From Actinomyces johnsonii (GTDB lineage Bacteria > Actinomycetota > Actinomycetes > Actinomycetales > Actinomycetaceae): 64,000 nucleotides of DNA. The DNA lies in contig NZ_VICB01000004.1 of NCBI RefSeq assembly GCF_006546835.1, positions 310,001-374,000 of the forward strand. The letters are read 5' to 3'. Each line of letters opens with the position of its first letter. The first letter of the stretch is position 1. The position numbers were made by a program, and so were the translations under genes. Shown here one piece after another: positions 1 to 64,000 of the stretch. Under the pieces are notes generated by a model that was not told where the DNA came from, ran no database searches, and worked only from the letters and a program-made list of their open reading frames with translations.

Positions 1-963
1 GCGGACATGACCGACCTGCCCGTCTCCCAGCGTGAGCAGCTGTGCGCCGAGCTGCTGCCCGAGCTCATCACCCCGATACGCACCATGCGCGCCGACGGCG
101 GACGCACCGTCAAGCAGCTGTGGGAGCTGCATGACGGCGTCCGAGTCGAGAGCGTCCTCATGCGCTACAAGGACCGCACCACCCTGTGCGTCTCCTCCCA
201 GGCCGGCTGCGGCATGGCCTGCCCCTTCTGCGCCACCGGCCAGATGGGCCTGACCCGGAACCTGTCGACCGCGGAGATCGTCGAGCAGGTGCGCCGCGCC
301 GCCCAGGCCTCGGCGGCCGGGGAGCTGACCGGGGGACCAGCGCGCCTGTCCAACGTGGTCTTCATGGGCATGGGCGAGCCGATGGTCAACTACAAGAACG
401 TCGTCGGCTCCCTCCACCGGCTCATCGACCCGGCCCCCGAGGGGTTCGGCCTGTCGGCCCGCGGCATCACCGTCTCCACGGTGGGGCTGGTCCCCCTCAT
501 CCGCAGGCTCGCAGGCGAAGGCCTGCCGGTCACCCTGGCCGTCTCCCTGCACGCCCCCGACGACGAGCTGCGCGACGAGCTCATCCCAGTCAACTCCAAG
601 TGGAAGGTCGGCGAGCTGCTCGACGCCGCCCACGACTACTTCCTGGCCACCGGCCGGCGCGTGTCCATCGAGTACGCGCTCATCAAGGACATGAACGACC
701 ACGCCTGGCGCGCCCAGCTGCTCGCCGACGAGCTCAACCGCAGGGACACCGGTTGGGCCCATGTCAACCCCATCCCGCTCAACCCGACCCCGGGCTCCAT
801 CTGGACCTGTTCGGAGGTTGCGGTTCAAGATATGTTCGTCGACACGCTTCGGCGTGCCGGAATTACCACGACGGTGCGAGACACTCGGGGCAGCGACATC
901 GACGGTGCCTGTGGTCAGCTCGCGACCGAGGTACTCAACCAGGAGAGGGCTAAGACGACATGA
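1..963 (+). CDS. rlmN: 23S rRNA (adenine(2503)-C2)-methyltransferase RlmN, 5' partial
   Basis: Radical SAM enzyme that methylates C2 of A2503 in 23S rRNA (and, in some bacteria, A37 of tRNA). The iron-sulfur motif CxxxCxxC is visible as CGMACPFC, Cys68/72/75 counting from the ATG at position 7. The C-terminal [15 protein letters not shown] segment carries the conserved resolving cysteine. The reading frame is open to the first base of the window, and the family usually has some 40 or more residues before the MTDLP segment. The ATG at 7 is therefore probably an internal methionine and the true start lies upstream. The stop overlaps the next gene by 4 nt, which suggests translational coupling. 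Confidence 0.95.
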
Positions 964-1505
964 GCGACATGTTTCCCAAGTCAGCGCTCCTGCGACCGGG
1001 CTACCGCCCCGAGCAGGTCGACCGCTACTTCGAGACGGCTCACGAGATCTACGACGCCGGTGAGCTCGACGAGATGGACTCCGAGGGTGTGCGCACCGTC
1101 GCCTTCGATGTGGTTCTGCGCGGTTACCAGCCCCAGGCCGTGGACGCGGCCCTCGACCGTCTCGAGGCCGCCTTCCTCCAGCGCCGGCGCGCCGCCTTCG
1201 TGGCCAAGAATGGGAGGCAGGCCTGGATGGACCAGGTCACCCAGCTCGCCACCACCCTCTACCCCCGACTCCTGCGCCCGGCCGGTGAGCGCTTCGCCCC
1301 GGCCTCCGGACAGGGGTATGACAAGACCGACGTCGACGCCCTCATGGACCGCATCGCCGGCTACTTCGACTCCGACACCACCCTGACCTCCAGCGAGGTG
1401 CGCGGAGCGGTCTTCCGCCGTGCCCGGGGCAACAAGGCCTACGGGGAGCCCAGCGTCGACCGCTACCTGGCGCGTGTCGTCGAGGTCCTCCTGTCCGTTG
1501 AGTAG
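960..1505 (+). CDS. DivIVA-domain repeat protein
   Basis: Small 181-residue actinobacterial protein made of short DivIVA-like repeats. The repeating unit is G-Y-x(4)-VD followed by an amphipathic stretch; copies are seen near residues 14 (GYRPEQVD), 55 (GYQPQAVD) and 119 (GYDKTDVD), with a weaker one near 162 (YGEPSVD). There is no long coiled coil as in true DivIVA/Wag31, so it is probably a membrane-curvature or protein-interaction module rather than the polar growth factor itself. The ATG overlaps the rlmN stop by 4 nt and dxr follows 51 nt later. Function unknown; the domain assignment is fairly firm. Confidence 0.8.
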
Positions 1506-1556
1506 ACCGAGCAGACCGAGCCACATCGAGTAAATCCCGAGGAAACCCGCCGCCCC

Positions 1557-2858
1557 ATGACCGGCCACGCACCGTCACGTTCCTGTTCCCCTCAGTCCCC
1601 CCAGCGACTGGTCCTGCTCGGATCCACCGGTTCGATCGGCACCCAGACCCTTGAGGTCCTCGCCCGCTTAGGTCAGGCTGCCCCTCGGGTGGCCGCCCTC
1701 GCCGCCAGCGGGTCCCGCCTGGAACTGCTTGCCCGGCAGGCTGTCGCCTGGGACGTCCCCGTCCTGGCCGTCACCGGCGGGGGAGAGGACCTCGCCGGCC
1801 GGCTGCGCGATGCCCTGGTGGCCGCGGCCACGGCGGCCGGCCGTCCCGACCCTGTCACCACGATTCTCTTCGGTCCCGATGCCGCAACCACGGCAGTCGA
1901 GGCCGCAGGGCTCGGGCCCGATGACACGGTGGTCAACGGCATCACGGGCTCCGTGGGACTGCTGCCTACACTGGCTGCCCTGCGCAGCGGCGCCCGCCTG
2001 GCCCTGGCCAACAAGGAGTCCCTCGTCGTCGGGGGCGCTCTGGTCCGCCAGTCGCTGACCCGGCCAGGCCAGGTCGTCCCCGTGGACTCCGAGCACTCCG
2101 CCATCGCCCAGGCCCTCGCCAGTGGCCGCCACGAGAAGGGTCTGACCAGTGCGGTCATCAGCGGACGCAGCGAGGTGAGACGGCTAGTCCTGACCGCCTC
2201 AGGCGGCCCCTTCCGCGGCAGGAGTCGCGCGGAGCTCACCGGGATCAGCGCTGCCGCCGCCCTCAACCACCCCACCTGGGACATGGGTCCGGTGGTGACC
2301 ATCAACTCCTCGACCCTCATTAACAAGGGACTCGAGCTCATCGAGGCCCACCTCCTGTTCGACGTGCCGCCCGAGCAGATCGACGTCGTCGTCCACCCCC
2401 AGTCCGTCATCCACTCCATGGTGGAGTTCACCGACGGCGCCACCATCGCCCAGGCCTCCCCGCCCGACATGCGCCTGCCCATCGCCCTGGGACTGACCTG
2501 GCCCCGTCGCCCCGACCTGTCCGGCCTAGTGGCGCCCAACGACTGGCGCGAGCCGATCAGCTGGACCTTCGAGCCGCTGGACTCCGAGGCTTTCCCCGCC
2601 GTCGACCTGGCCCGCGCCGCCGTGGCGGCCTCACCCACCCACCCGGCTGTCCTCAATGCCGCCAACGAGCAGGCCGTCGCCGCCTTCCTGGGCGGCGGGA
2701 TCGAGTGGCTCGACATCGTCGAGATCGACGCCACCGTCCTGAGTGAGCACGAGGGCCTCGCCTCCCCGAGCCTGGACGACGTCCTGGCGGTGGAGACCTG
2801 GGCGCGCACCCGCGCCGACGAGCTCATCGCGGCACGAAACGGAGGAATTCATTCGTGA
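1557..2858 (+). CDS. dxr: 1-deoxy-D-xylulose 5-phosphate reductoisomerase
   Basis: Second enzyme of the MEP isoprenoid pathway, converting DXP to 2-C-methyl-erythritol 4-phosphate with NADPH and a divalent metal in the cytosol. The Rossmann motif GSTGSIGTQ is at residues 22-30. The metal/substrate segments VDSEHSAIAQ, LTASGGPFRGR, HPTWDMGP and INSSTLINKGLE are all intact. Length (433 aa) is slightly above the usual ~390-400 because of a polar N-terminal tail; a start a few codons downstream cannot be excluded. It is directly coupled (4-nt GTGA overlap) to the site-2 protease gene, the standard actinobacterial arrangement leading to ispG. Confidence 0.96.
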   Translation: MTGHAPSRSCSPQSPQRLVLLGSTGSIGTQTLEVLARLGQAAPRVAALAASGSRLELLARQAVAWDVPVLAVTGGGEDLAGRLRDALVAAATAAGRPDPVTTILFGPDAATTAVEAAGLGPDDTVVNGITGSVGLLPTLAALRSGARLALANKESLVVGGALVRQSLTRPGQVVPVDSEHSAIAQALASGRHEKGLTSAVISGRSEVRRLVLTASGGPFRGRSRAELTGISAAAALNHPTWDMGPVVTINSSTLINKGLELIEAHLLFDVPPEQIDVVVHPQSVIHSMVEFTDGATIAQASPPDMRLPIALGLTWPRRPDLSGLVAPNDWREPISWTFEPLDSEAFPAVDLARAAVAASPTHPAVLNAANEQAVAAFLGGGIEWLDIVEIDATVLSEHEGLASPSLDDVLAVETWARTRADELIAARNGGIHS

Positions 2859-4189
2859 GCACCACCCTGGCCTACATCCTGGGCATCGTTATCCTCATCA
2901 TCGGGATCGGTATCTCGGTGGCCCTCCACGAGCTCGGGCACATGATCCCGGCCAAGAAGTTCGGTGTGAAGGTCCCGGAGTACTTCATCGGCTTCGGACC
3001 GAGGATCTGGTCGGTCAAGCGTGGTGAGACCGAGTACGGAGTCAAGGCCGTCTGGCTGGGCGGCTACGTCAAGCTCGTTGGCATGCTGCCGCCGGCCAAA
3101 CCCGGAAAGCCGGACCGGCGCCGCAAGGACGGCAGCCTGGGCATGGTGGGTGAGGCGCGTGCCGAGGCCCTCGAGGAGATCCGGCCCGGCGAGGAGCACC
3201 GCGCCTTCTACACCCTGAGCGTCCCCAAGAAGCTCATCGTCATGGCCGGGGGGATCCTCACCAACCTGGTCCTGGGAATCCTACTTCTGGCGATCGCCAT
3301 CGGCGCGGTCGGTGTCCCCGGGCGCACGACCACGCTGTCGAAGGTGGAGCCCTGCGTCTCATCCAACGTTGATGCGAATGCTCCCTGCCAGGACTCCGAC
3401 CCGGCTGGTCCCGCCGCCGCCGCCGGAATCAAGGTAGGCGACCGGGTCGTCTCCTGGGGCGGGGTGGAGGTCTCCACTTGGGGAGAACTTCAGGCCCGGA
3501 TCGCTGCCGGAGGAACCAACCCCACCCAGGTCGTCATCGAGCGCGATGGCGCCAGGCGCACTGTGAGCGTCACCCCGGTCGAGGCTCAGCGTGTCGTCCT
3601 CGACTCGCAGGGTGCCCCGGTCAAGGACGCCTCCGGCGCTTTGCGCACCCGGGCACGCCCCTATGTCGGCGTCTCTCCTGCCCTGGGAACCATTCCGCAG
3701 AGCCCGGCTAAGATACCAGGCTTCATCGGACAGGCCATCGGCGGCACGGTCAAGGCCATCGCCACCCTCCCGGTGGGGCTCTACCACGCCGTCCAGGCCG
3801 GACTGGGCATGGAGCAGCGCAGCGCCGACAGCGGCGTCGTCGGCCTGGTGGGCATGGGGCGCATGGCCGGGCAAGCCACCAGTGGCGGTGCGACCGGAGG
3901 CGGGGAGGTTCCGCTGTCCATGAGGTTCAGCACGATGCTCATGCTGCTGGGCAGCCTCAACCTGGCACTGTTCGCCTTCAACCTGGTACCCCTACTGCCC
4001 CTCGACGGCGGTCACGTGGCCGGAGCCTGTTGGGAGGGCATCCGGCGCATGATCGCCAAGGCGCAGGGGAAGCCCGATCCGGGACCGGTGGACACGGCCA
4101 AGATGATCCCGGCGGGCCAGGTCGTCTTCGGCCTGCTCATCGTCATGGCCCTGGTCCTGGTATGGGTGGATATCGCCGCCCCGCTGTGA
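2855..4189 (+). CDS. Site-2 family intramembrane zinc metalloprotease (M50, RseP/Rip1 type)
   Basis: Membrane-embedded protease of the family that cleaves anti-sigma factors or other single-pass proteins within the bilayer. The zinc motif HELGH is at residues 25-29 in the first TM helix, and the second metal-ligand motif NLVPLLPLDGGH lies in a C-terminal helix. Between them is a PDZ domain (around AAAGIKVGDRVVSWGG, residues ~190-250). Additional hydrophobic segments lie near residues 125-150 and at the C-terminus. The 444 aa length is normal. The GTG start overlaps the dxr stop (GTGA). Conserved linkage with dxr and ispG matches the Rip1 locus of mycobacteria; its substrates here are unknown. 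Confidence 0.92.
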   Translation: MSTTLAYILGIVILIIGIGISVALHELGHMIPAKKFGVKVPEYFIGFGPRIWSVKRGETEYGVKAVWLGGYVKLVGMLPPAKPGKPDRRRKDGSLGMVGEARAEALEEIRPGEEHRAFYTLSVPKKLIVMAGGILTNLVLGILLLAIAIGAVGVPGRTTTLSKVEPCVSSNVDANAPCQDSDPAGPAAAAGIKVGDRVVSWGGVEVSTWGELQARIAAGGTNPTQVVIERDGARRTVSVTPVEAQRVVLDSQGAPVKDASGALRTRARPYVGVSPALGTIPQSPAKIPGFIGQAIGGTVKAIATLPVGLYHAVQAGLGMEQRSADSGVVGLVGMGRMAGQATSGGATGGGEVPLSMRFSTMLMLLGSLNLALFAFNLVPLLPLDGGHVAGACWEGIRRMIAKAQGKPDPGPVDTAKMIPAGQVVFGLLIVMALVLVWVDIAAPL

Positions 4190-4269
4190 GCCCCATGATG
4201 ACAGGGTGCTCCCACATCGGCGGGAGCGATGCCACACGCCTGCGGTACAGGGCCGGGCTGGGCGGGTGA

Positions 4270-4281
4270 CATACTGGTCGG
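4270..4281 (+). promoter_or_regulatory. Candidate leaderless promoter -10 for ispG
   Basis: Hexamer CATACT (4270-4275) lies exactly 6 nt before the GTG of ispG, so transcription would begin at or next to the start codon. No Shine-Dalgarno sequence is seen before this GTG, supporting a leaderless mRNA. Confidence 0.4.
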
Positions 4282-5463
4282 GTGACTGAAGCGATCGCTC
4301 TTGGCATCCCCACGATGCGTGCCCAGGCCCCGGTTCTGGCGCAGCGCCGACCAACCCGCAAGATCAGGGTCGGCAGCCTCAACGTCGGTGGAGACGCCCC
4401 CATCACGGTGCAGTCGATGACCACCACCAAGACCCACGACATCGGCGCCACACTCCAACAGATCGCCGAGCTGACGGCCGCGGGCTGCGACATCGTCCGC
4501 GTGGCCTGCCCTACTGACAAAGACGCCGAGGCGCTGCCGATCATCGCCAAGCAGTCACGCATTCCCGTCATTGCGGACATCCACTTCAACCCCAAGTACG
4601 TCTTCGCCGCCATTGAAGCAGGCTGCGGCGCCGTGCGCGTCAATCCCGGCAACATCCGCAAGTTCGACGACCAGGTCGCCGACATCTGCAAGGCCGCCTC
4701 CGACGCCGGCGTCTCCCTGCGCATCGGCGTCAACGCCGGAAGCCTCGACAAGCGCCTGCTCAAGAAATATGGCAAGGCAACCCCCGAGGCCCTCGTGGAG
4801 TCCGCCACCTGGGAGGCCGGTCTGTTCGAGGAGAACGACTTCCACGACTTCAAGATATCCGTCAAGCACCACGACGTCGTCACCATGGTGCAGGCCTACC
4901 GGCTCCTGTCCGAAGCCGGCCGCTGGCCCCTCCACCTGGGCGTGACCGAGGCGGGCCCCGCATTCCAGGGCACTATCAAGTCCTGCGCCGCCTTCGGCAC
5001 CCTGCTCGCCGAGGGGATCGGCGACACCATCCGCGTCTCCCTGTCCGCGCCGCCGGTCGAGGAGGTCAAGGTAGGGACCAAGCTCTTGGAGTTCATGGGC
5101 CTGCGAGAGCGCCAGCTCGAGATCGTCTCCTGCCCCTCCTGCGGCCGTGCGCAGGTGGACGTGTGGACCTTGGCCGAGGAGGTCGAGGCCGGGCTCAAGA
5201 AGGTCACCGCGCCGCTGCGCGTGGCCGTCATGGGATGCGTCGTCAACGGTCCCGGTGAGGCCCGCGAGGCGGACCTGGGCTGCGCCTCGGGCAACGGCAA
5301 GGGGCAGATCTTCGTGCGCGGTCAGGTCGTCGAGACCGTCCCCGAGGACCAGGTCGTCGAAACCCTTCTCAAGCACGCAGAGGCCCTAGCAGCCGGGATG
5401 GCCGAGGAACTCGGGGAGGAGGCCCTGGCCGGAACCACCCCCATGGTCTCCGCCGTCGGCTGA
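4282..5463 (+). CDS. ispG: 4-hydroxy-3-methylbut-2-enyl diphosphate synthase (flavodoxin/ferredoxin)
   Basis: Penultimate MEP-pathway enzyme (GcpE), an iron-sulfur protein converting MEcPP to HMBPP. The N-terminal TIM-barrel segment [10 protein letters not shown] and VRVNPGNI are recognisable. The [4Fe-4S] ligands are Cys284 and Cys287 (CPSCGR) and Cys319 (GCVVNGPGE, whose Glu is the fourth ligand). The length of 393 aa is typical of the two-domain bacterial form. The GTG start lacks a ribosome-binding site but sits 6 nt after a -10-like hexamer. Gene order dxr-rip-ispG-GNAT is conserved in actinobacteria. Confidence 0.97.
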
Positions 5464-5511
5464 GGGCCGGCGGGGGCGGGGCCGTCGGGTGCCCGCCTGG
5501 GCCTTAAGGGT

Positions 5512-6501
5512 ATGAGCTTCCTGCGACACCGCGATCACGGGCGCGCCCAGCACGGCGCCGACGGTCTGACACCGGTTCCCTCCGACCAGGTGGCAGGCGT
5601 CATGTCGCTGTGCTCTCTCGACCCGGTCGGCGCCGTGAGCCTGGTCCAGCAGATGCAGCGATGGCCCAGATGGGGGCGCGGTGATGTCGTCGCCGTGGGG
5701 GGCCTGGCTCGTCCCGTCGCGGCCGCCTGGTCAGTTGGCTCCCTCATGCTCTTCGGTCTGGCCGGTCGCCCCGAGCACGGCCTGCGAGCAGCGGACGTCG
5801 GCGAGATCCGGGCGCTCGCCGAGCACGCCGGGCCCCGCCTATCGAGGCGCGGGTCCGTTTCGGGACCGGCCCGGGACGTCGCCGCCGTATGGGGCGGACT
5901 CAGCGAGCAGGGAACGCGCGCCCGCCATGAGCGCTGGCGACAGCCGGTCCTCGCCGCCCCGCGTGCGGGCGGAGGCGTGACGAGTACGCACGTGCGCCGT
6001 CGCCCCTCACTGACCTGGGTGAGCCGGTCGGTCCGCCCCGCCCGACCGGACGAGGCGGGGCTGGTGCTGCCGGCCTCGGTGGACATGTTCAGCGGTGAGC
6101 TCGGCTACGACCCCACTGCTGACGGGCCCGGATACGGTCGCCACGTCAACTGGCTTATCGAGCAGGGGCGCAGCTACATCGTTCTCGACGACGGCGCGGG
6201 TCGGCCGGTCCGGCCCGGCTCACCCCGGGCAGTGGCCTTCAAGGCCGACGTCGGAGCCCTGTGGCGCTCCCCGGCCGGCGGCGTCGCCCAGTTGACCGGC
6301 GTGTGGACGCGCCCCGACCTGCGTGGACAAGGTGTGGGGGCGATCGCCCTGGCCGGTGTGGTGGACGCCGTACGCCGTGACCATGTCGGGGCCGACGGCG
6401 TCGTGAGCCTCTACGTCAATGACTACAACACCCCAGCCCTGGCGCTCTACCGCTCCTTGGGGTTCGAACAGGTGGGCCTGTTCGCCACCGTGCTGCTGTA
6501 A
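5512..6501 (+). CDS. GNAT-family N-acetyltransferase with DUF4081 N-terminal domain
   Basis: A 329-residue protein with a C-terminal GNAT fold: LTGVWTRPDLRGQGVG (around residue 263-278) is the acetyl-CoA pyrophosphate loop (R/Q-x-x-G-x-G), and LYVNDYNTPALALYRSLGF is the typical motif B end. The N-terminal half fits the DUF4081 partner domain found in the mycobacterial homologue next to gcpE (Rv2867c type). The acceptor substrate is unknown. It follows ispG by 48 nt, so it is probably co-transcribed. An AAGGG stretch lies just before the ATG. Confidence 0.85.
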   Translation: MSFLRHRDHGRAQHGADGLTPVPSDQVAGVMSLCSLDPVGAVSLVQQMQRWPRWGRGDVVAVGGLARPVAAAWSVGSLMLFGLAGRPEHGLRAADVGEIRALAEHAGPRLSRRGSVSGPARDVAAVWGGLSEQGTRARHERWRQPVLAAPRAGGGVTSTHVRRRPSLTWVSRSVRPARPDEAGLVLPASVDMFSGELGYDPTADGPGYGRHVNWLIEQGRSYIVLDDGAGRPVRPGSPRAVAFKADVGALWRSPAGGVAQLTGVWTRPDLRGQGVGAIALAGVVDAVRRDHVGADGVVSLYVNDYNTPALALYRSLGFEQVGLFATVLL

Positions 6502-6602
6502 GACGGAAAGTCGAGACGATGCCGTTTCGTTACAGAGTGCCTGCAAAGTCATGGTGAACAACATATGGAGCGCCTCAGTCGACTCGTCTACGATCACCGA
6601 CC

Positions 6603-6893
6603 GTGCGCAATACGGTCGAAGCCGACTCCGGGAGCACGGAGCGTCAGAATAATATCGAGGTCTGGAATGACCTCGTTTCACCTGCAGACCTGCTCATCTG
6701 TCTCCTGATATCGGTGATATGCATCGTCGCAGCGGTACTTTTCTCCTCCTTTTTCGGAGGGAAGCCGCTGTTCTGGGGACTGGGAGCATCCACTGCAGGT
6801 TTTATCGCCTGCTGCTTCCTCGTGAGCCCCAAGCGAGAGGTCGTCATTGTCGATGAGCCGAGCGCCGGCGCGAGTGAAGGCGGAGATCAGTGA
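6603..6893 (+). CDS. Small two-TM membrane protein, possible minimal TctB-like subunit
   Basis: Predicted 96-residue protein starting at a GTG, with two hydrophobic helices (about residues 29-50 and 56-77) and an acidic C-terminal tail. Its stop overlaps the GTG of the following TctA-like permease by 4 nt, so the two are almost certainly translated together. In tripartite tricarboxylate transporters the small subunit TctB has about four helices and ~150 residues; this would be a strongly reduced version, or an unrelated accessory peptide. Base composition is visibly less GC-rich than neighbouring genes. There is no obvious ribosome-binding site, so the exact start is uncertain. Confidence 0.6.
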   Translation: MRNTVEADSGSTERQNNIEVWNDLVSPADLLICLLISVICIVAAVLFSSFFGGKPLFWGLGASTAGFIACCFLVSPKREVVIVDEPSAGASEGGDQ

Positions 6894-8266
6894 CTGTGAG
6901 CCTTCTTCTCATGATGGTGGCCGCCATTCTGGCGGCCGTGGTCCTCTATACCTTCATCGGTTTCATCCCTGGTACCGACGAGACGGGGGTGCTCGCACCC
7001 GTCACCCTTGCGATCATCCTCGCGGGAGCGCCGCCGCACGTGGTACTCGCTTTCTTTGTCTCCGCTGTTGTCACGCTCAATCTCATGAATGGAATCCCGA
7101 CGGCGCTGGTCGGTCTTCCTGGCGGAGTGATGTCCGCTCCGCTCATGGATCATGCCATGGTGCTGCGCGACAAGGGTCTGGCTTCGGACACGATCCGGAA
7201 GATGGCCGTGGGCTCGGCCATCGGAACCCTCATTTCCATTCCCCTGAGCTTCCTCCTTGCTAGTCTGCTGCTGCCCATGGCCGACTGGATCAAGTCCAAC
7301 TCCGATATCGTTCTGGCTGCCGGTGCCGTGGTTCTGGCCCTGCTCGGGAAGAACCGTATTCTCTCCCTGGTGGCGATTCTTCCTATGGCGCTGCTGTTCC
7401 AGGCGCTTCCGGCGCTTTATCGGGGCGCGGGTATTATCCCGGAGAAGGCCAGTGTCAACACCTCCTTCTTCCTCGGGATCACCGTGGGTCCCATGCTCCT
7501 GACCCTCCTTGAGCTCCTCAACGCTAAGCGCCGGGAGGCGCTGCCGCACGGCAGCCGCACCAAGGCGGAGCTGCTGCGCTCCGGATTCGGCCGGCAGGCG
7601 CTGTGGCCGGGCCGCCTCATCACGAGGTCCGAGGGCTGGTGGAGCGCCGCAATGGCCGCCGCGTCCACCCCGCTGTTCATCCTCAGCCCGGTGGGCCTGA
7701 CTTTCCTGTTGGGGGAGGCCTCCGTGGCCCGTCAGAACGAGGACCGAGTACCTCGCGCACAGCGTGCGGTGACGGTCATGAGCGCCCTGACTCACTCGAC
7801 CTACCTGGCCGGTGTCATCATCCCGCTGGTAGCGCTCGGGGTCCCGATCTCCGGGGTCTCCGCCGGCCCCGCCGGGCCACTTTTCAATGCCGGGTCGGTC
7901 TACACCAAGCAGCACAATCTGCATCACCTACTGGATCTGCCCTGGTTCATCATTACCGTGTCCCTCGGCGCCCTCGTCGCGGTCGCGATCACGTACATCA
8001 TCGCCGTGCGCTGGTCCTCGCAGATCACCTACTTCGTCATGCGTCGCATCCCCCACGAGGCGGTGCTGGCGCTGTTCGTCGCCTTCGTCGTCCTGCTGGC
8101 CTACATCGACGCCGACCAGAAGGCGGGCCTGGCTAACGTCTTCGGGGTCCTGCTCGTCGGGATCGCATGCGGGTCGTTCAACCGCCTGGGCGTCTCCTAC
8201 GGAGTGCAGTTCATGTCCCTCTATGCCGCCCCCGGCATCGTCAAGGCGCTGGCCGCTCTGGCCTGA
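6890..8266 (+). CDS. Tripartite tricarboxylate transporter-type permease (TctA family)
   Basis: A 458-residue, very hydrophobic protein with about 11-12 predicted TM helices. The N-terminal region resembles the TctA signature: GFIPGTDETGVLAPVT near residue 22, followed by GIPTALVGLPGGVMSAPLMDH. TctA is the large membrane subunit of solute-binding-protein-dependent carboxylate importers. No TctC (periplasmic binding protein) gene is present in the window, and the only partner is the 96-aa protein with which it overlaps by 4 nt. Substrate cannot be inferred. An 11-bp hairpin follows the stop. Confidence 0.72.
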   Translation: MTVSLLLMMVAAILAAVVLYTFIGFIPGTDETGVLAPVTLAIILAGAPPHVVLAFFVSAVVTLNLMNGIPTALVGLPGGVMSAPLMDHAMVLRDKGLASDTIRKMAVGSAIGTLISIPLSFLLASLLLPMADWIKSNSDIVLAAGAVVLALLGKNRILSLVAILPMALLFQALPALYRGAGIIPEKASVNTSFFLGITVGPMLLTLLELLNAKRREALPHGSRTKAELLRSGFGRQALWPGRLITRSEGWWSAAMAAASTPLFILSPVGLTFLLGEASVARQNEDRVPRAQRAVTVMSALTHSTYLAGVIIPLVALGVPISGVSAGPAGPLFNAGSVYTKQHNLHHLLDLPWFIITVSLGALVAVAITYIIAVRWSSQITYFVMRRIPHEAVLALFVAFVVLLAYIDADQKAGLANVFGVLLVGIACGSFNRLGVSYGVQFMSLYAAPGIVKALAALA

Positions 8267-8282
8267 GGACTTCTAACGGGAG

Positions 8283-8313
8283 GCGGCGGAGGCCGGGGAC
8301 GAGCCTCCGCCGC
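8283..8313 (+). terminator. GC-rich hairpin after the TctA-like gene
   Basis: Perfect 11-bp stem (8283-8293 with 8303-8313) and a 9-nt loop, 17 nt after the stop codon, followed by a mildly T-rich TCTGTTGTGG. It lies between convergent genes and could serve both strands. Confidence 0.65.
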
Positions 8314-8338
8314 ACGTCTGTTGTGGTGTATCGCGTAA

Positions 8339-8496
8339 GGCTCGGCTGCCGAGCCCTGGCCGGCGGCGCCGGCCTCGAGAGTGCTCGAGACATCGGTGGT
8401 GGGGAGATCATCGGGTCCCGATATCTGCACCATATCAATCGATCGAAACATTATGAGGAGGGGTCGATCCCCCTTGACGAGTCCGCCCGTGGGCGG
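8339..8496. repeat. Cluster of short inverted repeats between convergent genes
   Basis: Six further perfect palindromic hairpins follow the terminator: 8339-8355 (GGCTCGG/CCGAGCC), 8358-8374 (GGCCGGC/GCCGGCC), 8374-8389 (CTCGAG/CTCGAG), 8410-8422 (ATCGGG/CCCGAT), 8460-8472 (GGGG/CCCC) and 8483-8496 (CCGCCC/GGGCGG). They fill most of the spacer between the TctA-like gene and fni. The last one abuts the fni stop and may be part of its terminator. No ORF of credible coding potential is present. Confidence 0.5.
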
Positions 8497-9585
8497 TTAA
8501 TGCTCGCGGCGGTGCGCGAGCCCGCCCAGGTCGACGCCGAGCGCACGCGCCTGCTCGGCGGTGCGCCCAGTGACCAGCACGTCGGTACGGCGCAGCTGCG
8601 ACACATCGGGAGCCCCCAGCAGGGTCATCAGCGTGCGCACGTGCTCACTCCAGGTATGCAGCTCTTGCCGCAGCGCCTCGGGGCCCTCTTTGACCAGGGT
8701 TCGCAGGAAGTGCCCGGAGGCCCCGACGGCGCACGCCCCCAGGGCCAGCGACCGCACGACGTCGAGCGGGTTGCGCACACCCCCCGAGGCCAGTACCGGC
8801 AGGTCGACCGGGTCGTCGACCGCCAGCGACTCCAACAGGCACAGCGCCGTCGGCTGCCCCCAGCCAACCAGGTAGGACAGGTCGCGCCGCGGGCGGCGCT
8901 CGTTCTCGATGGCGATGAAGTCCGTGCCGCCCGACCCGGCCACGTCGACGGCCGCGACGCCAGTGTGAGCCAGTGCCTCGATGGTCCGGCGCGAGAGCCC
9001 GAAGCCCACCTCCTTGACAACTACCGGGACGGTCATGGCCGCGGCAATGGCGGAGATCGCCTCGCTCCAACCGGTGAAGTCGCGGTCGCCCTCGGGCATG
9101 ACCATCTCCTGGGCCGCATTGAGGTGGATCTGCAGGGCGTCGGCCTGAAGCATCTCCACGGCCCGCATCGCCTCCTCGGGGCCGACCGTCGGACCGACGT
9201 TGGCCAGAACGAAGGCACCCGGAGCCCGACGACGGATGACACTGAAGCCGTCGACCCGCTCGGGATCGTGCAGGGCGACGTGCTGGGAGCCGCAGGCGAT
9301 CGCAACACCGGCATCGGCAGCCGCCTCGGCCAGGTCGGAGTTGATCGCCGCCGTCGCCCGCGTACCACCGGTCATGGCGTTGATGTAGAAAGGGACTTCC
9401 CAGCGGGAGCCCAGGACGGTGGTGCCGATGTCGACCTGCTCGGCGCTGATGCCCGGCAGGCCGTGGTGGATGAAGGAGACGTCGTCGAAGGCACCCGTAC
9501 GATCCTGACCGTGCAGGCGAATCGCCAAGTCCAAATGCTCGTCCTTGCGGGAGGCCCGTTGCGAGGCGGTGGGCTCATGACTCAT
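8497..9585 (-). CDS. fni: Type 2 isopentenyl-diphosphate delta-isomerase
   Basis: FMN- and NADPH-dependent enzyme that interconverts isopentenyl and dimethylallyl diphosphate, closing the lower mevalonate pathway. Recognised from RKDEHLDLAI near residue 13, INAMTGGT (~69-76), ACGSQHVAL, the NVGP segment, the HLNAAQEMVMPEGD stretch, VVVKEVGFG, and the FMN phosphate site VLASGGVRNPLD. The 362 aa length is normal. Its ATG overlaps the pmk stop by 4 nt. It is last in the mvk-mvaD-pmk-fni operon; in the known streptomycete clusters HMG-CoA reductase and synthase follow at this place, but here a convergent permease gene does. Confidence 0.95.
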   Translation of the reverse strand: MSHEPTASQRASRKDEHLDLAIRLHGQDRTGAFDDVSFIHHGLPGISAEQVDIGTTVLGSRWEVPFYINAMTGGTRATAAINSDLAEAAADAGVAIACGSQHVALHDPERVDGFSVIRRRAPGAFVLANVGPTVGPEEAMRAVEMLQADALQIHLNAAQEMVMPEGDRDFTGWSEAISAIAAAMTVPVVVKEVGFGLSRRTIEALAHTGVAAVDVAGSGGTDFIAIENERRPRRDLSYLVGWGQPTALCLLESLAVDDPVDLPVLASGGVRNPLDVVRSLALGACAVGASGHFLRTLVKEGPEALRQELHTWSEHVRTLMTLLGAPDVSQLRRTDVLVTGRTAEQARALGVDLGGLAHRREH

Positions 9586-10760
9586 GAGGCGACCTTAACG
9601 GGGGAGTCAGTGGGAGAATCGGCGGGGGAGTCGGCGGACGGGCCCCGGCTGTGGACCGATAGTTCCAGTGGTCGGACACCGGCCGCCTCCCAGGCGGTGC
9701 GCATGGCGGCAATATTCGTGGCCGGTGGGCACAGGGCGATCCCGCAGTCCCCGCCGCCGGCCCCCGAGCTCTTGGCGGCGGCCCCGTGCCCGCGAGCGAT
9801 CTCGACCAGGCGCGTCAGCTCGGCAGTCTCAATGACCCGGCCGCTAATTCGGCTGAGCCCGGCCAGAAGAATCCGATTCTGCTCGATGCCGGCCATGACC
9901 TGGCGAGCGTCGTCGTCCTCGATGGCGGCGATTAAGGAAGCCAGGCAGTCCTGACTGTCTTGCAAGAAGGCGGCGTAGGAGCCGCCGGAGTCCTGGGAGC
10001 CCGTCTGGACGCCGGCGACCAGGGCGGGCGTGGAGGCCGGAGCCCCGGTCCACCCCACCTGAAGCCGTAAGGAGGGAGGCGTCAAGCGGCGGATGCTCAG
10101 GCCGGGCCAGTCGGCTTTCACCAGGCCGCTCACGCAGCCGCCGGCCCCCGCCCGCTGCCGGGCCTGGCGCAGCCACGAGCGGTCGGGTGAGGTGTAGGCC
10201 ACCCAGCCGGTCACGGCGCTGGCAGCGATGTCGCCCCCCGAGCCGATCGGCTCGATCGCATCACTGGCCAGCATCGCCAGCTTGTACACGCTCAGGTCGT
10301 CGAGGCCCAGCCCGTAGAGTCCCGCAACGGCTCGCACCGTCGCCACGGTCACCGCCGAGGACGAGCCCAGGCCCAGCTTGCGCCCGCTGGCGTCGTCCAG
10401 CTCGCTGGAGATGTCCAGGTCGAAGGCCCGCAGCCGGTTGCCGCCCTGGGCCACCAGCGCCTCGACGACGCGGATCGCCGAGATCACGTAGTCGTCATCC
10501 TCTCCGACCGCCTCGGCTAGGCCGTCCTGCGGGCGACGGCGCCAGGGTCGGGAGCCGGTGGCGTACAGCACCGAGCGGATCGTTCCCGCACGCTCGTCGG
10601 CGGGGGAGCAGGTCGAGGCGCGAGGCGTGAGACGGATCGTGATGAATCGGTCGACGGCGACCAGGACCGCTCGGTGACCGGGTTCGACGACGGCGTACTC
10701 ACCGGCGATGTAGAGCTTGCCCGGCGCCCTGCACACCACGCCGTCGGCGTCCGGGGTCAT
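9582..10760 (-). CDS. Phosphomevalonate kinase
   Basis: GHMP-superfamily kinase phosphorylating mevalonate 5-phosphate to the diphosphate. The N-terminal APGKLYIAGEYAVVEPG (~12-28) is typical of bacterial phosphomevalonate kinases. The ATP-binding glycine-rich loop is KLGLGSSSAVTVATVRA, and the C-terminal GHMP motif is KSSGAGGGDCGIAL. The 392 aa length fits the family. The C-terminus has a short repetitive run with SPADSPTDSP. Both ends overlap neighbours by 4 nt (mvaD upstream, fni downstream), implying coupled translation and stoichiometric expression. Confidence 0.93.
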   Translation of the reverse strand: MTPDADGVVCRAPGKLYIAGEYAVVEPGHRAVLVAVDRFITIRLTPRASTCSPADERAGTIRSVLYATGSRPWRRRPQDGLAEAVGEDDDYVISAIRVVEALVAQGGNRLRAFDLDISSELDDASGRKLGLGSSSAVTVATVRAVAGLYGLGLDDLSVYKLAMLASDAIEPIGSGGDIAASAVTGWVAYTSPDRSWLRQARQRAGAGGCVSGLVKADWPGLSIRRLTPPSLRLQVGWTGAPASTPALVAGVQTGSQDSGGSYAAFLQDSQDCLASLIAAIEDDDARQVMAGIEQNRILLAGLSRISGRVIETAELTRLVEIARGHGAAAKSSGAGGGDCGIALCPPATNIAAMRTAWEAAGVRPLELSVHSRGPSADSPADSPTDSPVKVAS

Positions 10761-11782
10761 GGGCCGTCCTCGATGCGCGCCCCACCGCCGGGGCGCCTCA
10801 CCGAGACGGCGGCTGCGGGAAGCCGGTCCCGCAGCGCGGCGGCGACCTCCTCGGCGCGGGCGCCCTCGGTGAGGACCTTGACGTTGGGGCCGGCGTCGAT
10901 CGTCGCCCAGGCGGGCAGGCCCTCCTGGCGCATGGCGCGGATCCCGTGCAGCGCCGCAACGGTCTGCGGCAGCCAGTAGATGATGCCCGGGCGGGCCGCC
11001 ATCATCGTGGCGTGCATGCCCAGGGCGTTGCCCTCGACAACCTCCCCGAGCCGCTCCAGGTCGCCCGCCCGGACCGCCTCCAGAGCCACCTGAAGGTCCT
11101 TCCCACTGGCCTCGACCCAGGCGGGGAAAAGGGGGGAGGTACTCATCGTGGCCCGCATGCCCCGGGTCGAGCTGATGGACTTGTCACTCTTCGAGAGCAC
11201 GACGACGACCATCGCCAGGTCCATCTCGCAGGCGACCGGCTCGGCGTAGGAGGAGGCGTCGTCGTGGCCCGCGTTCCACCGGACCAGCCCGCCGAAGATG
11301 GAGCGGGTCGCCGAGCCCGACCCGCGTCTGGCCAGCCGGGAAAGCTCCCGGTCGTCGAGGTCCATGCCCGCTGCGCGTGAGGCGGCCGCCGCAAGCGCCG
11401 CGAAACCCGCGGCCGAGCTCGCCAGTCCGGCCGCCAGGGGCACCGAGGCCCGGGAGGTGACGGTCGCCGCTGCCGTGATCCCCGAACGGGAACGCACCAG
11501 GTCGAGGAAACGGCTCACCCGCGCCAGCTCCGCGCCGCTGGAGGAGGAGCCGTTGATCGTCACCGAATCCGCGGCGCCGTCCCCACCGTCGAAGGAGACC
11601 GTTGTCGTCGTCCGGGTGCCTCCGAGGGTAAGGGACAGGCTCGAGGTGGCCGGAATGGCCTGCACCTCGTCGACTTTTCCCCAGTACTTGATGAGTGCGA
11701 TGTTGGTGTTCGCGCTGGCCGTCGCAGTCGGGATTGCGGCAGGGGAGGATCCGGCGGCGGCTTCAGGGGGTACGGCGCTCAC
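10757..11782 (-). CDS. mvaD: Diphosphomevalonate decarboxylase
   Basis: Converts mevalonate 5-diphosphate to isopentenyl diphosphate with ATP, phosphate and CO2 release. Family hallmarks are NTNIALIKYWGK near the N-terminus, PATSSLSLTL, the GHMP loop PLAAGLASSAAGFAALAAA, and the catalytic-Asp segment ATIDAGPNVKVL. The start was chosen as GTG at 11782 because it makes a GTGA overlap with the mvk stop, exactly like the other two junctions of this operon; an in-frame ATG at 11818 would add 12 residues inside mvk. Predicted length is 341 aa, normal for the family. Confidence 0.93.
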   Translation of the reverse strand: MSAVPPEAAAGSSPAAIPTATASANTNIALIKYWGKVDEVQAIPATSSLSLTLGGTRTTTTVSFDGGDGAADSVTINGSSSSGAELARVSRFLDLVRSRSGITAAATVTSRASVPLAAGLASSAAGFAALAAAASRAAGMDLDDRELSRLARRGSGSATRSIFGGLVRWNAGHDDASSYAEPVACEMDLAMVVVVLSKSDKSISSTRGMRATMSTSPLFPAWVEASGKDLQVALEAVRAGDLERLGEVVEGNALGMHATMMAARPGIIYWLPQTVAALHGIRAMRQEGLPAWATIDAGPNVKVLTEGARAEEVAAALRDRLPAAAVSVRRPGGGARIEDGP

Positions 11783-12741
11783 TCGTTCACCTCGCTGATA
11801 CGCATCCGGTAGTTCCAAGTTGCCGGCGCCCCCGCCCGTTCCAGAGCGGCGCGCACCCGGCGCGCGGCCGGCTCGCCGGTCACCAGGGCGATGACGCAGC
11901 CGCCGAGCCCCCCGCCGGTGAGCTTGGCGCCCAGTGCCCCGGCGGCGCGGGCGGCCTCGGCGAGATCATCGAGGACCGGCAGGCTCAGGCTGAGCTCGGC
12001 CAGGACCGTGTGCGCCTCATCCATGGCGGCTCCGAGGGCGGGGGCGTCGGCCTGGTCCAGCGCCGTGATCGCGTTCTGGGTGAGTGCCCCCAGGCGGTTG
12101 ATGCGCGGACCGATGTTGTCCGGATCGTTCTCGTAGCGCTGGCGCAGCCCGCCGACGGCCTCCCGGGTGGAGCCGTGGACGCCGGAGTCGGCGATGATCA
12201 GGGAGGCGTTGCCCATGCGCTGGCTCAGGGGGCGCATCTGCCCGCCCTGGAACCGGATGGGGCACGGGGAGCAGGTGGCGGCGGCGTCGAGCCCGGAGGG
12301 CTTGCCGTGCGCGATCTGCTCGGCCATCTGCGTCAGTGCGAACAGCTCATCGGCGTCGGCCCGGCGTCCGCAGGAGTCCAGGACAGCGCGAATGATCGCC
12401 CCGGCCGCTGCAGCCGATGAGCCGAGCCCGCGCTCGTGGGGGAAGTCGCTCACGGTGGTGATCTCGAAGGCCTGGTCCAGGCACCCGGAGAACTCACGGG
12501 CCACCTCGAAGGCCCGGGCCACACTGGCGAACCGGGCCCCGGACCGTTCCAGGGCTCCCGAGTAGTCCAGGCTGCGCAACATGGAGGGGCCCGGAACCGG
12601 GCTCGCCGTGGCTCGCATCCGCAGGTCCTGCAACGGTACGGCGACGGCGGGGTGCCCGTAGACCACCGAGTGCTCGCCCAGGAGAATGGCCTTAGCCCAC
12701 GTCTGGCCGTGTCCCTCACGGATGGAGGAGTGCCTGTCCAT
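11779..12741 (-). CDS. mvk: Mevalonate kinase
   Basis: First gene of the lower mevalonate operon, phosphorylating mevalonate at O-5. From the ATG at 12741 the protein is 320 aa. It contains AKAILLGEHSVVYGHPAVAVPL (~residues 16-37; the GEH motif is diagnostic), the GHMP ATP loop ERGLGSSAAAAGAI, a conserved KPSGLDAA segment, and the C-terminal KLTGGGLGGCVIAL loop. The ATG at 12741 is preceded by an AAGGA ribosome-binding site about 5 nt away; the 95 extra codons upstream in frame are low-complexity and unlikely to be translated. It is transcribed divergently from proS. Confidence 0.94.
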   Translation of the reverse strand: MDRHSSIREGHGQTWAKAILLGEHSVVYGHPAVAVPLQDLRMRATASPVPGPSMLRSLDYSGALERSGARFASVARAFEVAREFSGCLDQAFEITTVSDFPHERGLGSSAAAAGAIIRAVLDSCGRRADADELFALTQMAEQIAHGKPSGLDAAATCSPCPIRFQGGQMRPLSQRMGNASLIIADSGVHGSTREAVGGLRQRYENDPDNIGPRINRLGALTQNAITALDQADAPALGAAMDEAHTVLAELSLSLPVLDDLAEAARAAGALGAKLTGGGLGGCVIALVTGEPAARRVRAALERAGAPATWNYRMRISEVNE

Positions 12742-12961
12742 ATGCTTCCTTGCCTGTGGCCCGCACACGGGGGAGCGCGTGGAGCGGGTCGAGTTCAGGG
12801 ATGAGAGGGCCGATGAACCCTCGATGGGATCGAGCGTATCGGGCGCTTCTCCGGGGTCGCAAGTCCCACCTGACCAGCCAGGGGAAGGTTCTGGAGCCCC
12901 GTGGGCGCCAGCGGGGGGTGCCGCCCCGTTTCCGTGATTTCGCGCAGCCCGGCGGGCTCCA

Positions 12962-12997
12962 TTGGGGCGGCGGCGCCGGAGCCCGTAGGATCGCCCC
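12962..12997 (+). promoter_or_regulatory. Leaderless promoter of proS
   Basis: TTGGGG (12962-12967) and TAGGAT (12986-12991) are separated by 18 nt, and the proS GTG begins 6 nt after the -10. There is no ribosome-binding site, so the message is predicted to start at or next to its GTG. The rest of the 256-nt mvk-proS divergent spacer shows no further gene. Confidence 0.55.
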
Positions 12998-14830
12998 GTG
13001 CTGCACAGACTCTCCACCTCCTTCATCCGAACCCTGCGCGAGGACCCGGCCGACGCCGAGGTCGCCAGCCACCGGCTGCTCGTGCGCGCCTGCTACATCC
13101 GCCGGGCCGCCCCCGGCGTGTACACCTGGTTGCCGCTGGGCCTGAGGACGCTGCGCAAGATCGAGGACATCGTGCGCCAGGGGATGGACGCCATGGGCGG
13201 CCAGGAGGTCCACTTCCCGGCCCTTCTGCCCGCTGAGCCCTACCAGGCCACCGGGCGCTGGGACGACTACGGTCCCACCCTGTTCAAGCTCCACGACCGC
13301 AAGGACGGGGACTACCTGCTGGCCCCTACCCACGAGGAGATGTTCACCCTCGCGGTCAAGGACCTCTACTCCTCCTACAAGGATCTGCCGGCCATCGTCT
13401 ACCAGATCCAGACCAAGTACCGCGACGAGGCCCGCCCCCGCGCCGGCATCATCCGCGGCCGCGAGTTCGTCATGAAGGACTCCTACTCCTTCGATATCGA
13501 CGACGCCGGCCTGGCTGCCGCCTACCAGGCCCACCGCGACGCCTACGAGCGGATCTTCGCCCGCCTGGGTCTGGACTACGTCATCGTCAACGCCATGGCC
13601 GGCGCCATGGGCGGCTCGCACTCCGAGGAGTTCCTCTACCCCTGTGAGATCGGCGAGGACACCTTCGTGCGCTCCTCAGGCGGCTACGCGGCCAACGCCG
13701 AGGCCGTCACCACCGTGGTCCCCGATGCGGTGGACGCCTCCGGCATCGGCCCGGCCCGCGTCGTCGACACCCCCGACACGCCCACCATCGACTCGCTGGT
13801 GGACCTGTGCAACAAGGCCTACCCGCGTTCAGACGGACGGGCCTGGACGGCCGCCGACACGCTCAAGAACGTCGTCGTCACGCTCATCCACCCCGGGGGG
13901 GATCGCGAGCTGCTGGTCGTCGGTGTGCCCGGGGACCGCGACGTCGACATGAAGCGTCTGGAGGCCGCCGTCGCCCCTGCCGAGGTCGAGATGGCCGGCG
14001 ACACCGACTTCGAGACCCACCCCGAGCTCGTGCGCGGCTACATCGGCCCCACCGCCATCGGCCCCAACTCGCCGCTGCGCCGCGTCGAGAGGCTCGACGA
14101 CGGAACCGAGGTCCTCACCGGCTCTGTGCGCTACCTGGTCGACCCCAGGATCGTGGAGGGGACCAGCTGGGTCACCGGCGCCAACACCGACAAGAAGCAC
14201 GTCCTCGACCTGGTCATGGGGCGCGACTTCACCGCCGACGGCACCATCGAGGCTGCCGAGGTCCGCGAGGGCGACCCTGCCCCCGATGGCTCCGGCCCCC
14301 TCCACCTGGCCCGCGGCATCGAGATCGGACACATCTTCGAGCTGGGACGCAAGTACTCCCAGGCCCTGGGGCTGACCGTCCTGGATGAGAACGGCAAGGC
14401 CCGCGTGGTCACCATGGGCTCCTACGGCATCGGCGTCAGCCGCGTCATGGCGGCTCTGGCCGAGGCCAACCACGATGAGAAGGGTCTGACCTGGCCCGTC
14501 CAGATCGCCCCCTACCACGTGCAGGTCTTGGCCACCGGCAAGGACCAGGCCGTCTTCGACGTCGCCGAGCGGATCGCCTCGGCCCTGGACTCCGACGGCG
14601 TCGAGGTCCTCTACGACGACCGCCGCAAGGTCTCCGCCGGGGTGAAATTCGCCGACGCCGAGCTCCTCGGCCTGCCCTACACGGTCGTCGTCGGTCGGGA
14701 CCTGTCCAGGGAGGGGACCGTGGAAATCCGCGACCGCCGCACCGGTGAGCGACGCTCCGTGCCCGCCGATGCCGCCGCGACCGAGCTCAGCGCCACGGTC
14801 CGCACCGCCCTGGAGGCCGCCCGACACTGA
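12998..14830 (+). CDS. proS: Prolyl-tRNA synthetase
   Basis: Class II aminoacyl-tRNA synthetase charging tRNA-Pro. It is the bacterial type with an editing domain inserted between motifs 2 and 3: 610 aa long, with motif 1 around [13 protein letters not shown] (~45-57), motif 2 around [21 protein letters not shown] (~140-160), the insertion domain at about residues 220-410, motif 3 around [14 protein letters not shown] (~478-491), and the anticodon-binding domain at the C-terminus. GTG start with leaderless promoter. The stop is only 15 nt from the end of the convergent helicase pseudogene. Confidence 0.97.
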
Positions 14831-14845
14831 ACGGCACGGGGACGC

Positions 14846-17800
14846 TCAGTCCTCCAGCCAGCGTTTGGTGCGGCGCAGACCGACTCGTCCAGCGGGGCCG
14901 CCGAGGCCGCGGCAGGACATGAGTGCTGCTGTGTCATCAGCGTCGGCAACCAGGTGAAGCCGGCACGGACCCACTCGTCTGGACCAGGAGTGAACGAAGG
15001 CCTCCATATCGGCTCGCGAACGGGCCAGGGCCGTTGGAACCGCAAGGTGAACACTGTCATCGTGGTTCCATGCCCCCAGCGTCAGCAGCTCTCCCAGGAG
15101 ACGCCGCAGCCTGTTCAGAGGCCGTTCGGCCGTGCCCTGCGCCAGGGTTGCGGTAGCGACCTCGAGGATGAAACGAGGACGGCGCACCGGGGAGCTCAGG
15201 AGCTCCTTGAGGATATCGGCGAACTGAGCGCTCTGATGAGTCTCCACCCCGTCCAGGCCGATAAGCACGCTCGGACGCGATCCGCCGGGCGAATCGGTGG
15301 GACTCTCGCGAACCACGAGGTTGGGGCGGGGCCCGTCAGCGGGATCTCCACCTGCGGCAAGGTCGTATCGCGAGAGGACAACATCGAGAACGGCGCGAGC
15401 AGCAGCGCTCCAGAAGGCCGCGGGCGATCCCCGGCTCAGCAGGGCCGGTGCACTTGTGATCTCGACCGCCTCTAGTGCGCGGCCACGGCCGCGTCGCGAC
15501 ACCCGGTGTGCTGTGGGTGCTTGAGCGAGCCATCGCCGCGACTCGACCTGGCGGTCGAGGCTGGCCAGGGTGGCGGAGTTGAGGGCGTCGATATCCTCTG
15601 GGGCGGCGCCGTCATCCAGTTCCTCGAGAAGGCGGCGCTGGACCGGTGACAGCATGGCATCGAGCCCCGTCTCGACGACAGGCGCGCCAATAGGTCCGTT
15701 GGAGACCGCGGCCGGGTCGCTCGTCGGGTCATCGATCTGCACCAGTGACCATAGGTGCTCGGCCTTGCGACGCAGTCGGTTCAGGTCCGGGTCAGAGCGC
15801 AGGCGGGGATGACCTGGCAGGAGGCAGGTAACGGACCAGTTGTGAGCGACCTTGTCGACCCAGTCAGGGTCCAAACGCATTGTGGACCGCGTAGCTGCTG
15901 CGTTGAGGCCGAGGTCGTCGCCGCCGTGAGATCGATGAGTGTATTGACTGCCGGGCAGTCCCAGCCTTCGCCGAGCAGGCCACGAGTGCCCACCACGAGC
16001 CGTATCCGTCCGGTCGCGACCAGCTTACTGACGGCCAGGACGAGTCCGGCGCTGCCAACCCCCTGCCCGGTGACCGAAAGCATCCAGCCGTCATCGGTGG
16101 CTGGGAGCGCGAGACCGGTGCTCCGACGTAGTTGATCCAGCAGCGAGGTCTCCCCGCTGGCAAGGCTCAGGCGGGAGCTGGTCAGTAGCACCGGGTGCAA
16201 TGAGCGCAGGCGCGCATCACTGAGCAGCATGCTCATACACCGTACTGCGCCTCCCGCAGAATTGGGGCGCGAGGAGGCGACCGGGAGGTCGAGCGCCCGA
16301 TGGGGAGCGGATCGCTCGGCCGCATCCGTGACGACGACGGCCCGCAAGCGCTCACCGATGGAGTCGAGTTCGTGGCGCAGAATGTCGATAACCGCCGTGT
16401 CCTTGGCTCTCGAGGCGGCCGTGATGACGTCTACCGGGGAGCGTCCCATTCGGATCCCGGAGTCGGTCAGGTGCAGGCCGAAGCCTTTCAGCAGCTCCCG
16501 GGCGGACTCCCAGTCCCGTCGACGCTCCGGCGTCGTCAAGAGCCGGTCGAGAGCGTATTGGCTCAGGAGCCTGAGTTCATCGTCAAGGTCGAGCGGCTCG
16601 AGCTCGGGCAGGAAGGGGACGACCCGGACGCTCAAAGACGTGGCCCGGTAACTGCCTGTCCTGCGCAGCAGTGCACTTGCGGAGGCGGCCAGCACAGGGT
16701 CGGCGTCGAAACCCGCCACGATCCGATGTATCAGTTTGGTCTCATCAGGTGGTTCTCGTGGTCCTACCGGTGCCGAGTCCGGGCCGTCACTCTCTCCCCC
16801 GAGGCTAACGGGGAGCTCCGACTCTCTCAGGGCATCAGATGCAGCGGCCTGAGAAGGAGGGGCGACGACATGGAGCAGGTAGTCGATGCCATCGGAGCTC
16901 AGCAGCAGTTCAGCAACACGGTGACGGAGCTCCCGACCGGCGGTGACCAGGAACTGCGTCTCCTCCGGGGAGGGCAGCGTGAACCAGGCCAGTTGACGAC
17001 AAGGGGCAAGGTGACCGGCGCGGATGACGGCCGGAACTGGAACCTCGGCGTCGACGTCGCCCAGGAGCGCACGGTATCGGCGGGTGGATCGGTCCTCGCC
17101 CGAAGGCTCGGTAGCGGTGAGGCCAATGAGCGTGGGCGCCAGTCCCGCCTTCCTCAGACGCCGCGTGAGGAAGTGGACGACGACAGCCCAGTGCGCCCGC
17201 AGATGGTGGCACTCGTCGAGGATCACGGTAGCGATACCGGCCTCTACCAGTGCATCTATGCGCGCCCGAGCGTTAAGTGACAGAAGCGAGGCAATGGCTG
17301 CGTCGTCTAGCTGGTCGATCCGGCGTCGGATGGCGGCAGCGCGCGAACGGATGCCGCGTGCGTAGGTCGTGGGGTTCTGGGCTTCGAGGCGCGTCAGCCA
17401 GGTTCGCGCGCTCGCGGGGCTCTTGCCGTCGGCGGTGAGCTCGCTCACCCACCGGGAGCGGGCGGCTTCGTTCCATGGGGTCGCGTCGTCGACGACGGAC
17501 AGGGACTGATAGGTCAGGACCGTGAGGTCAAGAAGTTCGCGATCCTGGTTCTCAGGAGCGTTGGGCGTTTGATGGCCGCCGGTCAAGGACTCGTCCTCGT
17601 TCCGTGCGAAGAACTCACTCGCCTGCTGACTCCACTGTGCCCGGATCACGGTTGTGGGCGTCAGGACGAGCGCTCTGCGACCGTTGCGTACGGCCAGTTC
17701 CAATCCCATGAGGGTCTTACCTGCTCCCGGCGGTGCAAGCAGGTGAAGCGTGGAGCCGTCGTCAGGGTGAAGCCGGTCAAGGAGGTTCTGCTGGTAGTCG

Positions 17801-17874
17801 CGTAACGGCACTCGACGTGTCCACCGTCGCAGCGGGCGCTGCGCGTTGACGGGATCAGGAGTGCGCATCGCCAC
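14846..17874 (-). pseudogene. SF2 DEAD/DEAH-type helicase, frameshifted within motif VI
   Basis: Large superfamily 2 helicase read in two frames. The 5' part (17874 to ~15885) has Walker A APPGAGKT (~47-54), a DECH box (LDECHHL, ~220), motif III-like GLTATEP, and the helicase C-domain segment VVGTRGLLGEGWDCP. It ends in QQLRG and then runs into nonsense to a stop at 15781. The 3' part (from ~15883 to 14846) continues TMRLDPDWVDKVAHN. Inserting one base near 15885 yields Q-L-R-G-R-T-M-R, a perfect QxxGRxxR motif VI, and gives one 1009-residue protein; the total length of 3029 nt is one base short of whole codons. It could be a real inactivating deletion, phase variation or a sequencing error. 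GTG start directly abuts the upstream stop. Confidence 0.85.
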
Positions 17875-18111
17875 TCACCTCGGGGCCGCGTCGCTCTGGA
17901 TATCGGTCAGAAGCTTCTCGGTCTCCTGCTGCTCGACGACGTGCTCGTGGGCCGGGTTGAAGACGTTGTCGATGGGACCCAGGACGGCGCCACGCGGGTC
18001 GGGCTTGCGATGTCGCCAGTAGATCCAGCCGCGGCGCTCCATCCACAAGAAGAGCTGGTCCACGGCCACCAGGACGGTCATGAGAACCAGACCCGCTACG
18101 AGGAGACGCAT
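17875..18111 (-). CDS. Small single-TM protein of unknown function
   Basis: Predicted 78-residue protein with one N-terminal hydrophobic helix (residues ~3-23), an aromatic/basic juxtamembrane segment (WIYWRHRKPDPRG) and a polar acidic tail rich in Glu/Gln. The ATG at 18111 lies one nucleotide after the stop of the DUF4439 gene, and the stop is immediately followed by the helicase GTG, so all three probably share a transcript. Longer in-frame starts would overlap the DUF4439 gene. I do not recognise a function; the cytoplasmic tail could serve as a docking segment. Confidence 0.65.
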   Translation of the reverse strand: MRLLVAGLVLMTVLVAVDQLFLWMERRGWIYWRHRKPDPRGAVLGPIDNVFNPAHEHVVEQQETEKLLTDIQSDAAPR

Positions 18112-18112
18112 G

Positions 18113-19144
18113 TCAAGCGGCGTATCCGGGCAGGGAGGAGAAGTCCGCGCCCCAGGCGGTGGCGCGGCGGGCGGCGTCGACCGCACCGGTGACGGCCGCC
18201 TCGCGGGCCGGCGTGGATGCCTTGGCCGAACCTGCCTCCTGTACCTCCGCCGATACGACGGCGGACCACACCTGTCGGGCCCAGGAGACCTCCGCGCTCA
18301 CGCTGGGATCAGAGGACTCGCTCGGGGCGGCGTAGGCGCCCAGCCGGGTATCCTCGCTGCCTGCGGCTACGGCGGCATTGACGACGGAGGTCGCCGCTTT
18401 GGCGTCGTTGACCGCCTGGGTGTGCTGAGGATCGTTACTGCGCGCCGCGATCTCCTCCATGGCGTAGCGCGCCGCGTCATAGGAGGTCAGCAGACCGGCG
18501 CTGATCTTGCTGCCCTGAGCCACGTCCACGCGCGGTGAGTCCGCCGAACCCACTGGGACGATGAGATCGTGCTGAAGGGTCCAGGCCACCGTCAGCGCGG
18601 TGAAGAGTCGGGCGTCCTGCTCCGAGGCCGCGCCGATCGCCGCTCTGCGCGCCATCGTCGAGCCGTCGCCCAGGGCGGTGGCCAGGTCCTCGGCGGTGGC
18701 GTCGGCCGGGGCTGAGGGTACCGGGGCCACAGTGGGGTAGGAGGACGGCACCTGCGAGGCCCACGGCTCCCACACCCCACCCAGGGTCTCGAGCTGGGCG
18801 TCAGCGGTCTGCTTGACACCCTCGGCCAGGGCCGCCGTGGTGGCATCCGCGCCGCCGGCCGCGACCGCCCCGGCGGTGGAGGAGATGAGCGCCGCCTGCC
18901 TGGCCAGGCCATCACGAGCGGCCTCCGCCGGAGAGGCGGTCGGCAGAGACGCCGGTGAGCCCTTGCCCAGGCGGAGCCCGCAGCCGCCCAGTGCGGCCGT
19001 GGCGGTTCCTAGAGCGAGGATCGCGGTGCGGCGCGTCATGCGACGGCCCGCGGCGCCGATGCCGGAGCCGGGAAGGGGCCTGTCATCGATCGACGCCCGG
19101 GGGTCGTTCGTCTGGGCGGGGCGGGGAGCGCGACGAGTGTTCAC
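18113..19144 (-). CDS. DUF4439 ferritin-like domain protein, probable Tat lipoprotein
   Basis: The GTG at 19144 is chosen because a strong GGGAGGA ribosome-binding site lies about 7 nt before it (343 aa); an ATG at 19039 lacks one. A long n-region ends in RRMTRRTAILALG, a twin-arginine-like motif followed by a hydrophobic stretch and the lipobox LGGC, so export and lipid anchoring are likely. The mature part is Ala-rich and helical with many Glu/His/Asp residues, in agreement with the ferritin-like DUF4439 family that often sits beside rimP in actinobacteria. Its role is unknown. It is divergent from rimP. Confidence 0.78.
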   Translation of the reverse strand: MNTRRAPRPAQTNDPRASIDDRPLPGSGIGAAGRRMTRRTAILALGTATAALGGCGLRLGKGSPASLPTASPAEAARDGLARQAALISSTAGAVAAGGADATTAALAEGVKQTADAQLETLGGVWEPWASQVPSSYPTVAPVPSAPADATAEDLATALGDGSTMARRAAIGAASEQDARLFTALTVAWTLQHDLIVPVGSADSPRVDVAQGSKISAGLLTSYDAARYAMEEIAARSNDPQHTQAVNDAKAATSVVNAAVAAGSEDTRLGAYAAPSESSDPSVSAEVSWARQVWSAVVSAEVQEAGSAKASTPAREAAVTGAVDAARRATAWGADFSSLPGYAA

Positions 19145-19251
19145 TCGGGAATCCTCCCACAGCCGGCGGGTAGCATGATCCCGACCCTCGACCACGTCGA
19201 CCATGTTCGCCTGAGCTGTCCGCCCGGGCCTACAGGGGAGGAAGAACGACT

Positions 19252-19788
19252 ATGGCAGCCCACGACCCGCTCAAGGGGGCTAATGCATTGGCCCGTAGCC
19301 TGACCGGACTGCTCGCTCCCGTCGTCGCCGACGCCGGGCTCTACCTCGAGGGCGTGGAGACCACCCGGGCGGGCAAGTACTCGGTCGTGCGCGTCTTCGT
19401 GGACCTGGCCGATGGCCCGGGCGACCTCGACCTCGACGCCCTGGGGCCGGTGACCGCGGCCGTCTCACAGGCCTTGGACGAGGCCGACCCCGTCAAGGGT
19501 CAGTACACCCTCGAGGTCTCCACGCCCGGAGCCGAACGTGAGCTGACCACCTTGCGCCACTTCAGACGTGCCGTTGGTCATAGCGCCAGGGTGCGCACGG
19601 CCGACGAGGAGCTCACCGGCGTCATCACTGCGGCTGATGCCGAAGGCGACGTCAACGGGGGAGACGGAGGCGACCTGGTTGGCATTGAGATCGACGGCGT
19701 CGAGCGGCGCATCGCCCTGGGGGACATCACCGAGGCGCAGATGGTGGTTGCCGGGCTTGACAACCGGGCAACAGGCCGAGGCTTATAA
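19252..19788 (+). CDS. rimP: Ribosome maturation factor RimP
   Basis: Assists 30S subunit assembly. The 178-residue protein shows the family features: LYLEGVETTRAGKYSVVRVFVD in the N-terminal domain, a VSQALDEADPV segment, YTLEVSTPGAER at the domain junction, and a C-terminal SH3-like domain ending near DITEAQMVV. A GAGGAAGAA ribosome-binding site precedes the ATG. It opens the classic rimP-nusA-ylxR-infB operon; the 166-nt gap to nusA is relatively long and may contain processing or extra promoter signals. Confidence 0.95.
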   Translation: MAAHDPLKGANALARSLTGLLAPVVADAGLYLEGVETTRAGKYSVVRVFVDLADGPGDLDLDALGPVTAAVSQALDEADPVKGQYTLEVSTPGAERELTTLRHFRRAVGHSARVRTADEELTGVITAADAEGDVNGGDGGDLVGIEIDGVERRIALGDITEAQMVVAGLDNRATGRGL

Positions 19789-19954
19789 GATACCTTCGGC
19801 GGATAGCGTCCAGGAATAATGTATGACTGGATAACTGATAGGTTGACGGACCGGTCCGAAAAGATGTGATGGACCGTACGGCCCGTCACGGGCTACCGTC
19901 GACGGGGAGCCCAGCGCACACCCGCCCAGCGGACCAGAGAGGACCCAAGCACCC

Positions 19955-20995
19955 ATGGACATCAATATGCCGGAGCTGCGAGGCGCTGCCGACGAGCTGG
20001 GCATTGACCTGGACAACCTGCTGCCCGCTATTGAGGACGCCATCCTGGGCGCCTACTCCAAGGTCCCTGGCGCCATCCGGGGTGCCCACGTCGAGATCGA
20101 TCGCCGCACCGGGCACATGAGTGTGCTGGCTCCGGAGGTCGACGAGGACGACCAGCCCACGGGGGAGTACTTCGACGACACCCCCGACGACTTCGGCCGC
20201 ATCGCCCAGGCGACCGCCCGCAGCGTCATCGTCCAGCGCATCCAGGACCGCCGCGACTTCGAGGTCCTGGGCGCCTTCAAGGACAAGACCGGCGAACTGA
20301 TCTCCGGCACCGTGGAACAGGGGCGTGACCCCCGCATCGTCTATGTGCGCCTGGACGAGGAGCACGAGGGCATCATGCCGCCCCACGAGCAGGTCCCCGG
20401 TGAGCGCTATCGACACGGCGACCGCGTGCGCGCCTATGTCACCGACGTCTCCCGCGGCACCCGCGGTGCCCAGATTATCCTCTCGCGAACCCACCCCGGC
20501 CTGGTGCGCAAGCTCTTCGAGCGCGAGGTCCCCGAGATCTCCTCCGGCGACGTCGAGATCGTCTCCGTCGCCCGCGAGGCCGGGCACCGTACCAAGATGG
20601 CTGTGCGCTCCAAGGTCCGCGGCGTCAACGCCAAGGGCGCCTGCATCGGCCCTATGGGCCAGCGGGTGCGCGCGGTCATGACCGAGCTCGGTGGTGAGAA
20701 GATCGACATCGTGGACTACTCCGAGGACCCGGCGCGGTTCATCGCCAACGCCCTGTCACCGGCCCGCGTGGCCGCGGTGGGCGTCATCGACGCCGAGGAG
20801 CGCACCGCTCGCGCCATCGTCCCCGACTTCCAGCTCTCCTTGGCCATCGGCAAGGAGGGGCAGAACGCCCGCCTGGCCGCCCGCCTGACCGGTTGGAAGA
20901 TCGACATCCACGCCGATGCGGAGTCTGGCGAGGTTACTCCGGGGCAGGGCTCGCAGTCCGACGACGTGACAGGTGCCTCAGGGCTGGACGACTGA
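19955..20995 (+). CDS. nusA: Transcription termination/antitermination factor NusA
   Basis: RNA polymerase-associated factor modulating pausing, termination and antitermination. Domain order is visible: N-terminal helical domain (LDNLLPAIEDAILGAYSKV), S1 domain (GELISGTVEQGRDPRIVYV to about residue 165), KH1 (KMAVRSKVRGVNAKGACIG, GQRVRAVMTELGGEKIDIV) and KH2 (LAIGKEGQNARLAARLTGWKIDI). The 346 aa length is standard for actinobacteria, which lack the C-terminal acidic repeats of enterobacterial NusA. It lies within the rimP-infB operon. Confidence 0.97.
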   Translation: MDINMPELRGAADELGIDLDNLLPAIEDAILGAYSKVPGAIRGAHVEIDRRTGHMSVLAPEVDEDDQPTGEYFDDTPDDFGRIAQATARSVIVQRIQDRRDFEVLGAFKDKTGELISGTVEQGRDPRIVYVRLDEEHEGIMPPHEQVPGERYRHGDRVRAYVTDVSRGTRGAQIILSRTHPGLVRKLFEREVPEISSGDVEIVSVAREAGHRTKMAVRSKVRGVNAKGACIGPMGQRVRAVMTELGGEKIDIVDYSEDPARFIANALSPARVAAVGVIDAEERTARAIVPDFQLSLAIGKEGQNARLAARLTGWKIDIHADAESGEVTPGQGSQSDDVTGASGLDD

Positions 20996-21113
20996 ACCGC
21001 CCTGCGCGGGGATGTAGACTTTCCGGCGGACCTTTGCGGGTCCCGCCCTGGGATTTCCCGGCGGCGGTGCCCGCGTTAGCGGATGCAACGCAGCGGAAGG
21101 ACACCGACGGACG

Positions 21114-21446
21114 GTGGCGACCACCTCTCATGTGCCCGAGCGCACCTGCATCGGCTGCCGGCAAAGGGCCCCGCGGGCGCAGCTGCTGCGCCTCGTACTG
21201 ACATCGGGCGGTGAGCTCGACGTCGATGCCCGTGCCGTCAGACCCGGGCGCGGCGCCTGGATCCACCCGGATCCGGAGTGCCTCACCCTCGCTGAGCGAC
21301 GACGCGCCGCTCCACGCGCCCTGCGCACCTGCGGACCACTGGACGTGGCCCAGGTCCGCGGGTTCCTGGAACGGGGTCTGGTCAACGACGGCGAGGTCCC
21401 CGCTGCCCGACCGGGTGAGCGGACCACCGATAGCGAAGGCGGGTAG
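21114..21446 (+). CDS. ylxR: YlxR/RnpM family RNA-binding protein
   Basis: Short DUF448 protein encoded between nusA and infB. The conserved signature ERTCIGCRQRAPRAQLLRLV (~9-28) and the PGRGAWIHPDPECL segment are both present. Members bind RNA and one has been linked to RNase P regulation. The 110 aa length is normal with a polar C-terminal tail. The GTG start is used; GGAAGG lies some 12 nt upstream. Confidence 0.9.
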   Translation: MATTSHVPERTCIGCRQRAPRAQLLRLVLTSGGELDVDARAVRPGRGAWIHPDPECLTLAERRRAAPRALRTCGPLDVAQVRGFLERGLVNDGEVPAARPGERTTDSEGG

Positions 21447-21537
21447 GAAGCCGATGGGCACCCGATGAGTACCCAGCGATGAGCTGCCTCTAGAAGCACC
21501 CACCCCTGTCCGGGGTGGGAAACCGGACAGGAGAAAA

Positions 21538-24465
<2,928 letters not shown>

Positions 24466-24487
24466 GTACTGCCGCGTCAAGCAACGT

Positions 24488-24521
24488 GCGGACGGCCACC
24501 CGCCTCGGGGTGGCCGTCCGC
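24488..24521 (+). terminator. Terminator hairpin after infB
   Basis: Perfect 13-bp stem (24488-24500 with 24509-24521) with an 8-nt loop, 22 nt after the infB stop and between convergent genes. No T-tract follows, as is common in high-GC actinobacteria. Confidence 0.75.
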
Positions 24522-24563
24522 CGTCATGTGGGGCCCCTGAATCGATCAGGTGTTGTGAGATCG

Positions 24564-26138
24564 TCAGATGCGCGCGTTGACGTCCTGGTAGCCGGAGTCC
24601 TCGCGGGTCCCGCCCATGCCGTCACCGACCTCGCTGTAGTGACGGATCAACGTCACTGACCGGACCCACTTGATCATCTTGTATCCGTGGCTCGTTTCGC
24701 AGCGCAGGCGCAGCGGGGCGCCGAACATACCTGAGAGCGGCTCGTCATTGCGGGCCCAGGCCAGGATCGTGTCATCCTCAAGGGCCATGTCCAGAGAGAG
24801 GCACGTGTAGTACGGCTCGACCGGGCGCCCGTCGTGCATGTGCTGGGCCATGCCGAAGGACTCGAACATCACCCATCCGGCCTCGGGGTCGACCTGGCCG
24901 ACCTGCTCGAGCAGATCCCGTACCCGGATCCCCGTCCACTTGGCGATACCCGTCCAGCCCTGCATGCAGGTGTGCATGGTGATTTGGGACTGGCTGGCGA
25001 TCGCCTTGAGCTCATCGAGGGAGAAGGACGCCGGCGCCGAGACCATGCCCCCCACCTCGAGTCGGAAGTCCGCGAAGTTGTTCGCAGCCAGCTCCTGGTA
25101 CTCCGGGGACTCCTCCCGTGAAGGGGTGCGGGTGTTGACCCAGTGGAACTTGGAGATGTCCTTCTCCGTCCACGGCCTCTTGGCCGCCTGCTGCGAGTTG
25201 AAGCGATCCACCGTGATGCGGCGGATCCCCCGCGTGGCGTCCCACAGGATCCGCTGGCTGCGGCGCGTGTCCGTCAACGTCCAGTAGGACATGACGATCC
25301 ACAGTGCCACAACGACGATGATCGTCGCGATCACGGTGACGTAGGCCTGACCCACACGGCTGGGGTCGTAGTAGCCGAAGACGATGTGGGTGAGGTTGTG
25401 GGGAGCATGCACGATGAACACCAGGCCCACATGGACAATGGCGAAGCCCAGGTAGGTGAACATGCCGATCAGGTGCAAGGAACGGGCGGCCTGGCGGCCA
25501 CCGAACATCTTGGCGTACCAGGGGAAGCGCCCGACGACGGCCGGAGACATGACCGGTCCCGTCACGATCATCAGTGGGGCGGCGATGAAGACGATGAAGA
25601 AGTACCCCAGCTGCTGAAGGCTATCGTAGGGGGTGAAGTCGCACAGGGACGGGGTGCGCAGGTGCGCGTAGGTCAGTAATGAGTTCCAGGCGTCAGGCAG
25701 GATCCGCCAGGTGGTCGGAACTAGACGCTGCCACGCCCCGGTGCCCACGAGGAAGGCGACATACACGATGCCGTTGAGCAGCCAGAAGCTCGTGGCTACT
25801 CCGTGCCAGGCACGTCCTAACCCGATCTTGGCTCGGCCGGGCAGGGAGATGAGTGGGGAGAGGTCGCGCTGATCGTCCCGAGCGGTGAAGGCGCCCTCCT
25901 CGAGGGGCACCTTGTCCTTGGTGAACCGGATCCACTCGGATCCGGGCTCGCACTGGTCCTTGAAGTAGAAGCGCGGATGTGAGGCGATGATCTCGATACC
26001 GGAGCGGATGAGGACGCCCATGAGGAGAAAGTTGATGAAGTGGGTGACGCGCAGCCACAGCGGAAAGGTCTCAGTGTCGACGCACTGCTGGGCGACATCG
26101 TTGGCGGTCTGTACGGCTAGGGGCAAAAAGGACATCAT
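24564..26138 (-). CDS. Cytochrome b – molybdopterin oxidoreductase fusion (YedY/sulfite-oxidase-like)
   Basis: Single 524-residue chain joining a membrane cytochrome b-type domain to a molybdopterin catalytic domain. The N-terminal ~300 residues hold about five TM helices with candidate haem histidines (LRVTHFINFLLMGVLIRSG, ARSLHLIGMFTYLGFAIVH). The C-terminal domain has HTCMQGWTGIAKWTG, where Cys391 is the expected Mo ligand, plus LRCETSHGYKMIKWV, typical of the sulfite oxidase fold. The enzyme is probably membrane-bound and exchanges electrons with quinones through haem. The substrate is unknown (methionine sulfoxide, S-oxides or nitrogen oxides are possibilities). It is divergent from the NO reductase gene with a 359-nt shared regulatory region. 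Confidence 0.85.
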   Translation of the reverse strand: MMSFLPLAVQTANDVAQQCVDTETFPLWLRVTHFINFLLMGVLIRSGIEIIASHPRFYFKDQCEPGSEWIRFTKDKVPLEEGAFTARDDQRDLSPLISLPGRAKIGLGRAWHGVATSFWLLNGIVYVAFLVGTGAWQRLVPTTWRILPDAWNSLLTYAHLRTPSLCDFTPYDSLQQLGYFFIVFIAAPLMIVTGPVMSPAVVGRFPWYAKMFGGRQAARSLHLIGMFTYLGFAIVHVGLVFIVHAPHNLTHIVFGYYDPSRVGQAYVTVIATIIVVVALWIVMSYWTLTDTRRSQRILWDATRGIRRITVDRFNSQQAAKRPWTEKDISKFHWVNTRTPSREESPEYQELAANNFADFRLEVGGMVSAPASFSLDELKAIASQSQITMHTCMQGWTGIAKWTGIRVRDLLEQVGQVDPEAGWVMFESFGMAQHMHDGRPVEPYYTCLSLDMALEDDTILAWARNDEPLSGMFGAPLRLRCETSHGYKMIKWVRSVTLIRHYSEVGDGMGGTREDSGYQDVNARI

Positions 26139-26497
26139 CGTGCCTTACGAACGGGATGGAACACTTGCCGTGTGAATAATTGTACTGTCGATCCTCGGTT
26201 CTATACAGGACTTTGCGACAGTAGATCGGGATTAACTCTTCGGCGTGAGAGTTTGTATTAAGGGTGCCTTACCTAAATAGCGAAGTGAATTGTTGTTAAA
26301 ATAGCCAACGACCCGCTTGTTGACCGATTCTACGTGTTGAATATATATGGTGTAGATCTGATGAAATGGGGCCGATCGGTCGGTGGGTGGATGGAGTAGT
26401 CCCGGATTGCTCCGTAAGTGGACGGTGTGGTGCTTGTACGGTGGCTGCCAGACGCGGAAGACGTCCGCCGTCTCCTGAGATACACGGAGGTACTCTC
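26139..26497. promoter_or_regulatory. AT-rich divergent promoter region with DtxR/IdeR-like box
   Basis: This 359-nt intergenic stretch is the most AT-rich in the window and must carry promoters for both the molybdoenzyme and norB. TTAAGGGTGCCTTACCTAA (26258-26276) matches 13 of 19 positions of the DtxR/IdeR-type consensus TTAGGTTAGGCTAACCTAA and contains a perfect TAAGG/CCTTA inverted repeat, hinting at iron-dependent control. A GGAGG ribosome-binding site lies at 26486-26490 before the norB ATG. No small gene is credible here. Confidence 0.45.
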
Positions 26498-28840
26498 ATG
26501 TCATCCGCTGCCACGGTTGAGGGGGCGACTTCCCGACGCGCTCGCCTCATTGGCAAGGGGTGGATCCAGGGCGTCGCCCTGGTCATGCTCTTCGGATTCA
26601 CCGTCATGGGCCTGCTGGCCTATCGCACCTACACCAACTCCATGCCTCAGCCGGAGAGGGTTGTCACCGAGAGCGGCGAGACCCTCTTCACGACGCAGGA
26701 CATCACCGAGGGGCAGAAGCTCTTCCAGGCCAGAGGCCTCATGGAGTACGGCTCCATCCTGGGGCACGGCGGCTACCTTGGCCCCGACTTCACTGCCGAG
26801 TACCTCCGCATGGAGGCCACGAGCGTTAAGGAACAGCTCGCCTCCCAGGGAGTCGACGACCCGGCCGCCGCCACCAAGGAGATGCTGCGGACCAACCGCT
26901 ACGATCCCTCCACGGGAACCCTCGTGTGGACCGATGAGCAAGTCAAGGCCTACAACGACGCCGTCGGCCACTACACCAAGATGTTCGGGCCCGACGCCCA
27001 CAGCCATGGTCTCAAGCCGGATCTCATCACCGATCCCGCTCAGGTCAAGCAGGTGACGGCCTTCTTCGGTTGGACCGCCTGGGGCTCGTCTGCGCAGCGC
27101 CCGGGTCACGACTACTCATACACGAACAACTGGCCCCCGGAGTCCCTGGTCGGTAACGCGCCCACCGGAGACCTCATGATCTGGTCGGTCCTGTCGCTGA
27201 TCGTCCTCATCGGCGGAACCGGGGTCATGTTCGCCATCTACGGCCGCTGGAGCCAGAAGATCGGCTGGCACTCGGAGGAGGCCCCGGCCCTGTCCTTCCG
27301 GCAGCCCGAGGAGATCGGGTTGACCAAGTCGCAGAGGGTGGTGGCCTGGTACGTGTTCACCATCGCCGCTCTGTTCCTCGTCCAGACGCTCCTGGGCGCC
27401 CTGGCCGAGCACTACCGGGCCGACGTGCTGTCCTTCTTCGGCTTCGACCTGGGCCGACTCCTGCCCTTCTCTCTGGCCCGCACCTGGCACGTCCAGCTCT
27501 CATTGTTCTGGACCGCCATCGGGCTGCTCGCGGCCGGCCTGTTCCTGACGCCGTTCATCGCCAGGCGCGAGCCGAGGAAGCAGCACGTCCTGGTGTGGGC
27601 CCTGTTCATCGCGGCCACGGTCGTCGTCGTGCTCTCCTGCCTGGCCGAGGGGGCCAGCCAGCACGGTCTGAGCTGGGCCAAGGGGCCGCTGTTCTCCCAG
27701 CAGTGGGAGTACCTCGACCTGCCCTTCGTCTTCCAGGTCCTGCTCACCCTGGCCCTGTTCGTCTGGGTGTTCATCATCTGGCGCGCCATGCGCCAGCGCC
27801 TGAGCAACGAGCACGTGGCCAACATGCCCTGGCTGTTCATGTTCGCCGCCTTGGCGATCCCGGCCTTCTACGCAGTGGGAATGATGGCCCGCACCGGAAC
27901 CCATGTCACCGTCGCCGAGTTCTGGCGCTTCTGGGTCGTGCACCTGTGGGTAGAGGACTTCCTCGAGCTGTTCACCACCGTCATGGTCGCCTACGTGTTC
28001 GTCCTCCTGGGCGTCGTCCGGGAGAGGATCGCACTGGGCATCATCTTCATGGACATCATCCTGTACTCCGCCGGAGGCGTCATCGGCACCATGCACCATC
28101 TCTACTTCTCCGGGACACCGGTAGAGCATATGGCTCTGGGGGCCTTCTTCTCGGCCGCCGAAGTGATCCCCCTGACCTTCCTGACGGTGGAGGCCTGGGC
28201 CTTCATGCAGCTCGGTGCCAACCGCCACGGCAAGGAGGCGGGGCCCTTCCCGCACCGCTGGGCCGTCATGTTCCTCATGGCCGTCGGCTTCTGGAACTTC
28301 CTGGGCGCCGGCGTCTTCGGTTTCCTGGTCAATCTGCCCATCGTGTCCTACTACGAGATTGGGACTGCACTGACGGCCAACCACGCCCACGCCTCCATGA
28401 TGGGGGTCTACGGCTTCATGGCGCTGGCACTAGGAATGTTCGCCCTGCGTTACCTGGTGCCGGCGGACAAGTGGCCCGAGAAGCTCGCAAAAACCTCCTT
28501 CTGGAGCCTCAACATCGGCCTGGCCTGGATGTGCTTCGCCACCCTGCTACCGCTGGGCATCCTCCAGCTGCGCTACTCGGTGGGCACGGGCTACTTCGAG
28601 GCCCGCCAGCTCACCTACGTCACCAACTCGGTCAACACGATCATCGAGTGGGGACGAATGCCCGGAGATCTCATCTTCATCATCGGCGGAGTCCTGCCCT
28701 ACCTCTACATCGCCTTCCTGGGACTGAGGAACTGGCGTCGTGGACGGACGGTGGACGCCTTCACTGAGAACGCCCTCTACGAGGAGATCAAGGGCGGGCG
28801 CAAGGCCTGGCGCGGTGAGCGCGCGGAGCTGAACGACTGA
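26498..28840 (+). CDS. norB: Quinol-dependent nitric oxide reductase (qNOR)
   Basis: Single-subunit quinol-oxidising NO reductase (NorB/NorZ type) of the haem-copper oxidase superfamily, reducing two NO to N2O in the membrane. The 780-residue protein from the ATG at 26498 (GGAGG site 7 nt before) has the qNOR-specific N-terminal extension: one TM helix and a ~180-residue extracytoplasmic domain with ARGLMEYGSILGHGGYLGPDF. About 13 further helices follow. Haem and FeB ligand regions are TWHVQLSLFW (His331), HLWVEDFLELFTTV, MHHLYFSGTP (~533) and NHAHASMMGVYGFM. It heads a three-gene operon with a Cys/His membrane protein and a slipin. Probably serves NO detoxification. Confidence 0.95.
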   Translation: MSSAATVEGATSRRARLIGKGWIQGVALVMLFGFTVMGLLAYRTYTNSMPQPERVVTESGETLFTTQDITEGQKLFQARGLMEYGSILGHGGYLGPDFTAEYLRMEATSVKEQLASQGVDDPAAATKEMLRTNRYDPSTGTLVWTDEQVKAYNDAVGHYTKMFGPDAHSHGLKPDLITDPAQVKQVTAFFGWTAWGSSAQRPGHDYSYTNNWPPESLVGNAPTGDLMIWSVLSLIVLIGGTGVMFAIYGRWSQKIGWHSEEAPALSFRQPEEIGLTKSQRVVAWYVFTIAALFLVQTLLGALAEHYRADVLSFFGFDLGRLLPFSLARTWHVQLSLFWTAIGLLAAGLFLTPFIARREPRKQHVLVWALFIAATVVVVLSCLAEGASQHGLSWAKGPLFSQQWEYLDLPFVFQVLLTLALFVWVFIIWRAMRQRLSNEHVANMPWLFMFAALAIPAFYAVGMMARTGTHVTVAEFWRFWVVHLWVEDFLELFTTVMVAYVFVLLGVVRERIALGIIFMDIILYSAGGVIGTMHHLYFSGTPVEHMALGAFFSAAEVIPLTFLTVEAWAFMQLGANRHGKEAGPFPHRWAVMFLMAVGFWNFLGAGVFGFLVNLPIVSYYEIGTALTANHAHASMMGVYGFMALALGMFALRYLVPADKWPEKLAKTSFWSLNIGLAWMCFATLLPLGILQLRYSVGTGYFEARQLTYVTNSVNTIIEWGRMPGDLIFIIGGVLPYLYIAFLGLRNWRRGRTVDAFTENALYEEIKGGRKAWRGERAELND

Positions 28841-29769
28841 TGGGCTCACCCGATCTGAGCGTATGGCTCATCTCCGCCTACGCGCTCATCATGCTGGCCG
28901 CTGCGTGGGTCGTGGACATCCTCGGCTCACGCAGTGCCCGGCACTCGATGTCCTGGTGCCACTCGGACTTCGTCTACCATGACGACGTCGACGGCTGGAG
29001 ATGCCACGAGGACCAGTGGCTGTGGCCCACCGCCTTCGACCCAGACAAGCGCGTCATCCGCTACGAGGGCGCCCACGCGATCTGCGGGCGCTGCCCGTCC
29101 AAGGACACCTGCTCACCCACTCCCGGCCCGCGGGAGATCACCCGGCCCGTCGACCCCTGGCCCTATTCCGACGCCGGACGCTTCCATCGCGGTGTGGGCC
29201 TGGTCATCGCCTGCGTCGGCGTCTTCGTCCCGCTGCTGCTCATGGCGGCCTTTCACGCCATCGGCGACCTCATCGTCCTGGGCACAACGGCCGTTGTCAT
29301 CATCGTCACCGGAGTCCTGCCGCTGGCCCGCCACCTGTGGAACACTCCTGACAACGCACCGGCACACCTGCCCCACGTCGGTTCCCAGGAGTACCGCGAG
29401 GACGAGGAGGCCCGTCGTTCGGCGAGCATCGCCTCAACCAGGCCGGTACCGGTGACGATCGGTTCGCGCCCCTCGGGCTACCGTTCGGTGCGCGAGGCAG
29501 CCGAGGCGATCGCCGCAGCTCAGGCGCGTGCAGCGGCATCGGGGCGGACCGTGCGTGTCTCCTTCGTCGCCGAGTCCGACGGTGCCGGGAAGGCGGACGG
29601 CGGGACTGCCGCCTCCGCAGAGCCCGAGCTGCGCCGTGTCGCCGCTCTGCGCACACGCAGGCGAGTCCCGATCTCCGGTGCCGAACTCGGCTCGGACAGT
29701 GTCCGTGGCGGGGCTCGGCGCTCGTGGTCCTCGGTGTGGAACGAGGCCACCGACTCCAGGGCCAGATGA
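28840..29769 (+). CDS. Uncharacterised Cys/His-rich three-TM protein in the NO reductase operon
   Basis: Begins at an ATG sharing one base with the norB stop (TGATG), so translation is coupled. The 309-residue product has TM helices at about residues 7-28, 118-138 and 142-164. Between the first two lies a ~85-residue loop with Cys40-His41, Cys55-His56, Cys82-x2-Cys85 and Cys91, a plausible metal or Fe-S site. The C-terminal ~140 residues are polar, Ala/Arg/Ser-rich and probably disordered. I do not recognise the family. Position suggests assembly, electron transfer or sensing linked to the NO reductase. Confidence 0.8.
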   Translation: MGSPDLSVWLISAYALIMLAAAWVVDILGSRSARHSMSWCHSDFVYHDDVDGWRCHEDQWLWPTAFDPDKRVIRYEGAHAICGRCPSKDTCSPTPGPREITRPVDPWPYSDAGRFHRGVGLVIACVGVFVPLLLMAAFHAIGDLIVLGTTAVVIIVTGVLPLARHLWNTPDNAPAHLPHVGSQEYREDEEARRSASIASTRPVPVTIGSRPSGYRSVREAAEAIAAAQARAAASGRTVRVSFVAESDGAGKADGGTAASAEPELRRVAALRTRRRVPISGAELGSDSVRGGARRSWSSVWNEATDSRAR

Positions 29770-29819
29770 TCCGGACCCAGCCCTGCCCCGTTTCGACCCA
29801 CCTTCCTGAAGGACCCTCC

Positions 29820-30614
29820 ATGACTACTCCCGCCGCCGCCATCGTGGCGCTCACCGTCCTCGTGCTGCTCGCCCTGGCGCTCTCGCTCAAGATCATCACC
29901 CAGTACGAGCGGGGCATCGTCTTCAGACTGGGGTGCCTGCGGCCCGTCTACGAGCCCGGCCTACACCTGGTCGTCCCCTTCCTCGAGCGCCTGGTAAGGG
30001 TTGACACCCGAGTGGTCACCCTGACCATCCCTCCCCAGGAGGTCATCACGGAGGACAACGTGCCGGCGCGTGTCAACGCCGTTGTCCTGTTCAATGTCAC
30101 CGACCCGGTCAAAGCCGTCATGGCGGTGGAGAACTACGCGATCGCCACCTCCCAGATCGCCCAGACCACACTGAGATCCGTCCTCGGGCGGGTCGACCTG
30201 GACACCGTGCTCGCCCACCGCAGCGCCCTGAACGCCGACCTGCGCGACATCATCGAGAAGCTCACCGAGCCCTGGGGCGTGGAGGTCAGCGTCGTCGAGA
30301 TCAAGGACGTCGAGATCCCCGAGCAGATGCAGCGGGCCATGGCCCGTGGGGCCGAGGCCGAGCGCGAGCGCCGCGCCAAGATCATCAATGCCCGCGGTGA
30401 GCTCCAGGCTTCCGAGGAGCTGCGCCAGGCGGCGGACACGCTCTCGAAGTCACCGGCTTCCCTCCAGTTGCGCTACCTGCAGACCCTCTTGGAGCTCGGC
30501 GCCGACCAGAACTCCACGGTCGTCTTCCCCCTCCCGATGGACATCATCGGTCCGCTTCTGGAGCGTTTCAGGGCCGAGGCCGGTCTGCCGGGCGCAGACG
30601 AGGACGGCGAATGA
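29820..30614 (+). CDS. Slipin (stomatin-like SPFH/Band 7 protein)
   Basis: SPFH-domain membrane scaffold. From the ATG at 29820 (GAAGGA site upstream) the protein has 264 residues: an N-terminal TM helix (~8-26), then the Band 7 domain beginning YERGIVFRLGCLRPVYEPGLH and running through VDTRVVTLTIPPQEVITEDNVP to VEIKDVEIPEQMQRAMARGAEAERERRAKI, and a short C-terminal amphipathic tail. Slipins form oligomeric rings in membrane microdomains and are often paired with NfeD proteases, none of which is seen here. Being last in the norB operon it may stabilise the membrane enzyme. It overlaps the convergent rarD gene by 47 nt. Confidence 0.9.
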   Translation: MTTPAAAIVALTVLVLLALALSLKIITQYERGIVFRLGCLRPVYEPGLHLVVPFLERLVRVDTRVVTLTIPPQEVITEDNVPARVNAVVLFNVTDPVKAVMAVENYAIATSQIAQTTLRSVLGRVDLDTVLAHRSALNADLRDIIEKLTEPWGVEVSVVEIKDVEIPEQMQRAMARGAEAERERRAKIINARGELQASEELRQAADTLSKSPASLQLRYLQTLLELGADQNSTVVFPLPMDIIGPLLERFRAEAGLPGADEDGE

Positions 30615-31578
30615 GCTGGTGCACGGCGTCGCCGATGAAGACCGCGACCGCCGTCCACACCAGCACCATGGCCGCCCAGCGGGCTGGCGGGATCTGCTCG
30701 TGGAAGACAGCCCAGGCCAGGAGGAACTGGATGGTCGGGGCGATGTACTGCCCCATCCCCACAACCGACAACGGCACGCGCCGTGTTCCGGCGGCGAAGA
30801 GCAGCAGGGGTACGGCCGTCACGGGCCCTGCCACGCAGAGCAGCGCCATGATCTGCCAGCCCTGGCCGGGGGCCTGCCAGGCCGACTGCCCCTGCCAGGC
30901 CAGGTGGCTCAGGTAGAACAGGGCGATAGGCGTCACGACGGCGCTCTCCACCGTCAGCCCGGTTAGGGCGTCCACCTCGGGCCCGATCCGTTTCTTGACC
31001 AGCCCGTACAGGGCGAAGGAGAAAGCCAGGGCCAGGGAGATCCACGGCAGCGAGCCCTGGAGCACCACCAGAAGCGCCACGGCGGTACTCGCCAGCGCGA
31101 TTGAGACCCGGTGGACGGGGCGCAGCCGCTCGCGCAGGACCAGCGAAGCCAGGGCGACCGTCACCAGCGGGTTGATGAAGTAACCCAGGGCGGCGTCTGC
31201 CGTGCGCGCGGTGTTGACGCCGTAGACGTAGACGAGCCAGTTGACCGAGACCAGCAGGCCCGAGACGACCAGCGCTCCGAGCAGTCGGGGCGTGCGGCAG
31301 ACGCGGGCCAGACTCGCCCAACGGCGGCGCGCGGCGATGAGCGCCAGACAAGTTCCCAGGGTCCACACGATCCGGTGACCGATGATCTCCACACTGCCGG
31401 CCGCGGACAACAGGTGGAAGTAGAGGGGGAAGACGCCCCACAGGGTGTAGCAGCCGATGACCAGGGCCATCCCGGCCCCGTCGAGCCCCGCCGATGCCGG
31501 CTCCCGGACTGCTGCGGGAGTACCTGGAGCGCTGGTGGGTTCGGGATCCGAGGATGGTGCGGTGGGGGAGGAGCTCAT
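30568..31578 (-). CDS. rarD: RarD-type EamA family transporter
   Basis: Drug/metabolite transporter superfamily member with about ten TM helices in two EamA halves, 336 residues. Recognisable RarD features are CYTLWGVFPLYFHLL (~43-57), EIIGHRIVWTL, SVNWLVYVYGVNTARTADAALGYFINPL (~112-138) and the second-half GMGQYIAPTIQFLLAWAVFHEQ. The substrate is not established; E. coli RarD is annotated as chloramphenicol-sensitivity protein. The N-terminal ~35 residues are a polar Pro/Ser-rich tail. The 3' end overlaps the slipin gene on the other strand by 47 nt. Confidence 0.9.
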   Translation of the reverse strand: MSSSPTAPSSDPEPTSAPGTPAAVREPASAGLDGAGMALVIGCYTLWGVFPLYFHLLSAAGSVEIIGHRIVWTLGTCLALIAARRRWASLARVCRTPRLLGALVVSGLLVSVNWLVYVYGVNTARTADAALGYFINPLVTVALASLVLRERLRPVHRVSIALASTAVALLVVLQGSLPWISLALAFSFALYGLVKKRIGPEVDALTGLTVESAVVTPIALFYLSHLAWQGQSAWQAPGQGWQIMALLCVAGPVTAVPLLLFAAGTRRVPLSVVGMGQYIAPTIQFLLAWAVFHEQIPPARWAAMVLVWTAVAVFIGDAVHQLIRRPRLRPADRPRP

Positions 31579-31778
31579 TGTGATCTGTTCCTGATCCGTT
31601 CGCGCTCGGGGGATGGCGACGATGTCTGCGCCATCGCTCCGCGTAGCATAGTGAAGTGCACTGGACAGCCTCGGAAGGGCTCGCTCTTCTGCGGGCGAGG
31701 ACGGTGCGCCGATCGGTCACGATCGCTCAGTCCGGGACCTCGCAGACCCGGCGCCCCCGCACGTGAAGGAGCCCCGCC

Positions 31779-32273
31779 ATGGCCGACGCCGCCCGCGCCC
31801 GCAAGGTCGCCGACCGCATTCATGAGACCGTCGCCCGCCTCCTGCAGGGGCGCATCAAGGACCCGCGCCTGGGCTTCGTCACCATCACCGATGTCCGCGT
31901 CACCGGTGACCTGCAGCAGGCCACCATCTTCTACACCGTCTACGGCAGCGACGAGGAGCGCGAGGAGACGGCCAGGGCACTGCGCTCGGCCAAGGGCCTC
32001 ATCCGCTCCGAGGTGGGCAAGGCACTGGGAATCCGCCTCACCCCATCCCTGACCTTCCAGCTCGACGCCCTGCCCACGACCGCCAAGACCCTCGAAGACG
32101 CCCTGGCCCAGGCCCGCGTGCGCGACGCCCAGATCGCCAAGGCCGCCGAGGGCGCCACCTATGCGGGCGAGGCCGACCCCTACCGCCACGACGACGAAGA
32201 TACGACCGAGGCCGACGAGGATGACGAGCAAACGACCGTTCAGGAGCCCGCCCTGGGCGCCGAGGGCCTGTGA
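31779..32273 (+). CDS. rbfA: 30S ribosome-binding factor RbfA
   Basis: Single KH-domain protein that binds the free 30S subunit and supports 16S rRNA 5' processing and cold adaptation. The 164-residue sequence shows [20 protein letters not shown] (~13-32), [22 protein letters not shown] and [26 protein letters not shown], all standard RbfA blocks; the C-terminus is an acidic tail. A GAAGGAG ribosome-binding site precedes the ATG. Its stop overlaps the truB GTG by 4 nt. Confidence 0.95.
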
Positions 32274-33403
32274 GCGTGCCCGAACGCTCTGAGCCGGCAG
32301 GGGATGGCAACCGGGACATGCGCCGGCGCCGCCCCGATGTCGCCCGCGGCGCTGCCACGGCTGCCGACGGAGTCCTCCTGGTGGACAAGCCCCGGGGACT
32401 GACCAGCCACGACGTCGTCGGCGTGACTCGGCGCCTGGCCGCCACTCGCAAGGTGGGCCACGCCGGCACCCTCGACCCCATGGCCACCGGTCTGCTGGTC
32501 CTGGGCATCGGGCGCGCCACCCGCTTCCTCACCTACCTGGTGGGAGCGGACAAGACCTACGAGTCCACCATCCGCCTCGGGATGGAGACCACCACCGAGG
32601 ATGCCGAGGGCCAGGTCATCGTCGCTCGCGGTTGCCGGATCGACGACCTGATCGAAGGCCGCCTGCAGGAGGCGCTGGCGAGTCTAACCGGGCGGATCCA
32701 ACAGGTGCCCAGTGCCATCTCGGCCATCAAGGTCAACGGTGTGCGCGCCTACAAGCGGGTCCGCGACGGCCAGGACGTCGAGCTGGAGGCCAGGCCCGTC
32801 ACCATCCATGAGCTGCGGCTGACCGGAGAGCCCCGCCAGGCTGGTGTCGACCTCCCCGGCGCCGCGGCAGGAGACGCCTCAGCGGACGCCGAGGACGGAG
32901 TCGGGGGCGAGGTCCAGGTCGTGGATCTCGATGTCGTGGTCTCTTGCTCGTCGGGCACCTACGTGCGCGCCCTGGCCCGGGACCTGGGCCGGACCCTGGG
33001 GTGCGGCGCGCACCTGATCGCGCTGCGGCGCACCGGCGTCGGCCCCTTCGACGTCGGTCAGGCCCACACCCTGACGGCGCTGTCCGAGCAGGTCGAGACC
33101 GACGCCGCTACTCCTGATCCGCGCGGAGTCACCACAGTCCCCTTGGAGGAGGTGGCCCGGCGCTGCTTCGAGCGGCTGGACCTCACCGAGGCCGAGGCCC
33201 GTGGACTGCGGTTCGGCCAGCCCCTCGACGTCGCGGCTTTGGAGCGGGCCCAGTCGCCTGTGGGCAATACGGTTCCGGTTGCCTCCAAGGAGGCTCCGGG
33301 GCAGCGGGTCGTCGCCGGATTCGCCCCCGATGGGCGACTCGTGGCACTGTTGACGCCTCGAGGCTCGCGCGCCCGCCCGGTCCTGGTCCTCGACCCGGCC
33401 TGA
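32270..33403 (+). CDS. truB: tRNA pseudouridine(55) synthase TruB
   Basis: Makes pseudouridine 55 in the T-loop of tRNAs. The catalytic aspartate is Asp69 in [21 protein letters not shown], preceded by [15 protein letters not shown]; later blocks [39 protein letters not shown] and [14 protein letters not shown] match the family. The 377 aa length exceeds the ~310-aa average because of an N-terminal polar tail (~30 aa) and an insertion near residues 180-205; a C-terminal PUA-like domain is likely. Coupled to rbfA by a GTGA overlap. Confidence 0.95.
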
Positions 33404-33480
33404 GACGCGACGGATGGAGACCACCAGGTCCTCCGGCGCGAGCGGATACCCAATATGAGCGTTCCTTCCAAGGAGGCATG

Positions 33481-33783
33481 ATGAGCCAGACCGGTGGATG
33501 CGGCTGCGGATGTGGCGGTCACGGCAAGCAGAGCGAGCAGGACGAGCGGGCGGCCGCTCCCGCGGTTGCCCAGCCCCTGGGCGAGGGCTATCGGCCGGAG
33601 CCCGTGCAGGCCTCCCCAGAGGCCGTGGACGCCGTCGCCATTGCCGCCGCGGTGACGACCGCGCTGGGTGGGGCCGCTCCGCAGGGCGTCACCCCCGGGC
33701 ACAGGGCCGGTAACCTATTGGGCCTGCGCGACATCTCCGCCCCGGCCTCAACCGGTGGCGGCTGCGGCTGCGGCGGCCACTGA
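33481..33783 (+). CDS. Small protein with Cys-Gly-His motifs at both ends
   Basis: Predicted 100-residue protein whose N-terminus carries GGCGCGCGGH and whose C-terminus ends GGGCGCGGH, with an Ala/Val-rich, largely helical middle. The paired CGCGGH motifs suggest metal or cluster binding. The AGGAGG ribosome-binding site ends at 33476, so the second ATG (33481) has better spacing than the first (33478, 1 nt). It lies 77 nt after truB and is convergent with the ABC transporter genes. I do not recognise the family. Confidence 0.72.
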   Translation: MSQTGGCGCGCGGHGKQSEQDERAAAPAVAQPLGEGYRPEPVQASPEAVDAVAIAAAVTTALGGAAPQGVTPGHRAGNLLGLRDISAPASTGGGCGCGGH

Positions 33784-33793
33784 ACCCGGCGCG

Positions 33794-34600
33794 TCACACA
33801 CTGCGACGCTGGAGGGCCTCGGTGACGGTGACCAGGCGCGCGGGAGCCTCCGTTTCCCGGTAACGTCCCAGGCGGAGATCTTCCTCGATCCGGCCGTCCA
33901 CGAGCACCAGGACTCGGTCCGCCCTGGCCGCCACCTGGGCGTCATGGGTGACCATGACGAGGGTCGTCCCCGAGGCATGCACCTCGCCGAGCAGGTCGAG
34001 TATCTGCAGCGCGGTGGCTGAGTTGAGCGCGCCGGTGGGCTCGTCGGCGAAGACGATCCCGGGGTCGTTGATCAGCGCCCTGCAGATGCCTGCCCGCTGG
34101 AGCTGGCCGCCGGAGACCTCGGTGACGCCGCTGGCGGCTAGCTCGGCGATCCCCATGCGCTCCATGAGCTCCTTTCCGCGCGCCGTGATCTCGGGGCGCG
34201 GATGCAGACCCGCCAGGAACCCGGGCAGGACGATGTTGTCTAGCAGGCACAGAGTGGCCATGAGGTGGGCCTGCTGGAAGACGAAGCCGAAATGCGTCAG
34301 CCGCAGTGCCGCCAGCTCCTTCTCGCTCAAGGTGGTCATTTCGGTGTCTCCCAGGAGCACCGAGCCGTCTGTGGGACGATCCATTCCACTCAGACAGTGC
34401 AGGAGCGTTGACTTCCCGGAGCCGGAGGGCCCCATGATGGCGACGAACTGCCCTTGCTCGATGTCTAGATCAAGGTCCGTCAGGACCGGGGAGTCGTAGC
34501 TCTTGGACAGGCCACGGGCGCGAAGGGCAGGGCCCGCGGTCTCGGCCGGTTTCGCGCTCGCAGCGTTCGAGCGAGTGCTGGTCGGGTTCGAGGTGCTCAT
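33794..34600 (-). CDS. ABC transporter ATP-binding protein (MacB/LolD type)
   Basis: Cytoplasmic ATPase partner of the FtsX-like permease encoded upstream. Walker A is GPSGSGKST at residues 57-65, Q-loop FVFQQAH, signature VSGGQLQRAGI (usual LSGGQ with V), Walker B IVFADEPTGAL, and H-loop VMVTHD. The 268-residue protein has a ~25-residue polar N-terminal extension. It follows the permease gene by 10 nt on the minus strand, an exporter operon in permease-then-ATPase order. Confidence 0.93.
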   Translation of the reverse strand: MSTSNPTSTRSNAASAKPAETAGPALRARGLSKSYDSPVLTDLDLDIEQGQFVAIMGPSGSGKSTLLHCLSGMDRPTDGSVLLGDTEMTTLSEKELAALRLTHFGFVFQQAHLMATLCLLDNIVLPGFLAGLHPRPEITARGKELMERMGIAELAASGVTEVSGGQLQRAGICRALINDPGIVFADEPTGALNSATALQILDLLGEVHASGTTLVMVTHDAQVAARADRVLVLVDGRIEEDLRLGRYRETEAPARLVTVTEALQRRSV

Positions 34601-34610
34601 CGGTTCTCTC

Positions 34611-37007
34611 TCATTCGCCGGTGGTCAAGGTCGTGGACGGGGACATGGTGCGCAGGCGCCTGAGGGCCAGGGCGACTGCGCCGATGACGGTGGCCAGTAG
34701 TGCGCCCGGCAGGACTAGTCCCACTAGCCACGGGTTGGGGAGAAGCTGAAGATCGGGTGCTCCGCGAGAGGACATGGCCGCTCCGATCGCGGAGCCTCCC
34801 AATGTGAAGGTGCCCAGGAGTCCCAGAGCGATACCGGTCAGGGCCAGGACGCCGAAACGAATGAGGTACTGACCCGCGATGGCGCCCCTGGTGCAGCCCA
34901 GTGCGAGGAGGACGCCCAGCTGAGGCCTTTCCCTCGACACGATCAGGACCGTGAACAGGACGGTGATGAGGAAGGACAGTCCCAGTGCGATGGCGCAGGC
35001 CATCATGGTGATGCGGTGAACCTGGGAGCCGGTGGCCCCGAAGAACTGGGAGGCGTACTGGTTCATGCCGATCGCCTGGACGCCCGGGTACTTCTCGTTC
35101 AGGTCACGGGCGAAGGCGCTGGCCTGGTCCGTGGAGTGGGCATCGGCGTAGATGATCTGCCACAGCGCGGGGGCGCCGTCGTCGAAGGTGGCCTTGGTGG
35201 TCTTTCCGTTGTTGGTGATGTCCTGGTAGACGCCCGTGACCGTGAGTTCCTTGTTCCCGCCGGCGGTCTGCACGGTGACCGTGGATCCCTCCTTGGCTCC
35301 CGTGGCCTCGGCCTGGCTGTAGGACAGGGAGACCTCCTCGTCCGTGGTGGGACCGCGCCCGGAGATGTACTTCATGGGGAAGGCCTCATGGTTCCCGATA
35401 TCGATGATCACTGGCTCCCAGCCGCCACTGCTCGTAGACATCTTGTAGCTGCGGCGCAGCACTGTGGCATGCCGGGTGATACGGGGGTCGGAGTCGATCT
35501 CCTTCTCCACAGTGGTCAGATCCTGGACCCCGGTGCGCACGTCGATGCGCAGATCCGCCTGGCCGACTCCCAGGTAGGTGGCGACCTGCGGATTACTCAG
35601 GGTGGTGGAGACGTTGGTCGGCAGCACCATGGTGAAGGTGCACAGCGCCAGGACGCCGAGCAGCAGCGCGTTGGAGGGGCGCAGCGCCTCACGCGCGCCG
35701 AGCCACACCTGGACCGGAAGACGGCGCACGCCATTGAGCCTCCACCGCTGGCGACGCGGGCGTAGAGAGGCGCTGGTGCCGCTGCGCAGGGCCTCGATCG
35801 CCGAGATGCGCCCGATGCGTCGCAGGGACAGCCACGTGAAGCCGACGATGACCGCGGCCAGAACCAGCACCGCGAGAATGGGGATCCCCACGCTCCAGAT
35901 GGTCCTGGGCGGTGTGCCCAGGTAGAGAGTCGTGGGGGCCTCCAGCTGTGCCGCCAGGGGCTGGCCCGCCGCGTAGCCAACGATCGCTCCCACCGCTGAC
36001 AGGGCCAGGTACTTGAGCACGTAGAGGCGGCGTATCCGGCTCTGAGGCGCTCCGATGGCCTTGAGCACGGCGATCTGAGCCAGATCCGCCTCGATGGCCG
36101 CCAGCACTGTGTAGCGCAGCGCGAGTATGGCGACCGCGGCCAGCACGATCGCCACCACGAGGGCCACGGCCACAATGAGCATGGTGTTCAGGGAGTTCAT
36201 GAGTTGAATCATCGGGGAGCTGATGTTGACGCCGTTGCTGGGCAGGCCCGCTTCCTTATAGCTGTTGACGACGGGTCCGGGGCGGGCGCCGTCCGCCAGG
36301 TCGAACTCGAAGAGGTACTCGGGCTCGCTGATCTGCTGCTCCAGGGTGGAGAAGTCCTCGGGTGAGACCACCAGTCGCTTGGAGGGGATCATGGCGGCAT
36401 TCATCTGCGCGTCCCGCGCGAAGCCCACCACTTTCAGTGTTGTCGTCCTGCCCTCGGCGGTGACGGTAACGGTATCGCCGATGTCGACGTTGGTGTCTTC
36501 GATCGCCCGGTAGTGGACCGGCAGAACCACCTCGCCCGGACCCGGGTCCACGGGGTTGCCGTGATCGTCGAGCAGCAGGTCGAATCGTTTGGGGGCGGTG
36601 ACGAAGGCGGGCTCGGTGTAGGACTCGCTCTGGTTGCGGCCGTTAATCGTCAGCTCTTGGCGCGGTACTGGCAGGGTCTTGATCACCTGGTGGTCGGCGA
36701 CATCACTGCGAGCCTCAGCCCACTGGTCGACGGCCTGCAAGGTGTCGTCGTCGATCCGGCCGGTGTGCATCTGCACCAGGTCCGGTAGCTTGGCTCGTGT
36801 GGATAACCGGCTCGTTGCGGCGAGGCTGTCCACGACCAGGGACGTCCCGGCCGACATCAGTGTGGCCGCCAGCGCGATGAGGGCGGTCAAGGTGGCGGCC
36901 ACGACGGCGCCTCGCGCCAGGTCGGCCTTGAGCAGTCGCATCAGCATGGCATCGGCCTCCTTGAGGTCTTCGACTTCAGTCTTGCGTAGTCCTGGGAACG
37001 GATTCAT
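34611..37007 (-). CDS. FtsX-like ABC transporter permease
   Basis: Large 798-residue permease with an N-terminal TM helix (~34-56), a long extracytoplasmic MacB-like domain (~60-270), a first FtsX domain (three helices near residues 275-400), a fusion region, a second extracytoplasmic domain and a second FtsX domain at the C-terminus. LKAIGAPQSRIRRLYVLKYL and LLALGCTRGAIAGQYLIRFG are the two cytoplasmic coupling-helix regions. Such exporters move peptides, lipids or antimicrobials, or transmit mechanical signals; substrate unknown. Two inverted repeats overlap its promoter. Confidence 0.92.
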   Translation of the reverse strand: MNPFPGLRKTEVEDLKEADAMLMRLLKADLARGAVVAATLTALIALAATLMSAGTSLVVDSLAATSRLSTRAKLPDLVQMHTGRIDDDTLQAVDQWAEARSDVADHQVIKTLPVPRQELTINGRNQSESYTEPAFVTAPKRFDLLLDDHGNPVDPGPGEVVLPVHYRAIEDTNVDIGDTVTVTAEGRTTTLKVVGFARDAQMNAAMIPSKRLVVSPEDFSTLEQQISEPEYLFEFDLADGARPGPVVNSYKEAGLPSNGVNISSPMIQLMNSLNTMLIVAVALVVAIVLAAVAILALRYTVLAAIEADLAQIAVLKAIGAPQSRIRRLYVLKYLALSAVGAIVGYAAGQPLAAQLEAPTTLYLGTPPRTIWSVGIPILAVLVLAAVIVGFTWLSLRRIGRISAIEALRSGTSASLRPRRQRWRLNGVRRLPVQVWLGAREALRPSNALLLGVLALCTFTMVLPTNVSTTLSNPQVATYLGVGQADLRIDVRTGVQDLTTVEKEIDSDPRITRHATVLRRSYKMSTSSGGWEPVIIDIGNHEAFPMKYISGRGPTTDEEVSLSYSQAEATGAKEGSTVTVQTAGGNKELTVTGVYQDITNNGKTTKATFDDGAPALWQIIYADAHSTDQASAFARDLNEKYPGVQAIGMNQYASQFFGATGSQVHRITMMACAIALGLSFLITVLFTVLIVSRERPQLGVLLALGCTRGAIAGQYLIRFGVLALTGIALGLLGTFTLGGSAIGAAMSSRGAPDLQLLPNPWLVGLVLPGALLATVIGAVALALRRLRTMSPSTTLTTGE

Positions 37008-37013
37008 GTACTA

Positions 37014-37061
37014 ACCGACTGACGGTCGGTATCGAGAATAGACCGACGGTCGAAAACCGTC
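37014..37061 (-). promoter_or_regulatory. Tandem operators and promoter of the ABC exporter
   Basis: Two 17-nt inverted repeats with 5-nt centres: ACCGACTGACGGTCGGT (37014-37030) and GACGGTCGAAAACCGTC (37045-37061). Between them, read on the minus strand, is the -10-like hexamer TATTCT (37040-37035). A dimeric repressor, most likely of the TetR family, binding both would cover the start site and the -35/-10 spacer. No regulator gene adjoins the operon. Confidence 0.6.
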
Positions 37062-37239
37062 AAGGCGTGTCGGAGACCTCGAGGTCGCGCCCGGCGGTAC
37101 GGCCGTGGCAGGGTTGTCCCGCACGAGCGGCCGTCCCCGCCCTTTTGCGCCGGCGGGGGTGGCAGGTGCGAGTGCGGCCAGGAATGCGCAACAGGGACGC
37201 GAGGCGCCCCGCGGGCACACGAGAGCAGGGATATCGACA

Positions 37240-38265
37240 GTGGAGGTCTGGTACGGCGCCGAGCAGGTGCCAGCGAGCCTGAGCGCGCCGGGCGGAGTGG
37301 GCGCCGTGGTCACCATGGGCATCTTTGACGGCGTCCACCGCGGGCATCAAGCGGTCCTGGGACGCGTTGTCGAGCTGGCCGACGAGCTCGCTCGCGGCGG
37401 TGAACGGCCCCTGGCCGTGGCGGTCACCTTCGACCCGCACCCCCGCAGCGTCCACCGACCGGAGGTAGACCTGCCCCTCATCACCTCCCTGACCGACCGT
37501 CTCGCCTCACTGAACGACCTCGGCCTCGACGCGGTTCTGGTCATCACCTACACCCTCGACTTCGCCGCCCAGAGCCCCCAGGACTTCGTGCGCACCTGGC
37601 TGGAGGGGCTGCTCGGCGCCCGTGCGGTCGTCGTCGGGGACGACGTGCGCTTCGGATGCCGCAACTCCGGGGACGCCGCCACCCTGGAGGAGATCGGGCG
37701 GGCTGACGGCTTCGCGGTGGAGATCGTCTCCAAGATCCGCTCGGAGGAGGGACGGCGCTGGTCGTCGACCTGGATCCGCCAGTGCCTCAAGGACGGGAAC
37801 ATGGGCCAGGCGCGCCAAGTCCTGGGCCGCCCCCACCGCCTGCGCGGCGTCGTCGTGCGGGGGCTGCGCCGCGGACGCGAGCTGGGTTTTCCCACCGCCA
37901 ACCTGGAGGCCGCCACCGCCGGCGTCGTGCCGCCCGACGGCGTCTACGCCGGTTGGCTGGTGCGCGGAGGCGGCGCCGACGGAGGCGAGCAGCGGCTGCC
38001 CGCCGCCATCTCCATCGGCACCAACCCCACCTTCGACGACGTCCCCCGGCGAACGGTCGAGGCCCACGTCCTGGGGCGAGCCGACCTCAACCTCTACGGC
38101 GAGGAGGTCGGGATCGAGCTCGTCGAGCGTCTGCGCCCCATGCTGGCCTTCGACGGACTAGACCCGCTCCTGGTCCAGATGCGCGCTGACATCGAGGACA
38201 CCGCCCGGATCCTGGAGGTCCCGGTGCCCGAGCCGATCCGTCCCGAGGACGTCACCGCGCAGTAG
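37240..38265 (+). CDS. ribF: Bifunctional riboflavin kinase / FAD synthetase
   Basis: Makes FMN then FAD. The N-terminal nucleotidyltransferase domain has TMGIFDGVHRGHQ (~25-37), FDPHP and the GDDVRFGCRNSGD region with WSSTWIR; the C-terminal flavokinase domain has GRELGFPTANL, PPDGVYAGW and SIGTNPTF. GTG at 37240 was chosen because alignable sequence (VEVWYG) starts there and the 45 in-frame codons upstream are Arg/Ala-rich without family resemblance. Length 341 aa. In many actinobacteria ribF lies between truB and rpsO; here an exporter operon and a small gene intervene. Confidence 0.94.
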   Translation: MEVWYGAEQVPASLSAPGGVGAVVTMGIFDGVHRGHQAVLGRVVELADELARGGERPLAVAVTFDPHPRSVHRPEVDLPLITSLTDRLASLNDLGLDAVLVITYTLDFAAQSPQDFVRTWLEGLLGARAVVVGDDVRFGCRNSGDAATLEEIGRADGFAVEIVSKIRSEEGRRWSSTWIRQCLKDGNMGQARQVLGRPHRLRGVVVRGLRRGRELGFPTANLEAATAGVVPPDGVYAGWLVRGGGADGGEQRLPAAISIGTNPTFDDVPRRTVEAHVLGRADLNLYGEEVGIELVERLRPMLAFDGLDPLLVQMRADIEDTARILEVPVPEPIRPEDVTAQ

Positions 38266-38314
38266 CCGCTACCGCCGCGCCGGAGGATGCGGGGGAGCGC
38301 TCCGGCGCCGACGT

Positions 38315-38371
38315 GGGGCGCCGAGGGAGCAGCGCCCCGGCTCAGCCCCGGGATTGTGCCGGTTCGCACAA
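38315..38371 (+). promoter_or_regulatory. Hairpins between ribF and rpsO
   Basis: A 7-bp GGGGCGC/GCGCCCC hairpin (38315-38321 with 38332-38338) may terminate ribF transcription. It is followed by a separate perfect inverted repeat TTGTGC-N6-GCACAA (38354-38371) that could be an operator or part of the rpsO promoter. The rest of the 230-nt spacer holds only the rpsO leader. Confidence 0.35.
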
Positions 38372-38495
38372 AGACCGGCGCGGTTAGTGGGCGGCGGCGC
38401 TGGTATGGTTGGCGGGCCGTCGATCGGCCACGGATACCCCATGCCCGGGAGAACCTGCCCCGGCGCTCCGTGCAACGAGACCCGAAGGAGTCCGC

Positions 38496-38765
38496 ATGTC
38501 GGTTACCCCCGAGCGCAAGCAAGAGATCATCGCCGAGTACGCCACCCACGAGGGCGACACGGGCTCCCCGGAGGTCCAGGTCGCCATCCTCACCGAGCGC
38601 ATCTCCAACCTCACCGAGCACTTCAAGGGCCACACCCACGACCACCACTCGCGTCGCGGCCTCTACTTGCTCATCGGTAAGCGCCGTCGCCTCCTGGACT
38701 ACCTCATGAAGGAGGACATCGAGCGCTACCGCGCCCTCATCGCCCGCCTCGGCATCCGCCGCTGA
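38496..38765 (+). CDS. rpsO: 30S ribosomal protein S15
   Basis: Primary 16S rRNA-binding protein, 89 residues, the exact family length. Conserved blocks: [37 protein letters not shown] and [14 protein letters not shown]. The ATG at 38496 follows a GAAGGAG ribosome-binding site; in-frame upstream codons are not part of the protein. A strong hairpin terminates the gene. Confidence 0.98.
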
Positions 38766-38783
38766 GCGCGCTGACAGCCGCGA

Positions 38784-38827
38784 GCCGTGCGGCCCGGCTC
38801 CCCAGGACGGGAGCTGGGCCGCACGGC
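38784..38827 (+). terminator. Bidirectional terminator between rpsO and fucO
   Basis: 19-bp stem (38784-38802 with 38809-38827, one G-U wobble) with a 6-nt loop, 18 nt after the rpsO stop and 24 nt before the end of the convergent fucO gene. Confidence 0.8.
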
Positions 38828-38851
38828 GTTTACGGGGTGCCTCGCCCACAC

Positions 38852-40003
38852 TCAGAGCAGTGAGGTGTAGAGCGCCTTGATGTCTTCGCGGGTCGCGGGG
38901 CGCGGGTTGCCCGGCGTGCACACATCGGCGAAGGCGTCATCGGTCAGGGCCTCGACGCCGTCGGCCTCCACTCCGACCTCGGAGATCCGCGTAGGGTTGC
39001 CCAGGTCCCGCGTCAGCTGGGCCACGGCCTCCACGGCGGCGACGCGCGCCTCGTCGAGCGGCATCGTTCGGGCGCCGGCGACCCCGAAGGCCTCGGCGAT
39101 GTCGCGGTACTTCTCCCCGGTGTGCTCGGCGTTGAAGGCCATGACCGGGGCCAGGAGGATCCCGTTGGCCACCCCGTGCGGGGCGTTGTAGCGCCCGCCC
39201 AGCGGGTGGGCCATGCCGTGGACCAGGCCGAGCCCGACGTTGGAGTAGGCCATGCCGTTGATGTAGGCGGCCAGCCCCATCTGCTCGACGGCGTCGGCGT
39301 CCCCGTCGGCCGCGGCGCGCAGGTTCGCCGCGATCATCTGGATCGAGCGCAGGCACAGGGCGTCGGAGAGCTCCCAGGCACCTGGCGTGATGTAGCCCTC
39401 GATGGCGTGGGTGAGGGCGTCCAGCCCGGTGGCGACCTTGAGTGAGCGGGGCATGCCGTCCATGAGGTCGGGGTCGACGATGGCCAGGACCGGGATGTCG
39501 TGGGGGTCGACGCACACGAACTTGCGCTGCTTGGAGGTGTCGGTGATGACGTAGTTGATGGTGGTCTCGCTGGCCGTGCCCGCGGTCGTGGGCACGCCGA
39601 TGATCGGTACGCCCGGCCGGGTGGTGGGGGACAGGCCCTCCAAGCTCAGCACGTCCTCGAAGTCGGGGTTGGTGGCGATGACCGAAATCGCCTTGCACGT
39701 GTCCTGCGGGGAACCGCCTCCCAGGCCGATGAGCACATCGGCGCCCGAGGCCCGGAAGGCTGCCAGACCGGCCTGGACCTTCTCGATCGGCGGGTTGGGG
39801 ACGACGTCGGAGAAGACCTCCCAGCCGATGCCGGCCTTATCGAGCAGGTCGGTGATGCGGGTCGCGGTGCCATTGTCGGCCAGGACCGGGTCGGTGACGA
39901 TGAAAGCCCTGGTCAGGCCCCGGCGGGCGATCTCGGGGGCGATATGGGTGATGGCGCCCCTGCCGAAGTAGCCGGTCTGGTTGAAGATCATGCGGTAGGT
40001 CAT
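38852..40003 (-). CDS. fucO: Iron-containing alcohol dehydrogenase, lactaldehyde reductase type
   Basis: NAD-dependent group III alcohol dehydrogenase closely resembling E. coli FucO (L-lactaldehyde:propanediol oxidoreductase) along its whole 383-residue length. The nucleotide-binding motif GLGGGSPQDTCKA is at ~93-105, and metal ligands Asp195, His199, His262 and His276 all align with the E. coli set. It reduces lactaldehyde from fucose or rhamnose breakdown to 1,2-propanediol, consistent with host glycan use, but no other fucose gene is present in the window, so glycolaldehyde or another aldehyde is also possible. Monocistronic, with GAAGAGAG before the ATG. Confidence 0.93.
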   Translation of the reverse strand: MTYRMIFNQTGYFGRGAITHIAPEIARRGLTRAFIVTDPVLADNGTATRITDLLDKAGIGWEVFSDVVPNPPIEKVQAGLAAFRASGADVLIGLGGGSPQDTCKAISVIATNPDFEDVLSLEGLSPTTRPGVPIIGVPTTAGTASETTINYVITDTSKQRKFVCVDPHDIPVLAIVDPDLMDGMPRSLKVATGLDALTHAIEGYITPGAWELSDALCLRSIQMIAANLRAAADGDADAVEQMGLAAYINGMAYSNVGLGLVHGMAHPLGGRYNAPHGVANGILLAPVMAFNAEHTGEKYRDIAEAFGVAGARTMPLDEARVAAVEAVAQLTRDLGNPTRISEVGVEADGVEALTDDAFADVCTPGNPRPATREDIKALYTSLL

Positions 40004-40408
40004 CGTTGACGCTCCTGAAGAGAGACGAAGACAGAGATTCTTGTTCTGTCATTACCTTGTACTTTGCCACGCTGGAGCAGGTGCGATCCAGGATCGGCGG
40101 TCCTGCGCGTCTCATCTCACGTGGCGCCCGGTGGTGCTCATCGGCATCATGAGGTCGCGCACGATAGAATCTGCGCGGCTGAGCCCTCGGCGCGTTCCCG
40201 GCGTGAGAGCCGGTGAGGAGCACGAGGACCGCAGCCCTGCTTCCGGGAAGAGACCCGGAGAGCAGCCGGCCCCGTCGGTTTTCGGTGGTGGCCTCCGGAA
40301 CCGCGCCCGCGCCGTCGGATCATGGTGATCCGAGCGTGGGACGACTCGGCTCCGTGGGCCTCGATCGAAGGCCACGGACCGGCACGACGATCGCGAGAAA
40401 GAGACTTC
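40004..40408. promoter_or_regulatory. Divergent fucO/pnp promoter region and pnp leader
   Basis: This 405-nt spacer contains the fucO promoter on the minus side and, for pnp, a good -10 hexamer TAGAAT at 40165-40170, giving a ~230-nt 5' leader rich in GC palindromes. A structured leader would suit PNPase autoregulation as known in enterobacteria, but no specific element can be assigned. Confidence 0.4.
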
Positions 40409-42781
40409 ATGTTCATTGACGACCCCGAGGTCACCGCCGCCGAGGCAGTGATCGACAACGGCTCCTTCGGCAAGCGCGTGGTGCGCTTCGAGACGGGCCG
40501 CCTGGCCAAGCAGGCAGCTGGAAGCGCCATGGCCTACCTCGACGGCGAGACCGCCGTCCTGTCCGCCACCACCGTGGGCAAGCACCCCAAGGACCAGTTC
40601 GACTTCTTCCCCCTGACCGTGGACGTCGAGGAGCGCCAGTACGCGGCCGGTCGCATCCCCGGCTCCTTCTTCCGTCGCGAGGGCCGCGCCGGAACCGCCG
40701 CCATCCTGGCCTGCCGCCTCATCGACCGCCCGCTGCGCCCCTCCTTCGTCAAGGGCCTGCGCAACGAGGTCCAGGTCGTTGAGACCGTCCTGGCCATCCA
40801 TCCCGACGACGACTACGACGTCCTGGCCATCAACGCCGCCTCCATGTCCACCCAGATCGCCGGCCTGCCCTTCTCCGGGCCCGTGGCCGGCACCCGCCTT
40901 GCCCTCATCGACGGGCACTGGGTGGCCTTCCCCCGCTACTCCGAGCAGCAGCGCGCCACCTTCCAGATGGTCGTGGCCGGCCGCGTCCTGGAGTCCGGCG
41001 ACGTCGCCATCATGATGGTCGAGGCCGGCGCCACCGAGCACGCCTGGGAGCTCATCAACGCCGGTTCCGTGGCCCCCACCGAGGCCGTCGTCGCCGAGGG
41101 CCTGGAGGCCGCCAAGCCCCACATCAAGGCCCTGTGCGAGGCCCAGCTCGAGGTCGCCCAGCACGCCTCGAAGCCCACCGCCGAGTTCCCCCTCTACCTG
41201 GACTACTCCGACGAGCAGTACGACGCCGTCGAGAAGGCCGCCGAGGCCCACGGCCTGGCCGGGGCCATCGCCACCGAGGGCAAGCAGGCCCGCGACCTGG
41301 CCACCGACGCCGTGCGCGACGAGGTCCTGGCCGAGCTGGCCGAGTCCTTCCCCACCGAGGAGGACACCAAGGCCCTCAAGGCCGCCTTCCGCTCCGTGAC
41401 CAAGAAGATCGTGCGCCATCGCACTCTCACCGAGGGCGTGCGCATGGACGGGCGCGGACTGAAGGACATCCGCACCCTGGCCGCCGAGGTCGAGGTCCTG
41501 CCCCGCGTGCACGGCTCGGCCATCTTCGAGCGCGGCGAGACCCAGATCCTGGGCGTGACCACCCTCAACATGCTGCGCATGGAGCAGCAGGTGGACGACC
41601 TCTCCCCGGTCACCCACAAGCGCTACATGCACAACTACAACTTCCCGCCCTTCTCCACAGGCGAAACCGGCCGCGTGGGCGCCCCCAAGCGCCGCGAGAT
41701 TGGCCACGGCAACCTGGCCGAGCGGGCGCTCGTGCCCGTCCTGCCCACCCGCGAGGACTTCCCCTACGCGATCCGCCAGGTCTCCGAGGCTCTGGGCTCC
41801 AACGGCTCGACCTCCATGGGCTCGGTGTGCGCCTCCACACTGTCCCTGCTCAACGCCGGTGTCCCGCTGCGCGCCCCCGTGGCCGGAATCGCCATGGGCC
41901 TCATGCACGAGGTCATCGACGGCGAGACCAAGTGGGCTACCCTCACCGACATCCTCGGCTCCGAGGACGCCTTCGGGGACATGGACTTCAAGGTCGCCGG
42001 AACCCGCGACTTCATCACGGCCCTCCAGCTGGACACCAAGCTCGACGGCCTGCCCTCCGAGGTCCTGGCTGGGGCCCTCGGCCAGGCCCGCGACGCCCGC
42101 CTGTTCATTCTCGACGTTCTGGCCCAGGCCATCGACGCCCCCGACGAGATGGCCCCCACCGCCCCGCGCGTCTTGGCCGTGCGCATCCCGGTGGACAAGA
42201 TCGGCGAGGTTATCGGCCCCAAGGGCAAGATGATCAACCAGATCCAGGAGGACACCGGCGCTGACCTCACGGTCGAGGACGACGGCACCGTCTACATCGG
42301 CGCCTCCGACGGCCCCTCGGCCGAGGCCGCTCGCGACGCCGTCAACGCCATCGCCAACCCGCAGATGCCTGAGATCGGCGAGCGCTTCGTGGGCACCGTG
42401 GTCAAGACCACGACTTTCGGCGCCTTCGTGTCGCTGACCCCCGGCAAGGACGGCCTGCTCCACATCTCCCAGATCCGCCGGCTCGTGGGTGGCAAGCGCG
42501 TGGAGAACGTCGAGGACGTCCTGAACGTGGGTGACAAGGTCCAGGTCGAACTGGCCGAGATCGACCAGCGCGGCAAGCTGAGCCTGCACGCGGTCCTCAC
42601 CGACGAGCAGCTCGCCGCCGAGGCCGAGGGCGAGGCGGCCCGCAAGGCCTCCCGCGAGAGCGGACCGCGCCGCGAGCGCGAGAGCCGTGAGAGCAGGGAC
42701 GGCGACGGCGAGCAGCCGCGCCGCGAGCGCCGCCCGCGCCGTCGTCGGATGCGCACCGCCGATTCCTCCGAGGAGGAGTGA
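40409..42781 (+). CDS. pnp: Polyribonucleotide nucleotidyltransferase (PNPase)
   Basis: Phosphorolytic 3'-5' exoribonuclease. From the ATG at 40409 the protein has 790 residues: two RNase PH-like domains (first around [20 protein letters not shown]; second around [13 protein letters not shown] and [21 protein letters not shown]), a KH domain ([20 protein letters not shown]) and an S1 domain ([21 protein letters not shown]). The C-terminal ~50 residues are a highly charged Arg/Glu tail ([13 protein letters not shown]). An upstream in-frame start at 40322 was rejected because the extra 29 residues do not resemble PNPase. A hairpin terminates the gene. Confidence 0.97.
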
Positions 42782-42821
42782 GGCCCGCGCACCGGCGCTA
42801 GCCGGCTGACGCGCACTCGAC

Positions 42822-42858
42822 GTGTCCCCGCCCGGTCCGCTGGATCGGGCGGGGACAC
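42822..42858 (+). terminator. Terminator hairpin after pnp
   Basis: Perfect 13-bp stem (42822-42834 with 42846-42858), 11-nt loop, followed by CGTCGTTGTG. It separates pnp from the M16 protease gene, which has its own start signals. Confidence 0.75.
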
Positions 42859-42932
42859 CGTCGTTGTGCGCGTTCGCTGCGCGCGGCAGAGCGTTGCCGG
42901 GCGCAGGAACGACACCGGGCACCGGTCCCCGC

Positions 42933-42944
42933 TAGTCTTCGCGG
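42933..42944 (+). promoter_or_regulatory. Candidate leaderless promoter -10 of the M16 protease gene
   Basis: TAGTCT (42933-42938) lies 6 nt before the GTG start at 42945; no ribosome-binding site is visible. Confidence 0.5.
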
Positions 42945-44366
42945 GTGACCAACCCAGACATGCGAGCCGACTCAGCCCGGTCGGCGGCCTCTCAGCCCTC
43001 CTTGACCCCCGCGACCGGAGAGTCCTCGAGCCCGACCGACTACTCCGAGGTGGAACTGCGGAGGGGGCGGCCCGGCCGCGACGGTACCGAGCTCACCCTG
43101 CACGACGACGGTGCGCTCACTCGCCGCTCCGTCCTGCCCGGCGGTGTGCGGGTCATCACCGAGTCCGTCCCAGGCCTGCGCTCGGCCTCCATCGGCATGT
43201 GGTTCGGCGTCGGAAGCCGCGACGAGGCGCCCGGGCAGGAGGGCTCCACCCACTTCCTGGAGCACCTGCTGTTCAAGGGCACCGCCACCCGCGGCGCCCA
43301 TGACATCGCCGAGGCCTTCGACATGATCGGCGGGGAGTCGAACGCTGCCACCTCTAAGGAGCACACCTCCTACTACGCCCGCGTACTCGCCCCAGACGGC
43401 ATGGCGGCCCTCGACGTGCTCGCCGACATGGTGACCTCCTCGCTTCTGGAGCCGACCGATGTGGAGACCGAGCGCGGCGTCATCGTCTCCGAGCTCGCCG
43501 ACGCCGCCGACGACCCCGCCGATGTCGCCCAGGAAGCCTTCGCCCGTGCCGCCTTCGGTGAGGACACGCCGCTGGGCCGCCCCATCGGCGGCACCAACGA
43601 GACCGTCACCGCCGTGCCGCGCGACGCGGTGTGGGAGCACTACAGGCGCACCTACGCCTCCGACACCCTCGTGGTGGCGGCCGCCGGCGCCGTCGACCAC
43701 GACGAGGTCTGCGAACGGGTCCTGGCCGACCTGGCCACGGCCGGCTGGGACGCCTCGCCCGATGCCGCCCCGCGCGAGCGCCGCTTCGAGATCGAGCCCT
43801 TCACGGCCCTGCACGTCCACGACATCACCGTCCCGCGTGAGAGCGAGCAGACCCACCTGTACCTGACCTGCCAGGGCATCGCCGTACGCGACGAGCGGCG
43901 CTGGGCCATGAGCGTGCTCACCACCATCCTGGGCGGCGGCATGTCCTCGCGCCTGTTCCAGGAGGTGCGCGAGAAGCGCGGCCTGGCCTACACCACCTAC
44001 GCCTTCGACACCTCCTACGCCGGTGCCGGCGCCTTCGGGCTCTACGCGGGCTGCGCCCCTGGAGACGTCGACGAGGTGTGCGCCGTCATGATCGGCGAGT
44101 TCGAGAAGCTCGCCGAGCACGGCGTCACCGAGCGGGAGATGACGCGGGCCCGCGGCCAGCTGCGCGGGGCCATGGTGCTCGGGGGAGAGGACTCCCTGGC
44201 GCGCATGGGGCGCCTGGGGCGGGCCGAGGTCGTTACCGGGCGCTTGCGCTCCATGGAGGAGAACCTGCGCCGCCTGGAGGCTGTCACCCCCGAGGAGGTC
44301 CGGGAGATGGCCGCCTGGCTGGTGGAGCAGAAGCGCGCCCGCATCCTCGTGGGCCCGGTCGACTGA
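42945..44366 (+). CDS. M16 family zinc metallopeptidase (insulinase/processing-peptidase type)
   Basis: Inverzincin protease with the HxxEH motif HFLEH at residues 103-107 and the distal zinc ligand Glu in the ETERGVIVSEL block ~75 residues later; GGGMSSRLFQEVREKRGLAYTTY marks the second homologous domain. At 473 residues it has the length of a single mitochondrial-processing-peptidase-like subunit, as usual for the gene downstream of pnp in actinobacteria. The first ~60 residues are a polar, Ser-rich extension. Probably cytoplasmic; substrates unknown. Confidence 0.93.
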   Translation: MTNPDMRADSARSAASQPSLTPATGESSSPTDYSEVELRRGRPGRDGTELTLHDDGALTRRSVLPGGVRVITESVPGLRSASIGMWFGVGSRDEAPGQEGSTHFLEHLLFKGTATRGAHDIAEAFDMIGGESNAATSKEHTSYYARVLAPDGMAALDVLADMVTSSLLEPTDVETERGVIVSELADAADDPADVAQEAFARAAFGEDTPLGRPIGGTNETVTAVPRDAVWEHYRRTYASDTLVVAAAGAVDHDEVCERVLADLATAGWDASPDAAPRERRFEIEPFTALHVHDITVPRESEQTHLYLTCQGIAVRDERRWAMSVLTTILGGGMSSRLFQEVREKRGLAYTTYAFDTSYAGAGAFGLYAGCAPGDVDEVCAVMIGEFEKLAEHGVTEREMTRARGQLRGAMVLGGEDSLARMGRLGRAEVVTGRLRSMEENLRRLEAVTPEEVREMAAWLVEQKRARILVGPVD

Positions 44367-44442
44367 CAGCTGCCGACGGCTAACGGGGCCCATGGGCCTG
44401 GTCATCGAGCACCGCCGGAGCCAAGCCAGAAGAGGGGCTGAG

Positions 44443-44562
44443 TGTCCAAATCGGTGACAAAGGCGCGGATCGCTCTCATCCAGTCGATGCGCAACCGCAT
44501 GATTCCAAGGTTCTCCAGCCTGCGCTCTAAGAGGTGGAGGTCCTTTGTCTCCGATCTGGACA
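44443..44562. mobile_element. 120-bp element with 5'-TGTCC terminal inverted repeats (MITE-like)
   Basis: The sequence 44442-44463 is an imperfect inverted copy of 44542-44563 (20 of 22 positions), with 78 nt between. The outer ends read TGTCC...GGACA. It sits between the convergent M16 and SDR genes and codes for nothing credible. Ends and size match a second element at 47926-48048. No clear target duplication is seen, so it could alternatively be a large bidirectional terminator or structured RNA. Confidence 0.55.
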
Positions 44563-44616
44563 CCAACAGGTTGATTCCAGTCGTCGGCCCCGGTACTACG
44601 TGGATAGGTGTGTGCC

Positions 44617-45516
44617 TCAGCGACGGAAGCCGAAGGCGGCACCAATGAGCTGATCGAAGGCGCGGTCGGGCAGGAATCGACGCGCGGCAATGAGCGGCTT
44701 GGCCATGAAGCCCACGGCGTAGCGGGTCCGAGGGTGACGGGCGGTGACGATCTTCCCGACGGTGCGGGCGATGACCTCTGGCGGGGAGTAGTGCCGCCGG
44801 TTCGACTTGCTGCGCATGGCTCCGGCCACGGCCCGGATCTGAGCGGCATAGGCGCTGCCCTCAGCAGTGGCCTCCAGGTGGTCGGCGGCGATCGGCCACC
44901 ATGCGGTGCGGATCGCGCCGGGCTCGACCACGACGACGTCGATCCCGAAAGGAGCCAGCTCGATACGCAGAGCGTCGCTCAGGGCCTCGACGGCGTACTT
45001 GGTGGCGTGGTACCAGCCGCCCAGTGGTGTGGTCAGCCTTCCGCCGATGGAGGAGATGTTGATGATGGTGCCCGAGCCCCGGGTGCGCATGTGCGGGCTC
45101 ACCAGCTGGGTGAGGCGGGCCAGGCCGAAGACATTGACCTCGAACTGGCGACGGGCCTCGTCGATCGGGACGTCCTCGATGGCGCCGTAGGAGCCGTAGC
45201 CGGCGTTATTGACCAGGATGTCGATGCGGCCGGTTTCCTCCAGGAGCCGGTTCACGCCGGAGGTCATGGAGGCGTCGTCGGTGACGTCCATGGCCAGTGG
45301 GCGGATGCCATCAGCGGTCAGGGCCTGGAGACGGTCGGTGCGGCGGGCCGCACCGTAGACGATGTAGCCCAGCGCCTGGAGCCTGCGAGCGGTGTCCGCA
45401 CCGATGCCGGAGGAGGCGCCGGTGACGAGGGCGGTGCGGGCCGCACCGTGGTCTGCGGCGTTCTCCGAAGAACTCTCGGTGGAGGTCGTGGGGGCTTGGG
45501 CAGGCGTGGTGGTCAT
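44617..45516 (-). CDS. Short-chain dehydrogenase/reductase
   Basis: Classical SDR oxidoreductase of 299 residues. The cofactor loop TGASSGIG is at about 33-40, NNAGYGSYG follows, and the catalytic residues are Ser in INISSIGG and Tyr/Lys in YHATK. The ~28-residue N-terminal tail is Thr/Ser/Ala-rich, and the C-terminal region is extended relative to the ~250-aa core. Substrate unknown. It is divergent from a TetR-family gene with palindromes in the 116-nt spacer, so it is probably the regulated target. GGAAGAG ribosome-binding site before the ATG. Confidence 0.92.
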   Translation of the reverse strand: MTTTPAQAPTTSTESSSENAADHGAARTALVTGASSGIGADTARRLQALGYIVYGAARRTDRLQALTADGIRPLAMDVTDDASMTSGVNRLLEETGRIDILVNNAGYGSYGAIEDVPIDEARRQFEVNVFGLARLTQLVSPHMRTRGSGTIINISSIGGRLTTPLGGWYHATKYAVEALSDALRIELAPFGIDVVVVEPGAIRTAWWPIAADHLEATAEGSAYAAQIRAVAGAMRSKSNRRHYSPPEVIARTVGKIVTARHPRTRYAVGFMAKPLIAARRFLPDRAFDQLIGAAFGFRR

Positions 45517-45539
45517 CGGAGCTCTTCCTCTCGCTAAAA

Positions 45540-45578
45540 TGAATCACCGTTCAGGTACTATCATGAATGCAGATTCAT
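45540..45578. promoter_or_regulatory. Operators between the SDR and TetR genes
   Basis: Two inverted repeats sharing the half-site TGAA/TTCA: TGAATCACCGTTCA (45540-45553) and ATGAATGCAGATTCAT (45563-45578). Centres are about 24 nt apart, appropriate for a TetR-type dimer binding twice and controlling both divergent genes. Confidence 0.6.
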
Positions 45579-45632
45579 CTTCGTGCAACTGAGATGCTCG
45601 GCGCGATATGGAGCGAGACGAGAGGATGAGGG

Positions 45633-46244
45633 ATGCCACGGGCGACGCATGACGCGGGCGGGCAGGTAACGGCGCCAGCACAGGTCGCTTCTTCAATGCG
45701 TGCCGACGCGGTGCGCAACCGGATCGCCATCCTGGAGGCCGCCAGGCAGCTGGTCACCGAGCAGGGGACTGAGGTCGCCATGGGGGAGATCGCTCGGGTG
45801 GCCGGCGTTGCCGTGGGTACGCTCTACCGGCACTTCCCCAACAAAGCGGACCTGCTCGCGGCGGTCGTCAACGAGTACGTCGAGACCCTGGCCGATGACG
45901 CTCAAGACGCCTGGGCGCGCGTCGAGGCTGGCCGGTCCGACGCCGACCAGGAGCTCATGGGGTTCCTGGAGCGGGCCCTGGAGATGATCTCCCGGAGCCA
46001 TGCCGCCAAGACCGTTGCTCGGGCGCTGGGGGCGGAGGTGGAGTACACCGAGCCAGAGACTCGCGCCACCGAGGCGCTGGGGCTCCTCATCGAGGAGGGA
46101 CGGGCGAACGGGCGGCTGCGACGAGACCTCACCGTCTCCGACCTCTACATCCTCATGGTCTTCTACCCCGGCGATGGTTCTCCCGAGGTCCGTCGGCGCT
46201 GGCTGGAGCTCATCCGCCCCGGTCTACTGGGGCACGGCGAGTAA
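45633..46244 (+). CDS. TetR/AcrR-family transcriptional regulator
   Basis: 203-residue repressor with an N-terminal TetR helix-turn-helix: RNRIAILEAARQLVTEQG then MGEIARVAGVAVGTLYRHFPNKADLLAAVV (~50-79), the recognition helix being VAVGTLYRHF. The C-terminal ligand domain is Ala/Glu-rich and fits the SbtR-like C-terminal family (LLIEEGRANGRLRRDLTVSDLY). Divergent from the SDR gene and expected to autoregulate through the palindromes at 45540-45578. Inducer unknown. Confidence 0.93.
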   Translation: MPRATHDAGGQVTAPAQVASSMRADAVRNRIAILEAARQLVTEQGTEVAMGEIARVAGVAVGTLYRHFPNKADLLAAVVNEYVETLADDAQDAWARVEAGRSDADQELMGFLERALEMISRSHAAKTVARALGAEVEYTEPETRATEALGLLIEEGRANGRLRRDLTVSDLYILMVFYPGDGSPEVRRRWLELIRPGLLGHGE

Positions 46245-46274
46245 GACGGCCCCCGCGGTGGATGGGTGAGTCGC

Positions 46275-46286
46275 TAGGGTGGGGCC
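46275..46286 (+). promoter_or_regulatory. Candidate leaderless promoter -10 of dapB
   Basis: TAGGGT (46275-46280) is 6 nt before the dapB ATG, with no ribosome-binding site; identical arrangement to dapA. Confidence 0.5.
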
Positions 46287-47039
46287 ATGACGATTCGCGT
46301 AGCTGTTGTGGGCGCCGCCGGGCGCATGGGATCGACCGTCTGCCAGGCGGTGGAAGACGCCGAGGGCCTCGAACTCGTGGCCCGCCTGGACGTGGGGGAC
46401 ACCCTCGACGCCGAGCACCTGGCGGGCGCCGACGTCGCCGTCGACTTCACCGTCCCCAGCGTCACCGAGGCCAACGTCCATGCCCTCCTCGATGCCGGAG
46501 TAGACGTCGTCGTGGGCACCACCGGCTGGAACGAGGAGTCCTACGGGCGCGTCCGTGAGCACCTGGCCCGGTCTGAGGCCGCAGGCCGCAGCGTCCTCAT
46601 CGCCCCGAACTTCGCCCTGTCCGCCGTGCTGGCCATGAGCTTTGCCGCGAAGGCCGCCCCCTACTTCGAGTCCGCCGAGGTCATCGAGCTCCACCACCCG
46701 AACAAGGTCGACGCGCCCTCGGGCACCGCGGTCGCCACCGCCCAGGGCATCGCCGCCGCCCGCGCCGAGGCCGGGCTCGGCGCCATGCCGGACGCCACTC
46801 AGACCGACCCCGACGGCGCCCGGGGGGCGCTCGTCGACGGCGTCCACGTCCACGCCGTGCGCCTGCGGGGGCTGACCGCCCACGAGGAGGTCGTACTCGG
46901 CAACCCCGGCGAGCAGCTGACGATCCGCACCGACTCCTTCGACCGGGCCTCCTTCATGCCCGGCGTAGTCCTCGCCGTCCGGCAGGTCTCCAGCCGCCCT
47001 GGCCTGACCATCGGCCTGGACGCCCTGCTCGACCTCTGA
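46287..47039 (+). CDS. dapB: 4-hydroxy-tetrahydrodipicolinate reductase
   Basis: Lysine/diaminopimelate pathway reductase. The N-terminal dinucleotide motif is VVGAAGRMG (~7-15); VDFTVPSV and VVGTTGW follow; the signature ELHHPNKVDAPSGTA (~132-146) contains the catalytic His-His and Lys. A C-terminal RTDSFDRASFMPGV block completes the fold. The 250 aa length is typical. It feeds meso-DAP or lysine for peptidoglycan. dapA lies 1.1 kb downstream with a GNAT gene on the opposite strand between. Confidence 0.96.
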   Translation: MTIRVAVVGAAGRMGSTVCQAVEDAEGLELVARLDVGDTLDAEHLAGADVAVDFTVPSVTEANVHALLDAGVDVVVGTTGWNEESYGRVREHLARSEAAGRSVLIAPNFALSAVLAMSFAAKAAPYFESAEVIELHHPNKVDAPSGTAVATAQGIAAARAEAGLGAMPDATQTDPDGARGALVDGVHVHAVRLRGLTAHEEVVLGNPGEQLTIRTDSFDRASFMPGVVLAVRQVSSRPGLTIGLDALLDL

Positions 47040-47080
47040 GACGACAGAAACGGGGCGAGCCGGAGCGCTGCCGATCCCTC

Positions 47081-47824
47081 CTACAGGGAAGCCGCCCAGC
47101 AGTCCTCGGTGATGCCGTCGCCGACGCCGAGCACCCGGTGGGCCCCAGTGGGCGCCATGCCGACTGAGGCCAGGAGCCGGCTAACCGACTCGTCCCCGCG
47201 CACCGCCCAGGCCACCAGCGCCCTGGCCCCGTCTTGACGGGCCATGTCCACGGCCGCGGCCAGAAGCCTGGAGCCGTGCCCCTGGCGCTGGTCGGCGGGC
47301 GCGACGCCCAGCGCCGTGATCTCCACGGCCTGCACCCCGGCCTCATCAACGTGTCCCTCGGCATCCATGGACTGGGTGGGGGCCAGGCCCAGCAAGCCCA
47401 CCACCGTCCGTTCTTCGGCCTCGCTCCCGGCGGTGGTCGCCACCAGGACGTGATGCTGGGGCGAGGGCGGTTCGGCCACCGCCGTCTCCCAGCCCGCCGC
47501 GATGACGGGGGCGGCGATCATCGCCCGCACGCCCTCGGGCAGCGGCGCGCCGTGTTCGGCGGCGTGTCCCGCCTGAAGGGAGGCGAGCATGGTGGCGGCC
47601 TGGACCTGTCCGATCGCCGCTAGGTCCTCCACCCAGGCAGGGCGCACGAAGCCCCCTGGTACCTGGGGGCCGTCGTGATCATGCGGGTCGTGAGTGCCGG
47701 GGGAGTGCTGGTGCGGTGCGTGCGCGTCCAGGTCGGAGCCGAGTCCGGCCAGCGGATCGGCGCCCAGAACGGAGTCGTCCCGGCTGCCGGAAGGCGAGAA
47801 GCTTGCGGGGGTCGAGGAGTCCAT
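47081..47824 (-). CDS. GNAT-family N-acetyltransferase with His-rich N-terminal segment
   Basis: 247-residue protein whose C-terminal half has the GNAT core: EITALGVAPADQRQGHGSRLLAAAV includes the Q/R-x-x-G-x-G acetyl-CoA loop (RQGHGS), followed by ALVAWAVRGDESVSRLLASVGM. The first ~50 residues are polar and contain a His/Asp-rich run (HAPHQHSPGTHDPHDHDG) not seen in ordinary GNATs, perhaps a metal-sensing tail. Acceptor unknown. It is transcribed toward dapB and divergent from dapA. Confidence 0.82.
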   Translation of the reverse strand: MDSSTPASFSPSGSRDDSVLGADPLAGLGSDLDAHAPHQHSPGTHDPHDHDGPQVPGGFVRPAWVEDLAAIGQVQAATMLASLQAGHAAEHGAPLPEGVRAMIAAPVIAAGWETAVAEPPSPQHHVLVATTAGSEAEERTVVGLLGLAPTQSMDAEGHVDEAGVQAVEITALGVAPADQRQGHGSRLLAAAVDMARQDGARALVAWAVRGDESVSRLLASVGMAPTGAHRVLGVGDGITEDCWAASL

Positions 47825-47836
47825 GACTCGAGCCTA
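47825..47836 (-). promoter_or_regulatory. Candidate leaderless promoter -10 of the GNAT gene
   Basis: On the minus strand TAGGCT (47836-47831) precedes the ATG by 6 nt; no ribosome-binding site. Confidence 0.45.
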
Positions 47837-47925
47837 GGACCGTTGCGCATGTCGGTGTTGGAGGCTCAGGCGCCATGGGCACAAGGCTTGGAGAGCGCTC
47901 GGTGGCAAGGCGTGTGGCGGGAAAG

Positions 47926-48048
47926 TGTCCGTACGGGACGACTTTGACTGGGTCGTCTCACGGAGCCAGATTGCGTTTGTGCAGGTCGTAGGGTTCCCGA
48001 CCCGGCATTGGTAGGGGACGGAGACTTCAAAGTCGTCCCATTTGGACA
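47926..48048. mobile_element. 123-bp element with 5'-TGTCC terminal inverted repeats (MITE-like)
   Basis: Ends 47926-47947 and 48027-48048 are inverted copies matching at 19 of 22 positions, including a perfect 13-bp GGGACGACTTTGA/TCAAAGTCGTCCC core. Outer ends are TGTCC...GGACA and the right end, read inward, begins TGTCCAAAT exactly like the left end of the 44443-44562 element. It fills the divergent GNAT-dapA spacer upstream of the dapA promoter and has no coding potential. No target duplication could be assigned. Confidence 0.55.
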
Positions 48049-48119
48049 TAATCGGCCTGTCCGCTGCTCGCCTATCCGACAGATCGTGAGAACGCATCTT
48101 CCGTAAGCCCGGCCCGCGT

Positions 48120-48131
48120 TAGGGTGGCACC
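48120..48131 (+). promoter_or_regulatory. Candidate leaderless promoter -10 of dapA
   Basis: TAGGGT (48120-48125) lies 6 nt before the dapA ATG, and no ribosome-binding site is present. Confidence 0.5.
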
Positions 48132-49028
48132 ATGAGCGCAGCCCCCTCCCGCAGCTTCGGTTCCGTCGGTGTCGCCATGGTCACGCCCTTCACGCCCAGC
48201 GGGGAAGTCGACTTCGACGCCGCCCGCGCCCTGGCCGTCAGCCTGGTCGACGATGGCGCCGACACGATTCTCCTGTCGGGTACCACCGGCGAGTCCCCGA
48301 CCACTCACACCCCCGAGAAGCAGGAGCTGATCCGCCAGGTCAAGGACGCCCTGACCGGACGCGCCATGGTCATAGCCGGCGCCGGCTCCAACGACACCGC
48401 CCACGCGGTGCGCATCGGCGTGGCCTCCCAGGAGGCCGGGGCCGAGGGCCTGCTCATCAACGCCCCTTACTACAACCGCCCCAGCCAGGAGGGCGTCTAC
48501 CAGCACATCAATGCTGTTGTCGAGGCCACCGACCTGCCCGTCATGGTCTACGACATCCCCGGGCGTACCGGCGTGAAGATCACCGAGGACACCCTGGCCC
48601 GCCTGGCCGAGAACCCCCGCGTCAAGGCCGTCAAGGACGCCACCGGCGACGTTGAGCAGGGCTTCCGCCGCATGGAGTCCACCGGCCTGGAGTACTACTC
48701 CGGCGACGACGGCCTCAACTTCGCCTGGCTCACCCACGGCGCCTCCGGCGTCATTTCCGTGGCCGCCCACGCCGACGCTCACTCCTGGCGCCAGATGATC
48801 GCCGCCGTCGACGCCGGCGACCTGGCCAGCGCCCGCACCCTTGCCCGGAGTCTGCGCCCCCTCGTTCACGCCATCATGGGCGGCGGACAGGGAGCCGTCA
48901 TGGCCAAGGAGGCCCTGCACCTTCAGGGGCGCCTGCCCAGCCCCACCCTGCGCCTGCCCCTCGTGCGGGCCGAGGAGGCTGAGGTCGCTGCCCTGCGCGA
49001 GGTCCTGGCCGCCTCCGGGCTGCTCTAA
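48132..49028 (+). CDS. dapA: 4-hydroxy-tetrahydrodipicolinate synthase
   Basis: Class I aldolase condensing pyruvate with aspartate semialdehyde, first step of the lysine/DAP branch. VAMVTPF (N-terminus), LLSGTTGESPTT (pyruvate carboxylate site), the catalytic Tyr in VMVYDIPGRTG and the Schiff-base Lys in KAVKDATGD are all present. Length 298 aa is normal. A short pyrimidine-dimer glycosylase gene follows 22 nt downstream and is probably co-transcribed. Confidence 0.97.
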   Translation: MSAAPSRSFGSVGVAMVTPFTPSGEVDFDAARALAVSLVDDGADTILLSGTTGESPTTHTPEKQELIRQVKDALTGRAMVIAGAGSNDTAHAVRIGVASQEAGAEGLLINAPYYNRPSQEGVYQHINAVVEATDLPVMVYDIPGRTGVKITEDTLARLAENPRVKAVKDATGDVEQGFRRMESTGLEYYSGDDGLNFAWLTHGASGVISVAAHADAHSWRQMIAAVDAGDLASARTLARSLRPLVHAIMGGGQGAVMAKEALHLQGRLPSPTLRLPLVRAEEAEVAALREVLAASGLL

Positions 49029-49050
49029 GAACCGGCAGGGTACGCCCGCC

Positions 49051-49497
49051 ATGCGCATGTGGTCGCTGCACCCGCAACACCTGGACCGTGCGGGCCTCGT
49101 GGCATGTTGGCGCGAGTCGCTGCTGGCCCAGGCGGTCCTGGCCGGGCGCACCCGCGGCTACCGCAACCACCCCCAGCTCGAACGCTTCCGCGGCGCCCCG
49201 GATCCGCTCACTCCGGTTGTGGCCGTGGGCGCCTATCTGTGGGGACTGCGCGAGGAGGCCGTCCGGCGCGGCTACCGCTTCGACGCCTCCCGCATCGACG
49301 TGCCCCAGGCGGAGTGCACCGGCGTCAACCTGACGGTCACCGAGGGACAGATGGATCTGGAGCGCAGACACCTTGAGGCCAAGCTGGCCGGGCGCGCCCC
49401 GGAGCTCCTGCCCCTGCCGGAGCGGCTTGAGGCGCACCCGATTTTCCGGGTCGTCCCCGGTGACATCGAGCCCTGGGAGCGGGCACTCGTCCCGTAG
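49051..49497 (+). CDS. Pyrimidine dimer DNA glycosylase family protein (T4 endonuclease V-like)
   Basis: 148-residue protein beginning MRMWSLHPQHLD, the conserved start of the bacterial pyrimidine-dimer glycosylase family. WRESLLAQAVL contains Glu22, which aligns with catalytic Glu23 of T4 endonuclease V; RGYRNHPQLERF is a further family block. The N-terminal nucleophile of T4 endoV is Thr2, replaced here by Arg2, so chemistry may differ or the nucleophile may be another amine. The start at 49051 was chosen over internal dapA starts because the family begins with this Met. Second gene after dapA. Confidence 0.82.
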   Translation: MRMWSLHPQHLDRAGLVACWRESLLAQAVLAGRTRGYRNHPQLERFRGAPDPLTPVVAVGAYLWGLREEAVRRGYRFDASRIDVPQAECTGVNLTVTEGQMDLERRHLEAKLAGRAPELLPLPERLEAHPIFRVVPGDIEPWERALVP

Positions 49498-49525
49498 CCC
49501 CGGAGACCGCCGGCGTCGTAGCCGG

Positions 49526-51298
49526 TCAGCTGCTTGAGCCGAGCACCCGCTCGCGCACGACGCGGCGCAGGACCTTGCCGATCTGGGAGCGCGGCATCTC
49601 CTCGATGACCTCCAGGCGGTGCGGCAGCGCGTAATGGGGGATCGTCCGCTCGGCGTGCTGACGCACAGCCTCCAGGGTCACCGAGCCCGGCGCGGCCCCA
49701 TCGGCCAGGACGACGACGGCGCACACGAGCTCGCCCCGGGCGCCGTTGGGGAGCCCCACAACGGCGACGTCGGCTACGCCCTTCAGGGAGCGGATCGCGG
49801 CCTCGACCTGACTGGGGTAGACGTTGAAGCCTCCGGTGAGAATGAGCTCGCGCCTGCGATCGGCCATCCACAGGAAGGAGTCCTCCCTGCGCACGATGTC
49901 GCCCGTGCGCAGCCACCCGCCCGGCAGGATCGCGGCCCGGGTGGCCTCCTCGTCCTCCCAGTAGCCGGCGAAGACCTGGGGGCCGCGCACCAGCAGCTCG
50001 CCCGGCTCCCCATCGGGAACCTCACGGGCCGGATCCGGGTCCTCGGAGTCGACGACGCGCACGTCGGTGGACGGGAAGGGCAGGCCCAGCGCCCCCAGGC
50101 GGCGCGAGGGACCCATGGGCGTGCCCGCGACGATCGGGCTCGTCTCGGTCATGCCGTAGCCCTCGACGAAGTAGCCCCCGGTCGCCTTCTCCCACCGGGC
50201 CCCCACCTCCGGCGGCATAGGAGCGGCCCCGCACACCCCGTAGCGCAGGGAGCGCAGGCTCGTGCCCTTCCTCTGGGCGCCGACGAGGATCCGCTCGAAC
50301 ATGACTGGCACCCCGACGAAGAAGGTGAAGGGGCGCCGCTCGTGCGCGGCGAGTACCTGGTCTACTGAGAACTTGGGCAGCATCACCTGGGTAGCGGCTT
50401 TCTGCACCGCGCAGAAGAGGTTGAAGGTCAGCCCGAAGGCGTGGAAGAAGGGCAGCAGGCACAGGAAGTTCTCTCCGCCCTCGTGCAGCATCGGCACCCA
50501 GGCGATGGCCTGGTTGGCGTTGGCCCGCAGGTTGGTGTGGGTGAGCATCGCTGCCTTGGGCGTGCCGGTCGTCCCACCGGTGTGCAACAGGACCGCGACG
50601 TCGGAACCACCCGGGTAGGGGAAGCGCGATGGGATCCGGTGGGCGCCGGCCACCTCCCTGTCCCAGGAGCGTACGTCCGCCGGCAGGTTCTCCGCCCGGA
50701 AGGCGGCCCTCTCTCGGCGGGCCCGCTCCACCGGCAGACGCAGCGCGGCACGCAGGCGCCTGGGCATCGCCGCCGAGAGATCCACGCTGAAGACCGTGCG
50801 GCCCTTGAGCGGATCCCCGCCGTGCTGCCCCCCGGTGAGCGGCTCAGAGACGAGATCGATACCCTTCTCCCACACGATGACGACCTGCGCGCCATGCGCG
50901 TCCAGTTGGGAACGGATCTCCTCGGCGGGCGCCAGCGGGTTGTGCTCGGCGACGATCGCACCGATGCGCAGCGCGCCGTAGAGCGCGATGGCGTGCTGCG
51001 GGCAGTTCGGCATGATGAGGGCCACCCGGTCGCCCTTGTGCACACCCGAGGTCCGCAGCACCTGCGCCGCGCGTTCCGAGGCCTCCAGCAGCTCGCGGTA
51101 GGTCATCGCGGCGCCCAGGAAATCGATGGCGACCCGGTCGGGGTAGAAGCGCGCCGCGGTCTCCAGCAGCTGGCTCAAGGGCGCGTCGGGCACCTCGATC
51201 GCGGCGGGGATCCCCGGCTGATAGTGAGGACGCAGGTACTGACGGTGGTCCTCGGAGGCCTGCGGCGGAGAGCCGGCATCGTTAGTGCTGTTGTTCAT
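49526..51298 (-). CDS. fadD: Long-chain fatty acid–CoA ligase (AMP-binding), copy 1
   Basis: ANL-superfamily adenylating enzyme of 590 residues. Core motif A3 is HTGGTTGTPKAAMLTHTN (~239-256), A5 is EGYGMTETSP, A7 is GWLRTGDIV, A8 includes DRRRELILTGGFNVYP, and the catalytic A10 Lys is in RSQIGKVLRR. It activates fatty acids to acyl-CoA through acyl-adenylates in the cytosol. It lies directly downstream (85 nt) of a close paralogue in the same orientation; both share LPNCPQH/MPNCPQH and RIGAIVAEHNPLAPA blocks, indicating tandem duplication. Confidence 0.92.
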   Translation of the reverse strand: MNNSTNDAGSPPQASEDHRQYLRPHYQPGIPAAIEVPDAPLSQLLETAARFYPDRVAIDFLGAAMTYRELLEASERAAQVLRTSGVHKGDRVALIMPNCPQHAIALYGALRIGAIVAEHNPLAPAEEIRSQLDAHGAQVVIVWEKGIDLVSEPLTGGQHGGDPLKGRTVFSVDLSAAMPRRLRAALRLPVERARRERAAFRAENLPADVRSWDREVAGAHRIPSRFPYPGGSDVAVLLHTGGTTGTPKAAMLTHTNLRANANQAIAWVPMLHEGGENFLCLLPFFHAFGLTFNLFCAVQKAATQVMLPKFSVDQVLAAHERRPFTFFVGVPVMFERILVGAQRKGTSLRSLRYGVCGAAPMPPEVGARWEKATGGYFVEGYGMTETSPIVAGTPMGPSRRLGALGLPFPSTDVRVVDSEDPDPAREVPDGEPGELLVRGPQVFAGYWEDEEATRAAILPGGWLRTGDIVRREDSFLWMADRRRELILTGGFNVYPSQVEAAIRSLKGVADVAVVGLPNGARGELVCAVVVLADGAAPGSVTLEAVRQHAERTIPHYALPHRLEVIEEMPRSQIGKVLRRVVRERVLGSSS

Positions 51299-51383
51299 GT
51301 CAGGGGTCTGGGGTGGTGTGTATCAGTATCTCTGAGGAGGCGGCGGGTCTCGAGGAGGGGCGCAGACGGACGGCTCGGCGCAA

Positions 51384-53315
51384 TCAACGGGAGGTCTGCT
51401 CATCCCCTCCGTCATGCCTGCCGCCATCCCTGCGGTCGTTCCTGCCGGGCAGGTGCTCGACGATGGAGACGGCCGCAGCCGTCGCGGCACCGGAGGCCGC
51501 CTCCCGGGCAGCCAGGAGCTCGTCTCGCACGACGCGGCGCAGGACCTTGCCGATCTGGGAGCGGGGCATCTCCGTCAGAATCGCGATCTGGCGGGGCAGG
51601 GCGTAGTTGGACAGGGTCTTGGCCGCCCACTCGCGTACCTGCTCCAGGGTGACCGTCTGGCCCTCCTTGGGCAGGATCGCGGCGACGACGGACTCATTGC
51701 CCGCCTCGGCCGGCAGCCCGACGACGGCCACGTCCTCCACCTGCGGCATTGAGCGCACCGCGGCCTCCACCTCCGTAGGGTAGATGTTGAAGCCCCCGGA
51801 AATGATGAGCTCCTTGCGGCGGTCGGCGATGACGTAGAAGCCGTCCTCCTCCTGGCGCACCAGGTCGCCCGTGCGCAGCCAGCCCCCGTCCAGCAGCGTC
51901 TCGGCGCTCTCCTCCGGGTTATCCCAGTAGCCGGTGAAGATCTGCGGGCCGCGGGTCAGCAGCTCGCCGACCTCGCCGGGGGCCACCTCGCGCTCGACGT
52001 CCTCAGGATCCACCAGCCGCACCTGCGTGGAGGGATAGGGAACGCCCAGGGTGCCGGGGCGGCGCGCCGGGGAGATGGGGTTGCCCAGGATGATGGGGGA
52101 GGATTCGGTCATGCCGTAGCCCTCGATGATCGTGCCGCCGGTGGTCTCCTCCCAGGCCTGGGCCACGGCCAACGGGTTGGGTGCCGCCCCGCACACGGCG
52201 ATCTTGCAGGAGGACAGGTCCGCGCCCGTGGCCCGGGCTCTGGTCACTAGGCGATCGAACATGACCGGTACACCGGGGAAGAAGGTGGCCGGGCGCCGCT
52301 TCCAGGCGGCCAGTACCAGATCCGCCCCGAACTTGGGCAGCACCACCTGGGTGGCGGCCAGCCCCACCGCGCACAGCAGTGACAGGGACATGCCGAAGGC
52401 GTGGAAGAAGGGCAGGACGGCGTAGAAGGTCTCCTTGCCCGGGCTCGTGGTGCGCGAGGCCCAGGCCAGTGACATCTCCGCATTGGAGCGCAGGTTCTCG
52501 TGGCTGAGGCAGACCGCTTTGGGTGTGCCCGTCGTCCCGCCGGTGTACAGCAGCGCGGCCGTCTCGGAGATGCCTGGCAGGGGGAAGCCCGTGGCCAGGG
52601 GAGCGGCAGAGGAGACCAGGTCGTCCCAGGAGCGCACTCCGGCTGGCACCCTGCCGCGCAGCTCGCGGCGCTGGGTGCGAGCCGCGGCCACCGGCAGCCT
52701 CAGGGCCAGGCGGCTGCGCAACGGCAGGTGACGGGACAGGTCCACCGAGTACACGTCCAGGTCCCCCAGGCCCGCCGCCTCCAGGGATCCGACCGCCGTC
52801 ACCAGGCGCTCGAGGGTCTTCTCCCAGGCGATGATGACGCGTCCGCGGTGGATGTGGAACTGCTCGCGCAGCTGGGCGGCCGGCGCCAACGGGTTGTGCT
52901 CGGCGACGATCGCACCGATGCGCCAGGCCGCGTAGGCCAGGACCACGTGCTGGGGGCAGTTGGGAAGAATGACTCCGATGACGTCGCCGCGCCCGACCCC
53001 CATGCCCCGCAGGGCCTCGGCGGCACGGGCGACCTGGGTCTCCAGCTGGGAGTAGGTGGTGGTGGCGCCCAGGAAGTCCAGGGCGACTCGCTCCGGGAAG
53101 TCCCGGGCAGCGTCGCGCAGCATGCAGGACAGGGGCTCGCTCACCGCGGCGATCGTCTCGGGCACCCCCGCGTCGCGATAGACGGAGCCGAGCGCCCCGT
53201 TGCGTGGGGCATTCGCACTGCTGACCGGTGCGGAGTCGCCGTCGTGACCGGACTCGCCGTCCTGACCGGTGCGGTCGTCAGTCGCCTTGGGATCCGACTC
53301 GCGTGGAGCGCTCAT
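51384..53315 (-). CDS. fadD: Long-chain fatty acid–CoA ligase (AMP-binding), copy 2
   Basis: Paralogue of the neighbouring ligase, 643 residues. Motifs: YTGGTTGTPKAVCLSHEN (~266-283), EGYGMTESSPII, GGWLRTGDLV, DRRKELIISGGFNIYPTE and A10 RSQIGKVLRRVVRDEL, so it should be catalytically competent. It is longer because of an Asp/Ser/Gly-rich N-terminal tail of ~45 residues and a His/Arg/Gly-rich C-terminal tail. Hairpins upstream (53342-53402) separate it from the HelD-like gene. Confidence 0.92.
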   Translation of the reverse strand: MSAPRESDPKATDDRTGQDGESGHDGDSAPVSSANAPRNGALGSVYRDAGVPETIAAVSEPLSCMLRDAARDFPERVALDFLGATTTYSQLETQVARAAEALRGMGVGRGDVIGVILPNCPQHVVLAYAAWRIGAIVAEHNPLAPAAQLREQFHIHRGRVIIAWEKTLERLVTAVGSLEAAGLGDLDVYSVDLSRHLPLRSRLALRLPVAAARTQRRELRGRVPAGVRSWDDLVSSAAPLATGFPLPGISETAALLYTGGTTGTPKAVCLSHENLRSNAEMSLAWASRTTSPGKETFYAVLPFFHAFGMSLSLLCAVGLAATQVVLPKFGADLVLAAWKRRPATFFPGVPVMFDRLVTRARATGADLSSCKIAVCGAAPNPLAVAQAWEETTGGTIIEGYGMTESSPIILGNPISPARRPGTLGVPYPSTQVRLVDPEDVEREVAPGEVGELLTRGPQIFTGYWDNPEESAETLLDGGWLRTGDLVRQEEDGFYVIADRRKELIISGGFNIYPTEVEAAVRSMPQVEDVAVVGLPAEAGNESVVAAILPKEGQTVTLEQVREWAAKTLSNYALPRQIAILTEMPRSQIGKVLRRVVRDELLAAREAASGAATAAAVSIVEHLPGRNDRRDGGRHDGGDEQTSR

Positions 53316-53341
53316 GGGTCTCCCCCTTTTGTCTGCCGGGA

Positions 53342-53402
53342 GCCTTCCTGTGATGGGAAGGCCCCGCTCGCCGTGGGTGCCGCGAGGCGCGACGGCGAGC
53401 GG
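53342..53402 (-). terminator. Hairpins between the HelD-like and fadD genes
   Basis: An 11-bp stem CCGCTCGCCGT/ACGGCGAGCGG (53364-53374 with 53392-53402) and a smaller 7-bp stem (53342-53348 with 53556-offset partner at 53356-53362) lie after the HelD-like stop on the minus strand. They plausibly terminate it. Confidence 0.55.
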
Positions 53403-53474
53403 TCAGGAGCAACCGTAACCTACGGTGGCGTAACTTGCGGGGCCAGGGTCGCGGGCGAACCTGTGCGATGGCGC

Positions 53475-56135
53475 TCACCGGGGATCGGCGCCGGGGCGCA
53501 CCCCGAGCCCCTGTGGCAGGGGAAGGCGGCTAACTACCCGCAGGCGGCGCGTGGGCCGAGTCATCGCCACGTACAGGTCTCCCGCGCTGCGATCACCGAT
53601 GCCGGCAGGGTCCACCAGCACGACGACGTCGAACTCTAGGCCTTTGGACAGCGCGGCGCTGACCACCAGCAGCCGCGAGCGCAGCACGTCCCCACCCGGC
53701 GCCTCCATCGCGGCGGCAAGGGCCGGGTCCTGTCGCAGGAGGGCCTCGGTGCGACGGGGCGAGGGCGAGATGACTGCGATGCGCCCGGCGCCGTCGCCCA
53801 CCTCCTGGTCGAGTCGGGCCGACTCCTGGGTCACCGCCTCGCGCAGAGCTCGTGCCCAGGCGCCGGAGCCCCTGTCCGTCTCGTCGTCTTGCCCAGCGGT
53901 CTCGTCGGCTACCTCAGTGATCTCAGTGATTTCGAGGCAGTTGGGCAGGTCTCGCACCGAGCGCACCGGGTAGACCGGTGGGTGGCCCAGCTGCGCCACC
54001 GTCTTCTCGGCCGTCTCCATGATGGTGGCCGGTGTGCGGTAGCAGACGCTGAGCGCCTCCTCGCGCAGCGGGGTCGACCCTCCGTGCGAGCGCCTCGACC
54101 GCCCGCCCTGCCCGGAGCGCCTCCGGTGGCGAGGGTGCCCGCGGCCGTCCTCGGTCGGTGACGTCCCCAGGGCGGTGAGCACCTCGTTCCAGCTGGTCGG
54201 GGCGTGAGGACCCGAGTACTGGGCCAGGTCGCCCACCACCGTGAAGGAGCGCACCGGGCAGCGGCGCGCCAGGGCCCGCCAGGCCATGGCACCGAGTTCC
54301 TGGGCCTCGTCGACGACGACGTGCCCGTAGGTCCACGTCCGATCCGCCCGCGCCCGCTCGGCCAGGGTGAGAGTGGGGCCGCCCTGGGAGACCCGGTCGG
54401 CGAGCATCTCGGCGCTGACCATCCCGGCACCCAGGTCCTGGGACTCGATCGCCTGGGCGGCGTAGGCCACCAGGTCCTCCCGGCGTCGGGCCTCCAGCCG
54501 GGCGCGCCGGGCTTGGGCGTCCTCACTGGGACCCAGCAGCTCTGCCAGCTCGTCGATGAGCGGGATGTCTGCCGCAGTCAGCGCGCTTCCCGGATCCCGG
54601 CGCAGCAGCGCCCGCTCCCGCCCGCTCAAGGACGGCGCCGCCTGCTCCAGGAGGGATGGCCGGCCCCACAATCGCTCCAGCAGCCCCTCGGGCGTCGTCG
54701 GCATCCAACACAGGTTGATCTCCCGGCGAGCGTCGCGGGCGGTGCGGATGTCCTCCCGGATCCAGGCCCGCGTGTCGGCATCCGAGGCGTCCTGGTTCGT
54801 GACCGCGGCGTACTGGTCGGTCAGCCGCTCCAGCAGCCACAGCACGAAGGCCTCCCGGGCCAGGTTGTGGGGCTTGCCACCCCGGCGGGCCCGCGAGGCC
54901 GCCTCGCGCACGTCGCCGGGCTCCAGTGTCAGGCGCACCCCCTGGACCTCGATCTCGCGCGGGGCCTCGGGAATCCGCTGCAGGCCGCGTACCGCGCGCT
55001 CGAGGGCCCCGACCCACAGGGCGCGCCCCTTGATCTCGGCGATGCGGGCGTCCTCCTGCGCCGTCGCCCGAACACCCGGAACCAGGTCGCCGATCGTCGT
55101 GGAGACCACACCCGTCTCGCCCAGGGAGGGCAGCACCTGCTCCACGTACCGCAGGAAGGTTCGCGACGGCCCCACCAGCAGCACTCCGGAGCGCTCCAGG
55201 CGCTCGCGCTCGGAGTAGAACAGATAGGCCACCCGGTGCAGCGCCACCGCCGTCTTACCGGTTCCCGGACCACCCTGGACCACGAGGACTCCTCGGCCTG
55301 AGGAGGTGACGATCCGGTCCTGCTCGGCCTGGATCGTGGCCACGATGTCGCCCATCCGGCCGTCGCGGGCGCTGGACATCGCGGCGATGAGGGCGCCCTC
55401 GCCCTGCAGCTCTCCGGCGGCCACGGTGGCCCCGGAGGAGGCCTCCGGGGCGCCGTCGGACCCCAGGGCGGTGAGGTCGAGGACCTCGTCCTCCACGCCG
55501 AGCACCTGCCGGGTCCGGGTGTCGATATGCCTGCGGCGCACCAGCCCCATGGGCCGGGAGGCCGTGGCTTGGTAAAAGGCCCGGGCCAGAGGGGCGCGCC
55601 AGTCCAGGATCACCTCGCGGTGCTGGGCGTCCTGCAGACCGATACGGCCCACGTAGTGGCGCCGCCCGCCGTCGGTCACGGGGGACGAACTGCCCGCTCC
55701 CCGCCCCGAGGCCGCTGAGGAACCGGCAGGGCCCGGCGCGTCGTCGGGCACCCGGCTCATGTCCATCCGCCCGAAGACCAGGCGGTCCTCAACCCCCTCC
55801 AGAGAGGAGACCAGTGAGGAGTAGTGCACGGCGTAGGCGTCCCGCTCCCCGCGCGACTGGTGGGTTCCGCTGACGCCCTGCGCCTCGGTGCGGGCCAGGG
55901 ACCGGCGGGCCTGGTCGAGCTGACGATCCAGCTCGCTGTAGGCGAGGTCGACGATCTGCTGCTCACTGTGCAGCTCGCGCTCGCGAACGCTGCCTGCATC
56001 GTCTCCCGCATCATCCTCTGACCGCTGACGTGCTTCCCGCTGGGAGTATGGCGGGGGGGAGGGGAACGTCTGACTCACAAAGCCTCGCATCGGTTCGAGT
56101 TCTGGACGGCTGGCACCTGAAGCGCCCACTGGCAC
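53475..56135 (-). CDS. UvrD/Rep-like helicase, HelD-type RNA polymerase recycling factor
   Basis: 886-residue SF1-type ATPase. A charged N-terminal coiled-coil (RERELHSEQQIVDLAYSELD...) is followed by Walker A QGGPGTGKTAVALHR (~288), Walker B VVVDEAQELGAMAWRAL, motif III VVGDLAQYSG, and C-terminal motifs SAALSKGLEFDVVVLVDP and LYVAMTRPTRRL. This order, with the N-terminal coiled coil and the REVILDWRAPLARAFYQA block, matches actinobacterial HelD, which removes stalled RNA polymerase from DNA. An Arg/Gly/Ser-rich insertion lies near residues 660-690. The GTG start at 56135 has no ribosome-binding site; ATG 56090 is an alternative. Confidence 0.85.
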   Translation of the reverse strand: MPVGASGASRPELEPMRGFVSQTFPSPPPYSQREARQRSEDDAGDDAGSVRERELHSEQQIVDLAYSELDRQLDQARRSLARTEAQGVSGTHQSRGERDAYAVHYSSLVSSLEGVEDRLVFGRMDMSRVPDDAPGPAGSSAASGRGAGSSSPVTDGGRRHYVGRIGLQDAQHREVILDWRAPLARAFYQATASRPMGLVRRRHIDTRTRQVLGVEDEVLDLTALGSDGAPEASSGATVAAGELQGEGALIAAMSSARDGRMGDIVATIQAEQDRIVTSSGRGVLVVQGGPGTGKTAVALHRVAYLFYSERERLERSGVLLVGPSRTFLRYVEQVLPSLGETGVVSTTIGDLVPGVRATAQEDARIAEIKGRALWVGALERAVRGLQRIPEAPREIEVQGVRLTLEPGDVREAASRARRGGKPHNLAREAFVLWLLERLTDQYAAVTNQDASDADTRAWIREDIRTARDARREINLCWMPTTPEGLLERLWGRPSLLEQAAPSLSGRERALLRRDPGSALTAADIPLIDELAELLGPSEDAQARRARLEARRREDLVAYAAQAIESQDLGAGMVSAEMLADRVSQGGPTLTLAERARADRTWTYGHVVVDEAQELGAMAWRALARRCPVRSFTVVGDLAQYSGPHAPTSWNEVLTALGTSPTEDGRGHPRHRRRSGQGGRSRRSHGGSTPLREEALSVCYRTPATIMETAEKTVAQLGHPPVYPVRSVRDLPNCLEITEITEVADETAGQDDETDRGSGAWARALREAVTQESARLDQEVGDGAGRIAVISPSPRRTEALLRQDPALAAAMEAPGGDVLRSRLLVVSAALSKGLEFDVVVLVDPAGIGDRSAGDLYVAMTRPTRRLRVVSRLPLPQGLGVRPGADPR

Positions 56136-56545
56136 TGGTTGACGCTGACGGGTACTGGGGTCGGTGATGGCTTCAGTACGGTCGACCCATTATTCTCCTG
56201 TTGGAGCCCCCGCGGGGACGCCGAGGGCGAACACGTCGACTGGACCTGGCACGGGCGGGAACATCGACAACCCGAGAGGCGTTGGCAGGAATGCCGAGGA
56301 CGCTATCGACCATTCCCAGGTACCAACCCGTACGAATCCTGATAAAACGCCGAATCGCGTCCTGGGCCAACGTCACATGACTGAGCCGAGGCCGAGCCGA
56401 GCATCGAGCTGAGACCATTGCACGACACCGACACGACCCTCCCCGGAGCCGTCGACCCCACCCTATCCTCGTGGCAGGGCGGCGGGCGCGCACACGGACA
56501 CCCGCCGCGGGGGACGGACCAGACCAGACAGGAGGAGACGGGCTC
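56136..56545. promoter_or_regulatory. Divergent HelD/PAC2 intergenic region
   Basis: About 410 nt without a credible gene. It must hold both promoters: a -10-like TATCCT at 56464-56469 is suitable for the PAC2 gene, giving a ~70-nt leader with a GGAGGAG ribosome-binding site. I see no repeats or convincing operators. Confidence 0.4.
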
Positions 56546-57484
56546 GTGAGACCACTGTTCACCATCCAGCACCCCGCGGATCAGCCAATCTCCCCGCGGG
56601 TCCTCATCCACCACTTCGAGGGAGCCATGGACGCCGGGAATGCCGGCGCCCTGGCCGTTGACCAGCTGCTCATGACGCTGCCCAGCGAGCGCCTGGCCAC
56701 ATTCGACGTCGATGCCCTCGTGGACTACCGCGCCCGGCGCCCCACGATGACCTTCGTCCACAACACCTACTCCTCGGTGGTCATGCCCGAGCTGGTCCTG
56801 GACCTTCTTCATGACGATGACGGCGAGGACCTCCTCCTCCTGCACGGCGCCGAGCCGGACTACCGGTGGGACGAGTTCGTCGGAGCCGTGGCGCACCTGG
56901 CCGTCTCCATGGGCGTGAGCCAGGCTGTCGGAATCAGCGGCATCCCCATGGCCGTTCCCCACACGCGCCCGACCTACGTCCACCATCACGGCAGCCGGCC
57001 CGACCTGCTGCCCAATCAGCCCGAGCTCTTCGGCCATGTCGAGCTGCCCGGCTCGATGGCGGCCTACCTCGAGCTGCGGCTGGGCGAGCTGGGCCTGGAC
57101 TCTCGGGGGGTCTCGGCTGCGATACCGCACTACGTTGCCCGCGACGAGTTTCCGCAGGGCGCTTCGGCGCTGCTGACCGCCGTCGTTCAGGCCACCGGCC
57201 TGGCGCTTCCGGTCGGCGATTTGGAGGCGGCCGCCAACATCAACCGCGCCGAGATCAACGCCGAGGCCGCCCAGCAGCCGGAGGTCAGCGCCGTGGTCTC
57301 CGCCCTGGAGGCCCAGTACGACGCCATGGCCCCCCGGATCGCCGCCGGAGAGGTCGACACCTCGGCACCCGTCTTCAACCTGCCCAGCGCGGACGAGATC
57401 GGCGCCCGTCTGGAGGCCTTCCTGGAGGCCAACGACTCCGGGGACCTGGGAACCCAGGGCTGGAACTCCGGCCGCGGGGGCTGA
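56546..57484 (+). CDS. PAC2 family protein (proteasome assembly chaperone-like)
   Basis: 312-residue protein from the GTG at 56546, which follows a GGAGGAG ribosome-binding site; longer in-frame starts give only an Arg-rich extension. The PAC2 fold is suggested by VLIHHFEGAMDAGNAG near the N-terminus, LLLLHGAEPDYRWDEFVGAVAHLA, GISGIPMAVPHTRPT and a C-terminal helical region with VSAVVSALEAQYD. Actinobacterial members are ATP-grasp-unrelated, often encoded near repair or proteasome genes; function unknown. A GC-rich spacer of 23 nt separates it from the convergent gene. Confidence 0.85.
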   Translation: MRPLFTIQHPADQPISPRVLIHHFEGAMDAGNAGALAVDQLLMTLPSERLATFDVDALVDYRARRPTMTFVHNTYSSVVMPELVLDLLHDDDGEDLLLLHGAEPDYRWDEFVGAVAHLAVSMGVSQAVGISGIPMAVPHTRPTYVHHHGSRPDLLPNQPELFGHVELPGSMAAYLELRLGELGLDSRGVSAAIPHYVARDEFPQGASALLTAVVQATGLALPVGDLEAAANINRAEINAEAAQQPEVSAVVSALEAQYDAMAPRIAAGEVDTSAPVFNLPSADEIGARLEAFLEANDSGDLGTQGWNSGRGG

Positions 57485-57507
57485 GCGGGACCGGTCTCCC
57501 CGGCCCC

Positions 57508-58344
57508 CTAGCGGCCCGAGCCGCCCTCGGGGCGCGGAACCGCCGTGTCACCCGGGGACCAGGTGCGCACGGGCAGCGGCAGGCGGCGCACCGCGCGCTC
57601 GATCTTCTCGAGCTCGCCGGCCGTGAAGGGCTCACGGCGGGCGGCCAGCACCAGGTTGCCCTGACGTCGGCCGCGCATCGCGGCCGGGTCGGAGATGATC
57701 ACCAGGCCGTTGGCGTCTCCCAGCAGCGCCTCCATGAGTGCCTCTATCTCCGCCCCCGCCTGACCGCGAGGCGTGGAGGAGGTATTGACCAGCAGTACGC
57801 CACCGGGCGCGAGCGCATCCAGGCACGCGGCCAGGAACTCCCGGCTCCGGCAGGAGGCCGGCACGCTGCCGCCGTTGAACACGTCCCGGACGACGACGTC
57901 CCACTGGCCCGGCCGCAGCCCTCCGACGACTTCGGCAGCGTCGCCGACCCGGATACGCAGCCTGGGGGAGCGGGGCAGGTCGAACCAGGCTCGTACCCGG
58001 GCCGCCAGGATCTCGTCGATCTCGACGGCCACCTGCTGGGAGCCGGGCCGTGTCATGTCCCACGCCCGGGCCAGGGCGCAGCCCGCCCCGCCCAGGTGGA
58101 GCGCTCTGACGGGGTCCTCCGTGGGGCGCAGCACGCCCAGAACCGCATCCATCTGCTGGTGGTACTCGAAGTCCAGGTGGGCCGGGTCGCGCAGGTCCAG
58201 AAAGGACGACTCCGCGCCGTCCAGCATCAGCAGGATGCCAGTGTCCCGCGCCACGAGCTCTGCCATGGCGAAGGAGGTGCGCACCGGCCCCGTGGGAAGG
58301 ACGCTGAGCGCCGGGGCGCCGCAGACCCTGCGTTTACGTGTCAC
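57508..58344 (-). CDS. Spermidine synthase-like SAM-binding protein
   Basis: 278 residues from the GTG at 58344. The Rossmann core is typical of the spermidine synthase family: LHLGGAGCALARAWDMTRP (cofactor loop), VAVEIDEILAARVRAWFDLP, RVGDAAEVV and DVVVRDVFNG, where the usual D-x-x-D gate residues are only partly conserved. Actinobacterial proteins of this kind are usually annotated as spermidine synthase-like and may be methyltransferases rather than polyamine enzymes. The start was chosen because it avoids overlap with dinB and lies 6 nt after a -10-like hexamer. Confidence 0.78.
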   Translation of the reverse strand: MTRKRRVCGAPALSVLPTGPVRTSFAMAELVARDTGILLMLDGAESSFLDLRDPAHLDFEYHQQMDAVLGVLRPTEDPVRALHLGGAGCALARAWDMTRPGSQQVAVEIDEILAARVRAWFDLPRSPRLRIRVGDAAEVVGGLRPGQWDVVVRDVFNGGSVPASCRSREFLAACLDALAPGGVLLVNTSSTPRGQAGAEIEALMEALLGDANGLVIISDPAAMRGRRQGNLVLAARREPFTAGELEKIERAVRRLPLPVRTWSPGDTAVPRPEGGSGR

Positions 58345-58356
58345 AGGGCCACGGTA
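58345..58356 (-). promoter_or_regulatory. Candidate leaderless promoter -10 of the spermidine synthase-like gene
   Basis: On the minus strand TACCGT (58356-58351) is followed by 6 nt and then the GTG start; no ribosome-binding site. Confidence 0.4.
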
Positions 58357-58494
58357 GCCTGGGAGGTAATGAGAAGGACTCAAGCCGGTACAAGTCGGTA
58401 CTGACCGGTCGTCGTCGGAGCGGTCGTCGGCCGAACGCAGCAGCACGTCGAAGAGCTCGCCCAGCGCGCTCGCGGATCCATTGAGGAGGTGGAG

Positions 58495-59745
58495 ATGAGT
58501 AGGGCGCCCCGTTCCCGGGCCGCGCGCCGCTCCTGGGGGGACGACGACTCCGCCGCACCCATCATCCATGTCGACATGGACGCCTTCTTCGCCTCGGTCG
58601 AACTCCTCGAGCATCCCGAGCTGGCTGGTCGGCCCGTCATCGTCGGCGGTCGCGACGGCCGGGGCGTCGTGTCGGCCGCCTCCTACGAGGCCCGCGCCTT
58701 CGGCGTCTCCTCAGCGATGTCCATGGCCGAGGCCTGCCGGCGCTGTCCCCAGGCCGTGGTGCTACCCGTGCGTCATGGCCTCTATTCCCAGGTCTCGGCC
58801 CAGGTCATGTCCGTCTTGGCGGAGGTCACTCCGGTTCTGGAGAAGGTGAGTATCGACGAGGCCTTCCTCGACGTGACCGGCGCCCGGCGTCGGATGGGTC
58901 CGCCGGTGACCATCGGCAGGTGGATCCGCGCCGAGGTGCGCCGGCGCGTGGGTGTGCCGGCCTCGGTGGGCATTGCCTCGACCAAGTTCGTCGCCAAGCT
59001 GGCCTCGTCCCATGCCAAGCCCGACGGACTGCTCCTCATCCCGGCCCACGCCACCCAGGACTTCCTCAACCTGCTGCCGGTTGGGGCGCTGTGGGGCGTG
59101 GGCGCCAGGACCCAGGAGGTCCTGGCGAGGTGGGGTATCAACGATGTGCGCACCCTGGCCGACGCCGATGCTCGCCACCTGGAGAAGATCCTCGGCCGGG
59201 CCGCCGGGAGGCACCTTCACGAGTTGTCGCACGGCATCGACCCCCGCCGGGTGGAGCCGGTGCGCGAGGAGAAATCGGTGGGAACTGAGACGACCTTCTT
59301 TGACACCGTCGCCGATCGTGAGCACGCCAGACGGGTCCTGCTGGACCAGACCCACCAGTGCGCCGCCCGCCTGCGCGCGGGAGACCTGCGCTGCCGCGTC
59401 GTGGTCCTCAAGGCCCGAGGAGCCGACTTCACCACCGTCACCCGCTCGCGCACCCTGGCGGTTCCTACCGACCTCGCCCGCGACATCTGGGAGATCGTCG
59501 CCGCCCTCTTCTCCGCCCTGCCCACTCCGACGGGCGGTTTCCGCCTCCTGGGCGTGCGAGTCGAAGGGCTTCTTCGCCTCGACGACGGCGTGCAGCTGCT
59601 CCTGGACGAGGATTCCCGGCGCGGCGCCCCGGAGCGGGCGGCCGACGCTGTACGGCGCAGGTGGGGCAACGGCGCGCTGGCCCCGGCCAGCCTTCTGAGA
59701 GGCGAGGGCGGGGTCACTCGGCGGCCGCGCGGTGGTGCAGGGTGA
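58495..59745 (+). CDS. dinB: DNA polymerase IV
   Basis: Y-family translesion polymerase, 416 residues from the ATG at 58495 (GAGGAGG ribosome-binding site; an in-frame GTG at 58489 overlaps that site). Catalytic carboxylates are in IIHVDMDAFFASVE (~24-37) and SIDEAFLDVTG (~118-128); the fingers motif SYEARAFGVSSAM, the HhH segment LPVGALWGVGARTQEVL and the little-finger domain are present. The C-terminus is a short Arg/Gly tail without an obvious beta-clamp-binding motif. It is divergent from the spermidine synthase-like gene. Confidence 0.95.
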   Translation: MSRAPRSRAARRSWGDDDSAAPIIHVDMDAFFASVELLEHPELAGRPVIVGGRDGRGVVSAASYEARAFGVSSAMSMAEACRRCPQAVVLPVRHGLYSQVSAQVMSVLAEVTPVLEKVSIDEAFLDVTGARRRMGPPVTIGRWIRAEVRRRVGVPASVGIASTKFVAKLASSHAKPDGLLLIPAHATQDFLNLLPVGALWGVGARTQEVLARWGINDVRTLADADARHLEKILGRAAGRHLHELSHGIDPRRVEPVREEKSVGTETTFFDTVADREHARRVLLDQTHQCAARLRAGDLRCRVVVLKARGADFTTVTRSRTLAVPTDLARDIWEIVAALFSALPTPTGGFRLLGVRVEGLLRLDDGVQLLLDEDSRRGAPERAADAVRRRWGNGALAPASLLRGEGGVTRRPRGGAG

Positions 59746-59973
59746 TGACGAGGCGGTGAGACGACGCAGTGAGGAGGCGAGCCCGATGAGTCCGATTGAT
59801 CCCGATCGGTCCCCGGCCTCAGCCGAGCTGTTACGGTTCATTTTGGTTAATTTCAGTCAGCCCCGGTCAATCTCGACCAATGCGGTCCCGCGAGTTTCTC
59901 CTGAGCCCCCACAGCGCCTATCCTGGCAACTACGGCGCAGATCCCCCGGCCCCTCCCGGAAGCAAGGAGCATG

Positions 59974-60384
59974 ATGGCACTGTCAGAGCGAGAGCAGCAG
60001 GTCCTGCGGGACCTGGAATCGCAGCTCCACCAGGACGACCCCGACCTGGCGCATACGCTCCAGCGCGAGGAGCGTCGGCTCTCGCGCCCCTCGCCCCGCC
60101 AAGTCGGGGGAGGTGTGGCCCTGATCCTCGTCGGCCTGACACTCCTGATCGCCGGGGTCTCTGTGCGCCACAACCTCGTGTCCATCCTGTTGGGCGTGGC
60201 GGGCTTCCTTGTCGCCGTCGGCGGGGTGGCCCTGGCCCTGACCCGGGTGGAGAGCGCTTCCGGGTCGCGCCAGTCCGCCAGTGGCGCCAAGTCCGGCGGG
60301 GGCAAGAGCGGCGGGAAAAAGCGCTCCGCGTTCATGGACCGCCAGTACGAGCGCTGGGAGCGTCGCCGCGACTCCGAGGACTGA
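59974..60384 (+). CDS. DUF3040 membrane protein
   Basis: Predicted 136-residue protein of the actinobacterial DUF3040 family: N-terminal ALSEREQQVLRDLESQLHQDDP (typical start of the family), two TM helices (~47-64 and ~68-88), and a Ser/Gly/Lys-rich C-terminal tail. An AAGGAG ribosome-binding site favours the second of two adjacent ATGs (59974; spacing 4 nt versus 1). Function unknown. It lies 0.5 kb before the division cluster, as often in actinobacteria. Confidence 0.87.
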   Translation: MALSEREQQVLRDLESQLHQDDPDLAHTLQREERRLSRPSPRQVGGGVALILVGLTLLIAGVSVRHNLVSILLGVAGFLVAVGGVALALTRVESASGSRQSASGAKSGGGKSGGKKRSAFMDRQYERWERRRDSED

Positions 60385-60434
60385 ACACCTCTCCGCTCTC
60401 CTCCCCTCTCGCAGGCCGCGCCGCCAGACCGGAT

Positions 60435-60472
60435 CCCCACTTCCCTCCATCACCCCCACTTCCCTCCACCAC
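60435..60472 (-). repeat. 19-bp tandem repeat carrying MraZ-box-like motifs
   Basis: Two adjacent 19-nt units (60435-60453 and 60454-60472, one mismatch). Read on the minus strand they place TGGAG at 60468-60464, TGGGG at 60458-60454, TGGAG at 60449-60445 and TGGGG at 60439-60435, spaced 10, 9 and 10 nt. They lie in the 514-nt DUF3040-mraZ gap, which otherwise holds no credible gene. Confidence 0.6.
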
Positions 60473-60694
60473 CCTCGGCCCGACAGGTCCTGTCCCCGGC
60501 ACTCGCTCGCTCGGGACGGGACCTGAGTTTGTGAGGGCCCGAGTGGATGCAGCAGGTCCTGCGTCGAGGTCGCCGCCCTCCTTGCGCGTTCCGTCTCGAT
60601 ATCCCTCAGCGACGGGAATCTGCGTGCAGGCCGGATGAAGCCTGCTTTTTTCCTGTATATCCACCACGCCGAGAAGGCGGTGTCGCACACCTCC

Positions 60695-60720
60695 CTCCAT
60701 GGACCCTCCACTCCGCTCCA
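60695..60720 (-). repeat. Second minus-strand cluster of MraZ-box-like motifs
   Basis: TGGAG occurs at 60720-60716, 60710-60706 and 60699-60695 on the minus strand, spaced 10 and 11 nt, the phasing expected for MraZ boxes. Confidence 0.45.
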
Positions 60721-60830
60721 CCATGTTCGCGCGCGACGCACTTCTCCGGTATTTCAACGAAAAATGCTGTTGTCATGAGAGCGGTCGTGAGCCCGCGATA
60801 CGCAGTTGTGATGCGCTCGCAGAGGAGGGG

Positions 60831-60865
60831 TGGGAGAAAAGGGAGGGAAGTGGAGTAGGGTGGGG
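60831..60865 (+). promoter_or_regulatory. MraZ operator: four TGGGN-like repeats at 10-bp spacing
   Basis: TGGGA (60831), GGGAG (60841), TGGAG (60851) and TGGGG (60861) recur with exactly 5 nt between units, matching the TGGGN-N5 direct repeat bound by MraZ in E. coli. They lie 34-68 nt before the mraZ ATG, consistent with autoregulation of the division cluster. Confidence 0.7.
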
Positions 60866-60898
60866 TGCACGGGGTCGTCGAGGGGAAGGAGGTGGCTC

Positions 60899-61330
60899 AT
60901 GTTCCTGGGAACGCATGCACCCAAGCTGGACGAGAAGGGCCGTCTCATCCTTCCGGCGAAGTTCCGTGAGGAGCTTGCGGGCGGAGTGGTTCTGACCCGA
61001 GGTCAGGAGCACTGCCTGTACGCCTTCACCGCTGCCGAGTTCGAGCGCATGTACGCCCAGCTGCGTGAGGCCCCCCTCGCCCAGAAGCAGGCGCGCGACT
61101 ACGTGCGCGTCATGCTCTCGGGAGCGGACTCGCAGATCCCGGACAAACAGGGGCGCATCACGCTGCCAGGGCAACTGAGGGCCTACGCGGGCCTGAAGAA
61201 GGAGCTGGCCGTGATCGGAGCCGGAGCTCGGGTGGAGATCTGGGACGCCGAGTCCTGGAGCACCTACCTGGCCGCTCAGGAGCAGGTCTTCGCCGACACA
61301 GCCGAAGAGATCATCCCCGGCTTCTTCTGA
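60899..61330 (+). CDS. mraZ: Division/cell wall cluster transcriptional repressor MraZ
   Basis: Ring-forming DNA-binding protein that regulates the dcw operon. From the ATG at 60899 (AAGGAGG ribosome-binding site) it has 143 residues and the two AbrB-like half motifs DEKGRLILP (~residues 10-18) and DKQGRITLP (~80-88), both with the D-x-x-x-R core. First gene of the mraZ-rsmH-ftsL-ftsI order; phased TGGGN-like boxes lie just upstream. Confidence 0.96.
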
Positions 61331-61654
61331 ACCGACTTCTCAGACGACTTCCCGACCACAACTGAACAACGCGGAACGCACGCAGATGCCGTCACGGCGC
61401 TGATGGGCCATCTCGTGAGGTCTCCGCCCGATGTCGCGTCCGACGCCTCTTCCCCGGCGCCGGAACCACGGGAGGAGTCCTGGCGAGATGGCCGCCGTCC
61501 GGACCGCATACCGACGTCGAGGACGAGTACCCGCCCCGTCAGGGATCGCGGACAGCGACCTCTCGAAGGCTCGTTGAGCCGCCCAGAACCAGACATGTCA
61601 ACCAGATGTGCCCAGGACACAGCACCGGGCAGGCTCCAGGAAGGAGGACGCCGC
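61331..61654 (+). other. mraZ-rsmH intergenic region
   Basis: 324 nt between mraZ and rsmH, unusually long for this operon. The rsmH frame is open through most of it, but its codons are Arg/Ser/Pro-rich and unlike RsmH, so it is treated as non-coding leader. It could hold a secondary promoter; no terminator hairpin is obvious. Confidence 0.4.
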
Positions 61655-62764
<1,110 letters not shown>

Positions 62765-62858
62765 GGACTCCTCCGGGTCCGCGCAGTGTCGACAACCCTC
62801 TCAGTCCATTTCGCACCACACGTACCAAGTCCAACGACACCACAGGGAAGGCACATTG

Positions 62859-63332
62859 ATGAGCGCTACCGCCACTGCTCGAGTCACCCGCCCGATCGCG
62901 ACACGGCGCACCGCCCAGGCGAGTGGTTCCTCCGGCATCCAGGGACGCACGGAGGCCGGTGCCGTCAAGCGACCTCAACTGCGCGTCATCAGCGGTGCAT
63001 CCCGGGCGACGTCGTCGTCCCTGCCCTTCCTCACGCTCATCATCATGGTACTGGCCGGCGCCCTCGTCGCCTCGATGCTCCTCAACGCCAAGATGGCCGA
63101 CACCGCCTACCGGATGAAGGAGAAGCAGGTCGAGCTCAACGTCGCTGAGGACCACGTCGAGACGCTGCGCACCCAGGTGCAGGAGGCCTCTGCTCCCGAC
63201 GCCCTGGCTACTCGCGCCAAGGAGCTGGGCATGGTGCCCGCGGCCGCTCCGGGTGTCGTGGACGTCGACAAGGGGCAACTCACTGAGGGCACCCCCGCCC
63301 ACGCCGCCAAGACCGGTCAGGCCGGGAAGTAG
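62859..63332 (+). CDS. ftsL: Cell division protein FtsL-like
   Basis: Bitopic septum protein: ~55-residue basic cytoplasmic N-terminus, one TM helix (~55-76, LPFLTLIIMVLAGALVASML), then an extracytoplasmic coiled coil (MKEKQVELNVAEDHVETLRTQ) and an Ala/Pro-rich end; 157 residues. Sequence alone is poorly conserved in this family, but position between rsmH and ftsI makes the assignment solid. The ATG at 62859 was chosen; an in-frame upstream extension reads through the rsmH 3' end. Confidence 0.85.
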   Translation: MSATATARVTRPIATRRTAQASGSSGIQGRTEAGAVKRPQLRVISGASRATSSSLPFLTLIIMVLAGALVASMLLNAKMADTAYRMKEKQVELNVAEDHVETLRTQVQEASAPDALATRAKELGMVPAAAPGVVDVDKGQLTEGTPAHAAKTGQAGK

Positions 63333-63339
63333 GCCGCCG

Positions 63340-64000
63340 GTGAACCCCTCGCGTCGTCAGGTGCTCCAGGCCGGAGGTCTGCTGCTGTTCACGGCTCTGG
63401 CCGGGCGCACTGTCTACGTCCAGGCGGTCGAGGGACCGGAGCTGGCCGCCAGGGCCAAGGCCGAGCGCACGGTCTCCTGGGTTAACCGGGCGCCCCGGGG
63501 GGACATCACCGGACGCGACGGCACGGTCCTGGCCTCTTCGGCGGTCAGCTACGACATCGGCGTCAACCAGCCCCTCATCTCCCAGTACGAGCACACCGAG
63601 ATGCGCCTTAACGAGTCCACCGGGGTCAACGAGAAGGTGGTCGTCGGCTACGGGGCGGCGGCGGTGGCCGCCCAGCTCGCCCCGATCCTCGACGTCGACC
63701 CCTTCGAGCTCGGGGCCAAGCTTGTGGGAGAGCGGACCTACGAGGTCATCGCCCAGGAGGTCGCCCCCGACACCTGGCGCAAGATCAAGGCTCTGGACAT
63801 CCCCGGAGTCGAGCCCGACCAGCGCACCCGGCGCACTTACCCGGCCGGGACCGTGGCCGGCAACGTCCTGGGCTTCACCCGCGAGGGGGAGCACAACCGC
63901 GAGCTCATAGGGGCGGCCGGGCTGGAGCTCACTCAGAACGAGCTCCTCACCGGCGTTGACGGCAAGGGCAGCGAGGAGATCGGGCGCAGCGGCGTCATCA
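63340..64000 (+). CDS. ftsI: Penicillin-binding protein / FtsI, 3' partial
   Basis: Septal peptidoglycan transpeptidase whose first 220 codons lie in the window; the frame is open to the end. GTG start at 63340, 7 nt after the ftsL stop. A short N-terminal anchor helix (~9-27) is followed by the PBP dimerisation domain with RGDITGRDGTVLASS (the usual R-G-x-I-x-D/G-R-x-G motif), RRTYPAGTVAGNVLGFT and GLELTQNELLTGVDG, all typical of FtsI/PBP2. The catalytic SxxK domain is outside the window. Confidence 0.93.
   Translation, partial: MNPSRRQVLQAGGLLLFTALAGRTVYVQAVEGPELAARAKAERTVSWVNRAPRGDITGRDGTVLASSAVSYDIGVNQPLISQYEHTEMRLNESTGVNEKVVVGYGAAAVAAQLAPILDVDPFELGAKLVGERTYEVIAQEVAPDTWRKIKALDIPGVEPDQRTRRTYPAGTVAGNVLGFTREGEHNRELIGAAGLELTQNELLTGVDGKGSEEIGRSGVI

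Follow-up and report, generated by a model that had tools for sequence, protein, structure and literature searches.

The lower mevalonate operon of this Actinomyces johnsonii DNA and the TctA-family permease beside it probably form a mevalonate-salvage module, in which the permease would act as a natural mevalonate importer. Salvage would be facultative in this genome and probably obligate in G198, a relative in another genus; we put the probability of this reading at roughly four in five. A preliminary description of the window, meaning the whole 64,000-nucleotide stretch analysed, had left three options, namely that two isoprenoid pathways operate side by side, that the upper mevalonate genes had moved elsewhere, or that the cell salvages mevalonate from outside. 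The last of these is the best supported, with the permease as the likely importer and a part of the module.

We propose that the permease (6890-8266), together with the small membrane protein encoded just before it, would bring mevalonate into the cell, where mevalonate kinase, phosphomevalonate kinase, diphosphomevalonate decarboxylase and type 2 IPP isomerase would convert it to IPP and DMAPP. The substrate of the permease, its inward direction and the action of the enzymes in the cell are what we infer from the genes and their distribution.

Gene content of the locus

The module and the neighbouring genes of the MEP pathway are arranged as follows.

1557-2858, plus strand: dxr, MEP pathway, context outside the module (PF02670, PF08436, PF13288)
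4282-5463, plus strand: ispG, MEP pathway, context outside the module (PF04551, E 9e-141)
6603-6893, plus strand: small membrane ORF of at most 97 aa, placed where a TctB subunit would lie (translation; two hydrophobic stretches by eye)
6890-8266, plus strand: 458-aa permease of the TctA family, predicted to import mevalonate (PF01970, E 1.7e-25)
8455-8474, minus strand: terminator-like hairpin in the spacer separating the convergent units (consensus scan only)
8497-9585, minus strand: fni, type 2 isopentenyl-diphosphate isomerase (TIGR02151, 374 bits, cut-off 281)
9582-10760, minus strand: pmk, phosphomevalonate kinase (TIGR01220, 373 bits, cut-off 166)
10757-11782, minus strand: mvaD, diphosphomevalonate decarboxylase, with the GTG start at 11782 preferred over a longer ORF to 11818 (TIGR01240, 299 bits, cut-off 171)
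11779-12741, minus strand: mvk, mevalonate kinase, first gene of the operon (TIGR00549, 224 bits, cut-off 163; profile scan done on the longer ORF 11779-13026)

All four lower-pathway enzymes exceed their NCBIfam equivalog cut-offs, which places each in the right subfamily, and their genes are intact, coupled ORFs on one strand. Two of the three 4-nt overlaps given in the preliminary description stand as reported (fni/pmk at 9582-9585 and pmk/mvaD at 10757-10760), while the third depends on the mvaD start, being 4 nt (GTGA, 11779-11782) with the GTG codon at 11782 and 40 nt with a TTG codon at 11818. The spacer beyond fni had been called hairpin-filled; it does carry terminator-like matches at 8455-8474 on the minus strand, against 0.1 expected from shuffled sequence, but these are just two and overlap each other.

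The gene order mvk-mvaD-pmk-fni is, as previously noted, that of the classic actinobacterial mevalonate cluster, which has the same four lower enzymes and which we observed in 14 genomes of the family. In Streptomyces this cluster runs mvk-mvaD-pmk-fni-HMGR-HMGS. The window locus differs in lacking the two genes for HMG-CoA reductase (HMGR) and HMG-CoA synthase (HMGS) that follow fni in the classic cluster, and in carrying the TctA permease pair, which is absent from the 14 classic genomes. Its lower genes also belong to a branch separate from those of classic clusters, in a tree that was built from mvk, mvaD and pmk and gave long-branch warnings.

Convergent with the operon after fni lies, as first described, a permease, now assigned to the TctA family. 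Its PF01970 match covers residues 11-430, nearly the entire protein; no NCBIfam model matches it, and a search of the PDB returned no relatives at E 0.1. TctA proteins are named for tricarboxylates. Because the permease is convergent with the enzyme genes in Actinomyces, it is not cotranscribed with them. The small membrane ORF ends in a 4-nt overlap (GTGA) with the start of the permease gene, and a homolog of this ORF adjoins TctA in 27 loci of the family and in three g70 loci. The arrangement resembles TctABC transporters, which share the PF01970 subunit with an adjacent small membrane partner. In contrast to these, the window partner has no Pfam TctB match, nor any other Pfam family, and a TctC-like binding protein was found neither among the window genes scanned nor in four annotated plasmid loci. 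Judged by its genomic context, the permease appears to be a natural importer of mevalonate of a new kind.

Upper mevalonate and MEP genes

The absence of HMG-CoA synthase and reductase from the operon is confirmed at the locus, where we found no upper-gene remnants either. Genome-wide, in an assembly rated 100% complete, the synthase gave no match and the reductase none above the 27-bit cut-off, so that a complete mevalonate pathway, which needs both, was not detected. The sole reductase signal is a partial match of 19.5 bits (G000:C13:23559-23846). It is the one observation in favour of de novo synthesis by both pathways, with a synthase and a reductase too divergent for our searches. However, the ORF that carries it belongs to no Pfam or NCBIfam family, the positive controls gave matches in known genomes, and the same searches detect both enzymes in 18 relatives, four of them in the same genus; we see scarcely any chance for this explanation. 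The suggestion that the upper genes had moved elsewhere in the genome is likewise rejected, there being no synthase match and no credible reductase.

The MEP pathway is complete in this genome. Besides dxr and ispG, which lie 5.6 and 3.0 kb from fni and so within the 3-7 kb first reported, the genome-wide search that the preliminary description had called for found dxs, ispD, ispE, ispF and ispH (E. coli queries against 18 genomes for dxs, ispD, ispE and ispF). The proposal of two pathways is thus supported at the level of genes, with salvage as a predicted addition to the MEP route, and the completeness of that route is what would make salvage facultative here.

G198 presents a different gene set. 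It carries the four lower mevalonate enzymes, all above their cut-offs, together with prenyl synthase and uppS-like genes, whereas searches for dxr, ispG, ispH, ispE and ispF, and for HMGR and HMGS, found none of these. Since the upper mevalonate genes, dxr, ispG and ispH are all missing, imported mevalonate is the only isoprenoid route visible in this genome. Salvage would then be its sole source of isoprenoids, and is probably obligate.

Linkage, co-occurrence and selection

The permease occurs in 27 of 213 Actinomycetaceae genomes, in each case no more than 2,417 bp away from lower mevalonate genes, and counting the g70 genomes, which have a synthase-like gene elsewhere and no reductase match, the linkage holds in all 30 genomes. 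The layout is convergent in some and same-strand in others; the latter, smORF-TctA-mvk-mvaD-pmk-fni, is found in five genomes from three other genera (G063, G199, G416, G481 and G499). Among 41 mvaD-bearing genomes of the family (36 of 200 tested, plus five mapped at loci), the permease is present in all 23 that lack upper genes, and synthase and reductase in all 14 that lack the permease (Fisher p 9e-8, uncorrected for relatedness). Testing or mapping of mvaD covered 205 of the 213 genomes, all but seven Actinomyces and one other.

The remaining four are Actinomyces species in which the permease occurs alongside complete upper genes, and in these mevalonate import is not strictly needed. Their upper genes sit elsewhere in the locus, in an arrangement unlike mvk-mvaD-pmk-fni-HMGR-HMGS, and the four are nested among salvage-type species in our trees, which are quick, midpoint-rooted, carry SH-aLRT support only and do not include permease-less species. 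Together, position, arrangement and nesting make it doubtful, for this lineage, that upper genes after fni were "replaced", as had been suggested. The same four species are where export of mevalonate or a related acid by the permease is conceivable, and direction is unreadable from sequence. Export is nevertheless very improbable, as no upper genes were detected in 23 permease-bearing family genomes, where nothing visible would make mevalonate for export.

The lower genes might instead be a decaying remnant of a full pathway that lost its upper genes and is on its way out because the MEP pathway suffices. The complete MEP set would fit such decay, as would a median dN/dS for pmk of 0.36, the highest among the genes measured and a sign of moderate constraint only. 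Over 11 genomes, however, all values lie well below 1 (0.060 for TctA, 0.18 for the small membrane ORF and 0.20-0.36 for the lower genes), and the permease is about as constrained as ispG (0.060 versus 0.050). The lower-only state is also common to 20 Actinomyces species, and no trace of former upper genes was found at the locus. Stop codons flagged in the aligned lower-gene and permease matches all fall within 12 codons of an end, and we therefore rejected broken lower genes. The module is under purifying selection, and decay is a highly unlikely account of it.

Distant homologs and known systems

A further alternative is that the substrate of the permease is some other carboxylate, either a branched hydroxy acid or a citrate-like compound, and that its proximity to mevalonate genes is an inherited neighbourhood. 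The tricarboxylate name of PF01970 and the placement of the Actinomyces permease on the strand opposite the enzymes are compatible with this, but linkage in all 30 genomes, across both layouts, argues against it, and G198 would be left without a visible source of mevalonate. Distant homologs of the permease (33-36% identity) also count against it: at 18 of 20 loci they belong to HMGR-HMG-CoA lyase-TctB-TctA clusters, where the neighbouring enzymes are an unrelated pair that consumes mevalonate; all six plasmid matches likewise adjoin a degradative HMGR. A tblastn control with ordinary TctA proteins in the plasmid collection returned the same six records even at E 10, and so gives no yardstick for placement. 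Of the 20 loci, the two in G480 and G425 lack both HMGR and lyase next to TctA, and no HMGR was found elsewhere in these genomes, which favours a different substrate. Mevalonate is the one thing common to the lower-gene and the HMGR-lyase neighbourhoods, and we consider another carboxylate unlikely.

From their gene content, the HMGR-lyase-TctB-TctA clusters look like mevalonate catabolism. In Pseudomonas mevalonii, mvaAB encodes the degradative HMGR and HMG-CoA lyase of this route. Catabolic clusters, like the proposed module, act on outside mevalonate, and their TctA homologs must import the substrate, which also speaks against export. They degrade it, whereas the window module is predicted to phosphorylate it; reductase above the cut-off is absent genome-wide and none of the genes scanned around the locus encodes a lyase.

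A broader scenario seems to us evenly poised. A distinct TctA subfamily would be the natural bacterial mevalonate importer and would serve two opposite routes. Actinomycetaceae and a further family of the order would use it for isoprenoid salvage, soil-type actinobacteria and proteobacteria for breakdown. Salvage would have let at least one free genome, G198, lose every de novo route to IPP and become an obligate scavenger, and would have preceded the regain of upper genes, with MEP loss, in the four Actinomyces species. Mevalonate in dental plaque would, on this scenario, be a shared good, supplied for example by leakage from neighbours whose pathway is complete.

Dependence on mevalonate has been predicted, and its import postulated, for the endosymbiont Blattabacterium, which lacks the upper pathway (PMC3819652). 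In that case mevalonate comes from the insect host, and the accessible part of that paper names no transporter, whereas the window locus offers a candidate permease. Engineered importers, JEN1 Y180C/G and MCT1 F360C (PMC12405511), share the import of mevalonate with the proposed module, but are mutants of monocarboxylate carriers unrelated to the window permease. The available text of the latter source mentions bacterial mevalonate import systems, yet describes the MCT1 mutant as the only importer known until then. Our search of the open-library literature found no paper tying Actinomyces to a lower-only mevalonate pathway, and none tying a TctA protein to mevalonate.

If the salvage reading is correct, it would identify a gene family that naturally takes up mevalonate, a wild-type importer being described as lacking in 2025 in the part of PMC12405511 available, and the permease could be used as it stands when engineered laboratory strains are to be fed mevalonate. 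It would also explain why half a mevalonate pathway is kept beside MEP in many Actinomyces, and predicts that outside mevalonate bypasses MEP inhibitors such as fosmidomycin in these species. At least one bacterium would be wholly dependent on others for isoprenoid precursors.

Lower mevalonate locus and MEP genes

The window corresponds to G000:C4:310001-374000 in a genome (G000) of 3.35 Mb, assembled in 42 contigs and rated 100% complete. Among named relatives, the nearest mvaD genes are those of Actinomyces oris, A. naeslundii and Actinomyces sp. ZJ308 (86–95% identity). The locus is arranged as follows:

1557-2858, +, dxr
2855-4189, +, rseP
4282-5463, +, ispG
5512-6501, +, acetyltransferase gene
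6603-6893, +, small membrane ORF
6890-8266, +, TctA-family permease
8497-9585, -, fni, above its curated cut-off
9582-10760, -, pmk, above its curated cut-off
10757-11782 or 10757-11818, -, mvaD, above its curated cut-off
11779-12741, -, mvk, above its curated cut-off
12998-14830, +, proS

An ORF at 14846-15880(-), between proS and a helicase-like gene, has no Pfam family above cut-off.

The preliminary description of a lower mevalonate operon without HMG-CoA synthase (HMGS) or reductase (HMGR), close to the MEP genes dxr and ispG, is borne out by the gene matches. It had left open whether the upper genes lie elsewhere and whether the remaining MEP genes exist. Genome-wide searches returned no HMGS match in G000, and the only reductase signal was a single partial match of 19.5 bits, against a cut-off of 27 bits, in an ORF with no Pfam or NCBIfam family. 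The MEP set is complete, with ispH (also recovered by family search), dxs, ispE, ispF and ispD located outside the window; ispD is the weakest match (38.9 bits).

Distribution and conservation of the permease

The permease is present in 27 of 213 Actinomycetaceae genomes (22 of 200 in a smaller sample), including 24 of the 49 from Actinomyces. All 27 carry the four lower genes, the nearest lying at most 2,417 bp from the permease. We detected mvaD in 36 of 200 family genomes and, by mapping, in five further Actinomyces, giving 41. Upper genes occur in 18 of these 41, namely four with the permease (G011, G025, G026 and G036) and all 14 without it; thus, all 23 family genomes with lower but no detected upper genes carry the permease (permease versus upper genes, Fisher p 9e-8, relatedness ignored). 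Outside the family, three genomes of genus g70, from another family, encode the permease at 57–61% identity, again with the lower genes. In five genomes (G063, G199, G416, G481 and G499) all six genes lie on one strand, in the order small ORF, permease, mvk, mvaD, pmk, fni, with 26–135 bases separating the permease and mvk matches. In the remaining 25 of the 30 permease genomes, permease and fni converge. The permease is part of the lower mevalonate locus.

Median dN/dS, calculated for 11 oris-group genomes, was lowest for ispG (0.050) and the permease (0.060), followed by proS (0.128), the small ORF (0.184), mvk (0.198), fni (0.237), mvaD (0.250) and pmk (0.364). Neither the permease nor any lower gene is interrupted in the permease genomes that were mapped; the stops flagged there fall at match ends.

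Several loci showed individual peculiarities. In L078 (G030), mvk-mvaD-pmk are 63–76% identical to the window, versus 87–97% for the permease and flanks, and group with G016/G013, which suggests that part of the operon was replaced by recombination. In L079 (G032; ~8411-10588), pmk and fni seemingly form one open frame of 774 codons, possibly a natural fusion. Two-piece matches to proS in L100 (G039), the acetyltransferase gene in L105 (G021) and fni in L099 (G160) are possibly frameshifts or sequencing errors. HMGS-like genes at G006:C7:36030-37127 and G042:C2:658794-659891, 34% identical to the Actinomyces enzyme and accompanied by neither reductase nor permease, likely serve another role. 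Others (43–45%), at G416:C1:1104292, G481:C6:6101 and G499:C14:42560, lie far from the salvage operon in genomes with no reductase match.

Sampling 396 genomes from the order yielded another 20, of which 19 belong to genus g41 and one is G548, with permeases 32–38% identical to that of the window. In 18 of these 20 loci the permease adjoins a small membrane protein, a degradative-type HMGR and HMG-CoA lyase, a combination that a mevalonate-degrading locus would be expected to contain. A PucR-like regulator gene is usually present too. The exceptions, G480 and G425, have no HMGR or lyase adjoining the permease and no HMGR match genome-wide; their catabolic-type permeases (L148 and L151, respectively) adjoin DUF445 and aminotransferase genes. 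In L157 (G405; 1882-6396), ~2.5 kb of other DNA splits the regulator gene. A tblastn search of 72,556 plasmid records with the window permease as query matched six, from Roseomonas mucosa, R. gilardii, Lichenicola cladoniae, Rhizobium etli, Burkholderia cenocepacia and B. arboris; HMGR adjoins the permease in all six and lyase lies within 5 kb in four, counts that have no ordinary TctA neighbourhoods as a yardstick. The permease family is a distant TctA subfamily, because ordinary TctA genes were not reached in the plasmid collection even at E 10 with a g41 homolog as query. Through these remote relatives, too, mevalonate emerges as the likely substrate of the window permease.

Genomes with altered IPP routes

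In G011, G025, G026 and G036, an HMGR-thiolase unit and a divergent HMGS gene separate the acetyltransferase gene from the small ORF. HMGR and thiolase form one ORF in G011 and G025; fused ORFs span 5251-8157 in locus L070 and 4619-7354 in L071, a fusion also found in enterococcal MvaE. None of the four genomes matched ispH, dxr, ispG, ispD or ispF, leaving weak ispE-like matches (38–48 bits). In a tree built quickly from rseP and the acetyltransferase, the four cluster together (support 89) within the salvage-type species. These data are compatible with, but do not prove, a history that began with salvage, later gained de novo mevalonate synthesis and lost MEP.

Among 66 genomes searched, 14 lack ispH, and 13 of those have synthase and reductase. 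The fourteenth, G198 (genus g9; 10 contigs, 100% complete), yielded neither HMGS nor HMGR, and no dxr or ispG, in genome searches. It also had no ispE or ispF match, in a search that matched both in 13 of 13 ispH-bearing genomes. What matches dxs in G198 is a transketolase-like half; the ispD-like gene scores under the ispD cut-off and comes close to ribitol-5-phosphate cytidylyltransferase. G198 should nevertheless need IPP, since it retains prenyl synthase genes and uppS-like ones. All four of its lower enzymes score above their cut-offs. Its lower genes and permease group with those of G026 and G036 (support 99–100), which suggests locus transfer or shared history. Genus g9 thus spans three states: MEP only, in permease-free G056, G088 and G111 (dxr, ispG and ispH all present); MEP with the salvage operon, in G199; and salvage only, in G198.

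Proposed mevalonate salvage

Searches of the open literature returned no paper on the proposed mevalonate-salvage module. In the portions covered, PMC12405511 reports that bacterial mevalonate import systems exist, the sole previously known importer being a mutant mammalian MCT1; PMC3819652 postulates mevalonate import in Blattabacterium, naming no transporter there; PMC13244258 mentions other corynebacteria whose mevalonate pathway is incomplete; PMC13370337 reports that Borrelia depleted of the reductase is less affected when mevalonate is supplied from outside; and PMC5404923 treats the loss of genes by Actinomycetaceae from human cavities.

We propose, as the most likely mechanism, that the permease and its small partner would take up mevalonate, with substrate and direction read from genomic context alone, and that the four lower enzymes would convert it to IPP and DMAPP. 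Oral streptococci have complete mevalonate pathways and, speculatively, could be a source. IspG and IspH are iron-sulphur proteins; the lower route requires ATP and no iron-sulphur enzyme, so salvage could aid the cell under oxidative stress or save carbon.
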